DNA from: Draconibacterium orientale
GTDB lineage: Bacteria; Bacteroidota; Bacteroidia; Bacteroidales; UBA1556
Direction of reading: 5' to 3'
DNA: 42,446 bases
NCBI GenBank assembly: GCA_020718275.1
Contig: DYSI01000010.1
Coordinates: 1 to 42,446, forward strand
Made by a program: the position numbers and the translations under genes. A model generated the notes under the pieces. That model saw only the letters and a program-made list of their open reading frames with translations. It was not told where the DNA came from and made no database searches. How positions within the stretch are numbered: the first letter of the stretch is position 1; each line of letters starts with the position of its first letter. Positions 1 through 42,446 of the stretch are shown one piece after another.

Positions 1-67
1 TCCTCCATTTACAGAAGTAAACTCCGGTTTTGAAAACTTCGCAAGCCTCGAATTTTATAGTTTTTAG

Positions 68-292
68 AGATGCCCTAAAAATAATAGTGCCGATGTGATG
101 CTGGTAATTGGAACCACAGGTGAGATTATGCCAGCGAGTCAGATCCCTTTTATTGCTGAGCAAAATGGCGCTATTATAATCGAAATAAATCCTAATAAAT
201 CAAGTTATAGCGATCGCATAAGCGATGTTTTTATTCAGGAAAAAGCTACGGTAGCTTGCCAATTATTAGATTCTGCTTTGGAAGCAGACTAG
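68..292 (+). CDS. C-terminal fragment of a Sir2-family NAD-dependent protein deacylase (disrupted upstream)
   Basis: The readable part covers the end of the Sir2 Rossmann core: a strand ADVMLVIGTTGE followed by IMPAS, a second strand IIEINPN that would contact the adenosine of NAD, and the final helix. Sir2 enzymes remove acyl groups from lysines using NAD. The catalytic His and the zinc-binding module lie outside or are lost. The frame is closed by TAG at 65-67, so the gene does not read cleanly into the window. One T too many in the run at 61-65 and one A too few at 77-81 would restore SFRDALK ahead of NNSADVML, which suggests homopolymer errors or a real pseudogene. GTG at 95 or 98-100 ATG are not credible starts, since they fall inside a conserved strand. 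Family assignment is fairly safe; whether it is functional is not. Confidence 0.6.
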   Translation, partial: RCPKNNSADVMLVIGTTGEIMPASQIPFIAEQNGAIIIEINPNKSSYSDRISDVFIQEKATVACQLLDSALEAD

Positions 293-315
293 CCAAAAAC
301 TGCCGACGGCTGCAC

Positions 316-2835
316 TTAAAACTTGACACTCAATTTTAAGTTCAACTGGCGTGAAGTGAGATAGTTAGGAATGGAATAATAAGTCCCTGTAACATCGGTT
401 ATCCACATATACGAAAGCGTGTTGTCGATTTGTAAAAGATTGAAAACCTCAACACTTATCCACGCATTTTTGAAATGGCGAAATGGATTTTGGCTTTTAA
501 ATTTAGTGTCTTCCCCAATCAGTTGTTTCGAAAAACCTATGTCAACTCTACGATAAGGAGGATATCGACGCGTTTGTTGATAGCGTTGATGGGTTGGTGG
601 ACCGTAAGGTAGGCCAGTGGCAAATACTAAATTTAAATGAACTTTAAAGGTGGGATAGCCAGGGATATAATCTTGAAAAAATAAATTAAAAGTGACTCTT
701 TGGTCAGTGGGGCGAGGGATAAAACCCGGTTCAACGCGACTACTGTCGACTACTTTATTGTCAATTGTGAGGCCTGGCTGAATAAGTTCACCACCGGCAT
801 TGTAGTATTGGTAATAGTAGTCGCCTTTGAGGTTTTCCATGGTTTTCATCAGGGAAATACCAATCCAGCTTTCAGCATCTTCCACCAGTTCGCCATGCAA
901 TTTGAAGTCGATGCCGCTCGCAAAACCAAAGGCGTTGTTTTCGGCGAAATATCGCAGTCGCACATCTTCCATTTCGTAAGGAATCAAATCCCAGATATAT
1001 TTGAAATAGGCTTCGGAAGTGAACTTGAAAGGACGATCCCAAGCCGTGAAAAGCAAATCAGCACCAGCAATTAGCTGGGCAGATTTTTGAGCTTTAATTT
1101 GCGTGTTGATTGACCCATCATGATATCTCATTTCGCGATAGAAAGGTGGCTGGGAATATATTCCTGCTGCAATCCGGTAAGATATTTTTTTTGTGCGCGA
1201 AGGCTGAATCAGCAAGGAAACCCGAGGACTCGGGAGTAGTTCGTTACTGAAATCCCAATAATTGACTCTAAGCCCTGCATTCAAGGTGAGTTGAGTGCTA
1301 GTGTCGGATTTAGAAATGTTCCAATCGTACATAATAAAGGCGGAATAGCGGTTGCTGCTAATCTGCTGTTTTGCTTTTACCAAGTCGTTCAATACTAAGG
1401 CGTTGTAAGCGGTAAAATTAGGATTTGCGTTGCCAATATTATCGGGATAATTGGGTAGACTATATCCCGCAGAATCTATCATTTTCCATTCTGATAAGCG
1501 GTCTTCCATCAAGTCGTGTCTGATCTCGGCGCCCCATTTCCACTGCTTGTACTCGCCACGATGCTGTGCTGAAACGATCCAACCATTTAGGACATTACGG
1601 GCGTGATTCAAATAGGCTCCCACCCCTTTGTTGAAAGCGACTTCCCCAAAATCGTCTTTTCCTAGGTCGTTTTCGAGAACATCAAGCCAATATTGCCCCA
1701 AGATATCGTAGCTTTCGGTTTCACTGGTTCGATAGAGGGAACTGGTAAATTGCAAATTGGTGTATCTTTTTCTGTAATTGAAATGCAGTGCGCCGGTATA
1801 ATTTTCAAAACGGTCGATTTCTTGTCCATCAAAATAGACCGTAAAGCGCAGGGCTTCGAAGATAGTTCCAAAATTGGTTTCGCGGGTTTGAGGAATTATT
1901 TGGTATTTGTTTAAGGCGTAATTTCCTAAGAAACTTACCTCCCAATTATCGGATAAGGTGTATCCTAACCAAAATTGCAAATCAATAAATGAAGGATTAT
2001 AACTGCCTTGGGTGTCGATAGTTCGCAGGATATATTGGTTGCTTTTGTAACGCAAACCCATTAAATAGCGTAGCCGCTGCTTTAGGGATGCTCCTTCTAG
2101 GTGAAAACTCCCGCCAAGCAAACTCCCGCTAAAAGAGCCTGCAAACTCTTTGGGATTCTTGTATTTTACATCCATCACGGAAGCCATTTTATCGCCATAT
2201 GCGGCAGAAAAGCCCCCCGCCGAAAATTCGATTTTATCTACTAAATCGGCATTGGCAAAATTGAGTCCTTCTTGCTGTCCTGCTTTAATAAGCATTGGGC
2301 GTTGGATCTCAATGCCATTGACATAGACCATGTTTTCATCGAAATTTCCGCCTCGTACTGAGTATTGTGAACTTAATTCATTATTGCTGTAAACGCCTGG
2401 TATTCCTTTGATAAAAGTACTCAATGGATCGCCATTAGGTGCTGGAATGGCCTCGAATTTTATTGGGTCAATAAGGGTGAGTCCATCGTATGTTCTTCGG
2501 TTAGAAACAACCTTAAAGGTGTCGATTTGCAATTCTACTTCTAAGGATATATTTAATTCTAAGCGTTGATTTGGTGTAAGTTGTAGACTTTTCGTCTTTG
2601 GTTTTACACTCACATGCGAAAACTGAATAATGACGGTTTTATTGGCAGGAATACTGAGTTTGTATTGCCCTTTGGCATTGGTGACTGTGCCGCCGGGGAA
2701 TCCTTGCAAAGCAATATTGGCAGGTGGGTCGAAGGCTTTTCCTTCTTTGTCAAGCACAACGCCATAAATTTCAGCTTTCTGTGCGAAACCGATAGAGGTA
2801 ACTAATAATAAGGTAAGTAAACTAATAAACCTCAT
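316..2835 (-). CDS. TonB-dependent outer membrane receptor with carboxypeptidase-like N-terminal domain
   Basis: An 839-residue outer membrane transporter. Residues 1-18 are a signal peptide ending FA/QK. Residues 20-100 form a carboxypeptidase-D-regulatory-like beta sandwich (IYGVVLDKEGK, GGTVTNAKGQYKL), the usual Bacteroidota extension. The plug follows at about 120-230, with the motifs YSVRGGNFDENMVYVNG and FSAAYGDKMASV. The remainder is the 22-strand barrel, ending in an aromatic residue (LKLSVKF). Such receptors import siderophores, glycans or other ligands using TonB-ExbBD energy. The substrate cannot be read from sequence: there is no SusD, TonB or iron regulator beside it, so it is not an obvious polysaccharide-utilisation locus. 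It lies 73 bases downstream of the MORN-repeat gene on the same strand and could be co-transcribed with it. Confidence 0.9.
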   Translation of the reverse strand: MRFISLLTLLLVTSIGFAQKAEIYGVVLDKEGKAFDPPANIALQGFPGGTVTNAKGQYKLSIPANKTVIIQFSHVSVKPKTKSLQLTPNQRLELNISLEVELQIDTFKVVSNRRTYDGLTLIDPIKFEAIPAPNGDPLSTFIKGIPGVYSNNELSSQYSVRGGNFDENMVYVNGIEIQRPMLIKAGQQEGLNFANADLVDKIEFSAGGFSAAYGDKMASVMDVKYKNPKEFAGSFSGSLLGGSFHLEGASLKQRLRYLMGLRYKSNQYILRTIDTQGSYNPSFIDLQFWLGYTLSDNWEVSFLGNYALNKYQIIPQTRETNFGTIFEALRFTVYFDGQEIDRFENYTGALHFNYRKRYTNLQFTSSLYRTSETESYDILGQYWLDVLENDLGKDDFGEVAFNKGVGAYLNHARNVLNGWIVSAQHRGEYKQWKWGAEIRHDLMEDRLSEWKMIDSAGYSLPNYPDNIGNANPNFTAYNALVLNDLVKAKQQISSNRYSAFIMYDWNISKSDTSTQLTLNAGLRVNYWDFSNELLPSPRVSLLIQPSRTKKISYRIAAGIYSQPPFYREMRYHDGSINTQIKAQKSAQLIAGADLLFTAWDRPFKFTSEAYFKYIWDLIPYEMEDVRLRYFAENNAFGFASGIDFKLHGELVEDAESWIGISLMKTMENLKGDYYYQYYNAGGELIQPGLTIDNKVVDSSRVEPGFIPRPTDQRVTFNLFFQDYIPGYPTFKVHLNLVFATGLPYGPPTHQRYQQTRRYPPYRRVDIGFSKQLIGEDTKFKSQNPFRHFKNAWISVEVFNLLQIDNTLSYMWITDVTGTYYSIPNYLTSRQLNLKLSVKF

Positions 2836-2908
2836 TGGCTGAATTGAATTTGATTAGCAAGTATGTTTTGGATAATGCTCCGAAATAACGTTTTTTTTTC
2901 AATTTATT

Positions 2909-4591
2909 TTATGGTTTTATTGCTTTCGCTGCATTATATATTTCTTCTACTTTGGTGCCGTTGTTATATTTAATTTTCAGCATTAATTTACCCTTTGCGT
3001 CCCAATAACTCCAAATGCCATCTTTATAAATACCTTTGTAAGCGCCTTCTGCTTTTTTCGACCCATTTTGGTGATATTCCACCCATTTGCCGCTGGGCTT
3101 TCCTTCGATAAAACTCTGCTCCTTGTATAGATTGCTGCGGTTATCGTAGAACTTCCATTTGCCTGTTTTGAGTCCGTTTTCGTACTTTCCAATGGCTTGC
3201 TTATCGCCGGAGATATACCATTCGTTGAACTTGCCTTCTTCTTTTCCAGCTTTGAAATTGCCAAGGTATTTCAGTTTTCCATTGCTATAATACTGTTTTG
3301 CAGGTCCGTTTTTTAAATCGTAGGCATAAGTAAACTCATAATTTGGATTTCCGTCCTTAAACCACGATTGCCAAAGTCCGTGCATTTTGCCTTGCTCAAA
3401 GCTGCCTTTTGCGAGCAACTGTCCATTGTCGTACCAGCTTGTCCAAAGGCCGGTTTCTAAACCCATGTCAAAATTTCCTTCTTGTAGTTTTTGTCCATTC
3501 TCGAACCAGGTAATCCACAACCCGTGTTTTTCGCCTTGGTGGTAATTTCCTTTTTTCCAAAGCTGACCGGTTTCATACCAATAAGTCCATTCTCCCTCTA
3601 ACTTGCCACGACGAAAGGGACCGGTACTCGCTTGGTCGCCATTTTCGCGATAGAATATCCAAATGGAATCTTGTAAATCGTTTTTAAGAAAACCTTTCAT
3701 TTCGAGTTTTCCATTTGCATACCACCAATTGGCAGGGCCATTAAGGCTGTCATTTACGAAAATACCCTCGAAATGCTTTGTGCCTTGGTCAAAATATTTA
3801 ATAGTGACTCCTTCTTTCAATCCATTTTTATAGGCGAAGGTTTCGGCTAATTGACCGTTTTCATGCCATACCTTCCAATCGCCAATACGCAAAGCGTTGA
3901 GGACTTCGCCTTCTTTTTTAACTTTTCCGTTTCTAAAGTATTCCCTATACGTTCCATTTTCTGCGGGAACGTTTGCCATGAGCTCGCCCGTGAGATACCA
4001 TTCTTGCCAGAGTCCTATTTTTTTTCCGTTCTGATAATTCCCTGTTAATCGTTTGTTGCCATTGGGATAAAATGAAGTCCATAATCCATGCATGACGCCT
4101 AACTTATAATGCTGTTGTTCACTTAGTTTGCCATCGTTGCGAAAATAGACGCATTCGCCATCTAATTTTCCTTGTACATAGTTTTCTTCGTTTTTCTTAG
4201 TGCCATCTTGGTAATACTCAATCCAATGGCCACTTTTTTCGCCGTCTTTGACGGTTCCATTAACTTGAATTTGGCGATTCTCAAACCATATTTTGAAAGG
4301 ACCATCGGTATAATTGATGGTGCTTAAGGTGTCCCCATTTTTGTAAAACTGCAACCATAATCCACTGCGTTTACCTTGTGTAAATTGTCCTTGCTCTCGT
4401 ATTTTTCCATTGAGGTAATATTCTGTATATTGGCCATCAAGAATGCTGTCGTTGACATAATTAGCGATGTATTTTTTGCTTCCATTTCCGTAGTTTAATG
4501 TTTTGGTAACCGTCTGTGCTGCTACGATGGTCGTAATGCCAAGGCTTAGGACGATTAATAAAAACTTTATTTTTTCAAGCTTCATCATCAT
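2909..4591 (-). CDS. Secreted protein of about 22 MORN/YwqK-type repeats
   Basis: A 560-residue protein with a signal peptide (about residues 1-25, ending VAAQ) and then almost nothing but 22-25-residue repeats of the form YxNGxLxxxGxYxxGKxxGxWxxWY. I count about 22 copies; aromatic pairs WY/WF and the GLW/GKW turn are the most regular positions. The repeats fit Pfam MORN_2, which databases label 'toxin-antitoxin system YwqK family antitoxin'. No toxin is adjacent and the protein is exported, so that label should not be taken as a function. Beta-hairpin arrays of this kind usually bind partners or surfaces. The gene has three in-frame ATGs in a row (4591, 4588, 4585); no strong ribosome binding site picks one. 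The stop is 12 bases or more from no other feature except the TonB receptor downstream. A short paralogue lies at 11495-11956. Confidence 0.85.
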   Translation of the reverse strand: MMMKLEKIKFLLIVLSLGITTIVAAQTVTKTLNYGNGSKKYIANYVNDSILDGQYTEYYLNGKIREQGQFTQGKRSGLWLQFYKNGDTLSTINYTDGPFKIWFENRQIQVNGTVKDGEKSGHWIEYYQDGTKKNEENYVQGKLDGECVYFRNDGKLSEQQHYKLGVMHGLWTSFYPNGNKRLTGNYQNGKKIGLWQEWYLTGELMANVPAENGTYREYFRNGKVKKEGEVLNALRIGDWKVWHENGQLAETFAYKNGLKEGVTIKYFDQGTKHFEGIFVNDSLNGPANWWYANGKLEMKGFLKNDLQDSIWIFYRENGDQASTGPFRRGKLEGEWTYWYETGQLWKKGNYHQGEKHGLWITWFENGQKLQEGNFDMGLETGLWTSWYDNGQLLAKGSFEQGKMHGLWQSWFKDGNPNYEFTYAYDLKNGPAKQYYSNGKLKYLGNFKAGKEEGKFNEWYISGDKQAIGKYENGLKTGKWKFYDNRSNLYKEQSFIEGKPSGKWVEYHQNGSKKAEGAYKGIYKDGIWSYWDAKGKLMLKIKYNNGTKVEEIYNAAKAIKP

Positions 4592-4603
4592 GGGATAGTT
4601 TAA

Positions 4604-5575
4604 TTATTTAGTTCGATTGATAGTGTAGTCCACTAAACCGATCAAGGCTGTTTTATAGGTCGAGTCTTCAAAATCGGCAAGTAACAAACGTGCTTCATCC
4701 AGCTTTTCTTGCATTTTCTGTTGAGCATAAGCAATTCCTCCCGATTGGTTTACTTTGGTAAGGATATTTTCTAAACTAGCTTTATGATTGCTGTTAAACT
4801 TTATTTCGAGAATGGTTTTCTTGCGTTCGAGCAGACTCATTTGGTTGAGGGTAAAAATTAGAGGGAGGGTCATTTTCTTCTCTTTGATATCGGCGCCGGT
4901 GGGTTTTCCTATGTTGTTTGATTTTTCGTAATCAAATAAGTCGTCCCTAATTTGAAAAGCGATACCTACTAATTCACCAAATCGTTGCATCTTGAGGGTT
5001 TGTACTTGGTCAGCGCCAGCAGAAACGGCACCTGCGGCACAACAACTGGCAATGAGGGAGGCTGTTTTCATCCGAATTACATCAAAATAAATCTCTTCGG
5101 TAATGTCCAATCTTCTAGCTTTTTCGATTTGAAGCAGCTCGCCTTCACTCATTTGTTTTGTGGCGTGCGATACTATTTCAAGTAATTGATACTCTTTGTT
5201 CTCCAAGGCTAATAGCATTCCTTTTGAAAGTAGAAAATCACCTACCAAAACCGCTGCTTTATTTTTCCATAGGGCATTAATGGAGAAAAACCCCCGGCGA
5301 AGATTCGAATCATCCACCACATCATCGTGTACGAGTGTTGCTGTATGCAATAGTTCGATTAATGCAGCTGCTCTTTGGGTGTGTTCGTTGCTTGGCCCGA
5401 AAAGTCCAGCACTCAGAAATACAAACATGGGTCGCATTTGCTTGCCCTTGCGCTTGATAATGTATCGAGTGATAAGGTCAAGCAGCGGAATCGCACTTTT
5501 CATACTTGCTTTAAAGGTGGCCTCAAAGGTCTCTAACTCTTGATTTATAGGCTGTTTTATCTCTTCAAATGTCAT
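4604..5575 (-). CDS. Polyprenyl (trans-type) diphosphate synthase
   Basis: It makes a long-chain isoprenyl diphosphate by repeated addition of IPP, giving the quinone side chain. In Bacteroidota this is usually the menaquinone tail, by family inference. With the start at 5575 the protein has 323 residues. The first aspartate-rich motif is HDDVVDD (D84-D88) followed by LRRG, the second is QIRDDLFDY (D211-D215), and GKQMRP near residue 44 is the IPP-binding region. I chose ATG at 5575 because the upstream extension (to 5614) begins with TTG and adds 13 Gln/His-rich residues not expected in the family, whereas MTFEEIKQPI is the usual beginning. It ends 12 bases before the MORN-repeat gene starts and may share its transcript. 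The diverging hemerythrin gene starts about 120 bases away. Confidence 0.93.
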   Translation of the reverse strand: MTFEEIKQPINQELETFEATFKASMKSAIPLLDLITRYIIKRKGKQMRPMFVFLSAGLFGPSNEHTQRAAALIELLHTATLVHDDVVDDSNLRRGFFSINALWKNKAAVLVGDFLLSKGMLLALENKEYQLLEIVSHATKQMSEGELLQIEKARRLDITEEIYFDVIRMKTASLIASCCAAGAVSAGADQVQTLKMQRFGELVGIAFQIRDDLFDYEKSNNIGKPTGADIKEKKMTLPLIFTLNQMSLLERKKTILEIKFNSNHKASLENILTKVNQSGGIAYAQQKMQEKLDEARLLLADFEDSTYKTALIGLVDYTINRTK

Positions 5576-5663
5576 AAATAGTTGACCTTGTTGGTGCTGT
5601 GTTTCAGTTTTCAAAGGTATGATAATTTTTTAGTGAAGCACTATTTAGAATCATTTTAAATAC

Positions 5664-5671
5664 TATTTTTG
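5664..5671 (+). promoter_or_regulatory. Bacteroidota -7 promoter element of the hemerythrin operon
   Basis: TATTTTTG matches the TAnnTTTG consensus exactly and ends 23 bases before the ATG of the hemerythrin gene, giving a short leader. The -33 TTTG half is not clear. Confidence 0.5.
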
Positions 5672-5694
5672 TTGTCCATTAATTCATTATAATT

Positions 5695-6435
5695 ATGATT
5701 GTAACGGCAAGCATGAAAATGGCTGATTTGATAATTCAGAATCACCATTTACTTTCGATCATTGATCGTTTTGGAATTCAGATAGGCATTGGTGAACGTA
5801 CTATCGCCGAGGTTTGCGAACAACATCAGATTCCTGTTGATTTTTTTCTTGAAATAGTAAACGCTTTTAATGATCCAAGTTTCTTTCCAAAAAGGAATCT
5901 TGACTCCTTTCCATTGCACCTTATTGTAAGCTATTTATTCAAAACGCATAGTTTTTATTTGGAATTAAAGATTCCTGAAATCGAAAGGTTGATTAAAAAG
6001 CTACTCGATTCAGAAAAGCCTGAAACTGTTCGAGTGGCATCGCTAATTTTTAATTTTTTCTCCACCTACACCAGTCAATTGCGTGACCATATAGCTCGTG
6101 AAGAAAAAATTGTGTATCCCTATATTCTGAAATTAGAAGAGGTGTACGAATCCAAAGATTCAGCGGTTATGGAAACATTTAGAAAGGAGTTTCAGTTTAC
6201 TATCGATGAGTATGAACGGGATCATGAAGATATCGAAGAAAAGCTGTACGATATTAAGAGTTTGATTATTAAGTATGTACTGCCTGGTGAGGATTATTTG
6301 ACATATTATAAAATATTAGGACAGATTGATCATTTGGAGCAGGATATCAACGATCATACAGAGATGGAAAATAAAGTGCTGATTCCGCGGGTACGGATGA
6401 TGGAATCCTTTCTAAACCAACGCACTGGCCAATGA
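5695..6435 (+). CDS. Hemerythrin-domain protein with ScdA/DUF542-like N-terminus
   Basis: A 246-residue soluble protein in two parts. Residues 7-50 (MKMADLIIQNHHLLSIIDRFG ... AEVCEQHQI, with Cys41) resemble the N-terminal segment of ScdA/YtfE iron-sulfur repair proteins. Residues 80-235 form an HHE-type four-helix bundle with candidate di-iron ligands H85, H132 and E136/E137 (DHIAREE), H177 (ERDHED), and H221/E225 (DHTEMEN). Family members bind O2, NO or iron and repair or sense damage to Fe-S centres. The stop overlaps the next gene's start by 4 bases (ATGA), so the two are translationally coupled and probably act together. ATG at 5695 is used; ATG at 5713 is an alternative. I infer an O2/NO/iron-responsive role; the exact activity is unknown. 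Confidence 0.85.
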   Translation: MIVTASMKMADLIIQNHHLLSIIDRFGIQIGIGERTIAEVCEQHQIPVDFFLEIVNAFNDPSFFPKRNLDSFPLHLIVSYLFKTHSFYLELKIPEIERLIKKLLDSEKPETVRVASLIFNFFSTYTSQLRDHIAREEKIVYPYILKLEEVYESKDSAVMETFRKEFQFTIDEYERDHEDIEEKLYDIKSLIIKYVLPGEDYLTYYKILGQIDHLEQDINDHTEMENKVLIPRVRMMESFLNQRTGQ

Positions 6436-7031
6436 GCAATTTTCAGATAGTAGTGCTTACAGAATCTTTTGTGCTGAATAAGGGATTTCAGGTGATTTTG
6501 AATAGAATTCGTGGAGTGAGTAGGGTCGATATTGCGCAAAATTTTGCGGAGCTGCAAGCCATTATGGATCAAAAAAACGTTCAGATGATTTTGGTTAGCG
6601 AGAAGCTTCTGGCCGAGGATGCGCACATTTATAAAATTTATAAAACGGCTAAGGACATACGCTGGGGGCTTATTACCGCCACTACTGATGAACTGCAAAG
6701 AGGCTTTACTTTTGATTTACAAATAGATGTGTATGAGGACGAACAGAAAGTGCTTTCCAAAATTAGCCAATTTGTTGAAAGCATCACCACAGCTATCCCA
6801 CTTCCCACTGAAACAGAACTTAGTGAACGTGAAAAGGAAGTTTTAAAACAAGTTGCACTTGGGTTTACTAATTTCGAAATTGGTGAAAAATTGTTTATCA
6901 GTCAACATACGGTTATTGCCCACCGTAAAAACATCACGCATAAACTTGGTATCAAAACTATCTCAGGATTAACTGTTTATGCTGTTTTGAATAATTTAAT
7001 TGAAATGGGTGAGCTTAATTCGTTAAAATAA
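6432..7031 (+). CDS. LuxR-family transcriptional regulator with a pseudo-receiver domain
   Basis: A 199-residue DNA-binding protein. Residues 130-190 are a clear GerE/LuxR helix-turn-helix (LSEREKEVLKQVALGFTNFE, then ISQHTVIAHRKNI as recognition helix). Residues 1-115 have the size and strand pattern of a response-regulator receiver, but the position expected to hold the phosphorylated Asp reads MILVSEKLL, with Ser, and the N-terminal acidic pair is absent (VVLTES). It is therefore unlikely to be controlled by a histidine kinase; none is nearby. Its start overlaps the hemerythrin stop by 4 bases, suggesting that the hemerythrin protein is its sensor or target. Similar pairs occur in other Bacteroidota. 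The regulon is unknown; the 434-base gap downstream is a possible target region. Confidence 0.87.
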   Translation: MSNFQIVVLTESFVLNKGFQVILNRIRGVSRVDIAQNFAELQAIMDQKNVQMILVSEKLLAEDAHIYKIYKTAKDIRWGLITATTDELQRGFTFDLQIDVYEDEQKVLSKISQFVESITTAIPLPTETELSEREKEVLKQVALGFTNFEIGEKLFISQHTVIAHRKNITHKLGIKTISGLTVYAVLNNLIEMGELNSLK

Positions 7032-7465
7032 GCTGCTTTGTGAATTGCCTCTTTGGTTGTTAGTTGTTTAGTTTTCAGTTTTATTAGACTTCATTTTTTG
7101 GCACCCTTGCTGGATTTTCATAAAAGTTGCCGAATCATGAAATGTAAATATAGGTACAATAACATTCATTTTCTTCCGCACAGCTGTTTAATATGAATCG
7201 ACAGGGATTGCAGTAATTTTTTCAAACTTCATGAATGGGATTTTTTAATATAAAAACTACTAAATCACAGATTACAACTCGATTAATTATAAGACTTTTA
7301 TCAATTTAATAAAGCATTTTTTGTTAAGCATTTTGGTAGGGTCAGCGAAAAAAAATTGCATCTTCGCAAGCGAAATTTGTGAGTCAAAAAGTCTCTAATT
7401 TCAGCAAAAACAATCCTCGTAATTGTTTGATAATAAATTTACTAAACACATAAACATTTAGATTC
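7032..7465. other. Intergenic region upstream of serC (434 bases)
   Basis: No coding frame or RNA gene recognised. It is very AT-rich, with a repeated AAGCATTTT (about 7312 and 7327) and a small perfect hairpin TTCGC-AA-GCGAA at 7363-7374. TTTG at 7332-7335 and CATCTTCG at 7359-7366 resemble a weak -33/-7 pair, so a promoter for serC is likely here with a leader of about 100 bases. No convincing terminator follows the LuxR gene. Confidence 0.4.
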
Positions 7466-8539
7466 ATGAAAAAGCACAATTTTTACGCAGGTCCCTCTAT
7501 TCTTCCTGATTATACAATTAAGAATACGGCTGAGGCATTGATTAATTTTTACGGCACTGGTTTAAGTTTGATGGAAGTATCGCACCGTGACAAAGAATTT
7601 ATTGAAGTAAATGATGAAGCTCAACGACTGTTTAAAGAGTTGCTCAATATTCCTGAAGGATACCACGTGTTGTTTTTGGGAGGAGGCGCTAGTTTGCAAT
7701 TTGCCATGATCCCTTTCAATTTACTCAATAAAAAGGCAGCCTATCTCAATACTGGAGTATGGGCAAGCAAGGCTTTAAAAGAAGCAAAAGGTTTTGGCGA
7801 AGTAGTTGAAGTGGCTAGTTCAAAGGATGCAAACTATAATTATATTCCAACAAATTTTGCGATTCCTGCTGATGCTGATTATTTGCATATTACCACCAAT
7901 AATACAATTTATGGTACTGAGATTCATACGGATATGACGGTTGATATTCCATTAGTAGCTGATATGTCATCCGATATTTTCTCCCGTCCAATCGATGTTA
8001 GCAAATATGCTATGATTTACGGTGGCGCCCAAAAGAATTTGGCACCTGCCGGGCTTACCTTTGTAATCGTTAGAGAAGATATTCTGGGAAAAGTAGATCG
8101 CTATATTCCTACCATGCTTGATTACCGCACTCATATTAAAGAAGGTAGCATGTTCAATACACCACCTGTGGTTCCTATTTTTGCGGCTTTGCAAACCTTA
8201 AAATGGTTAGAAAACAATGGTGGAATTGAGGCAATGTATCAGAAAAACCTTGAGAAAGCGGCGGTTTTATATCACGAAATCGACACAAATCCTATTTTCA
8301 AGGGAACAGTGGCTAATGAAAAAGATCGTTCTTTGATGAATATTTGTTGGGTGATGGCCGAAGGTTATGAGCAATACGAAAAAGAATTCTTGACTTTTGC
8401 TACCGAAAGAGGAATGATTGGTATCAAAGGACACCGTTCGGTGGGTGGATTCCGTGCCTCTACTTATAACGCATTACCAAAAGAGAGCGTTGAAGCTTTA
8501 GTAGCGGTAATGCAAGAATTTAAAGCTTTGAAATTGTAA
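7466..8539 (+). CDS. serC: Phosphoserine aminotransferase
   Basis: Converts 3-phosphohydroxypyruvate plus glutamate to phosphoserine, the second step of serine synthesis; the same enzyme often serves pyridoxal-phosphate synthesis. At 357 residues it has the family's normal length. The N-terminus [13 protein letters not shown] is diagnostic, as are the glycine loop [10 protein letters not shown] and the phosphate-binding SHRDKEF. The PLP-binding lysine is K190 in [11 protein letters not shown], and the C-terminal [13 protein letters not shown] is conserved. It starts a tight cluster with serA (22 bases) and the DUF1015 gene (13 bases), a common Bacteroidota arrangement, probably one operon ending at the terminator at 10767-10795. 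Confidence 0.97.
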
Positions 8540-8561
8540 TTATTTAAAAAGACCTAGCGCC

Positions 8562-9485
8562 ATGACTAAAGTACTGATTGCTACCGATAAACCTTTTGCC
8601 CCTATCGCCATTACCAAAATTAAAACAGTATTGGATGCGGCTGGTTTTGAGATGATTCTCCTAGAAAAATATACCGAAAAAAGCCAACTTATCAATGCAG
8701 TAATTGATGTGGATGCCATTATAATTCGCAGTGATTTAATTACTGAAGAGGTTATTGCGGCTGCCAAAAATCTTAAAATAGTGGTTCGTGCAGGCGCCGG
8801 CTTCGACAATGTTGATTTAAGTGCGGCTACTAAAGCTGGCGTAGTGGTGATGAATACCCCAGGTCAAAATTCAAATGCTGTGGCTGAATTAGCTTTTGGG
8901 ATGATGGTGTACATGGCTAGGGGCGCGTATAACGGAAAAGATGGTACCGAACTACGCTGCAAGACCTTAGGAATTCATGCCTACGGAAATGTTGGGCGCT
9001 ATGTTGCTACTATTGCCAAAGGTTTTGGTATGAAAGTATATGCTTACGACCCCTTTGTCAGTAAGGATCTTATCGAAAAAGATGGCGTGATAGCCCTTGA
9101 TTCCATGGAAGCCTTATATAGTACTTGCCAATATATTTCGCTCCATATTCCAGCTACTAGCCAAACAAAAAAATCCATTGGCTATGATATTCTATCGAAA
9201 ATGCCTCCTGCTGCCGTACTTGTAAACACAGCTCGCAAAGAGGTAATTAACGAGGATGAATTGGTAAAATTGATGGAAGACCGAAAGGATTTTAGCTATA
9301 TCTCGGACATTGCGCCAGATAATGCTGCTACTTTTACCGAACATTTTGCGGGGCGTTATTTCTTTACCCCTAAAAAAATGGGCGCTCAAACCAAGGAAGC
9401 AAATGTAAATGCTGGTGTGGCTGCCGCTGAGCAAATTGTCGGTTTTATCAATAATGGAAATATTCAATTTAAAGTAAACGAATAA
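8562..9485 (+). CDS. serA: D-3-phosphoglycerate dehydrogenase, short lysine-type (type III)
   Basis: Catalyses the first step of serine synthesis, 3-phosphoglycerate to 3-phosphohydroxypyruvate, with NAD. At 307 residues it has only the substrate and nucleotide domains and no ACT regulatory domain. R225 (NTARKEVI) is the substrate arginine. The usual catalytic His in 'TPHIG' is replaced by Lys: TPKKMGAQT, K271. This corresponds to the lysine-containing type III PGDHs known from Entamoeba and Bacteroidota, so it is a family trait, not damage. The dinucleotide motif reads AYGNVG, with Ala for the first Gly. The Glu of the relay appears replaced by Asp in ISDIAPDN. Flanking serC and the DUF1015 gene support the role in serine synthesis. 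Feedback control by serine through an ACT domain is not possible here. Confidence 0.93.
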   Translation: MTKVLIATDKPFAPIAITKIKTVLDAAGFEMILLEKYTEKSQLINAVIDVDAIIIRSDLITEEVIAAAKNLKIVVRAGAGFDNVDLSAATKAGVVVMNTPGQNSNAVAELAFGMMVYMARGAYNGKDGTELRCKTLGIHAYGNVGRYVATIAKGFGMKVYAYDPFVSKDLIEKDGVIALDSMEALYSTCQYISLHIPATSQTKKSIGYDILSKMPPAAVLVNTARKEVINEDELVKLMEDRKDFSYISDIAPDNAATFTEHFAGRYFFTPKKMGAQTKEANVNAGVAAAEQIVGFINNGNIQFKVNE

Positions 9486-9498
9486 CTAATAGATACTT

Positions 9499-10746
9499 AT
9501 GGCTATTGTAAAACCTTTTAAAGGAGTTCGTCCACCCAAATCAATCGTCGAAAATTTGGCTTGTTTGCCTTATGATGTGATGAATTCAGAGGAAGCTGCT
9601 AGCATGGCTGCTGGTAAAGCTTGTTCCTTATTACATATTACTCGTTCCGAAATAGATTGCGAACCAGGTATTGATATTCACTCTGAAGTAGTTTATAATA
9701 AGGCAGTTGACAATTATAATCATTTCAAAAAAGAAGGCTGGCTCAAAGGTGATTCGCAAGCTAAATTCTATATTTATGCCCAAACCATGGATGGTCGCAC
9801 TCAATATGGAATCGTGGGCGCTGCTGCTTGTCAAGATTATGTGGATGGAATCATCAAAAAGCACGAGCTTACCCGTCCCGAAAAAGAGGATGATCGGATG
9901 ATCCTTACTCGATACACTAATGCGAATATCGAACCTGTTTTCTTTTCTTACAAAGCCGTTGAGGAGATTGATCAAATTGTGGAATCGATTGTTAAAAGTC
10001 AAACTCCAGAATATGATTTTACCGCAGAAGATGGTTTTGGTCATCACTTTTGGGTGATTGATGATGCTAAAACGAATCAGGAAATTGAACGACTTTTCAA
10101 AGAAAAAGTACCTTACACCTACGTGGCCGACGGTCATCATCGTACGGCTGCTGCTGCTCGTATTGGTGCTGAAAAAGCTAGTCAAAATCCTAATCACACT
10201 GGTAATGAAGAATATAACTTCTTTATGGCTGTGCATTTCCCCGATAACCAACTTAAGATTATAGATTATAATCGCGTGGTGAAGGATTTAAACGCTTTGT
10301 CATCCAGTCAACTACTCGATAAGTTAGCCCAGCATTTTATCGTGGAGGATATGGGAACAGAGATTTACCGCCCCTCGCAATTACATGAGTTTAGTATGTA
10401 CCTCCAAAATCATTGGTATAAATTGATGGCCAAAGTAGGTACTTATTATGATAATGATCCAATTGGCGTGTTGGATGTTACCATTCTTTCTAATCTTGTG
10501 TTGGACCAAATACTTGGAATTACCGACCTTAGAACCTCCAATCGCATTGATTTTGTTGGCGGAATTAGGGGCTTAGGCGAGCTAAAAAGAAGAGTGGATT
10601 CAGGCAGTATGGCGGTTGCATTTGCGCTCTATGCCGTTTCGATGGATCAGTTGATCAATATTGCTGATACTGGAAATATAATGCCTCCAAAAACTACCTG
10701 GTTTGAACCAAAACTCCGTAGCGGATTAGTAATTCATGATTTATAA
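9499..10746 (+). CDS. DUF1015 family protein of the serine operon
   Basis: A 415-residue cytosolic protein of the DUF1015 family (SerB-adjacent in many genomes). It begins AIVKPFKGVRPPKSIVENLACLPYDV, which is the diagnostic start, and has the conserved VADGHHRTAAAA around residues 212-223. Its function has not been established with certainty. It often sits next to serA/serC, as here with only 13 bases to serA, and a link to serine or phosphoserine metabolism has been suggested from that context; inference only. The nearby candidate for the missing third step, phosphoserine phosphatase, is not otherwise present in the window. A strong terminator follows 20 bases downstream. Confidence 0.9.
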   Translation: MAIVKPFKGVRPPKSIVENLACLPYDVMNSEEAASMAAGKACSLLHITRSEIDCEPGIDIHSEVVYNKAVDNYNHFKKEGWLKGDSQAKFYIYAQTMDGRTQYGIVGAAACQDYVDGIIKKHELTRPEKEDDRMILTRYTNANIEPVFFSYKAVEEIDQIVESIVKSQTPEYDFTAEDGFGHHFWVIDDAKTNQEIERLFKEKVPYTYVADGHHRTAAAARIGAEKASQNPNHTGNEEYNFFMAVHFPDNQLKIIDYNRVVKDLNALSSSQLLDKLAQHFIVEDMGTEIYRPSQLHEFSMYLQNHWYKLMAKVGTYYDNDPIGVLDVTILSNLVLDQILGITDLRTSNRIDFVGGIRGLGELKRRVDSGSMAVAFALYAVSMDQLINIADTGNIMPPKTTWFEPKLRSGLVIHDL

Positions 10747-10766
10747 TCGATGAAACCAAATATTAT

Positions 10767-10795
10767 AAAAGGCGCTTCTAACGAGCGCTTTTTTT
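10767..10795 (+). terminator. Rho-independent terminator of the serC-serA-DUF1015 operon
   Basis: AAAGGCGCT and AGCGCTTTTTT form a 9-pair stem (one G-T pair) with a 7-base loop, followed by a run of T. It sits directly after the DUF1015 stop and rules out the short frame that overlaps it as a gene. Confidence 0.85.
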
Positions 10796-10884
10796 ATGAT
10801 TACTGGATTAGCAGGCTGAAGATTTTTCTTGAATTGGCGGATTGTTACAAGGCTAAAAATGGACGTATTATTCATTCATTGTTG

Positions 10885-10892
10885 TACTTTTG
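10885..10892 (+). promoter_or_regulatory. Possible additional -7 element
   Basis: TACTTTTG is an exact TAnnTTTG match after the serine operon terminator. It could give a roughly 140-base leader for the gene at 11041 or a short transcript; no start downstream fits closely except a 12-codon frame at 10914. Confidence 0.3.
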
Positions 10893-11006
10893 TTCTCGCC
10901 GGCTGCATATTTATGGCCCTATTTATCAATAATTTAACCTTTGCTTGGTAACAATAAGATAATACATCTATAACATGCAATTAACGATGACTTAATATTA
11001 CTAGTC

Positions 11007-11014
11007 TAGTTTTG
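11007..11014 (+). promoter_or_regulatory. -7 promoter element of the small secreted protein gene
   Basis: TAGTTTTG, exact TAnnTTTG match, 26 bases before the ATG at 11041. Confidence 0.5.
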
Positions 11015-11040
11015 CTGCAAAGTTTTAAAAACCTAAACAC

Positions 11041-11394
11041 ATGAAAAAGATTCTATTAATGGTGTTAGTAATGACCATGTTTTCCGTGCTTAACGCAATG
11101 GCTGATAACAATTCAGGAACACCTTCAAATAACGACGCAGCTCAATCTGCATCCATCACTGGTAAAATTATTGATAAAACTACTGGCGAACCTTTGGCAG
11201 GTGTGACTGTAAAAATTGAAGGTACTAATTTGGAAGTTTATACCGATTTTGATGGTAATTTTACTTTTAAAAACATTGCCCCTTCTATCATTAACTTAAA
11301 GGTGAGTTTGGTATCCTACAAAGAAAATGTCCTTAAAGACATCAGTATTCCAGCAAATCAAACCTCAGTTCTTGAGATTGCACTTGATAATTAA
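11041..11394 (+). CDS. Small secreted carboxypeptidase-regulatory-like domain protein
   Basis: A 117-residue exported protein. Residues 1-21 are a signal peptide (KKILLMVLVMTMFSVLNAMA), then a short Asn/Ser-rich linker, and from about residue 37 to the end one beta-sandwich of the CarboxypepD_reg-like type: SITGKIIDKTTGEPLAGVTV, then DFDGNFTFKNI. This is the domain found at the N-terminus of TonB-dependent receptors, but here it stands alone with no barrel after it. It may be periplasmic or surface-bound; function unknown. It is monocistronic by appearance: its own -7 element lies at 11007, and a hairpin with a T run follows at 11420. Confidence 0.85.
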   Translation: MKKILLMVLVMTMFSVLNAMADNNSGTPSNNDAAQSASITGKIIDKTTGEPLAGVTVKIEGTNLEVYTDFDGNFTFKNIAPSIINLKVSLVSYKENVLKDISIPANQTSVLEIALDN

Positions 11395-11419
11395 TACGAT
11401 TAATTAATATAAAATTTTG

Positions 11420-11450
11420 AAAAAAGGCGCATCATTGCAGCCTTTTTTTT
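11420..11450 (+). terminator. Rho-independent terminator
   Basis: AAAAAAGGC pairs with GCCTTTTTT around an 11-base loop and ends in nine T. It overlaps the upstream part of the frame that contains the next gene, supporting a later start for that gene. Confidence 0.75.
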
Positions 11451-11494
11451 TGTATAATTGTACAGCAAGTTTTACAAATAAAATTGAAAGCCTT

Positions 11495-11956
11495 ATGAAA
11501 ATGCAAAAATTCTTACTAATCATTTTTCTGTTTTTTACCACTAATTTTTTAATGGGACAAGAAATAGAACTTATCAAAGGAGTTTATTATTTAGATAAGC
11601 AACTTTATACAGGAACTTTTGAGGTGTTTTATCCCAATGGGAAGCTTAAAAATCAATGGAATATAAGCAATGGAATCTTAGATAGCATTTCGTATTCCTA
11701 TTTTGAAAATGGAAAAATTGAGGAGCAAAAATCCTATAAAAACGGGTTGAAAGATGGCCTATGGATTCTCTGGGACGACAAAGGAGTAAAATTATCAGAG
11801 GCTCGTTACAAAGATAATCTCAAGGATGGAAATTGGATTATTTGGGACGCCAATGGTGTTAAGCGCTACGATATGTATTTCCTAAAAGGCAAAAAAGTTG
11901 GAAAGTGGATCATGTGGGATGCTAACGGCAATATTATTTCGGAAAAGGAATTCTAA
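11495..11956 (+). CDS. Small exported MORN/YwqK-repeat protein
   Basis: A 153-residue protein with a signal peptide (QKFLLIIFLFFTTNFLMG/QE) and about five repeats of the YxNGxxxxxxxYKxGLKDGxWxxWD type; GLWILWDDKG, GNWIIWDANG and GKWIMWDANG are three successive copies. It is a short relative of the 560-residue repeat protein at 2909-4591, which carries the same fold with many more copies. The open frame begins earlier with TTG at 11417, but that part runs through a terminator, so I start at ATG 11495 (11501 also possible). TATAATTG at about 11452 may be a weak -7 element. Databases name this family 'YwqK antitoxin'; no toxin is adjacent. Role unknown, probably protein binding in the periplasm or at the surface. 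Confidence 0.8.
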   Translation: MKMQKFLLIIFLFFTTNFLMGQEIELIKGVYYLDKQLYTGTFEVFYPNGKLKNQWNISNGILDSISYSYFENGKIEEQKSYKNGLKDGLWILWDDKGVKLSEARYKDNLKDGNWIIWDANGVKRYDMYFLKGKKVGKWIMWDANGNIISEKEF

Positions 11957-12003
11957 GCCTGAATTGTATACTAATAATCTATAAATCAGAGTTATATATT
12001 ATT

Positions 12004-12036
12004 AAATACTTAAATATTTTAAGCGCTTAAGTATTT
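12004..12036. repeat. Nested inverted repeat in the intergenic region
   Basis: AAATACTTAA (12004-12013) and TTAAGTATTT (12027-12036) are perfect 10-base complements. Between them lies a second, overlapping perfect palindrome TTAAGCGCTTAA (12019-12030). The two alternatives are mutually exclusive in RNA. It could be a weak hairpin at the 3' end of the MORN gene or a binding site for a dimeric regulator. Confidence 0.5.
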
Positions 12037-12051
12037 TCTAAACTTTTAAAT

Positions 12052-12090
12052 AAACCTATCTGTGCTATCAAAGTGCAGCTAGGTTTTTTC
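12052..12090 (+). terminator. Probable rho-independent terminator
   Basis: AAACCTA-T-CTG on the left and CAG-C-TAGGTTT on the right form a stem with one internal mismatch, followed by TTTTCTTTTT. It closes the transcript of the small MORN protein. The rest of the 298-base gap up to udk shows no gene. Confidence 0.6.
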
Positions 12091-12254
12091 TTTTTAGCCA
12101 TGTTAAATTTAGCAAACCAAAAATTTTTAATCTATTACGACTTATTGATTAATGCCTCGATTGGCTAAAAATAGAATCCTTCTAAATATAAATGCAAAGT
12201 CATAGGTTGCTTGTTTTTAGTTAATTTTACGGCCTGCAAATCAAACAATTTACT

Positions 12255-12860
12255 ATGCTAATTATTGGAATCGCCGGAGGCTCTGGGTCAGGAAAAACAA
12301 CTGTTGTTAATGAAATAATTCATCGTTTACCTCAAAATTCGGTCGCGGTTATTTCGCAAGATTCTTATTATTTCGACAATGGTCATTTATCGAATGAGGA
12401 GAAAAAGAAAATCAATTTTGATCATCCCAACTCCATCGAATGGCAATTGCTAGTCCGTCATGTTGATGCAATCAAAGAAGATCAACCTATCGAAATGCCT
12501 ATTTATTCCTATCTCAGCTGCGGACGATCGACCGAGAATATCAAAATAGAACCACGTCGCGTAGTTATTGTAGAAGGTATTTTGGTGCTCACTAATCCTG
12601 AACTACGTGACCGTATGGATATAATAGTTTATGTAGATGCCGATGCTGATAATCGACTAATGCGCATTATTCGCCGAGACATGCACGAAAGAGGCCGTTC
12701 TTTAGAACAAGCGCTAACCCATTACGAAAAATACGTGAAACCTATGCACTTACAATTTATTGAACCGACCAAACGCTATGCAAATATTATTATTCCTAGA
12801 GGGGGTAAAAATCATATCGGAATCGACATCTTGACCCACAAAATTAAAGCAAGCATTTAA
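12255..12860 (+). CDS. udk: Uridine kinase
   Basis: Phosphorylates uridine and cytidine to UMP and CMP in pyrimidine salvage. The protein has 201 residues, the normal size. The P-loop is GGSGSGKTT at residues 8-16. SQDSYYFD is the substrate-binding Asp loop, NFDHPNSIEW the following conserved stretch, and VIVEGILVL the Walker-B-like strand. RRDMHERGR is the lid. ATG at 12255 gives the expected short N-terminus before the P-loop. It is followed 29 bases later by the large secreted PNGase-F-like protein, with which it has no evident functional link. Confidence 0.96.
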   Translation: MLIIGIAGGSGSGKTTVVNEIIHRLPQNSVAVISQDSYYFDNGHLSNEEKKKINFDHPNSIEWQLLVRHVDAIKEDQPIEMPIYSYLSCGRSTENIKIEPRRVVIVEGILVLTNPELRDRMDIIVYVDADADNRLMRIIRRDMHERGRSLEQALTHYEKYVKPMHLQFIEPTKRYANIIIPRGGKNHIGIDILTHKIKASI

Positions 12861-12889
12861 CTCAATAAATCACTATATGTCGCTATATT

Positions 12890-15800
12890 ATGAAATTTCT
12901 TAAGCTAGTCTTTTTGTTTATAATACTGTATTCGGCAAGGACTGTAAATGCACAGAATCCTGGTGATACCATCTTCGTTACTTCTTTCAATTATTCGCAA
13001 ACTTATGGCGTCAATCAATGGTCGCCAGGCATACGAGACACGATGATTGGTTTTCCCAACTCAAATTTAAGTTTTGAGAAAATTTTGATGTTTTACAATA
13101 TCCGCTGCAAAAATGGAAACGTATCGCCGGCAGTGAGTGGACAAACGGATATTGGCTGCGGAGAATGGGATGCTAGTTGCAATACTTATATTACTGATTC
13201 ATCTCAAGTGGATTCTAATTTGCAATTTACAAAGAGCCATTGGATTTCAAATTTTGTGGGCACCTCTTTTCCTTATACAAGTTCCGCCATGTATAATTTT
13301 TATCGCAATATTCAGAAAAACATTGTGGTCGATAGTATTCTTTCCGAATCAAAAGATACCATAGGTTATGGCGTTGCAAGCATTCAAAGTCCTTTTGTAA
13401 ATCAAAGTTTGCGTGCAAAAACCCAAATTCTCTACACCCAATCTGAATTGTTAGCTGCGGGGCTTGTTGCTGGAAATATCGATGGAATTTTGCTTCAGGC
13501 AATTGCTGGAAACACCAATGCCAATTACTTAAGGATTCGTATTAAACATAGTAACCAAAGTCAATTGAGTGATAGTTTACCTGATATAGGAGGTTTTTCG
13601 GAAGTGTATTTTAAAAATACCAATCTTAGCGCTGGCCTCAATCGGTTTCAGTTTTATACGCCATTTGTATGGGACGGCATTTCAAATATTTTGATTGAAT
13701 TTACTTATTCCAATACGCAACTATTTAGTAATCTTCAGTTTGTGGGTCATAGTACCACTCTTCCGATGAGTTTACTATCCCATGATGATAATGCTTTTCT
13801 CTTTAATGGTGCAAATTATGTTGAAGCCCTTAATTATAAAGGCATTCCAGGATCAAATGCCCGAACAGTTGAAGCATGGATAAAGACCAGCACTGCTGAT
13901 AAAGAAATTGTAAGTTGGGGTACTGATTTGTCATCGGCTAAATGGGTTTTCAGAATCAATAACGTTGGTGCATTGCGCGTGGAGGTAAACGGTGGATACA
14001 CCTACGGAACCACCGTACTCACTGATGGTCAATGGCATCATGTGGCCTGTGTGCTCAATGGAAGCTCGGTGAGTAATATTCAATTGTATGTGGATGGCGT
14101 TCTGGAAACGGGTTTGACGACTTCTAATTTAGCTGTTGCAACCGATACCACCCAAGGAGTAAATGTGCGGATTAGTCGTGGGCTAAACAATCGCTATTTC
14201 AACGGAAATATCGACGAAGTGCGTATGTGGAATGCTGCACTTAGCGGTCAAACGATTCGCAAATGGATGTTTAGCAGTTTACAATCAAACCATTTGAACG
14301 TCAACGCCTTGCAGCTTTATTATCCATTTGACGAAAATGCTGGCGATACCGTCTACGATCATAGTGGTCATCAACGTCATGCGGTGGCAGTGAATGTCAA
14401 TTTTTGGAGCGAGCTCAAGGGGGTTAATTTATTTAAATCCTTCGAGCTTGCTTTGGAACGTCCCAATACGGTTTTTCTACAAGGAAATTACAATCTCACG
14501 CTCACCAACGACACCCTTTTCGATAGTATTCCTCAAAGTGTTTTTCAAGTGAAGGAATATCAAATTTTGAGTCATGCCGGAACGTCCATTTCTGATCAAG
14601 TAGTTACCACCATGGACACCCTTGTTTGGAAGGCGGGTTATGATAATTTTTATGACGAACCGACAGGCTTGCTCCTCGATTCTAGCCTAAGGACTGCTGA
14701 TGGAACTTTCCAAATGGTGGATTTAAGTTATTTTAGCCGCAGAGCGATGAAATACGAGATAATGTCGTTTGTGACTCCCTACGGAATCAATTTAAACATG
14801 GGTCCTAACGGCAAAACATGGACTTTTGATTTAACAGATTTTGCGCCGATCCTCCGTGGAAATAAACGAATTACAGTGGAAAGAGGAGGGCAATGGATGG
14901 AAGATATGGATATAAAATTTGCCTTTATTGTGGGTACACCTAGTCGTAATGTGTTAGCAATAAACCAAATATGGCCTGTTAATTCAAAAAGCTATACCGA
15001 TATTATGGCTGATAAAACATACGAAACTCGCCAATTGAAACTCCACAACGGAGGTATTGCCTACAAAATAAGATCATCCATTACCGGTCATGGACAGGAA
15101 GGAGAATTTATTCCTCGAAACCATTTTATCAACGTCAACGGAGGCGCTGCGGAATATAATTGGCAGGTATGGAAAGATTGTGCAGAAAATCCATTGTATC
15201 CACAAGGCGGAACATGGATTTACAGTCGTGCTGGCTGGTGCCCTGGTGCTCCAACTAATTTGCGCGAAAATGATATCACCCCGTTCATAAACCCCGCCCA
15301 AAATAACACCATTGATTATGGTATTATCACTGCATCTGGAAGTTCTAACTATATTGTAAACAATCAATTAGTAATTTATGGGGATACCAATTTTAATCTG
15401 GATTTGGCAGTGGTAGACCTAAGCGCTCCCACCGACAAAGTAGAATATGCCCGCTTTAATTCGATTTGTAAGGATCCGAGTATCGTGATTCAGAATAATG
15501 GAAAAACCCCTATTACTAGCGCTAACATCCATTATTGGGTTAATAATAGCGCCCAAGTTCACAGCTTTCAGTGGACAGGTTCACTTGGATTTTTGCAAAA
15601 AGCTACCATCAATTTACCCGTAGATTCGGCTTTATGGAGCGATTTGCAACAGGGCATAAACCAATTTCATGTGCAACTGATGAATGCCAACGGTAGTAAC
15701 GATGATTATACCTACAATAATTTCTACCATTCTACCTTCACTATCCCTGACGTAGTGCCAAGTAATTTTGTTATTTTTCTGAGTACCAATGTGGCGGCAA

Positions 15801-16342
15801 GTGAAACCTCCTATAAGATTTACGATGAAAACAACAACATAATTTTTCACAAAAACGGACTCAGCAATTCAAAAGTGTATCGTGATACTTTCCTCTTAGC
15901 CCAAGGTTGCTACCGATTGGAAGTTCTTGATAGTGATGGAGATGGACTTAAATTTTTCGCCAATAGCGATGGATCAGGAAGCCTAAGTCTAAGACGTTTG
16001 ACTGGTCCTGTGATTAAATCCTTCAATCCTGATTTTGGAAGTAGAATCACCTATAATTTCACGGTGGATTATCCGCTTAGTTACGAGGATTTGTTTCCCT
16101 CCAACCAAACCGCAGTATTTCCTAATCCAACCAAAGGGAAGTGTACTATACAACATGAGGGTGAAACAGCCAAAAAGCTCCAAATTTTTGATGCAATGGG
16201 TAAGCTAATTCTTCAAAAAGAAATGGGAATTAATAGCATAAAAAAATATGAAATTGACTTATCAAATTATCCTAAAGGACTGTATATTATGCAGCTGTAT
16301 TACAAAAATAGGAGTGAGCAACATAAAATAATTCTTCAATAA
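12890..16342 (+). CDS. T9SS-exported PNGase F-related protein with a LamG insert
   Basis: An 1150-residue secreted protein. Residues 1-21 are a signal peptide. Residues about 55-200 look like the first half of a peptide-N-glycosidase F-type jelly roll, including FEKILMFYNIRC and CGEWD (90-94). Residues about 298-463 form a LamG/concanavalin-like domain (VEAWIKTS, DGQWHHVACV, GNIDEVRMW). Residues 625-685 (FVTPYGINLNMGPNG, TFDLTDFAPILRG) and 687-801 (SITGHGQEGEF, WKDCAENPLYPQGG, RAGWCPG) strongly resemble the N-glycanase core and C-terminal domain. Residues 1074-1150 are a T9SS type A sorting domain (FPNPTKGK ... NYPKGLYIMQL). PNGase F removes N-glycans from glycoproteins; whether this relative keeps that activity is not shown. 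It should be on the surface or released. Probably monocistronic or co-transcribed with udk. Confidence 0.85.
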   Translation: MKFLKLVFLFIILYSARTVNAQNPGDTIFVTSFNYSQTYGVNQWSPGIRDTMIGFPNSNLSFEKILMFYNIRCKNGNVSPAVSGQTDIGCGEWDASCNTYITDSSQVDSNLQFTKSHWISNFVGTSFPYTSSAMYNFYRNIQKNIVVDSILSESKDTIGYGVASIQSPFVNQSLRAKTQILYTQSELLAAGLVAGNIDGILLQAIAGNTNANYLRIRIKHSNQSQLSDSLPDIGGFSEVYFKNTNLSAGLNRFQFYTPFVWDGISNILIEFTYSNTQLFSNLQFVGHSTTLPMSLLSHDDNAFLFNGANYVEALNYKGIPGSNARTVEAWIKTSTADKEIVSWGTDLSSAKWVFRINNVGALRVEVNGGYTYGTTVLTDGQWHHVACVLNGSSVSNIQLYVDGVLETGLTTSNLAVATDTTQGVNVRISRGLNNRYFNGNIDEVRMWNAALSGQTIRKWMFSSLQSNHLNVNALQLYYPFDENAGDTVYDHSGHQRHAVAVNVNFWSELKGVNLFKSFELALERPNTVFLQGNYNLTLTNDTLFDSIPQSVFQVKEYQILSHAGTSISDQVVTTMDTLVWKAGYDNFYDEPTGLLLDSSLRTADGTFQMVDLSYFSRRAMKYEIMSFVTPYGINLNMGPNGKTWTFDLTDFAPILRGNKRITVERGGQWMEDMDIKFAFIVGTPSRNVLAINQIWPVNSKSYTDIMADKTYETRQLKLHNGGIAYKIRSSITGHGQEGEFIPRNHFINVNGGAAEYNWQVWKDCAENPLYPQGGTWIYSRAGWCPGAPTNLRENDITPFINPAQNNTIDYGIITASGSSNYIVNNQLVIYGDTNFNLDLAVVDLSAPTDKVEYARFNSICKDPSIVIQNNGKTPITSANIHYWVNNSAQVHSFQWTGSLGFLQKATINLPVDSALWSDLQQGINQFHVQLMNANGSNDDYTYNNFYHSTFTIPDVVPSNFVIFLSTNVAASETSYKIYDENNNIIFHKNGLSNSKVYRDTFLLAQGCYRLEVLDSDGDGLKFFANSDGSGSLSLRRLTGPVIKSFNPDFGSRITYNFTVDYPLSYEDLFPSNQTAVFPNPTKGKCTIQHEGETAKKLQIFDAMGKLILQKEMGINSIKKYEIDLSNYPKGLYIMQLYYKNRSEQHKIILQ

Positions 16343-16470
16343 AACGGGAGATATTATGAGGAAAAAATCTTTTGAATGGATTAGAAAATTCGGTATTAAG
16401 TGAAGTATTTATTATTTCAAAAATTTGATAAATGTTAGGTTTTAACCGCGCAATCAAACATAAAAATAAC

Positions 16471-16478
16471 TAATCTTG
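16471..16478 (+). promoter_or_regulatory. Possible -7 element of the OB-fold lipoprotein gene
   Basis: TAATCTTG differs from TAnnTTTG at one base and lies 37 bases before the ATG at 16516. Confidence 0.35.
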
Positions 16479-16515
16479 CAATCAAATTAATTTCAAACAA
16501 AAATACGAAAATTTT

Positions 16516-17364
16516 ATGAAGAAAATATTTTTTTACTTAATGGTAGCAATGCTTTTCACAGCATGCAACAATAGTAAAGGTGGCGAAGAAGTTACAGCCG
16601 CTGACAGCACCATGACCGTGGATAGCCTATTGGGAAGTATTGAAACTTTAGTAGGTCAACAAATCACCGTAATAGGAAGAGTGGATCACGTTTGCAAACA
16701 CGGTGGAACCAAAATGGTGATTTATACCAGTAATCCTGAAAATGGCCTACATATCAATGCCACCGATGAATCTGGCAATTTTAGAGCAGACGAAATGATG
16801 GACGAAACTGTTCGTGTTGTTGGGAAAGTAAGCGAATTTCGCGTTGATGATGGCTATATTGCTGAATTAGAATCTGTATTGGAAACTAAAAAAGCCGAAG
16901 GACCAAGCAAAGAGGAGCCAGCAACTGCAAAAAAAGAAGAACATCATGATGGTAATTTCCCTGATGCTGATAGCAAACACAAACAAGAAGTGGAAGGTTT
17001 GGAAAACCAAATCACTAGGTTAAAAACTCAATTAGAGGAAGCTCGTGCAAATGGAAAAGACCACTTATCATTCTATTCGGTTGATTGTGTTTCCTATAGC
17101 ATAGTCGAAGGAAGCGGAAAGATTGAAGCTAGCGCAGATACTACCGTGGTTGATGAACCAGTTGGACACCAAGAATCTGCTGTTGAAATGGAAGCTGATA
17201 AGAAAGAAGCAACCACTGTTAAAAAAGAAGTAGAGAAAAAAGCAGAAACTGCTGTGCAAACAGAAGGCGGAAAAAAAGTTGAAGCAAGTGACAAAATGAA
17301 ATCTAGTGTAAAACAAGAAGTGGGTAAAAAAACTAAACCCGCTCAAGGTGGCGAAATCAAATAA
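16516..17364 (+). CDS. Lipoprotein with OB-fold-like domain and Lys/Glu-rich tail
   Basis: A 282-residue lipoprotein: the lipobox is MLFTAC, with Cys17 the lipidated residue, followed by Asn-Asn. Residues 38-120 have the strand pattern of an OB fold (QQITVIGRVDHVCKHGGTKM, then LHINATDESGNF and ETVRVVGKVSEFRVDDGYI), similar to small tRNA-anti-like domains seen in other Bacteroidota lipoproteins; in the periplasm it more likely binds a small ligand or metal than RNA. The pair C61-K-H63 is a possible metal site. Residues 155-180 (EVEGLENQITRLKTQLEEAR) are a short coiled coil. The last 80 residues are low-complexity Lys/Glu/Ala, probably disordered and perhaps envelope-spanning. A very strong hairpin terminator follows. 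Confidence 0.7.
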   Translation: MKKIFFYLMVAMLFTACNNSKGGEEVTAADSTMTVDSLLGSIETLVGQQITVIGRVDHVCKHGGTKMVIYTSNPENGLHINATDESGNFRADEMMDETVRVVGKVSEFRVDDGYIAELESVLETKKAEGPSKEEPATAKKEEHHDGNFPDADSKHKQEVEGLENQITRLKTQLEEARANGKDHLSFYSVDCVSYSIVEGSGKIEASADTTVVDEPVGHQESAVEMEADKKEATTVKKEVEKKAETAVQTEGGKKVEASDKMKSSVKQEVGKKTKPAQGGEIK

Positions 17365-17385
17365 TAAAACATAATATTATTCTTT

Positions 17386-17449
17386 AGCTGTCGAAATACC
17401 CTGAACTTTATCTTTTAAGCAATGAAGGTATTTCGACAGCTTTTTATTT
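17386..17449 (+). terminator. Strong rho-independent terminator
   Basis: AGCTGTCGAAATACC (17386-17400) and GGTATTTCGACAGCT (17427-17441) are perfect 15-base complements with a 26-base loop, followed by TTTTATTT. It separates the lipoprotein from the PepSY-type gene that begins at 17459. Confidence 0.85.
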
Positions 17450-17458
17450 AAAAAAACT

Positions 17459-18019
17459 ATGGGAAAAAAGCTGCGTCAATTCAATAGAGCTACCCATCGA
17501 GATCTCGGCTATTTCTTTGTAGCGATGATTTTGATTTATTCAATATCTGGCATTGCCATTAATCATTTGGACGACTGGAATCCTAGTTACGGTTTGAAAA
17601 CCGAAGAAATTAGTTTTGATAAATCTCAAATAAATCCATCGCTCAACAAAGAGCAAGTGATACAATTACTTGAGGAGTGGAATATTGATAATGCCTACCG
17701 TAAACACTATTTTCCCAATGATCAAACCTGCAAAATATTTGTCAAGAATGGTCATATTGAAATGGATTTAACGAGTGGCAAAGCCTTGGTTGAGATAGTC
17801 AATAAACGACCTATTCTACATACTGTCAATTGGTTACACTACAATCCGAATACAATATGGAAATGGTTTTCTGATATTTTTGCGCTTGGTCTTATTTTGC
17901 TAGCCATCAGTGGAATGTTTATTTTGAAGGGCAAAAATGGTTTAAAATGGCGCGGCGCTATTCTTATCGGAATAGGTATTCTAATCCCGCTAGGTTTCTT
18001 GTTCTTCTTCTACTTTTAA
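17459..18019 (+). CDS. PepSY-associated transmembrane protein
   Basis: A 186-residue inner membrane protein. The N-terminus RQFNRATHRDLGYFFVAMIL with H13 is typical of PepSY_TM proteins, as is the HTVNWLHYNP segment ahead of the second helix. Predicted helices: about 18-36, 138-157 and 163-185; the roughly 100 residues between the first two face the periplasm and contain a PepSY-like stretch (NPSLNKEQVIQLLEEW). Relatives take part in haem or siderophore-iron reduction and transport, but no iron gene is adjacent here. The start is ATG at 17459, only 18 bases after the terminator stem, so the promoter must overlap that hairpin or transcription reads through. Confidence 0.83.
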   Translation: MGKKLRQFNRATHRDLGYFFVAMILIYSISGIAINHLDDWNPSYGLKTEEISFDKSQINPSLNKEQVIQLLEEWNIDNAYRKHYFPNDQTCKIFVKNGHIEMDLTSGKALVEIVNKRPILHTVNWLHYNPNTIWKWFSDIFALGLILLAISGMFILKGKNGLKWRGAILIGIGILIPLGFLFFFYF

Positions 18020-18102
18020 TCAATAGCAAGTTACCAAATTTGGCTTATCCTTTTCTTTGTTTTCACAAATTTCTTGTTAACAATTGAATAGGTATAAATT
18101 AC

Positions 18103-18129
18103 TTGTCCCCTCCAAAATCATTACTTTTG
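18103..18129 (+). promoter_or_regulatory. Promoter of the mrdA-rodA operon
   Basis: TTG at 18103-18105, 16 bases, then TACTTTTG (18122-18129), an exact TAnnTTTG -7 element. It lies 27 bases before the ATG of the PBP2 gene. Confidence 0.55.
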
Positions 18130-18156
18130 TAGTCAAATCAATTCGCAGCGAACATT

Positions 18157-19995
18157 ATGATAATGCACAAAGACAAATATTCGGATCGTAAATTTATTAT
18201 TTACGGTTTTTTTATTTTTGTGGGTTTTTCATTCATAATCAGGCTATTATATTTACAGGTTTTAGATAATGAATATGCTTATGCTGCTGATAATAATGCG
18301 CGCAGAGATATAACGGTATACCCTCCTCGCGGTCTTATCTATGATCGAAATGGCGAGCTTATGGTTTACAACGAAGCTGTTTTTGATTTAATGGTTGTTC
18401 CCGGTCAGGTGAAAGATATTGATGAGGAAATGCTATGTCAATTGCTTGAAATCGACTATGAGGATTATCAAAAGCGGTTTAAAAAAGCCAAGAAATTCAG
18501 TTCGCGTAAAGCTAGTATTTTCGAGAAACAGTTATCCAAAACCCAAACGGCCTATTTGCAAGAAAAGCTGTATCAGTTTCCAGGGTTCTATGTGCAAGCG
18601 CGTACTTTGCGCAAGTATCCCAGTGCCAGCGCGGCTCACTTATTAGGCTATATTGCGGAAGTTAATGATAAGGAACTTAGCAGCGATTGCTTTTATGCGT
18701 CGGGTGATTACATTGGCAAAAGTGGAATTGAAAAATCGTATGAAAAAAACCTAAGAGGGCAGAAAGGCATCAAAAAGCTTTTGGTCGATGTTTATAATCG
18801 CGAAAAGGGTGCTTTTCATGAAGGGCAGTTTGATGTGCCTGCCGTAAACGGACAGAAACTCTATACTGGCATTGACCTTGAAATGCAAATGTATGGTGAG
18901 CTACTCATGCAAAATAAAATTGGCGCAATAGTAGCCATAGAACCTCAAACTGGTGAAATACTGGCCATGATAAGTTCCCCAACTTACGACCCCAATAAAT
19001 TAGTTGGCAGAATACGCTCGGCAAATTACAGCACCTTACTTGTGGACACCTTGAAACCACTGATAAATAGGTCACTAACCTCATCCTATCCTCCTGGGTC
19101 AACTTTTAAATTAGCACAGGCCTTAATTGGGCAGCAAGAAAAAGTGCTGAATAATAATACCATTTACACTTGCAATGGTGGTTTTCATTATGGTGGATTG
19201 ACTGTAGGATGTCACCCGCACAATCCAAATCTTAATCTGCAAGAATCAATCATGATTTCCTGCAATGCATATTATTGCAACGTTTACCGCTCTGTGATTG
19301 AAAATCCTATCTATAGAAATTCTGAGGCGGGTTATCGAAAATGGCGCGAATACATCACTAAATTGGGATTTGGAGTTAAATATGGAATTGATTTGCCTTA
19401 CGAAACCACTGGTAACATCCCCAAGCCCGAATACTACGATAAGTATTACGGTAAAGGACATTGGAATTCGATAACGACCATTTCATTGGCCATTGGCCAG
19501 GGTGAAATTTTGGCTACGCCCTTGCAATTAGCTAATTTAGCTGCTTTAATTGCCAATCGTGGGTATTATATTACGCCCCATCTTGTGGCTCAAGTTGGGG
19601 ATTCGACTAAAAGAAATGCACTCTATACTAAAAAGAATCAAAGCGGAATAGACCCCCGATATTTTGAGGTAGTGATTAATGGGATGGAAGATGTGGTAAT
19701 GAAAGGCACAGCTCGCTCTGCTTTTATTGATAGCATAAGCGTATGCGGAAAAACTGGGACAGCCCAAAATCCACATGGCGAAAATCACTCGGTATTTATT
19801 GCTTTTGCGCCAAAGGAAAATCCTAAAATTGCCATTGCTGTATTTATCGAAAACTCTGGTTACGGCGGAACCTGGGCAGCTCCTATTGCCAGTTTAATGA
19901 TCGAAAAGTATCTTAAAGGATATATCAATAGCGCTCGATTGCCTATTGAAAAACGAATGTTGGAGGGAAATTTAATCAACTACCATGCGAGATAG
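18157..19995 (+). CDS. mrdA: Penicillin-binding protein 2 (elongasome transpeptidase)
   Basis: Cross-links peptidoglycan during lateral-wall growth, in partnership with RodA. The 612-residue protein has one N-terminal membrane helix (about 13-33), the PBP dimerisation domain (YPPRGLIYDRNGELM), and the transpeptidase domain with all three catalytic motifs: S315-T-F-K318 (PPGSTFK), S368-C-N370, and K532-T-G534 (CGKTGTAQN). The YIGKSGIEKSYE segment is typical of class B PBPs. Its last 11 bases overlap the start of rodA, a classic coupling. Unlike in many genomes, mreB, mreC and mreD are not immediately upstream; the preceding gene is a PepSY-type protein. ATG at 18157 is used; ATG at 18163 would remove two residues only. 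Confidence 0.96.
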   Translation: MIMHKDKYSDRKFIIYGFFIFVGFSFIIRLLYLQVLDNEYAYAADNNARRDITVYPPRGLIYDRNGELMVYNEAVFDLMVVPGQVKDIDEEMLCQLLEIDYEDYQKRFKKAKKFSSRKASIFEKQLSKTQTAYLQEKLYQFPGFYVQARTLRKYPSASAAHLLGYIAEVNDKELSSDCFYASGDYIGKSGIEKSYEKNLRGQKGIKKLLVDVYNREKGAFHEGQFDVPAVNGQKLYTGIDLEMQMYGELLMQNKIGAIVAIEPQTGEILAMISSPTYDPNKLVGRIRSANYSTLLVDTLKPLINRSLTSSYPPGSTFKLAQALIGQQEKVLNNNTIYTCNGGFHYGGLTVGCHPHNPNLNLQESIMISCNAYYCNVYRSVIENPIYRNSEAGYRKWREYITKLGFGVKYGIDLPYETTGNIPKPEYYDKYYGKGHWNSITTISLAIGQGEILATPLQLANLAALIANRGYYITPHLVAQVGDSTKRNALYTKKNQSGIDPRYFEVVINGMEDVVMKGTARSAFIDSISVCGKTGTAQNPHGENHSVFIAFAPKENPKIAIAVFIENSGYGGTWAAPIASLMIEKYLKGYINSARLPIEKRMLEGNLINYHAR

Positions 19996-21253
19996 AAACC
20001 TTATTTGGCGTGATATGGATTGGATCACCGTCGGATTATATCTGATGATGGTTTTTTTTGGGTGGATTAGTATCTATTCGGCGGTATTTAATGAAGATCA
20101 TAGTAGTATCGTTGACTTGAGTCAACGCTATGGAAAACAGCTACTTTGGATAGGAGCGGCCATTTTTATTGCCCTGCTCATTTTATTAGTAGATCCAAAA
20201 TTCTTTTCGCAATTTGCCATTATAATTTATGGCATGCATTTGATAAGCTTAATCATGGTTTTGTTGCTCGGAAAAGAGGTGGCGGGGTCTAAATCTTGGT
20301 TTGAGATAGGTAGTTTTGCCATTCAGCCTGCCGAGTTTATGAAGTATGCCACTGCATTGGCGGTTGCTTTTTACTTCACCAATATCAATCCGAAAGTAAG
20401 TCATTTGAGGGCAACCATTATTGCCGCCGCCATTATTATTATTCCTGCCGGACTAATACTTCTTCAAAACGATACTGGAAGTGCCTTGGTATATGTGAGT
20501 TTTATCTTCGTGCTTTATCGCCGTGGATTATCGGGCAATATTTTTATTATTGGAGTTCTCTTTATTTTCATAGCCATATTAGCGCTTTTGCTTGAAAGCA
20601 CCGCACAGAAAATGGTTTTGGTGGGCATTATTGTTGCCATTCTTGCTGCTATTTTCTATTTCTCACGCCGTACTTTGCGCAATGGCCTTCGGTTGGGAGC
20701 TGTTTTGGTAGTTCTAACGGCCTACCTATTTTCGGTAGGCTTTGCCTTTACGAAACTTCAACCGCATCAGCAAATTCGTATCAAAGTGCTGCTCAATATG
20801 GAGCAAGACCTTCAAGGAGCTGGTTACAATGTTCACCAATCAAAAATAGCCATTGGCTCGGGTCGCTTTTTTGGAAAAGGTTTTTTGCAAGGCACCCAAA
20901 CTAAATTCGATTTTGTTCCCGAGCAAAGTACCGACTTTATTTTCTGCACCGTTGGCGAAGAATGGGGATTTTTGGGGAGTAGTTTGGTCATCGTTATTTT
21001 TGTGATATTTCTAATCCGAATTGTCTTTATTGCTGAACGACAGCGCTCTGTCTTTGCCCAAATTTACGGTTACGGAGTTGCCTCTATCCTCTTTTTCCAT
21101 TTTACTATCAATATCGGAATGGTTATGGGTTTGCTTCCTGTTATCGGAATTCCACTTCCCTTTTTTAGTTATGGCGGATCTTCCCTTTGGGCTTTTACCA
21201 TCCTACTCTTTATCCTTATTCGCCAAGATGCCGAACGGATGAAACTCCTCTAG
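19985..21253 (+). CDS. rodA: Rod shape-determining glycosyltransferase RodA
   Basis: A SEDS-family inner membrane protein of 422 residues with about ten helices that polymerises lipid II into glycan strands for cell elongation. Diagnostic stretches are DWITVGLYLMMVFFGWISIYSA at the first helix, AGSKSWFEIGSFAIQPAEFMK, LLQNDTGSALVYV (with the essential Asp of the SEDS cavity), FVPEQSTDFIFCTVGEEWGF, and GIPLPFFSYGGSSLW near the end. It overlaps the PBP2 gene by 11 bases, and the two proteins form the elongasome synthase complex. The stop is a TAG immediately followed in frame by TAA. Confidence 0.96.
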   Translation: MRDRNLIWRDMDWITVGLYLMMVFFGWISIYSAVFNEDHSSIVDLSQRYGKQLLWIGAAIFIALLILLVDPKFFSQFAIIIYGMHLISLIMVLLLGKEVAGSKSWFEIGSFAIQPAEFMKYATALAVAFYFTNINPKVSHLRATIIAAAIIIIPAGLILLQNDTGSALVYVSFIFVLYRRGLSGNIFIIGVLFIFIAILALLLESTAQKMVLVGIIVAILAAIFYFSRRTLRNGLRLGAVLVVLTAYLFSVGFAFTKLQPHQQIRIKVLLNMEQDLQGAGYNVHQSKIAIGSGRFFGKGFLQGTQTKFDFVPEQSTDFIFCTVGEEWGFLGSSLVIVIFVIFLIRIVFIAERQRSVFAQIYGYGVASILFFHFTINIGMVMGLLPVIGIPLPFFSYGGSSLWAFTILLFILIRQDAERMKLL

Positions 21254-21354
21254 TAAGTCGATGGAGTAGTAATGATGTAAAGCTCCAATTGTCAAAGTTT
21301 TATAATGGATAATGTTCTCCAAATCAGCTTATCGATAGATTAAAAGAATTGATT

Positions 21355-21362
21355 TACCTTTG
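21355..21362 (+). promoter_or_regulatory. -7 promoter element of the TPR-DUF4292 operon
   Basis: TACCTTTG, exact TAnnTTTG match, 17 bases before the ATG at 21380. Confidence 0.5.
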
Positions 21363-21379
21363 CGCACTAAATTTTAACT

Positions 21380-22984
21380 ATGCGTTTTTTCAAACTTTCA
21401 TTCATCCCTCTGATTGCTATTTTATGGTTTGCTGCTGCTTGTAAAAGCAATCAAGCGACGCAAAAGGAGGAGCATAGTTCGTATGCGGTGAGTGATGTTT
21501 TTTTGAAAGCCAAACGGGATATCTACCAAGGAAATCAAATGGCGGCGATCGAAGGCTTTAATAAGTGTTTGAAAATGAATCCACAACACGACGCTTCTTA
21601 TTTTGAATTGGCACGAATTTATGAATTTCAGAATCAAGAATTGGCGATTCGCTACGCTCAGAAAGCCGCGGCTATTGCCCCACAAAATAGATGGTACAAA
21701 GAGTTGGAAATGAGGGTCTATCAGCAGCAGAAAAAATATGATTTAGCTATTAAAGTAATCAAAGCATTGATTCAACTGGAACCTACTCGCAAAGAATATT
21801 ATTACCAGCTAGCCAATTATCAAATTAATAGTGATGATTATCATGCTGCCTTGGAAACTTATCAAGATATTATTGATAAATTTGGCTACGAAGAAGGGGT
21901 TTTGAACCAACAAAAACAGATTTATCTGAAGCAGAAGAACTTTAAAAAGGCAATTACTATTTTAGAAGAACTGATTGAGCATCATCCCAATAATAAGGAA
22001 TATTATGGGATGATTGCTGAAATTTACCTGAACACCGGTGATGCTGATCAAGCCATGGAATATTATCGGAAAATACTCCGTATTGATCCTGCTGATGGCT
22101 TTGTGCATTTTGCTTTGGCTGACTATTATTCCGCTAAGAATGACAAGATTAGAAGTCAACGGGAATTAGAATTTGGAATGTCGTCCTCAACATTGGAGGT
22201 CGATCAAAAGATGAAAGTATTAGCACGGATGATGGAAATAGCCAAGAACGACTCCCAATACGTTCCTATTTTTGATACTTTGATGCATATTGCTTTGCGA
22301 AGCAATCCTGAAAGCCCAAAGGTTTTGGCCATTCATGCTGATTATGCGCTTCAAAAGAAGGAAACGGCCAGAGCAATTCTGTTTTTCAGAAAGATATTGG
22401 CGATTGATAGCAGCAAGTATGTTATTTGGAATCAGTTACTATTGGCCGAACTGGAGGTAAATGACATGGCTGCTTTGTTGAGCGAGAGCAATCGTGCCAT
22501 TGAGCTATTTCCTCAGCAAGCAGAATTGTATTATTTGAATGCGCTAGCTTACCAACATATTTATGATTGGGCAAAAGTGAAAGAGCGAATGAAAATGGGG
22601 GCAAATTTCGTTTATAACAAGCAAGATAAAGCTAGTTTCATGGCTTTGATGGCCAAAGCTGAAATGCAATTAGGCGAAGTGGATAATGCCAAAGCCAATT
22701 ATTCGAGGGCACTCAGTTTAGATCCACTAAATCCTTCCATATTAAGAGATTACGCCTTTTCACTTGCCTCCCACAATCTAGATTTTAGCACCGCCTTATC
22801 GTATGCAAAACAGGCTTTGGAGCTCAAAAGCGGCGACCCAGATTATATTTATGTTTATGCTTATTGCCTCTTCAAAGATGGCCAAAAACAAGCGGCTTTA
22901 GATTGGTTAGAACCCGCTATAAAATTATTTCCCGATCATAAGGATTTACAATTACTAAACATGGAAATCAATAAGAATGAATAA
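21380..22984 (+). CDS. Tetratricopeptide-repeat lipoprotein
   Basis: A 534-residue lipoprotein (lipobox WFAAAC, Cys21) that consists of TPR helix pairs from about residue 40 to the end; clear copies include AIEGFNKCLKMNPQHDASYF, AMEYYRKILRIDPADGFVHF and AKANYSRALSLDPLNPSILR. TPR arrays scaffold protein complexes, here on the periplasmic face of a membrane. The stop overlaps the DUF4292 gene by 8 bases, and an EnvC-like gene follows. This TPR-DUF4292-M23 order recurs in Bacteroidota, so a role in outer membrane or cell wall assembly is plausible but unproven. Confidence 0.9.
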   Translation: MRFFKLSFIPLIAILWFAAACKSNQATQKEEHSSYAVSDVFLKAKRDIYQGNQMAAIEGFNKCLKMNPQHDASYFELARIYEFQNQELAIRYAQKAAAIAPQNRWYKELEMRVYQQQKKYDLAIKVIKALIQLEPTRKEYYYQLANYQINSDDYHAALETYQDIIDKFGYEEGVLNQQKQIYLKQKNFKKAITILEELIEHHPNNKEYYGMIAEIYLNTGDADQAMEYYRKILRIDPADGFVHFALADYYSAKNDKIRSQRELEFGMSSSTLEVDQKMKVLARMMEIAKNDSQYVPIFDTLMHIALRSNPESPKVLAIHADYALQKKETARAILFFRKILAIDSSKYVIWNQLLLAELEVNDMAALLSESNRAIELFPQQAELYYLNALAYQHIYDWAKVKERMKMGANFVYNKQDKASFMALMAKAEMQLGEVDNAKANYSRALSLDPLNPSILRDYAFSLASHNLDFSTALSYAKQALELKSGDPDYIYVYAYCLFKDGQKQAALDWLEPAIKLFPDHKDLQLLNMEINKNE

Positions 22985-23831
22985 GTTAAGTTCAAAACCT
23001 GTATTTTATATCCTCATCATTTTCCTTTTTTTTGCCTCCTGCCGCAGTAGAACAGTCGAAGTGGCAACTCCAGTCGTTAAAGAAACCATCAGCGAAATGA
23101 AGCCAAGCAAAGTGGATTCTGTATATGCCATGATGAAATCCCAACAATTTAATGCTGAATGGATGAGTGGACAATTCAAAGGAGTTTATCAAACCGTTGA
23201 CAATCAGCAAAGTTTTACCGGTCAAATACGGATGCGGAAAGATAGTATTATTTGGATAAGTATTTATGCGGTGATGAATATCGAAATTTTTCGATTGAAA
23301 ATCGAACCCGATACTTTTATGTTTATTGATCGATTGAGCAAAACCTATATGATTGAAAACACTAAATTTCTGAAGGATCGCTTTCAAATCGATTTAGATT
23401 TTCAAATGTTGCAATCTGTTTTGATGGGTAATGATTTCCCCTATTACGAAAATAATGTTTTCAAGATAAATGAAAGTATGCAAAACTATCAGTTAAGTAC
23501 CATTGCTCGCCGAAAGCTAAAAGCATGCTATGCCGACGAAGATCTTAGTAATAAAATTTTGATACAAGATATTTGGATTGATAAGCAAAATAGCAAGATT
23601 ACTCGCCAAAGTGTGAAGTTGGTTGGCGATAATAGAACTAAATTTACTGTGCGTTACGACGATTTTTCGCCACTCAAAAACACCTTGTTTCCGATGTTGA
23701 TGAATTTTAAACTTAAAGAGGAAGATAATTCATTTCTGGAAATAGAATATTCATCGCTTGAGCCCAACATCCCCCAAGTTTTTCCTTTCAAAATCCCTAA
23801 AACGTATTCCGAAAAATCGAAAACACAATAG
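22977..23831 (+). CDS. DUF4292 lipoprotein
   Basis: A 284-residue lipoprotein with lipobox LFFASC (Cys22). From about residue 50 onward it follows the DUF4292 pattern: FNAEWMSGQFKGVYQ, GQIRMRKDSIIWISI, FLKDRFQIDLDFQMLQSVLMGN, and a run of strands to the end. The alternating strands and LolA/LolB-like size suggest a half-barrel that could shield a lipid, but that is inference. It overlaps the TPR lipoprotein by 8 bases (translational coupling). It ends in TAG. A 200-base gap with no other gene precedes the EnvC-like gene. Confidence 0.9.
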   Translation: MNKLSSKPVFYILIIFLFFASCRSRTVEVATPVVKETISEMKPSKVDSVYAMMKSQQFNAEWMSGQFKGVYQTVDNQQSFTGQIRMRKDSIIWISIYAVMNIEIFRLKIEPDTFMFIDRLSKTYMIENTKFLKDRFQIDLDFQMLQSVLMGNDFPYYENNVFKINESMQNYQLSTIARRKLKACYADEDLSNKILIQDIWIDKQNSKITRQSVKLVGDNRTKFTVRYDDFSPLKNTLFPMLMNFKLKEEDNSFLEIEYSSLEPNIPQVFPFKIPKTYSEKSKTQ

Positions 23832-24031
23832 CAGCTATTTCATTTTCCGCGGTGAATTATAAAATTAAAAGCCGATTCCTGATATTCTGAAATTGGCCTT
23901 AGTCATCAAGGCTTAGCAAGTCATTTAATTAACAAATCATATTTGAAAATTAAAATGAATTGTACGATATGAAAAGCGGAAGCGTTATACTTTAGCTTAT
24001 CGAAAATTATGAACTTAATTGTGAAAGTGTA

Positions 24032-25276
24032 ATGTCTCTTCTTAAGAAAACGATTCTTTTTGGTTTAATGTTTTGGCTCATGGCGATGCCTCAAGTGGCT
24101 AATTCGCAAGAAAAAAAATTAAGCAAAAAGCAGTTGGAATCGCAACAAGCTAAGATTGAAAAGAACATTTCGCTCACTAAAAAACTGCTTAACGAAACTA
24201 GTTCCAAGAAAAAGACCTCCATCAATCAGATAAGTCTGCTTAAGAGACAAGTAGATGAGCGTAAGCAACTTATAAAAGTTTACAGTAGCGAAATTTCATT
24301 ACTGGAACGCCAAATACTGACGCGTCAAGAGAATATTAATCGGCTTTCGGCAGAACTAAAAATCCTAAAACAGGAATATGCCAAGCTAATATACCAATCC
24401 TACAAAAGCCGAAACCATTACGACCAGTGGATGTTTCTATTAGCATCCGACGATTTTTATCAGGCCATGCGAAGGATGAAATATTTGCAGGAGTACAATG
24501 CGTATCGTCGCGCCAAAGCTGATGACATTGTTAACACCCAAAGCAGTATTCAAAACGAACTGAACCAATTAAAAAAACAAAAGGCTGAGCGTTTGGGATT
24601 ATTGGTGACCAAAGAAAAGGAAACTAAATCGCTGGAAATAGATCAAGAAAAGAAGAAGATCGCCCTGAGTCAGTTGCAGCAGCAAGAAAAAGATTTACGT
24701 GCCCAGCTAGCCCAGCAGCAAAAGGAATGGAATAAGCTTAACAAAGAAATTCAGCGACTAATTGAGGAAGAAATAGAGCGGCAGAAAAAAGCTAGCGCTA
24801 AACCAGGTGAAAAGCCAACCGCCAAAAAAACCAGCTATCCACTATCTCCTGCTGAGACTAAATTATCGAACGATTTTGCGGCTAATATTGGCAAATTGCC
24901 ATGGCCTATTGTTCGCGGAACCATCGTAAGTCACTTCGGAATTCGCAATCATGCTGAACTCAAAATAACGGTCGACAACAAAGGAACTGATTTTAGGGTC
25001 GAAAAGGGAGCCCTTGCGCGCTCAGTTTTTGAAGGAAAAGTGGTTAAGGTGATTCAGCTTCCTCGTTATAAGGCGGTGCTGATTAAGCATGGCGATTTTT
25101 ACACCGTATACGATCGGCTTGCACAGGTGTATGTGAAAGAAAATGACGTTGTTACCACCAAACAAAATATTGGTTTAGTATGGACTGATGCCGACAATGG
25201 TGAGACCGTGCTTCACTTTGAGTTGCGGAAACAAGTTGTACCGCAAAATCCAGAAAATTGGATTTTGCGACAATAA
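24032..25276 (+). CDS. EnvC-like murein hydrolase activator (coiled coil plus M23/LytM domain)
   Basis: A 414-residue exported protein: signal peptide to about residue 26 (ANSQ/EKK), then roughly 220 residues of Lys/Gln/Glu-rich coiled coil, a Lys/Pro linker, and a LytM/M23 domain from about 285 to the end. In active M23 enzymes the zinc is held by HxxxD and HxH motifs. Here the second site reads VYDRL where 'YAHL' is expected, so one ligand is missing, while GTDFRV and LHFELR keep other elements. That fits EnvC, which activates amidases without being a hydrolase itself. TACTTTAG at 23988-23995 is a one-mismatch -7 element in the upstream gap. It probably acts in septal peptidoglycan splitting. 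Confidence 0.9.
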   Translation: MSLLKKTILFGLMFWLMAMPQVANSQEKKLSKKQLESQQAKIEKNISLTKKLLNETSSKKKTSINQISLLKRQVDERKQLIKVYSSEISLLERQILTRQENINRLSAELKILKQEYAKLIYQSYKSRNHYDQWMFLLASDDFYQAMRRMKYLQEYNAYRRAKADDIVNTQSSIQNELNQLKKQKAERLGLLVTKEKETKSLEIDQEKKKIALSQLQQQEKDLRAQLAQQQKEWNKLNKEIQRLIEEEIERQKKASAKPGEKPTAKKTSYPLSPAETKLSNDFAANIGKLPWPIVRGTIVSHFGIRNHAELKITVDNKGTDFRVEKGALARSVFEGKVVKVIQLPRYKAVLIKHGDFYTVYDRLAQVYVKENDVVTTKQNIGLVWTDADNGETVLHFELRKQVVPQNPENWILRQ

Positions 25277-25369
25277 CTACCTAACAATCAATAATAAAAT
25301 TATTTTTTACTTCCCAAAAAATTTCCCTATTCAAGGCGGTTTTTCGCATTTAACAGCGATAAAAATGCC

Positions 25370-25377
25370 TAATTTTG
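25370..25377 (+). promoter_or_regulatory. -7 promoter element of the methyltransferase gene
   Basis: TAATTTTG, exact TAnnTTTG match, 18 bases before the ATG at 25396. Confidence 0.5.
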
Positions 25378-25395
25378 CGCTTTTATTAAAATATT

Positions 25396-25929
25396 ATGAG
25401 AAAACTCGATAATGAAGAACTCAATAGAGTGAGCGTTGAAGATTTCAAAAATCTTGAGAAAATGCCCCTCTATCTTGTGCTTGATAATATTCGAAGCCTA
25501 TCGAATGTAGGTTCCATCTTTCGAACGGCAGATGCTTTTATTGTACAAGAAATATTTTTGTGTGGAATTACCTCCAAGCCTCCCCATCCAGAAATTCATA
25601 AAACAGCCCTCGGTGCAACCGAAAGTGTTGATTGGCAATACCGTGATTCTACTTTAAGTCTGGTGAAAGAGCTTAAGGCAAATCAAGTTAAAGTGTATGC
25701 CGTTGAACAAGCTGAAGAAAGTGTTATGCTCGATGAAATGCATTTTAATTTTGACACGCCAGTTGCGCTTGTTTTCGGAAATGAAGTAAAGGGAGTGGAA
25801 CAAGCCGTTGTTGATTTGGTAGATGGCTGCATCGAAATACCTCAATTTGGCACTAAGCATTCCCTTAATGTTTCTATTTCAGCTGGTATTGCTATTTGGG
25901 AGGTCTTTCAACAGTATCAAAAGAGTTAA
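25396..25929 (+). CDS. SpoU/TrmH-family RNA 2'-O-methyltransferase
   Basis: A 177-residue SPOUT enzyme that transfers a methyl group from S-adenosylmethionine to a ribose 2'-OH of tRNA or rRNA. The three family motifs are present: NIRSLSNVGSIFRTADAF from N31 (motif 1, with R43), ALVFGNEVKGV (motif 2, E130), and IEIPQFGTKHSLNVSISAGI (motif 3, N158), which make the trefoil knot. It has no extra N-terminal RNA-binding domain, which is the size of TrmH- or TrmL-like stand-alone enzymes. The exact target nucleotide cannot be told from sequence; the usual choices are tRNA position 18 or 34. Confidence 0.93.
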   Translation: MRKLDNEELNRVSVEDFKNLEKMPLYLVLDNIRSLSNVGSIFRTADAFIVQEIFLCGITSKPPHPEIHKTALGATESVDWQYRDSTLSLVKELKANQVKVYAVEQAEESVMLDEMHFNFDTPVALVFGNEVKGVEQAVVDLVDGCIEIPQFGTKHSLNVSISAGIAIWEVFQQYQKS

Positions 25930-25968
25930 TAATCATTTCTTGCTTAAGCAACCAAGTTCAGAATGTAA

Positions 25969-25976
25969 TATCTTTG
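25969..25976 (+). promoter_or_regulatory. -7 promoter element of the lipoprotein gene
   Basis: TATCTTTG, exact TAnnTTTG match, 44 bases before the ATG at 26021. Confidence 0.45.
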
Positions 25977-26020
25977 CAATCTATTAATCAATTTATTTTT
26001 AACCCTAAAATACTTATAAC

Positions 26021-26842
26021 ATGAAAAAAATCAATTTTCTATTATTCTTGCTGCTTGGTATAAGCATTAGTTTTACCTCTTGTACAAAAGATAACGATTC
26101 AAAAGACACTACTACCCCACCAGTGACTAAGAAATATTACGTTTCTAAAACTACCAACGAAGACGGAACATATACCCAAATGACTTATTCGGCCGATAAG
26201 TTGATAACGAAAATCGAAGATTTTGACGCTCAAGGTAATTCTGCAGGTGATTACACACTTATCACTTATGCTTCTGGTAAAATTAGTGTTTTCGATGTTT
26301 ACGAAAGTGGTGCAGTTACAACGCAATTAAGTTTTAGTTATAACGCCAACGGAGGCTTTGATAAAGTAAATATTTCTACTGATCCCGGTACAGGTCTGGA
26401 GCCGGTAGGTTATTTTCAATACACCTATGCCGGAACCAAAATAGCTCAAGTTTCTACTTTTGGTGAGTTTATAGGGCAACCAATAGAAGTTGCTAAATCT
26501 CTTTTCACCTATTCTGGCGATAACGTTACCCTTAAGCAAGACTATTCCATGAACGCAATTTTTACCTTAGAACTCACTGGTACTTCTACCTTCGAATATG
26601 ATACCAAGACCAATCCTTACCGCAATATTGGAGTTAATGATTTGATGGGCGAAGTTCAATTTATGAGTGCTAATAATGTCACTAAAATAACTGTAAAAGA
26701 TGCGGCTGGTGTTACAATCGATGCTGATTCTTACAATAATGTTTATGAATATACTGCCGCTAATTTGCCAAGTAAATTAACCCAAACATCATTTGATAAT
26801 TCTACTACTGAGGTTATGCTTATAAGCTACATCGAGGAATAG
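26021..26842 (+). CDS. Lipoprotein of unknown function
   Basis: A 273-residue lipoprotein with lipobox SFTSC (Cys21) and the acidic/Asn start TKDNDSKD that in Bacteroidota can mark surface export of lipoproteins. The body has repeated strand-turn units reminiscent of YD/RHS-type short repeats (TNEDGTYTQMTYSADKLI, then IEDFDAQGNSAG and LSFSYNANGGFDK). I do not recognise a named domain. It appears to be a single-gene unit with its own -7 element upstream and a terminator hairpin downstream, where it faces the glycosyltransferase gene. Confidence 0.75.
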   Translation: MKKINFLLFLLLGISISFTSCTKDNDSKDTTTPPVTKKYYVSKTTNEDGTYTQMTYSADKLITKIEDFDAQGNSAGDYTLITYASGKISVFDVYESGAVTTQLSFSYNANGGFDKVNISTDPGTGLEPVGYFQYTYAGTKIAQVSTFGEFIGQPIEVAKSLFTYSGDNVTLKQDYSMNAIFTLELTGTSTFEYDTKTNPYRNIGVNDLMGEVQFMSANNVTKITVKDAAGVTIDADSYNNVYEYTAANLPSKLTQTSFDNSTTEVMLISYIEE

Positions 26843-26868
26843 TCTTTATCACTTTCTATGCAACATGC

Positions 26869-26902
26869 GCCCTTCAGAATCTTGGTTTTTGAAGGGCATT
26901 TT
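26869..26902. terminator. Hairpin terminator between convergent genes
   Basis: GCCCTTCA (26869-26876) and TGAAGGGC (26890-26897) form an 8-base stem with a T-rich loop, followed by ATTTT. On the minus strand the T tract is less clear, so it chiefly serves the plus-strand lipoprotein gene. Confidence 0.7.
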
Positions 26903-26924
26903 GCATTGATTAAGGTTTGTATTG

Positions 26925-28217
26925 CTAGATGGATTCGATAAGGCGAACCAGCTCATGGGTGAGATTGCGCCTACTGTATTGCTGGATTTGGCTATTAAGG
27001 GCTACATTAGGATCCTTTTTAGCATGATAGTAAAAGAGTAGTGATTCTTTAAAATCCTCAAATGCGTCAAAACCAATCATGCTTCCTGCATTGCATTCGG
27101 CTAAAATTTTCGCAGCATCGCCAGTGGGATGCCCGATGGATAAAATGGGTTTACCACTTGCTAGATATTCGAATAATTTACCAGAAACTACTCCCTTAGC
27201 ATTCAAGGTATTATTGAGCGGCAGATACAGCAAATCAGCGGTATCGATCACTGCTTGTAACTGATTATGCGGTAAATACGGAATAATCTGACAGACTTCT
27301 TTCAAATGATATTTCTCCAAAGATTCCCTTACCGAATAATCCAATTTTCCGACGAATATAAGACGAAAATCTCGCTTAAAATTTTCATTTTCAAGACGTA
27401 GACTATTGATAGATTCCCAAAATATAGGATGATTGCGATCTAGATTTATCGAGCCGATATGAAGAATATTAAACTGTTTGGAATCGTTTTGTTGCGTGGA
27501 TGGATGAAAGTCGGATTCGTCAAAACCATTGCTTATTAAGTCAACTTTGGCGCCTCTAATAGTTTCAAGCTCTTGCTGCATGGTAGCGCCAATGGCAATT
27601 ACGCTATCGGCTTTTTGCAAGACCTGTTTTTCCAATCGATGATGTTTTCGGTCAGCGGCAGCGCTGAGCATTAGCTCTTTGTAAAAATCAATATTGGTCC
27701 ATGGATCTCTAAAATCTGCTATCCATTTTATCGCCATTTTCTCTTTTAACTTCATCGCTATTAAATGCATGGAATGGGGAGGTCCTGTTGAGATAACCAT
27801 TTCAATGCCTTGATCCTGAATGTATTTTTGAAGGAATTTTACCGAAGGGCGCACCCAAAGAATTCTCGCATCCGGAATAAAAAAGTTACCGCGTATCCAA
27901 ATACTCATGCGCTCGGTAAATTTATCTCTCGATCCTTTGTCTTCAGATAGAAAGCCAGCATTTACCTTTCCTTTTTTTCCTGTTAGTGTTTTATAAAAGC
28001 TATAAGGTTCAAAAATCGGTTGCTTTATCACCACCATTTGATCGTTGAGGTCTGACATCAAACTTTCGTCCGTAGCAGGTGCTTCGGGATTGGAAGGGGT
28101 GTAAATATGTGGTTGCCAGCCAAATTCGGGAAGATATTTAGCAAATTTAAGCCAGCGTTGAACCCCAGCGCCACCACTAGGAGGCCAATAATAGCTTATA
28201 ATTAGTACTTTTTTCAA
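26925..28217 (-). CDS. Glycosyltransferase family 4 protein
   Basis: A GT-B glycosyltransferase that would transfer a sugar from a nucleotide or lipid donor, probably for a surface polysaccharide or glycolipid. N-terminal KKVLIISYYWPPSGGAGVQRW has the glycine-rich loop, DFRDPW is in the N-domain, and SGKLFEYLASGKPILSIG is the C-terminal donor-site motif with the conserved Glu. I place the start at TTG 28217 (430 residues): it follows AGAGG by 7 bases and leads straight into the first strand. The longer frame to 28274 also starts with TTG and would overlap the YfhO gene. With this start the gap to YfhO is 23 bases. The gene order DUF4834-YfhO-GT4 is common in the phylum. Confidence 0.87.
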   Translation of the reverse strand: MKKVLIISYYWPPSGGAGVQRWLKFAKYLPEFGWQPHIYTPSNPEAPATDESLMSDLNDQMVVIKQPIFEPYSFYKTLTGKKGKVNAGFLSEDKGSRDKFTERMSIWIRGNFFIPDARILWVRPSVKFLQKYIQDQGIEMVISTGPPHSMHLIAMKLKEKMAIKWIADFRDPWTNIDFYKELMLSAAADRKHHRLEKQVLQKADSVIAIGATMQQELETIRGAKVDLISNGFDESDFHPSTQQNDSKQFNILHIGSINLDRNHPIFWESINSLRLENENFKRDFRLIFVGKLDYSVRESLEKYHLKEVCQIIPYLPHNQLQAVIDTADLLYLPLNNTLNAKGVVSGKLFEYLASGKPILSIGHPTGDAAKILAECNAGSMIGFDAFEDFKESLLFYYHAKKDPNVALNSQIQQYSRRNLTHELVRLIESI

Positions 28218-28240
28218 ATTTTGACCTCTTTGATAAACGT

Positions 28241-30979
28241 TTAATTCTCCTTGCGTCGAACAAAAAACTCCCAATAAGTGGTAAACAACACAAGCAGAAT
28301 CAACAAGGAGGAAGAAATTAAAGTGATTTGCTTTCCAATAAAATAGGAGGAAGGCTCAAATTTGAATACCAAAGTATGATCACCGGCGGGCACCACCAAA
28401 CTTCTCAAAACATAATTAGCGCGGATATAATCTACCTTTTTACCATCGAGATAAGCGTTCCAGCCTTTGTTATAGTATATTTCGGAAAATACCGCTAGCT
28501 GACTGCGATCTGCATGGGTAGTGTATTTAAGTTCGTTAGGCGCATACGAGCTCAATTGAATGCTTGCGGTTGGCGAATATTCAAAAGTGTGCTGATCCAA
28601 ATAGGCTTTGAAACGCTTGTCAACTACTGCTGTTTCAGCGGGTTTGAAGTCGTAGATTTCTCGCATCTCGAATTGCTTACTGGCTAATAAATTACCATTT
28701 TCTAAATTGCTCAAATCGATAAAATTTGAATCTGTATTTGAAGGGTCATTGCCCACCACATAAGTAATACCAGCCTTAATTGGCAATCGACTCAAGCTAA
28801 TTTTCTTTTCGGTTTCATCAAAACCAATTGTAAATATTGGGGAAGTCCACAAAATTGTATCGATAGATTGCAAAGGACGTCCATAAACTGATAATTTTGA
28901 AATGTCGCCTAGCGCTTTGATTTCAATTACCCGACCTAAATGAATAATTTCATGATCGGCATTATTGACCCAATTGATATTTTTTACAAACCATGCATTG
29001 CCTAGGGCAGAAGGATTCATCTGTGCTTGTGGGGCTTGCTCCTGACCACCAACTATAAAGTATTTGGTATTGAGCATATTAAGCACTTCCATATTTCCAA
29101 CCGACAGATGATGTTCAATTAAATCTTGATATCTCCGTAATTTGGCGCCATGGTATCCGCCGATCGATTTATGGTTGTAGGAAGTGGATGCGTCGTTGAA
29201 AGTGTTGACAGTGGTATTGAAAACTCTGAAATCCAGTGATTTATCTTGCAAAATTTGACGGTCGGCATCAGTCATGGCATAAGGAATTTTTGCCTTCGAT
29301 TTTTTCTCATAACTGTCATCATTCAAAAAACGATGGTTGACAGCTGCCAAATCGATAAAAATCAGTAGACCAATTACGCCATAAAAAGCATATTTGTTAA
29401 ACTGTTTGCGACCATATCCGAATATCAGTCCAGCGGCTAGCACTATAAAAAGGAAAGAGCGCATACTGTCGGCTTTGAAAATACTCATGCGCACATTGGC
29501 GAGCTCATCAAATAGTTCTTGATACAGCATGGCTTGATCTGGATATTGTTTTTGCAAACTGGCTAACTGTTCTAAATCCATTTTATTCAAAAAGCTAAAG
29601 AAAGTATCGGGCAACAGATAGAATACCAAGGACAAACCTCCTGTTAGCGCCAATGAAATATACAAAGCCCTAGCATTCTCTTTGAGTAATTGTGGTCGTT
29701 TTATAATGGCATCGAGCGCCAAAATGGCCAATAAAACCATAGTCAATTCGGCAATCACCAGTATCATGGAAACGGTTCGGAATTTATTGTAGGCTGGGAA
29801 ATAGTCGAAAAATAGATTACTGAAAGCCATCCAGTTATGACCCCAACTAAGGAAAATACTAATCAGTGTTACCGCTAAAAGCGACCATTTCAATCGGCCT
29901 GGAACAATTAATAATCCCAATATAAATAGAAAAACGATAATCGCTCCAACGTAAACAGGTCCGCTAGTCATGGGTTGATCTCCCCAATAAGTACCAATTT
30001 GGGCAATATTCTGACGATATTGGGGATTTGCTTCGTCCAAAGCTTTTGGGGCGTATTGGCTAATGGGAATGCTACCACCGCCTTTGGCATTTGGAATCAT
30101 CAAAGTCCATGTTTCATCTATTCCGTAGCTCCACTGCGTTGCATAATCCTTGTCTAGTCCTGATGATTTGATATGCTTGTCAAAAGTCAATTCCGACTTC
30201 CCACGAATAGTTTCGGGTGAATATTCGTAAGTAGTCCAATAGTTATTCAGGTTGACGGCCACCGCCAGCAATAAACCGATAAAAAGTACACCAACTGCTT
30301 TTGTAAAATGCAGTAACTGCTTTTCGCGAATAGCGCCCCATAATTCCGAAGCGCCGTAAGCCAATACAATAAACATCAGATAATAAGCTATTTGAGGGTG
30401 ATTGGTGTATAGCTCCAGCGCCATGAAAAGGGCGAAGAATGTTCCTCCAATCAAATACTTTTTGGATCTAAAAGTGTAAATGATGAATGCCAGAGTAGGC
30501 GCCATATAGCCGATTGCATGGGCTTTGGAGTTGTGTCCCGCTTCCAAAATGATAAAAAAGTAGCTCGAAAAGCCAAAAGCTAGTGCTCCGATAATACTTA
30601 GCCAGGGGTCTACCTTGAGGACTAGAAGCAAAATAAAGAAGCCGAGCATGTATAAAAAAACATAATCGGCAGGGCGGGGCAGCGATAAACGGAAAAGGTA
30701 GCTGTCTATATAACGTAGTAAATTTTCCTTCTTCGAGACAGAAACTTGATAAGCAGGCATTCCTCCAAAAAGCGAATTGGTCCAAAGGGCTTCTTTCCCA
30801 TCATTTGCTTGGCGGTAATCGACCACCTCCTTCGAGACGCCTAGAAAAGTTTTGTTATCACCTTGTCTTACCTGTTTACCTTGCCATAATGGTCCAAAAT
30901 AAACTAATACTACTATCAAGAAAGTTAGTATCCCGACTCCATAAGGCAGCCATTTTTTAAAATCGATTTTTGTGCTCAT
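28241..30979 (-). CDS. YfhO-family polytopic membrane protein
   Basis: A 912-residue inner membrane protein. About 12 or more hydrophobic helices fill residues 12-550, with a GT-C-like arrangement: LVYFGPLWQGKQVRQGD near the N-terminus provides the first-loop acidic residue. The C-terminal third (about 560-880) is an extracytoplasmic mixed domain, followed by a last helix near 885-905. YfhO relatives in Firmicutes help decorate lipoteichoic acids; here the partner GT4 gene 23 bases downstream suggests a lipid-linked sugar pathway. It starts only 3 bases after the DUF4834 stop, so the three genes form an operon. Confidence 0.9.
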   Translation of the reverse strand: MSTKIDFKKWLPYGVGILTFLIVVLVYFGPLWQGKQVRQGDNKTFLGVSKEVVDYRQANDGKEALWTNSLFGGMPAYQVSVSKKENLLRYIDSYLFRLSLPRPADYVFLYMLGFFILLLVLKVDPWLSIIGALAFGFSSYFFIILEAGHNSKAHAIGYMAPTLAFIIYTFRSKKYLIGGTFFALFMALELYTNHPQIAYYLMFIVLAYGASELWGAIREKQLLHFTKAVGVLFIGLLLAVAVNLNNYWTTYEYSPETIRGKSELTFDKHIKSSGLDKDYATQWSYGIDETWTLMIPNAKGGGSIPISQYAPKALDEANPQYRQNIAQIGTYWGDQPMTSGPVYVGAIIVFLFILGLLIVPGRLKWSLLAVTLISIFLSWGHNWMAFSNLFFDYFPAYNKFRTVSMILVIAELTMVLLAILALDAIIKRPQLLKENARALYISLALTGGLSLVFYLLPDTFFSFLNKMDLEQLASLQKQYPDQAMLYQELFDELANVRMSIFKADSMRSFLFIVLAAGLIFGYGRKQFNKYAFYGVIGLLIFIDLAAVNHRFLNDDSYEKKSKAKIPYAMTDADRQILQDKSLDFRVFNTTVNTFNDASTSYNHKSIGGYHGAKLRRYQDLIEHHLSVGNMEVLNMLNTKYFIVGGQEQAPQAQMNPSALGNAWFVKNINWVNNADHEIIHLGRVIEIKALGDISKLSVYGRPLQSIDTILWTSPIFTIGFDETEKKISLSRLPIKAGITYVVGNDPSNTDSNFIDLSNLENGNLLASKQFEMREIYDFKPAETAVVDKRFKAYLDQHTFEYSPTASIQLSSYAPNELKYTTHADRSQLAVFSEIYYNKGWNAYLDGKKVDYIRANYVLRSLVVPAGDHTLVFKFEPSSYFIGKQITLISSSLLILLVLFTTYWEFFVRRKEN

Positions 30980-30982
30980 AGT

Positions 30983-31261
30983 TTATTTTTTATCGTCTTT
31001 AATTTCTTCATAATCAATATATTCTCCCAAATCAACCTTGTCGTTTGTGGGATTACTCTGCGATTTGAAATTAGTCTTGAATTTTACTTCTCCTTCTCTC
31101 TTTTTAGCTTCTTCAGGATTGCTATATCCTTGCTGATTATTAAATTTTTCTTGCGCTTTACTAATCCAGCGCTTTGCTAAATAGGGCAATACTAAGCGTG
31201 TAAGTACTCTTAGTCCATAATAAATTAATAGTAGAATTAATATAAATCTAAAAAATGCCAT
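30983..31261 (-). CDS. DUF4834 family small membrane protein
   Basis: A 92-residue protein with one N-terminal hydrophobic segment (residues 3-24, FFRFILILLLIYYGLRVLTR), a basic stretch, and a charged C-terminal tail ending YIDYEEIKDDKK. This is the Bacteroidota DUF4834 family; function unknown. Its stop lies 3 bases from the YfhO start. CGAAAATA at 31286-31293 (minus strand TATTTTCG) is a one-mismatch -7 element 25 bases upstream and probably drives the DUF4834-YfhO-GT4 operon. Confidence 0.85.
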   Translation of the reverse strand: MAFFRFILILLLIYYGLRVLTRLVLPYLAKRWISKAQEKFNNQQGYSNPEEAKKREGEVKFKTNFKSQSNPTNDKVDLGEYIDYEEIKDDKK

Positions 31262-31423
31262 AGTAGGTTTCTTTGAAATAAAGTGCGAAAATAAAGATTT
31301 TTAAGCGATGTACAAATGTCAATTATCGTTAATATTGTAGGGATTCCTATTTTGGCTTGGTGGTAATCGCAAGCCAATCGGTAATTCTTTTTTTTAATAA
31401 TTAATTTGCTAAACCTTTGTTAT

Positions 31424-31888
31424 ATGGATAGAAGTAATTTTTTAAAAGTATTAGGTTTTGGAACCGCTGGCTTGCTTATCCCCAATACCATTTTATCCCG
31501 TAAACCTATTAAAATTTATGATAATTATATTAAGGGAATTCCTCATTATGATTACAAGACTGTTTTTGGTTTAGTCAAAAAGGGTGAGCCTTTGACCTTG
31601 AAACGGGAATTGAGCAATTTGTATGATAGTTTTGCAATTGAGGTTTACTATAAGGATTTTAAATTAGGATATGTGGCTGCGTACGAAAATATTGTCATGT
31701 CGAATATAATGGATCAAGGGGTAGAACTCAAAGCCTTGATTAGTAAAGTTCATCATCAAGGAAAATCATACAACGATATTGCCATGGAAGTTTACGCCGA
31801 GGTGATTATCGCGAATCCTAAAGTTATTCCGAATGCTAATCTAGAAAGTCCGGCCGATGATTTGGAGGATTTGTATCGCTTAACTTAA
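31424..31888 (+). CDS. Exported HIRAN-domain protein
   Basis: A 154-residue protein. The N-terminus MDRSNFLKVLGFGTAGLLIP is Tat-signal-like but has RS where the twin arginine is expected, so the export route is uncertain (Tat, Sec, or a membrane anchor). The body from about residue 38 is a HIRAN domain: GIPHYDYKTVFGLVKKGEPL, LKRELSNLYDSFAIEVYY, KLGYVAAYENIVMSNIMDQG. HIRAN in Rad5/HLTF helicases binds DNA 3' ends, but an exported stand-alone HIRAN cannot be assumed to do so. I chose ATG 31424 over the TTG-initiated longer frame because it places the signal at the N-terminus. It converges on the GT51 gene, 27 bases away. Confidence 0.8.
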   Translation: MDRSNFLKVLGFGTAGLLIPNTILSRKPIKIYDNYIKGIPHYDYKTVFGLVKKGEPLTLKRELSNLYDSFAIEVYYKDFKLGYVAAYENIVMSNIMDQGVELKALISKVHHQGKSYNDIAMEVYAEVIIANPKVIPNANLESPADDLEDLYRLT

Positions 31889-31915
31889 TTCGGCAGTAGC
31901 AACGCTAAGGGGGCT

Positions 31916-33865
31916 CTACAACAGCGTTGTATCGGATTTAAGTAGCAAGTCTTTAGCAGGGCCGAGGATTACAACTGAGGGTTTCAAATTGTCAAACTCT
32001 TGCTGGCTGATGACTCCATTTTTAAGCATTCTATTGGCGATATTTTGGTAATAATGCTCATGATAGGGCTTCAATTGCGCTTGTGAATCGAAAGATGATC
32101 TGAACCATTTTGGCTTTGGGACAATGCTGGCCATAAAGATGGCTTCCGCTAAATTAATTTGCGAAACATCTTTATTGAAATAAAACATCGAAGCTTCATT
32201 GGCACCATAAATACCTGGCCCCCATTCAATAATGTTGAGATAAACCTCCATCATGCGTTGCTTGGAGGCAATTCGGTTACTCTCGATAAGCCAAACCAAA
32301 ATCGCTTCCTCTAGTTTGCGACTAATTGTTTTGTTGCGCGTGAGGTATACGTTTTTAACCAATTGCATACTGATGGTGCTGCCGCCACGAACAAAACGTC
32401 TTGCTTTGAGATTGGTAACCATAGAGCTACGAAATGCGCTTTTCGAAAAGCCATTGTGGTAAAAGAATCCTAAGTCTTCGGAATACAAAATTACATTCAC
32501 CAAATGGGGTGGTATCTGCAGCATGCTGCGGAAGTTTGGATTTGCTGGTCCTACTTCTAAACTCCTAACGGCTTCTCCCTTCTCAAAAGCGGTGTAAATA
32601 AATGACTCATTGAGTTTGGCTAAATTGGATTCGCCATAATGATTAATTCTAAAATTGCGGCGCTTCATCCTTGAGTCGAATTGCAAACTATCCAATTGGT
32701 CAAAATCGATGAGGAGGTTGAGATTATAGGCCAATTCTCCCGAAACCTTTATTCCATCTAGGTTGTTGAACAAGCCCTTTGGCAATGAAAGAAAGAAATC
32801 CTGAGCAGTAAACCACGGCTTGTGAATCTTTAGCTCGATGGTTTGGTGGGGCTTTTTGGTGTAGGCGATGTAGGGGTGAAAGCTTATTTTATTGAAAACA
32901 AACTCCGAACAGCTATCTAATGCAATGCGGTGGTCGGTAATATCAATCTTGTATTGGATCTTGCCGTTGTTGAGAATTATATCTTGTCCAGAAATTCGTT
33001 TATTGTTAATTATCAAGCCTTTAACGCTGGTGTTTCCACGCAATTGGGTGAGTGATTCGTTGGTTGTTTCCTCCACAAACTTAAACTGGATGGTGTCAAA
33101 GGCTATCAGTGTGCTAAATTTATGCGCAAGATATGGAATACTCACTTTAGCGGTATCTGCCGAAAACCATTTGCATTCAATCATTTTTTCACTAGGATTC
33201 AGCACTCCTTCTATCGTCCAAAAATGCTTGATCTTTTCTTCTGTCACTTCCACCATCGATGAAAATTGATGCTCTTCAACCGCTAATTTTGCCAAATAGA
33301 GTGATAATTGGTAGTCGCGTAAATCGGCTTTTATGGTGAAGTCGTTGATTGTAATGTTTGAGGGTATCAGATTAAATAGAATTCCAAGGATATTCGAAGC
33401 CCGTTCGGCATAGCTACCCTTGTTAAAATCTTCCTTTGGAAGGCTATCCAGTTCTTGGTCGTTATTAGCTATAAAATTGGAATAATTGTCGCCTAACGAA
33501 TCCCTCTTAACCGACAATTGTGTTTTATCGAGTTTGAAATCAATTAAATTGACTTTGAAAATTAACATATCCCAAAAACTCAAGCGGACGTATGCAGATT
33601 TTACTTTGAGCAAGGTGTCCTTGTGTTCCGCTTTGACAAAGATGTCATCTACTTGCACTCCTGAAAGTCCTTTGAAGCGAATTTTTCCGATATGTAGCTC
33701 AGCCTGATGACTTTCTCCATATTGTTGCGCTTTTTGGTGGACGAGATAATTAGCCAATGGATTGCGAAAAATGAAAACTACAAGTTGTACCAACATAAAA
33801 ATCAGCAGGATCCAAATGATGATTTTCTTCAAAGGAATACGATTAAATTTATGCAATACGTTCAT
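31916..33865 (-). CDS. AsmA-like / GT51 peptidoglycan glycosyltransferase fusion
   Basis: A 649-residue membrane protein. After one N-terminal helix (about 15-33) residues 35-430 carry a long beta-rich region with the pattern of AsmA-type proteins (VHQKAQQYGESHQAELHIGK, then LKVKSAYVRLSFWDMLIFKV), probably periplasmic. Residues about 445-610 are a GT51 glycosyltransferase: the catalytic Glu is E463 in YSEDLGFFYHNG, then RGGSTISMQLVKNVYL, RKLEEAILVWLIE, and MEVYLNIIEWGPGIYG. There is no transpeptidase domain, so it polymerises glycan chains only, as MtgA does. ATG at 33865 follows GGAAAC; the extension to 33877 starts with TTG. CAAAAGTA at 33901-33908 is an exact minus-strand -7 element. The assignment of the N-terminal half is less certain than the GT51. 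Confidence 0.87.
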   Translation of the reverse strand: MNVLHKFNRIPLKKIIIWILLIFMLVQLVVFIFRNPLANYLVHQKAQQYGESHQAELHIGKIRFKGLSGVQVDDIFVKAEHKDTLLKVKSAYVRLSFWDMLIFKVNLIDFKLDKTQLSVKRDSLGDNYSNFIANNDQELDSLPKEDFNKGSYAERASNILGILFNLIPSNITINDFTIKADLRDYQLSLYLAKLAVEEHQFSSMVEVTEEKIKHFWTIEGVLNPSEKMIECKWFSADTAKVSIPYLAHKFSTLIAFDTIQFKFVEETTNESLTQLRGNTSVKGLIINNKRISGQDIILNNGKIQYKIDITDHRIALDSCSEFVFNKISFHPYIAYTKKPHQTIELKIHKPWFTAQDFFLSLPKGLFNNLDGIKVSGELAYNLNLLIDFDQLDSLQFDSRMKRRNFRINHYGESNLAKLNESFIYTAFEKGEAVRSLEVGPANPNFRSMLQIPPHLVNVILYSEDLGFFYHNGFSKSAFRSSMVTNLKARRFVRGGSTISMQLVKNVYLTRNKTISRKLEEAILVWLIESNRIASKQRMMEVYLNIIEWGPGIYGANEASMFYFNKDVSQINLAEAIFMASIVPKPKWFRSSFDSQAQLKPYHEHYYQNIANRMLKNGVISQQEFDNLKPSVVILGPAKDLLLKSDTTLL

Positions 33866-33900
33866 AAGTGTTTCCAAAAGGCTGGTATTTAATTCGACTG

Positions 33901-33908
33901 CAAAAGTA
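33901..33908 (-). promoter_or_regulatory. -7 promoter element of the GT51 gene
   Basis: On the minus strand TACTTTTG, exact TAnnTTTG match, 35 bases before the ATG at 33865. Confidence 0.5.
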
Positions 33909-33945
33909 AATTATTTTGAGCCATTAAATTGACTCGAAAAAATCG

Positions 33946-35058
33946 CTAATTCACTTTCCGATAACGCCAAACGGCAAGGCTCAGCATGCTGGTAGCATAT
34001 ACAGTAATGGAAATAATTTCGTCCATAACTTCCATAATACTGGACCCTTTTAAAATCACTTGCCGCATAAAACGCATAAAATAAGTAATTGGGTTAATGG
34101 TATTAAGCCATTGCGCCCATATTGGCATGCTTTCCGTTGGGGTGAACAAACCGCTGAGCATAATGAAAATAACCATAAAAAACCAAGCTAAAAACATTGC
34201 CTGTTGTTGTGTTTCGGTAATGGTACTTACAAAAAGTCCTAAACCCAAAACCGCCAATAAATAAATGGCCGCTACTGCAAACACAAGCCAAACACTTCCC
34301 AAAATGTAAATGCCAAAAATTAATTTGGCGATAATCAGACCAAAGGCTAAATCAAACATGGCAATTATCCAAAATGGAAGCAGTTTGCCGATAATAAATT
34401 CATACTTTCTGATAGGGGTTACATTAAGTTGCTCAATGGTGCCAATCTCTTTTTCACGTACTATGTTCATTCCGGAAAGAAAAGCGCCAATCATGGTTAC
34501 TAGCAAAACTAAGATTCCAGGAACCATATAATTTTTGTAATCCAACTCCGGATTATACCAAAATTGATAAGGAGTGCGAATCCCAGTTGTTGCAGTTAGC
34601 AAAGGCTGCTTTTCCATTAATATCTGCCGATTATAGTCCATTACTATGCTGCTGGTATAATAGGTCATGAGGCTGGCTGCACTGCCGTTCACTGCATCTG
34701 TAATGATCTGAATTTTAGGATTTTCACCTTTGTTAATTGCGGCTTCAAAATTTTGAGGAATCACCACAATTTGTTGTAAATCACCTTTTTGCATCTCCTT
34801 TTCAAGTTCAGCAATGCTAAAGCTAAAATTCACCAATTTAAAAAAGGGTGAGCCTTGAAATTTGCTCACTAATTCGCGCGAACTATAACTTTGATCCATA
34901 TCCACAACGCCAAGTCGCACCTCTTTAATCTCGAAAGTGGCGGTGTACGAAAGCACAATTAGTTGGATTACTGGCATTACAAAAATAATAGGTAGCATCA
35001 TCCGGTTGCGAAAAATCTGTTTGAATTCTTTTTGAATGATATAGCGAATGACCCTCAT
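33946..35058 (-). CDS. ABC-2 type transporter permease (second of pair)
   Basis: A 370-residue ABC2_membrane_3-type permease: one helix near 20-40, a large extracytoplasmic domain (about 45-170), then a block of helices from about 180 to 365, including LVLLVTMIGAFLSGMNIVREKEIGTIEQLNVTP, the conserved cytoplasmic loop of the family. Corresponds to YbhR/YhhJ-like proteins. Its first bases overlap the previous permease gene by 4, so the two permeases are translated together and should form the heterodimeric channel. Last gene of the efflux operon; no clear terminator follows. Confidence 0.92.
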   Translation of the reverse strand: MRVIRYIIQKEFKQIFRNRMMLPIIFVMPVIQLIVLSYTATFEIKEVRLGVVDMDQSYSSRELVSKFQGSPFFKLVNFSFSIAELEKEMQKGDLQQIVVIPQNFEAAINKGENPKIQIITDAVNGSAASLMTYYTSSIVMDYNRQILMEKQPLLTATTGIRTPYQFWYNPELDYKNYMVPGILVLLVTMIGAFLSGMNIVREKEIGTIEQLNVTPIRKYEFIIGKLLPFWIIAMFDLAFGLIIAKLIFGIYILGSVWLVFAVAAIYLLAVLGLGLFVSTITETQQQAMFLAWFFMVIFIMLSGLFTPTESMPIWAQWLNTINPITYFMRFMRQVILKGSSIMEVMDEIISITVYATSMLSLAVWRYRKVN

Positions 35059-36152
35059 TGTAAACGGATTTTGAATTTCTTAATACTCAAGCTAATAAAT
35101 AGAACGGTTTGAAATAAAATGATGGAGGTTGGAAACCACACCTCTTTCAGTCCTGCACCTTTTAGCATTACATCTTTAATGATGATAATGAACCATTTAG
35201 AGGGCATAATATGACTCAAATAGATAAGTATCGAAGGCATGTTTTCAATTGGGAAGATAAAACCTGAAAGCAAGATAGTGGGCAGTAATAGTGCAAACAT
35301 GGAGAGAAGCATAGCGGTTTGTTGTGAATTGCTTACCGTGCTAATGAGAATCCCGAGGGATAAGGCCATCAAAATATACAACAAGGCTTCTGCCATTAGG
35401 AGCAACATATTGCCATCCATTGGCATTTTGAAAACGGTAAAGGCAAGACCAAGAATTAGTAGAAAATTGACGAATGAAAGAAGCAAATAGGGCATCACTT
35501 TGCCTATTACAATTTCGATGGGCTTGATTGGTGAAACGAGCAGTACCTCCATAGTTCCCATTTCTTTTTCTCTTGCAATGGAAATGGAGGTCATCATCGC
35601 TGAAACGAGCATCAGAATGATGGTAATGACTCCTGGAACAAACATAAAAACACTCTTTAAATTTTCGTTATATTTAAATTGGGTTTCTGGAATTATCAAT
35701 ACTTGTTTGCCATGCGCTAAGAGTAAACTTTGCTCGTAATTGCTGATAATAGCTTGGGTGTAATTGAGCATCATATTGGCGGTATTTGGGTCGCTGGCAT
35801 CGGTAATTATTTGAAGTTCTGTGCTTGCTGTTTTGTCTAAATTTTCCGAAAAACCGGGCTTGAAAACCAATACTTCGCGCACTACGCCTCCCTCAAAGAC
35901 CTTTTGAATTTCTTCGCGGCTATTCAAATTTCGATCAAGAATAAAATAACTTGAGGCATCCATTTTCTCTATTATTTTGCGGCTGTGTTCGTCTTTTGCT
36001 TGATCCAAAACGGCAAAATGAGCGTCGTTCAAATCCAGGGTTAAGGCAAAACCAAAGAGCATCACCTGGGCAATTGGAATTCCAAAAAGGATAATCATCG
36101 AGCGGTAATCCCGAAATATTTGCTTGAATTCTTTGATAATAAAATCTTTCAT
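35055..36152 (-). CDS. ABC-2 type transporter permease (first of pair)
   Basis: A 365-residue permease with the same layout as its neighbour: helix near 20-40, a periplasmic domain to about 165, then helices containing MLVSAMMTSISIAREKEMGTMEVLLVSPIKP and PTILLSGFIFPIENMP. Similar to YbhS. Lies 12 bases after the second ATPase gene and overlaps the next permease by 4 bases. Probably pairs with it; substrates of such pumps include antibiotics or cations in enterobacteria, but the substrate here is unknown. Confidence 0.92.
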   Translation of the reverse strand: MKDFIIKEFKQIFRDYRSMIILFGIPIAQVMLFGFALTLDLNDAHFAVLDQAKDEHSRKIIEKMDASSYFILDRNLNSREEIQKVFEGGVVREVLVFKPGFSENLDKTASTELQIITDASDPNTANMMLNYTQAIISNYEQSLLLAHGKQVLIIPETQFKYNENLKSVFMFVPGVITIILMLVSAMMTSISIAREKEMGTMEVLLVSPIKPIEIVIGKVMPYLLLSFVNFLLILGLAFTVFKMPMDGNMLLLMAEALLYILMALSLGILISTVSNSQQTAMLLSMFALLLPTILLSGFIFPIENMPSILIYLSHIMPSKWFIIIIKDVMLKGAGLKEVWFPTSIILFQTVLFISLSIKKFKIRLQ

Positions 36153-36164
36153 CGGCTTCTTGAT

Positions 36165-36902
36165 TTAGTCAATTCTAGTGGCTTTGCGTGCTAGATGAAT
36201 AAAAACTTCTTCCATACTGCTTGCGCTGTATTGGTTTTTCAATTCAGAAGGAGTTCCTAATGCTTCAATTCGGCCATCTACCATAATCGAAACTCGATTA
36301 CAATATTCGGCTTCGTCCATATAGTGAGTGGTGACAAAAACAGTGGTTCCATTGGCGGCTTCGCGGTAGATCATTTCCCAAAATTGGCGCCGCGTAATGG
36401 GGTCGACGCCACTGGTTGGCTCGTCTAAAAATACAATCTTTGGTTGGTGAATTACTGCTACCGAGAAAGCTAATTTTTGCTTAATCCCTAACGGTAAATC
36501 GATTACGCGCATTTTTTCATAGGATTCAAGTGCAAGTTCGTGAATATATTCAGCTGTTTTTTGCTTTATTATCTGTCGTGATAATCCATAAATTCCCCCG
36601 TAGAATTCTATGTTTTCGGCAATGCTCAAGTCATCATAGAGGCTAAATTTCTGACTCATATAGCCAATACTCTTCTTTACCTTATCCCTGTTTTTATAAA
36701 TATTATAGCCGGCCACCATCAGTTCGCCAGAACTTGGGCTGCTGATGCCGCAAAGTATTTTGATAGCGGTGGTTTTTCCGGCGCCGTTTGCACCCAAAAA
36801 GCCGAATATTTCTCCTTGGTAAACCTCAAAATTGAGATGGTCATTGGCGACAAAATCACCAAATTTCTTGACCATGTTCTTCACTGAAATCGCTATTTCC
36901 AT
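36165..36902 (-). CDS. ABC transporter ATP-binding protein (second ATPase, degenerate signature)
   Basis: A 245-residue ATPase. Walker A GANGAGKT (37-44), Q-loop YMSQKFSLYDDL, Walker B VFLDEPTSGVDP (about 157-168). The ABC signature reads LPLGIKQKL (136-144), not LSGGQ, so in the dimer this half may make a less active site. In E. coli YbhF the corresponding two ATPases are fused into one chain; here they are separate genes. Overlaps the first ATPase gene by 1 base and is 12 bases from the permease. Confidence 0.94.
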   Translation of the reverse strand: MEIAISVKNMVKKFGDFVANDHLNFEVYQGEIFGFLGANGAGKTTAIKILCGISSPSSGELMVAGYNIYKNRDKVKKSIGYMSQKFSLYDDLSIAENIEFYGGIYGLSRQIIKQKTAEYIHELALESYEKMRVIDLPLGIKQKLAFSVAVIHQPKIVFLDEPTSGVDPITRRQFWEMIYREAANGTTVFVTTHYMDEAEYCNRVSIMVDGRIEALGTPSELKNQYSASSMEEVFIHLARKATRID

Positions 36903-37810
36903 TACTTATTCATTAATTCCATAAAACAATCTTCAATACCGGCATTTATTATTTGATATTGCCATTCAACAACCCCTTTACTGATTAGCTCTTGCTCAAG
37001 TTGCACAAAATCAATTCCTAGCTTACAAACTACATGGATGTTTTCGCCAAATAAGTACGCGGAATGGATTAATTTCGACTGCTTCAGTACTTGTAGTAGT
37101 GGATTCATTAGTGGGCTTTTTACCGCTCCAAGCGTATGCGGAAAGGCCTTAATAATATTCGTTGGCGTGTCGATGGACAATATTTTTCCTTTTTGCATTA
37201 AGGCTACTCGATCGCATTTGGCGGCTTCGTCCATGTAAGGGGTTGATACTAAAATGGTTATTCCTTCCATTTTCAACTTATGTAGCATTTCCCATAATTC
37301 TTTACGCGACACGGCATCCACTCCTGTGGAGGGTTCGTCGAGCAAAAGCACTTGTGGTTTGTGAATTAGGGCGCAACTTAATGCCAATTTTTGTTTCATC
37401 CCGCCAGATAATTTCCCTGCGCGGCGATGCTTGAAAGGTAATATTTGCTGGTAAATATCTTCGATGAGGTAATAGTTTTCAGCGAGATTGGATTTGAAAA
37501 CGCCGGCAAAAAACTTTAGATTTTCCTCCACAGTCAAGTCTTGGTACAATGAAAATCTACCTGGCATATAACCTACTTGCTCGCGAATGGCTTTATAATC
37601 GCTTACCACATCGAAACCTAGCACTTTGGCTTGACCCTGATCGGGTAATAAAAGCGAAGTAAGAATGCGAAAGAGACTGGTTTTTCCTGCCCCATCGGGC
37701 CCGATAAAGCCGAAAAGTTCCCCTGGCTGTATCTCACAGTTTATGGATTTCAATGCTTGATTATCAGCGTAATGCTTCGATAGATTTTGAATGGATATGG
37801 CAGATTGCAT
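36902..37810 (-). CDS. ABC transporter ATP-binding protein (first ATPase)
   Basis: A 302-residue ATPase with Walker A GPDGAGKT (37-44), signature LSGGMKQ (134-140), Walker B LLLDEPSTGVDA (155-166), and a C-terminal extension of about 90 residues. I chose ATG 37810 (MQSAISIQNLSKHY) because the extended frame begins with TTG at 37837 inside the HlyD gene. It has the normal signature motif, unlike its partner, so the two presumably form an asymmetric heterodimer. The stop overlaps the partner gene by 1 base. Confidence 0.93.
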   Translation of the reverse strand: MQSAISIQNLSKHYADNQALKSINCEIQPGELFGFIGPDGAGKTSLFRILTSLLLPDQGQAKVLGFDVVSDYKAIREQVGYMPGRFSLYQDLTVEENLKFFAGVFKSNLAENYYLIEDIYQQILPFKHRRAGKLSGGMKQKLALSCALIHKPQVLLLDEPSTGVDAVSRKELWEMLHKLKMEGITILVSTPYMDEAAKCDRVALMQKGKILSIDTPTNIIKAFPHTLGAVKSPLMNPLLQVLKQSKLIHSAYLFGENIHVVCKLGIDFVQLEQELISKGVVEWQYQIINAGIEDCFMELMNK

Positions 37811-37826
37811 GAGCGCTTGTCTTTTT

Positions 37827-38705
37827 TTAAAATACAATTTCAGCGGGCATTCCTATTTTCAAACGGCCGTCATTGCTGACCCTTACCTTAAAGGCATAAA
37901 CCAAATTCACTCTTTCTTCGCGGGTTTGGATGGTTTTTGGCGTGAATTCAGCACTTTCGGATATCCATACAATTTGACCTTCAAGGCTTTGTATCTGGTT
38001 GTCAGAACCGTCAATCAATACTTTTACTTTTTGGCCAATTTTTACTTTGCTTAATTGATCGCCTGATAAATAAGCTTTTAGATTTAGATTACTTAAGTCG
38101 GCAAGAGAATATAGTGTTTTGCCCGGGCTTGCTAGTTCTCCTTCGCGACTTAGTTTGTTGAGTACGCTTCCTTGCACCGGATTGTATAATGTACATTTGC
38201 TTAAACTCAATTCAATTTGTTTGAGCTGCTCGCTCATGGCGCTGATTTGTTGTTCTAGCGCTGCTTTTTGCGAAGCAATGGAAACTAGTTGCTTTTGGGC
38301 GAGCTGAAATTGCCCATCCACTTCGTCCCATTGTTTTGGCGTGGCAGCAGATTGTTCGAGTAATAATTTTACTCGGTTTCTATTGATTGTAATATTTTCG
38401 ATTTGCTGCTTTTGAACCTCCATTTGCGCGTCAATTTGATCAAAATTGGCTCGTGAGGCGCTGATTTGTGCATGCATTTGCATCTTCTTTAGGTAAAGAT
38501 CCATGCTGTCGATTTGCCCAACTACTTGTCCTTTGGCGAGGATATCACCTTCGTGTAGGTCTAGTTTTAAGATTCTACCTGCTACTTCGCTCGAAATGAT
38601 GGTTTTATCGGCCTCAAAATTTCCGTATGCGTCAGACTTTTCAACCTTTGGCTGGCATGAAATTAGGCTAATACTTGCTACAATAGTTATAATAATTCTT
38701 TTCAT
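37827..38705 (-). CDS. HlyD/EmrA-type periplasmic adaptor (membrane fusion lipoprotein)
   Basis: A 292-residue lipoprotein (lipobox SLISC, Cys17). A biotinyl-lipoyl-like half follows (ISSEVAGRILKLDLHEGDILAKG), then a long coiled coil of Gln/Lys-rich helices (about 75-165), the second lipoyl half (LYNPVQGSVLNKLSREGELASPGK), and a beta-barrel domain to the end. It would bridge the ABC pump and the TolC-like channel. Counterpart of YbhG. It lies 78 bases from the TolC gene and 16 bases from the ATPase gene. Confidence 0.93.
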   Translation of the reverse strand: MKRIIITIVASISLISCQPKVEKSDAYGNFEADKTIISSEVAGRILKLDLHEGDILAKGQVVGQIDSMDLYLKKMQMHAQISASRANFDQIDAQMEVQKQQIENITINRNRVKLLLEQSAATPKQWDEVDGQFQLAQKQLVSIASQKAALEQQISAMSEQLKQIELSLSKCTLYNPVQGSVLNKLSREGELASPGKTLYSLADLSNLNLKAYLSGDQLSKVKIGQKVKVLIDGSDNQIQSLEGQIVWISESAEFTPKTIQTREERVNLVYAFKVRVSNDGRLKIGMPAEIVF

Positions 38706-38783
38706 TTTTTTAAATGCTTTGCGTTGATATCTAGGTTTTTATAGTCACATGGTTTGGTTCAATTAGTCAATTTTTGCGGGCAC

Positions 38784-40061
38784 TTATAATCGCCCAAGCA
38801 CCCAGCTATAGTTTACGTTTACAAGACTTAGTTTAAGCAAATGTGCCTGCTCATTGAGTTCGTATTGATTTACCTTTTGGAGTTCATCAACCCATTGCGA
38901 TGAGGTAATTACTCCATTTTTAAATAGGTTCTCGCTTGATTGAGCGATGCTTTTTTGTAAGCGAACAATTTCCTTATCTTGTTGAATTAGTGATTCTAAC
39001 TTCTGCATTTCGGCAAGATAGCTATTGATTGTTCGCTGAAGGTTGCTGGAGAATGTTGTCTTCTGTGTTTCTATTATTTTTTGGTTAAGATCTAGAATTT
39101 GTTTTTCGCGCTTATTCGCTTGCCATGTCCATATTTTCCAATTCATACCAATTCCTACCATATAAAATGGTTCAAATTCGTTTGATAGATAATTAAACCC
39201 AGGACGTCCATAACCTGCAGTGCCAAAGGCATAAACCATCGGTAGATACTTGGAATTGCTCATCTGTTGATTGATACTAATTTGTTTTTGCTGTAATTCC
39301 ATTAGCTGTAACTCAATTCGTTGAGGACTCATTTCCTTGGTAATGGACGTGTTTGGAGTTTCGAAAATGGTATTGGTATCTAGTTGTAGTCCAGATATTT
39401 CGTTGATGTTTTGCAATAGCTTTAAACGGTCTATTTCAAGCTCTTTTAGTTGTTGCTGCAATCGTATTTGCTCTAATTTTAAACCATCGAGGGCTGAAAT
39501 TAATAGGGTTCCGTTTTTTACTAAGGAATTGAATTCGTTAATTTTAGAATTCATTTGCAACTGATAGCTGTTCAAAATCTGATTCTGCTGATGGTTAAAA
39601 AGAATCCCAAAATATAATTCAACCACGGATATTTTAACCTGCTGAAGTTCCATTTCCAATTGCTTGTGTTGCGTTTCAATTTGCGAAGCAATGAGTTCTT
39701 TCTGATGATGTGTTGCATTACCTTTGTAAATAGACTGCTGAATATCGATGGTAAAGCGATATTGGTCTTTGCTCATTGTGGTCAATTCGAAATTAGGAAT
39801 AGGCAAATCAATGCCAACCACTTGTGATTGGTAGGTAGCTTTGGCATTCAGTTCCACCTGGGGCAAGTTTTTACGCTCAATTTCTTCGGTTTTGAGTTGC
39901 CCTTGCGCATCAAATAAATCGCCTTGTTTGCTCAGTGGATAATTGCGGATGGTTGAATCTAGGATTGATTTAAGCGAAATAGTCTCCTGGGCTTTCGCCA
40001 GATTCATTATCAGCATCAGCGCGATGAACGCTAATAGCCATGGCTTAGGTAAGTTCTTCAT
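38784..40061 (-). CDS. TolC-family outer membrane efflux channel
   Basis: A 425-residue outer membrane protein with a signal peptide to about residue 24 (NLAKA/QE) and two repeats of long alpha-helical hairpins with short beta strands, as in TolC: LKSILDSTIRNYPLSKQGDL, then QVKISVVELYFGILFNHQQNQIL, and a second copy ending NVNYSWVLGRL. TolC was not part of the enterobacterial ybh operon, so this gene makes the pump self-contained. Its start overlaps the end of the TetR gene by 17 bases. Confidence 0.92.
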   Translation of the reverse strand: MKNLPKPWLLAFIALMLIMNLAKAQETISLKSILDSTIRNYPLSKQGDLFDAQGQLKTEEIERKNLPQVELNAKATYQSQVVGIDLPIPNFELTTMSKDQYRFTIDIQQSIYKGNATHHQKELIASQIETQHKQLEMELQQVKISVVELYFGILFNHQQNQILNSYQLQMNSKINEFNSLVKNGTLLISALDGLKLEQIRLQQQLKELEIDRLKLLQNINEISGLQLDTNTIFETPNTSITKEMSPQRIELQLMELQQKQISINQQMSNSKYLPMVYAFGTAGYGRPGFNYLSNEFEPFYMVGIGMNWKIWTWQANKREKQILDLNQKIIETQKTTFSSNLQRTINSYLAEMQKLESLIQQDKEIVRLQKSIAQSSENLFKNGVITSSQWVDELQKVNQYELNEQAHLLKLSLVNVNYSWVLGRL

Positions 40062-40683
40062 AGTCTGTATTTTTTATAGCGTTAATTACAAATTCAGCAA
40101 CCGATTTTTTACGCATTTCTATCATTTGCTGATATGCTTTTTCGTCACCGTTGTACAAAACAGTCATGCTAATTGGTTTTGCAACTATAGGGAAAATGCA
40201 TAATGAAAGTATATTAATCATTAATTGTTCAATTTCAATGGGGCGAATTTTTCCCGATGCAATCAGCTCATCTAATTGTTTTTTGAGAGGCGATTTTTCA
40301 ACATTTAAGCCTGCAAGCGCTACCATTTGGCTAAGTCGTTTGGGATTAGAACTCAATTCATGCATAATAAACATCGGTATTTGCGGAGAGCTTTGAATGA
40401 GATTGATGTATGTTTCCACAAAAATTCTGATTTTCTCAAATAAGTCGATTTCCTTGTTAAGAATTTCCTCTACTCGGGGTATAATGGATCGAAAAAGCAT
40501 TTTAAAAACGACTTCAAATAATTTGTCTTTGCTACGATAGTAGTAATGCAGCAGTGCTTTGTTAATACCCGCTTTGTCTGCAATGCTTTGCATTCGTGCG
40601 CCCGACAAGCCTTTTTCGCTAAATTCAAGCTGGGCTGCTTCTATTATTTTTTGCTCAGTGGCAGTAAAATTTTCATTAACCAT
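40045..40683 (-). CDS. TetR/AcrR-family repressor of the efflux operon
   Basis: A 212-residue regulator with an N-terminal helix-turn-helix (EQKIIEAAQLEFSEKGLSGA, then ADKAGINKALLHYYYRSKDKL) and a helical ligand-binding domain. Start at ATG 40683; the frame extends to 40740 but only past a promoter. It is the first gene of the operon and overlaps the TolC gene by 17 bases. A near-perfect palindrome TTAACCAATTAGTTAA sits between its -7 element and its start codon, a typical autorepression site. By analogy to CecR, an exported compound is probably the inducer; the compound is unknown. Confidence 0.92.
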   Translation of the reverse strand: MVNENFTATEQKIIEAAQLEFSEKGLSGARMQSIADKAGINKALLHYYYRSKDKLFEVVFKMLFRSIIPRVEEILNKEIDLFEKIRIFVETYINLIQSSPQIPMFIMHELSSNPKRLSQMVALAGLNVEKSPLKKQLDELIASGKIRPIEIEQLMINILSLCIFPIVAKPISMTVLYNGDEKAYQQMIEMRKKSVAEFVINAIKNTDYEELT

Positions 40684-40688
40684 ATACC

Positions 40689-40704
40689 TTAACCAATTAG
40701 TTAA
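40689..40704. promoter_or_regulatory. Likely TetR operator
   Basis: TTAACCAATTAGTTAA is palindromic at 14 of 16 positions (TTAAC / GTTAA arms around AATT). It lies 6 bases upstream of the TetR ATG and 11 bases downstream of its -7 element, so a bound repressor would block the promoter. Confidence 0.55.
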
Positions 40705-40714
40705 ACTGACTGGG

Positions 40715-40741
40715 CAAAAGTATTTTTTTTTTGGAAGCAAA
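40715..40741 (-). promoter_or_regulatory. Promoter of the efflux operon
   Basis: On the minus strand a TTTG near 40738-40741, 15 bases, then TACTTTTG (40722-40715), an exact TAnnTTTG -7 element. It lies 32 bases before the TetR start. Confidence 0.5.
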
Positions 40742-40914
40742 AATATTTTTTCTTTGCTAAGAGCAATATTTTTTGATTATTGCAGCGCTAATCTGAATGG
40801 GATAAAATTGAATAGGTTTGTTTGTTGTTTAATGCTCAAGCTATGCTAGTATTTTTTAAGATATATCTTTTCTTCGGCTAGCAGATTTCCATTGGCATCG
40901 GTGAAAATATAAGT

Positions 40915-41358
40915 CTAGGTTTGCTTGTCGAACATTAGATAATCAACAGTATAAGTTACTAAACTAATTTCACCGGCTGAATTTCCAGCAGGGGCATTGC
41001 TAAAAATTAATTGCTGGTCGGTAGCCGTTACTGGCGCCCATGTAATAGGTGTATTGGATGGAATAAATGACCAACCTGCAAATCTTCCACCTACTAAGTT
41101 ATAGGATAAACTATGATACTCTAAATCAGGATGCTCAAAGAGTAGACTCAGCGTTCCTAAGTCAGTTTCTGTGTGGGTACGGTCCAGTACCGTTCCTTTA
41201 TTAGAATAGTATTTTAACTCATATTTATAAACATCATAGACGCCTGCAAATTTTTCGCCATTTAGGATTTCTTTTTCACAAGTAGGCAAGGTAATAAGGA
41301 TGCTCAATAGGGCTAGCAATCGAAATATTAGCGAATTGAAAAATATTTTTGACCTCAT
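40915..41358 (-). CDS. Lipoprotein-like protein of unknown function, cut short by an in-frame TAG
   Basis: The open part gives 147 residues: a hydrophobic N-terminus (SLIFRLLALLSILITLPTC) that could be a lipoprotein signal with Cys at about 27, then a beta-rich body with no domain I recognise (FAGVYDVYKYELKYY, YNLVGGRFAGWSF). The frame stops at TAG 40915-40917 after MFDKQT, but the next 22 codons in the same frame continue as sensible protein (TYIFTDANGNLLAEEK, ending KKY) up to a TAG at 40846-40848. A Trp codon TGG in place of the first TAG would give the natural-looking QTWTYIF. So the intact gene was probably 40846-41358. Real nonsense mutation, readthrough or base error cannot be told apart here. 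Confidence 0.6.
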   Translation of the reverse strand: MRSKIFFNSLIFRLLALLSILITLPTCEKEILNGEKFAGVYDVYKYELKYYSNKGTVLDRTHTETDLGTLSLLFEHPDLEYHSLSYNLVGGRFAGWSFIPSNTPITWAPVTATDQQLIFSNAPAGNSAGEISLVTYTVDYLMFDKQT

Positions 41359-41379
41359 TTTATCTATTTTTATTCAGTG

Positions 41380-41439
41380 TTGTCCGATAAAAAAACTACT
41401 AAATTGCCGAAATGGACTAAATTAATTTTTAACGGACAA
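41380..41439. repeat. 60-base element with near-perfect terminal inverted repeats
   Basis: TTGTCCGATAAAAA (41380-) and its inverse TTTTTAACGGACAA (to 41439) match at 13 of 14 positions and bound about 32 bases of non-coding sequence. AGTG lies directly outside the left arm and one base outside the right arm, which could be a target duplication. It may be a miniature transposable element or an insertion sequence remnant between two genes, or a pair of regulator sites. No transposase gene is present. Confidence 0.45.
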
Positions 41440-41448
41440 TAGTGATTT

Positions 41449-42231
41449 TTATTTAGTGTTAATCAAATTATAGCTTAGACCAATCTGCATTTCAAATTTT
41501 AGGGCGTTTGGCTTAACATACTCATCATCATAGTTATAGGCGTAGCCTCCATTTACATAGGCTCCATAGTCAACTGGTAAATATTCCATCGGATAGGTAG
41601 AACTGACACTTCTGATAAAGCTATGAAATTCCAACTGCGATACAAAAGCTGTAAAACTTAGCGCTGCCCGAGCATAAAAATTGACTCTTGTATTCAGGGC
41701 ATAATTGAGTTTATATTCCAGTCCTAATTCGGAAGTGAATGCATCAAAAATCCCATTCAATTCTTTCTCGCTACCAAGTGATCTTGTGTTGTTTGGATAC
41801 TTAAAGCTACTTTCGATGGCAGTGTTTCCGATCCCAATTATCGCGCCTAAATAGCTGTTAGTCTTATCATTTTGCGTTATTTGTATGCTCGAATCTGTTT
41901 TAAAAACTCGTAATTTGCACTAAAAAGTTCTTGTTCCTTGCGCTATTTCGAATTTCTGTTTTAGACCAGTATAGTTGATAAATCCTACATCAAAAGCCAA
42001 ATAGTCGTAGTCCAGAATTAATCCGTATCCATACCCATAGCGCATTTTAGAATGTTCTCGCACTTCTTTGGAAGGGGAATTAAAGCTTGAATAGCTGTCC
42101 AAAAATGATTGATAACCTTTATTTGAAAGCATCGAGATGCCGAGTCCTCCCTAGAGTTCTAGTTTTATGTCTTGCGATTTTACTGCGTTTGTCAAGACCA
42201 TTAGCAGCAAAAAAACGATGGCTTTATTCAT
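41449..42231 (-). pseudogene. Outer-membrane beta-barrel-like gene interrupted by two in-frame TAG codons
   Basis: Read in one frame from ATG 42231 to TAA 41449 it encodes 260 positions: signal peptide (NKAIVFLLLMVLTNAVKSQ), then Gly/aromatic alternating strands typical of an outer membrane barrel (YGYGYGLILDYDYLAFDVGF, LNTRVNFYARAALSFTAFVS, ALKFEMQIGLSYNLI). TAG occurs at 42151-42153 (after QDIKLEL) and 41920-41922 (after QGTRTF); no frameshift is needed to join the three pieces, and the sequence after each TAG still looks like protein. The pieces 41920-42132 and 41449-41760 are therefore parts of one gene. Decay, amber readthrough or sequence error are the options. Function otherwise unknown. 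Confidence 0.6.
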
Positions 42232-42267
42232 GTATTTGTAATTATTGAATGGGATAATCAATAGATA

Positions 42268-42446
42268 TTATATTTTTACTAAGATAGAAGCAGCTGTTCT
42301 ATAAGGATTTATGCTTATCATATCCAAAGAGTTGGTTATAATTACATCTCCAGCAAAAATGCTCCTACTATGTTCTAATCGGAAAGTTAGTAGTTTAGTG
42401 ATATTGTATTGGAAAATCAAATTCCGATCGATACTGGTATAATGCG
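42268..42446 (-). CDS. 3' end of an unidentified gene running off the window
   Basis: From the window edge the frame is open for 58 codons (HYTSIDRNLIFQYNITKLL ... YRTAASILVKI) to TAA at 42268-42270. Alternating hydrophobic residues and the final strand SILVKI suggest an outer membrane barrel or other beta protein, but no family is recognised. Its stop is 36 bases from the start of the barrel-like pseudogene, so both may share a transcript. Confidence 0.5.
   Translation of the reverse strand, partial: HYTSIDRNLIFQYNITKLLTFRLEHSRSIFAGDVIITNSLDMISINPYRTAASILVKI

Follow-up and report, generated by a model that had tools for sequence, protein, structure and literature searches.

Organisation of the locus

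The DNA analysed here, a 42,446-nucleotide stretch of Draconibacterium orientale that we refer to as the window, carries near one contig end two adjacent genes on the minus strand whose reading frames contain in-frame TAG codons. The first, which we call the barrel-like gene, is a 260-codon frame (41449..42231) running from an ATG at 42231 to its own TAA stop at 41451-41449, and it contains TAG at codon 27 (42153-42151) and again at codon 104 (41922-41920). The second, the lipoprotein-like gene, is a 170-codon frame (40846..41358) that starts with an ATG at 41358 and ends at its own TAG stop at 40848-40846, with the third in-frame TAG at codon 148 (40917-40915). The gap between them holds a 70-bp MITE-like insertion on the same strand with imperfect inverted ends (41375..41444), flanked by the 9-bp direct repeat AATAAAAAT, and upstream of the pair lies the 3' end of a further minus-strand gene (42268..42444; 58 codons and a TAA) whose frame stays open up to the contig end. 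Neither gene shows a frameshift: the locus has TAG stops without an indel, and the MITE-like insertion in the intergenic gap. The original prediction had placed in-frame TAGs at 42151, 41920 and 40915 with zero frameshifts, and the positions are exact.

Two internal stops interrupt the coding frame of the barrel-like gene, where each of the five alternative frames has 15 to 25; for the lipoprotein-like gene the figures are one and 10 to 17; because the other frames are so rich in stops (10 to 25 each), the open frames of both genes are not due to chance. Per-codon coding scores of the two genes fall within the range of other open reading frames (ORFs), at percentiles 25.9 and 67.4 of 680. Both proteins have only sub-threshold matches in Pfam, and nearly identical sequence was sought in 72,556 plasmid records without a match. 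The structure model of the barrel-like protein is unusable (mean pLDDT 33.5), and 'barrel-like' is used here as a putative label.

An intact gene pair in a relative

Intact homologues of both genes adjoin in the same order in G003, a genome of the same genus (contig C24, 17329-18102 for the barrel-like gene and 18144-18611 for the lipoprotein-like gene), with 40% and 44% identity respectively. The barrel-like alignment has gaps in 5 of 263 columns. Since G003 has the two genes side by side without stops, the frames beyond each TAG are real. None of the homologues among the matches listed, in G003 or elsewhere, has a stop. The gene end at the contig edge is identical to the end of a G003 protein at 18 of 57 positions (E 7e-8 in a single comparison), and it is the counterpart of the 232-amino-acid gene that precedes the pair in that genome.

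Identity to G003 along the barrel-like protein is 4/25 before TAG27, 23/76 between the two TAGs and 77/155 after TAG104, and the part beyond TAG104 therefore does not look worn, which counts against decay. Along the lipoprotein-like protein, identity is 64/137 upstream of the TAG and 7/23 downstream. With one close homologue only, at 40% and 44% identity, synonymous sites are taken as saturated. The pieces could also be viewed as separate short genes restarted after each TAG, and later in-frame starts do exist, such as that of a 103-amino-acid ORF at 41449-41760; however, the intact barrel-like homologue in G003 is a single 261-residue protein, and the pieces beyond the stops, as judged by eye, are without a signal-peptide-like start, so that we give this arrangement almost no credence.

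Members of this pair are scarce. The barrel-like protein has matches in three of 98 other genomes, one of which (G003) is close, and the lipoprotein-like protein has a match in one of the 98, again G003. A profile search with the barrel-like protein across 393 genomes of the order, own genome and G003 included, found seven with a match, corresponding to six of 392 others, and a scan of genome contigs returned only the G003 contig and one distant relative. Because so few genomes have a match, the pair is rare and accessory.

The original prediction had also looked to relatives for the residue standing at each TAG and for conservation of the frame beyond it; the frame after each TAG is conserved in G003, and four relatives (G003, G149, G166 and G313) could be aligned across the barrel-like sites, alignment rows G036a, G037 and G036b being left out as wrong or partial pieces. 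F, Y, S and Y stand opposite TAG27 and N, D, D and D opposite TAG104, and the third TAG is opposite I in one relative, G003, in a poorly aligned stretch. As the opposite residues differ among the three sites, no single decoding fits, although the relatives are few.

TAG as a terminator and the question of recoding

The genome assembly is partial, with 1,965,669 bases in 80 contigs and a completeness of 71.22%, and we sampled 80 pieces totalling 1,235,866 bases (63% of the genome). The 680 non-overlapping ORFs of at least 200 codons in this sample end in TAA (463), TAG (153) and TGA (64), and the TAG share is like that in samples of two genomes of the same genus (43/201 and 52/218). Where an own gene matches one in the relatives' sample at 45% identity or more, its end falls no more than five residues from the homologue's end in 21/21 TAG, 62/70 TAA and 8/8 TGA genes. 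Coding-looking in-frame extensions past the stop follow 11/151 TAG and 36/458 TAA codons, and on reading are mostly tandem genes. The usual share of TAG together with the conserved ends indicates that TAG terminates normally here. Within the window, seven of the 32 ORFs with tabulated stops end in TAG, the Sir2 gene being outside that table. Genome-wide recoding, which had been argued against at the outset, is thus opposed both by the 153 of 680 ORFs that TAG ends and by all 21 of the testable genes having it at a conserved end.

A genome-wide change in the meaning of TAG could have been helped by loss of release factor 1: no match to prfA (RF1) rises above the cut-off here, whereas prfA is above cut-off in all ten of the other genomes of the genus. 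The single release-factor match in this genome scores 238.6 bits and is taken to be prfB. In nine of the ten relatives prfA is flanked by a purM-like gene and pyrF, one on either side, and in the tenth it has the purM-like gene alone, the locus being cut by a contig end. (The purM-like gene scores 109.2 bits against TIGR00878, under the cut-off of 236.35, and pyrF is over its cut-off.) Searches of the D. orientale assembly for the purM-like gene and pyrF, which had no separate positive control, found neither, and the 25 tRNA matches leave Ala, Asn, Cys, His, Ile and Lys unrepresented. With the neighbours of prfA and six kinds of tRNA also missing, the assembly is incomplete and these genes are probably just missing from it. 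In the strict homology survey described below, moreover, no in-frame TAG within conserved codons lies outside this window, and we consider a genome-wide change in the meaning of TAG exceedingly unlikely. As a main reading TAG recoding was rejected, with stop usage, conserved C-termini, the conserved-codon TAG and the opposite residues all against it. A search for an amber suppressor had been suggested at the outset: there is no CTA anticodon among the 25 tRNA matches (150 of 165 candidates scored), but the six absent kinds of tRNA limit what this says.

Loss of RF1 by local deletion was also considered. A gene named ilvE in NCBIfam adjoins pyrF in two of the ten relatives' loci, and the ilvE of D. 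orientale (contig C62) is followed by a 3910-residue ORF (piece L104, 431-12160) with a signal-peptide-like start. This ORF stands where the two relatives have pyrF, prfA and the purM-like gene. The outer neighbours vary among the relatives, so the ilvE context decides nothing.

Other apparently broken genes

Elsewhere in the 1.236 Mb sampled, six more genes look broken and together contain 12 stops, five TAG, four TAA and three TGA. A TPR gene (L057 in contig C18, 4868-6941) has TAA at 5039 and TAG at 5204 and 5273, recognised by coding score and reading. A PAS gene (L072 in C29, 1-666) has TAG at 567 and 498, on the same basis, and TGA at 381, which the PAS match spans. A gene that matches SpoIIE and, below the cut-off, dCache (L065 in C22, 16959-18923) has TAA at 17361 and TGA at 17388, again by coding score and reading, and a gene with a below-cut-off NAD-binding match (L089 in C47, 2179-2802) has TAG at 2550 and TGA at 2577, both inside the match. 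The remaining two are homology-supported TAA stops from the strict survey, at 4657 of L086 (C44), opposite Q, and at 3208 of L097 (C55), opposite Y. Several of the six are signalling proteins by their Pfam matches (TPR and kinase, PAS, SpoIIE). The TPR frame in C18 ends at 6259 and HisKA and HATPase_c lie in another frame at 6237-6941, an apparent frameshift as we read this TPR/histidine-kinase junction, or possibly two overlapping genes.

These loci were assembled from several surveys. The strict homology survey compared 623 relatives' ORFs with 108,858 own codons and yielded three internal stops: the TAG of the lipoprotein-like gene and the TAAs in L086 and L097. Both barrel-like TAGs fall below its flank criterion and are present in a relaxed list of 30 stops (18 TAA, 8 TAG, 4 TGA), most of which lie at alignment ends or in weak alignments; from that list only the three stops of the window and the two TAAs in L086 and L097 were used. 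The same survey gave no frameshift-like junctions in own genes, a point against decay, and one in relatives (G004, at a piece end). A coding-score scan listed 14 rows, of which five were kept (L057 5204, L065 17361, L072 567 and 498, and L089 2550). The nine dropped, six TAA (L070, L073, L079, L082, L085 and L106), one TGA (L080) and two TAG (L091 and L112), looked like two neighbouring genes in one frame, low-complexity or antisense sequence, and in L091 and L112 the protein was judged by eye to end at the TAG. To the five were added L057 5039 TAA and 5273 TAG, L072 381 TGA, L065 17388 TGA and L089 2577 TGA, and the two homology-supported TAAs. The remaining rows of a 37-row coding-score list were left out, L109 3364 TGA after inspection.

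The reverse homology survey, with relatives as the subject, found no internal stops in 94,621 aligned codons, and the coding-score stop scan gave no such row in the relatives' sample of 788,020 bases, such that this genome seems richer in broken genes than the relatives' sample. A purM-like gene split over two frames is present in one relative (G009, L133 2579-3621), which indicates that the relatives' assemblies also hold breaks or errors.

How surprising are three TAGs of three?

With codons used as in the sampled genes, nonsense changes arising at random are expected to be TAG, TAA and TGA in proportions of 0.294, 0.489 and 0.218, nearly independently of the transition rate, and under mutation biased to A and T the TAG proportion is about 0.27 to 0.28. 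Three nonsense changes would all be TAG with a probability of about 0.025, and would all be alike, of any kind, with a probability of about 0.15, the latter being what would have drawn remark. The original prediction had held that random decay should mix its stops and add indels, so that three TAGs of three are notable. This argument is not supported: stops are mixed in the six other apparently broken genes, one of which has an apparent frameshift as well, and agreement of this sort arises by chance about 15% of the time.

Outside the window, five or more TAGs among 12 has a probability of about 0.26. Five of these 12 stops have homology across the stop (the two TAAs, the L072 TGA and the two in L089), one of them TAG, and seven were identified by coding score and reading alone (three in L057, two in L065 and two in L072), four of them TAG. 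When the window is combined with the six loci, eight of 15 stops are TAG (P about 0.045 against the expected 0.294), three of the eight coming from the window itself. A mild TAG excess is thus left over all 15 stops and counts against the chance reading. If TAG termination were leaky, owing to a weak or lost RF1 or to a suppressor tRNA in the unassembled part of the genome, amber codons might accumulate in weakly expressed accessory genes, with TAG still ending most genes, and the mild excess (8/15) would be its trace; we regard this as highly improbable.

Local readthrough requires that the TAGs be read as sense at low efficiency, giving full-length protein at a low level. The conserved frames past the TAGs and the coding scores in the normal range would both agree with it, and published work (PMC7918605) describes conserved in-frame stops in other bacteria for which dN/dS is below 1 and readthrough of this sort has been proposed. 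No CTA anticodon is among the tRNAs found, however; the residues opposite the three sites are unlike (F, Y, S, Y; N, D, D, D; I), no homologue among the matches listed has a stop, and the other broken genes carry TAA and TGA as well as TAG. Nothing found points to readthrough, and we think it very unlikely.

Contig ends and base error

The distance to the nearest contig end averages 2.7 kb for the seven broken loci (range 0.5 to 5.2 kb), compared with a sample median of 5.4 kb, and random draws come as near with a probability of about 0.009 with the window and 0.024 without it, in a test devised after the data were seen. This nearness favours base or assembly errors and, no less, a tendency of contigs to break where the sequence is variable and decaying. 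On the former account low coverage or a mixture of strains in the metagenome assembly would have led to consensus mistakes at the stops, and the organism itself would have intact genes. In its favour, the assembly is partial (80 contigs, 71.22% complete), the window's TAGs are within about 1.6 kb of a contig end, and the changes in the two genes are substitutions only, with no indels. Conserved genes, though, are mostly clean, with the three strict internal stops in 108,858 own codons including one in the window; three nonsense errors within 1.4 kb would imply, as we estimate it, that several per cent of the bases there were wrongly substituted; and the conserved blocks of the barrel-like protein are intact. 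Base or assembly error is in our view an unlikely source of the three stops, albeit one to be taken seriously.

Interpretation and comparison with known systems

We consider that the locus is probably a rare accessory gene pair in recent nonsense decay, or else an inactive copy of such a pair that segregates locally. The two genes, with their signal-peptide-like starts, would be rare accessory genes that were recently inactivated. Nonsense substitutions would end translation of the barrel-like gene after 26 codons and cost the lipoprotein-like protein the last 23 of its 170 codons, the stop position included, and a MITE-like element would also have inserted between the two genes. The loss would be recent enough for frames and coding composition still to be intact, and all three stops would be TAG by chance. 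The stops, the intact relative, the mixture of stops in other apparently broken genes and the normal use of TAG as a terminator are all observed, whereas we infer that the organism really has these changes, that function is lost through them, and the order in which they arose. The original prediction had left decay, local readthrough and base error as options, and all three are retained, with the weights given above.

Bacterial nonsense pseudogenes are among the closest known systems, sharing with this locus in-frame stops against an intact homologue, membership of rare accessory genes, and a mixture of stops across the genome; they differ in that here all three stops are of one kind and there is no indel, as chance and a recent origin would allow. 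In-frame stops in bacterial genes, as pseudogenes or as readthrough candidates, are already in print, and Belinky et al. 2021 (PMC7918605) describe conserved in-frame stops with suspected readthrough, which share with this locus an in-frame TAG in a frame that still looks coding, in genes without other degradation. In that work the stop is common to at least two species, with dN/dS below 1, and here no listed homologue shares a stop. Stop-codon-recoded phages, among them some crAss-like phages, are likewise reported to have in-frame TAG in several genes; unlike them, the present genome has TAG as a normal terminator with its usual share, a single locus among ordinary genes, and no suppressor tRNA found.

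Nothing at this locus is of a new kind, and its reach beyond this genome is small: a small run of identical stops can mimic recoding. The case also shows how broken genes elsewhere in the genome, the conserved ends of genes and the residues facing the stops help in weighing a claim of recoding. Should readthrough of these stops prove genuine, the pair would offer a natural setting for testing leaky amber termination within the group.

The MITE-like element

The element between the two genes belongs to a family whose inverted ends start CACTATTGTCCGTTAAAA and whose full copies are 70 to 72 bp. The D. orientale genome has 45 matches to it, some of them partial (for example in L103, L099 and L105). 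The sample contains 20 full elements, 18 of which are flanked by 9-bp repeats that agree at every position or at all but one, and among 21 listed places none has an ORF of at least 200 codons hit by the element. Neither a transposase nor a parent transposon was found for it. End fragments of at most 34 bases are present in five of the ten other genomes of the genus, with none in the rest (the G001 search scored 40 of its 51 candidates). Among the genomes compared, that of D. orientale alone yielded full copies, and the family looks, from this distribution, to have spread recently in this lineage.
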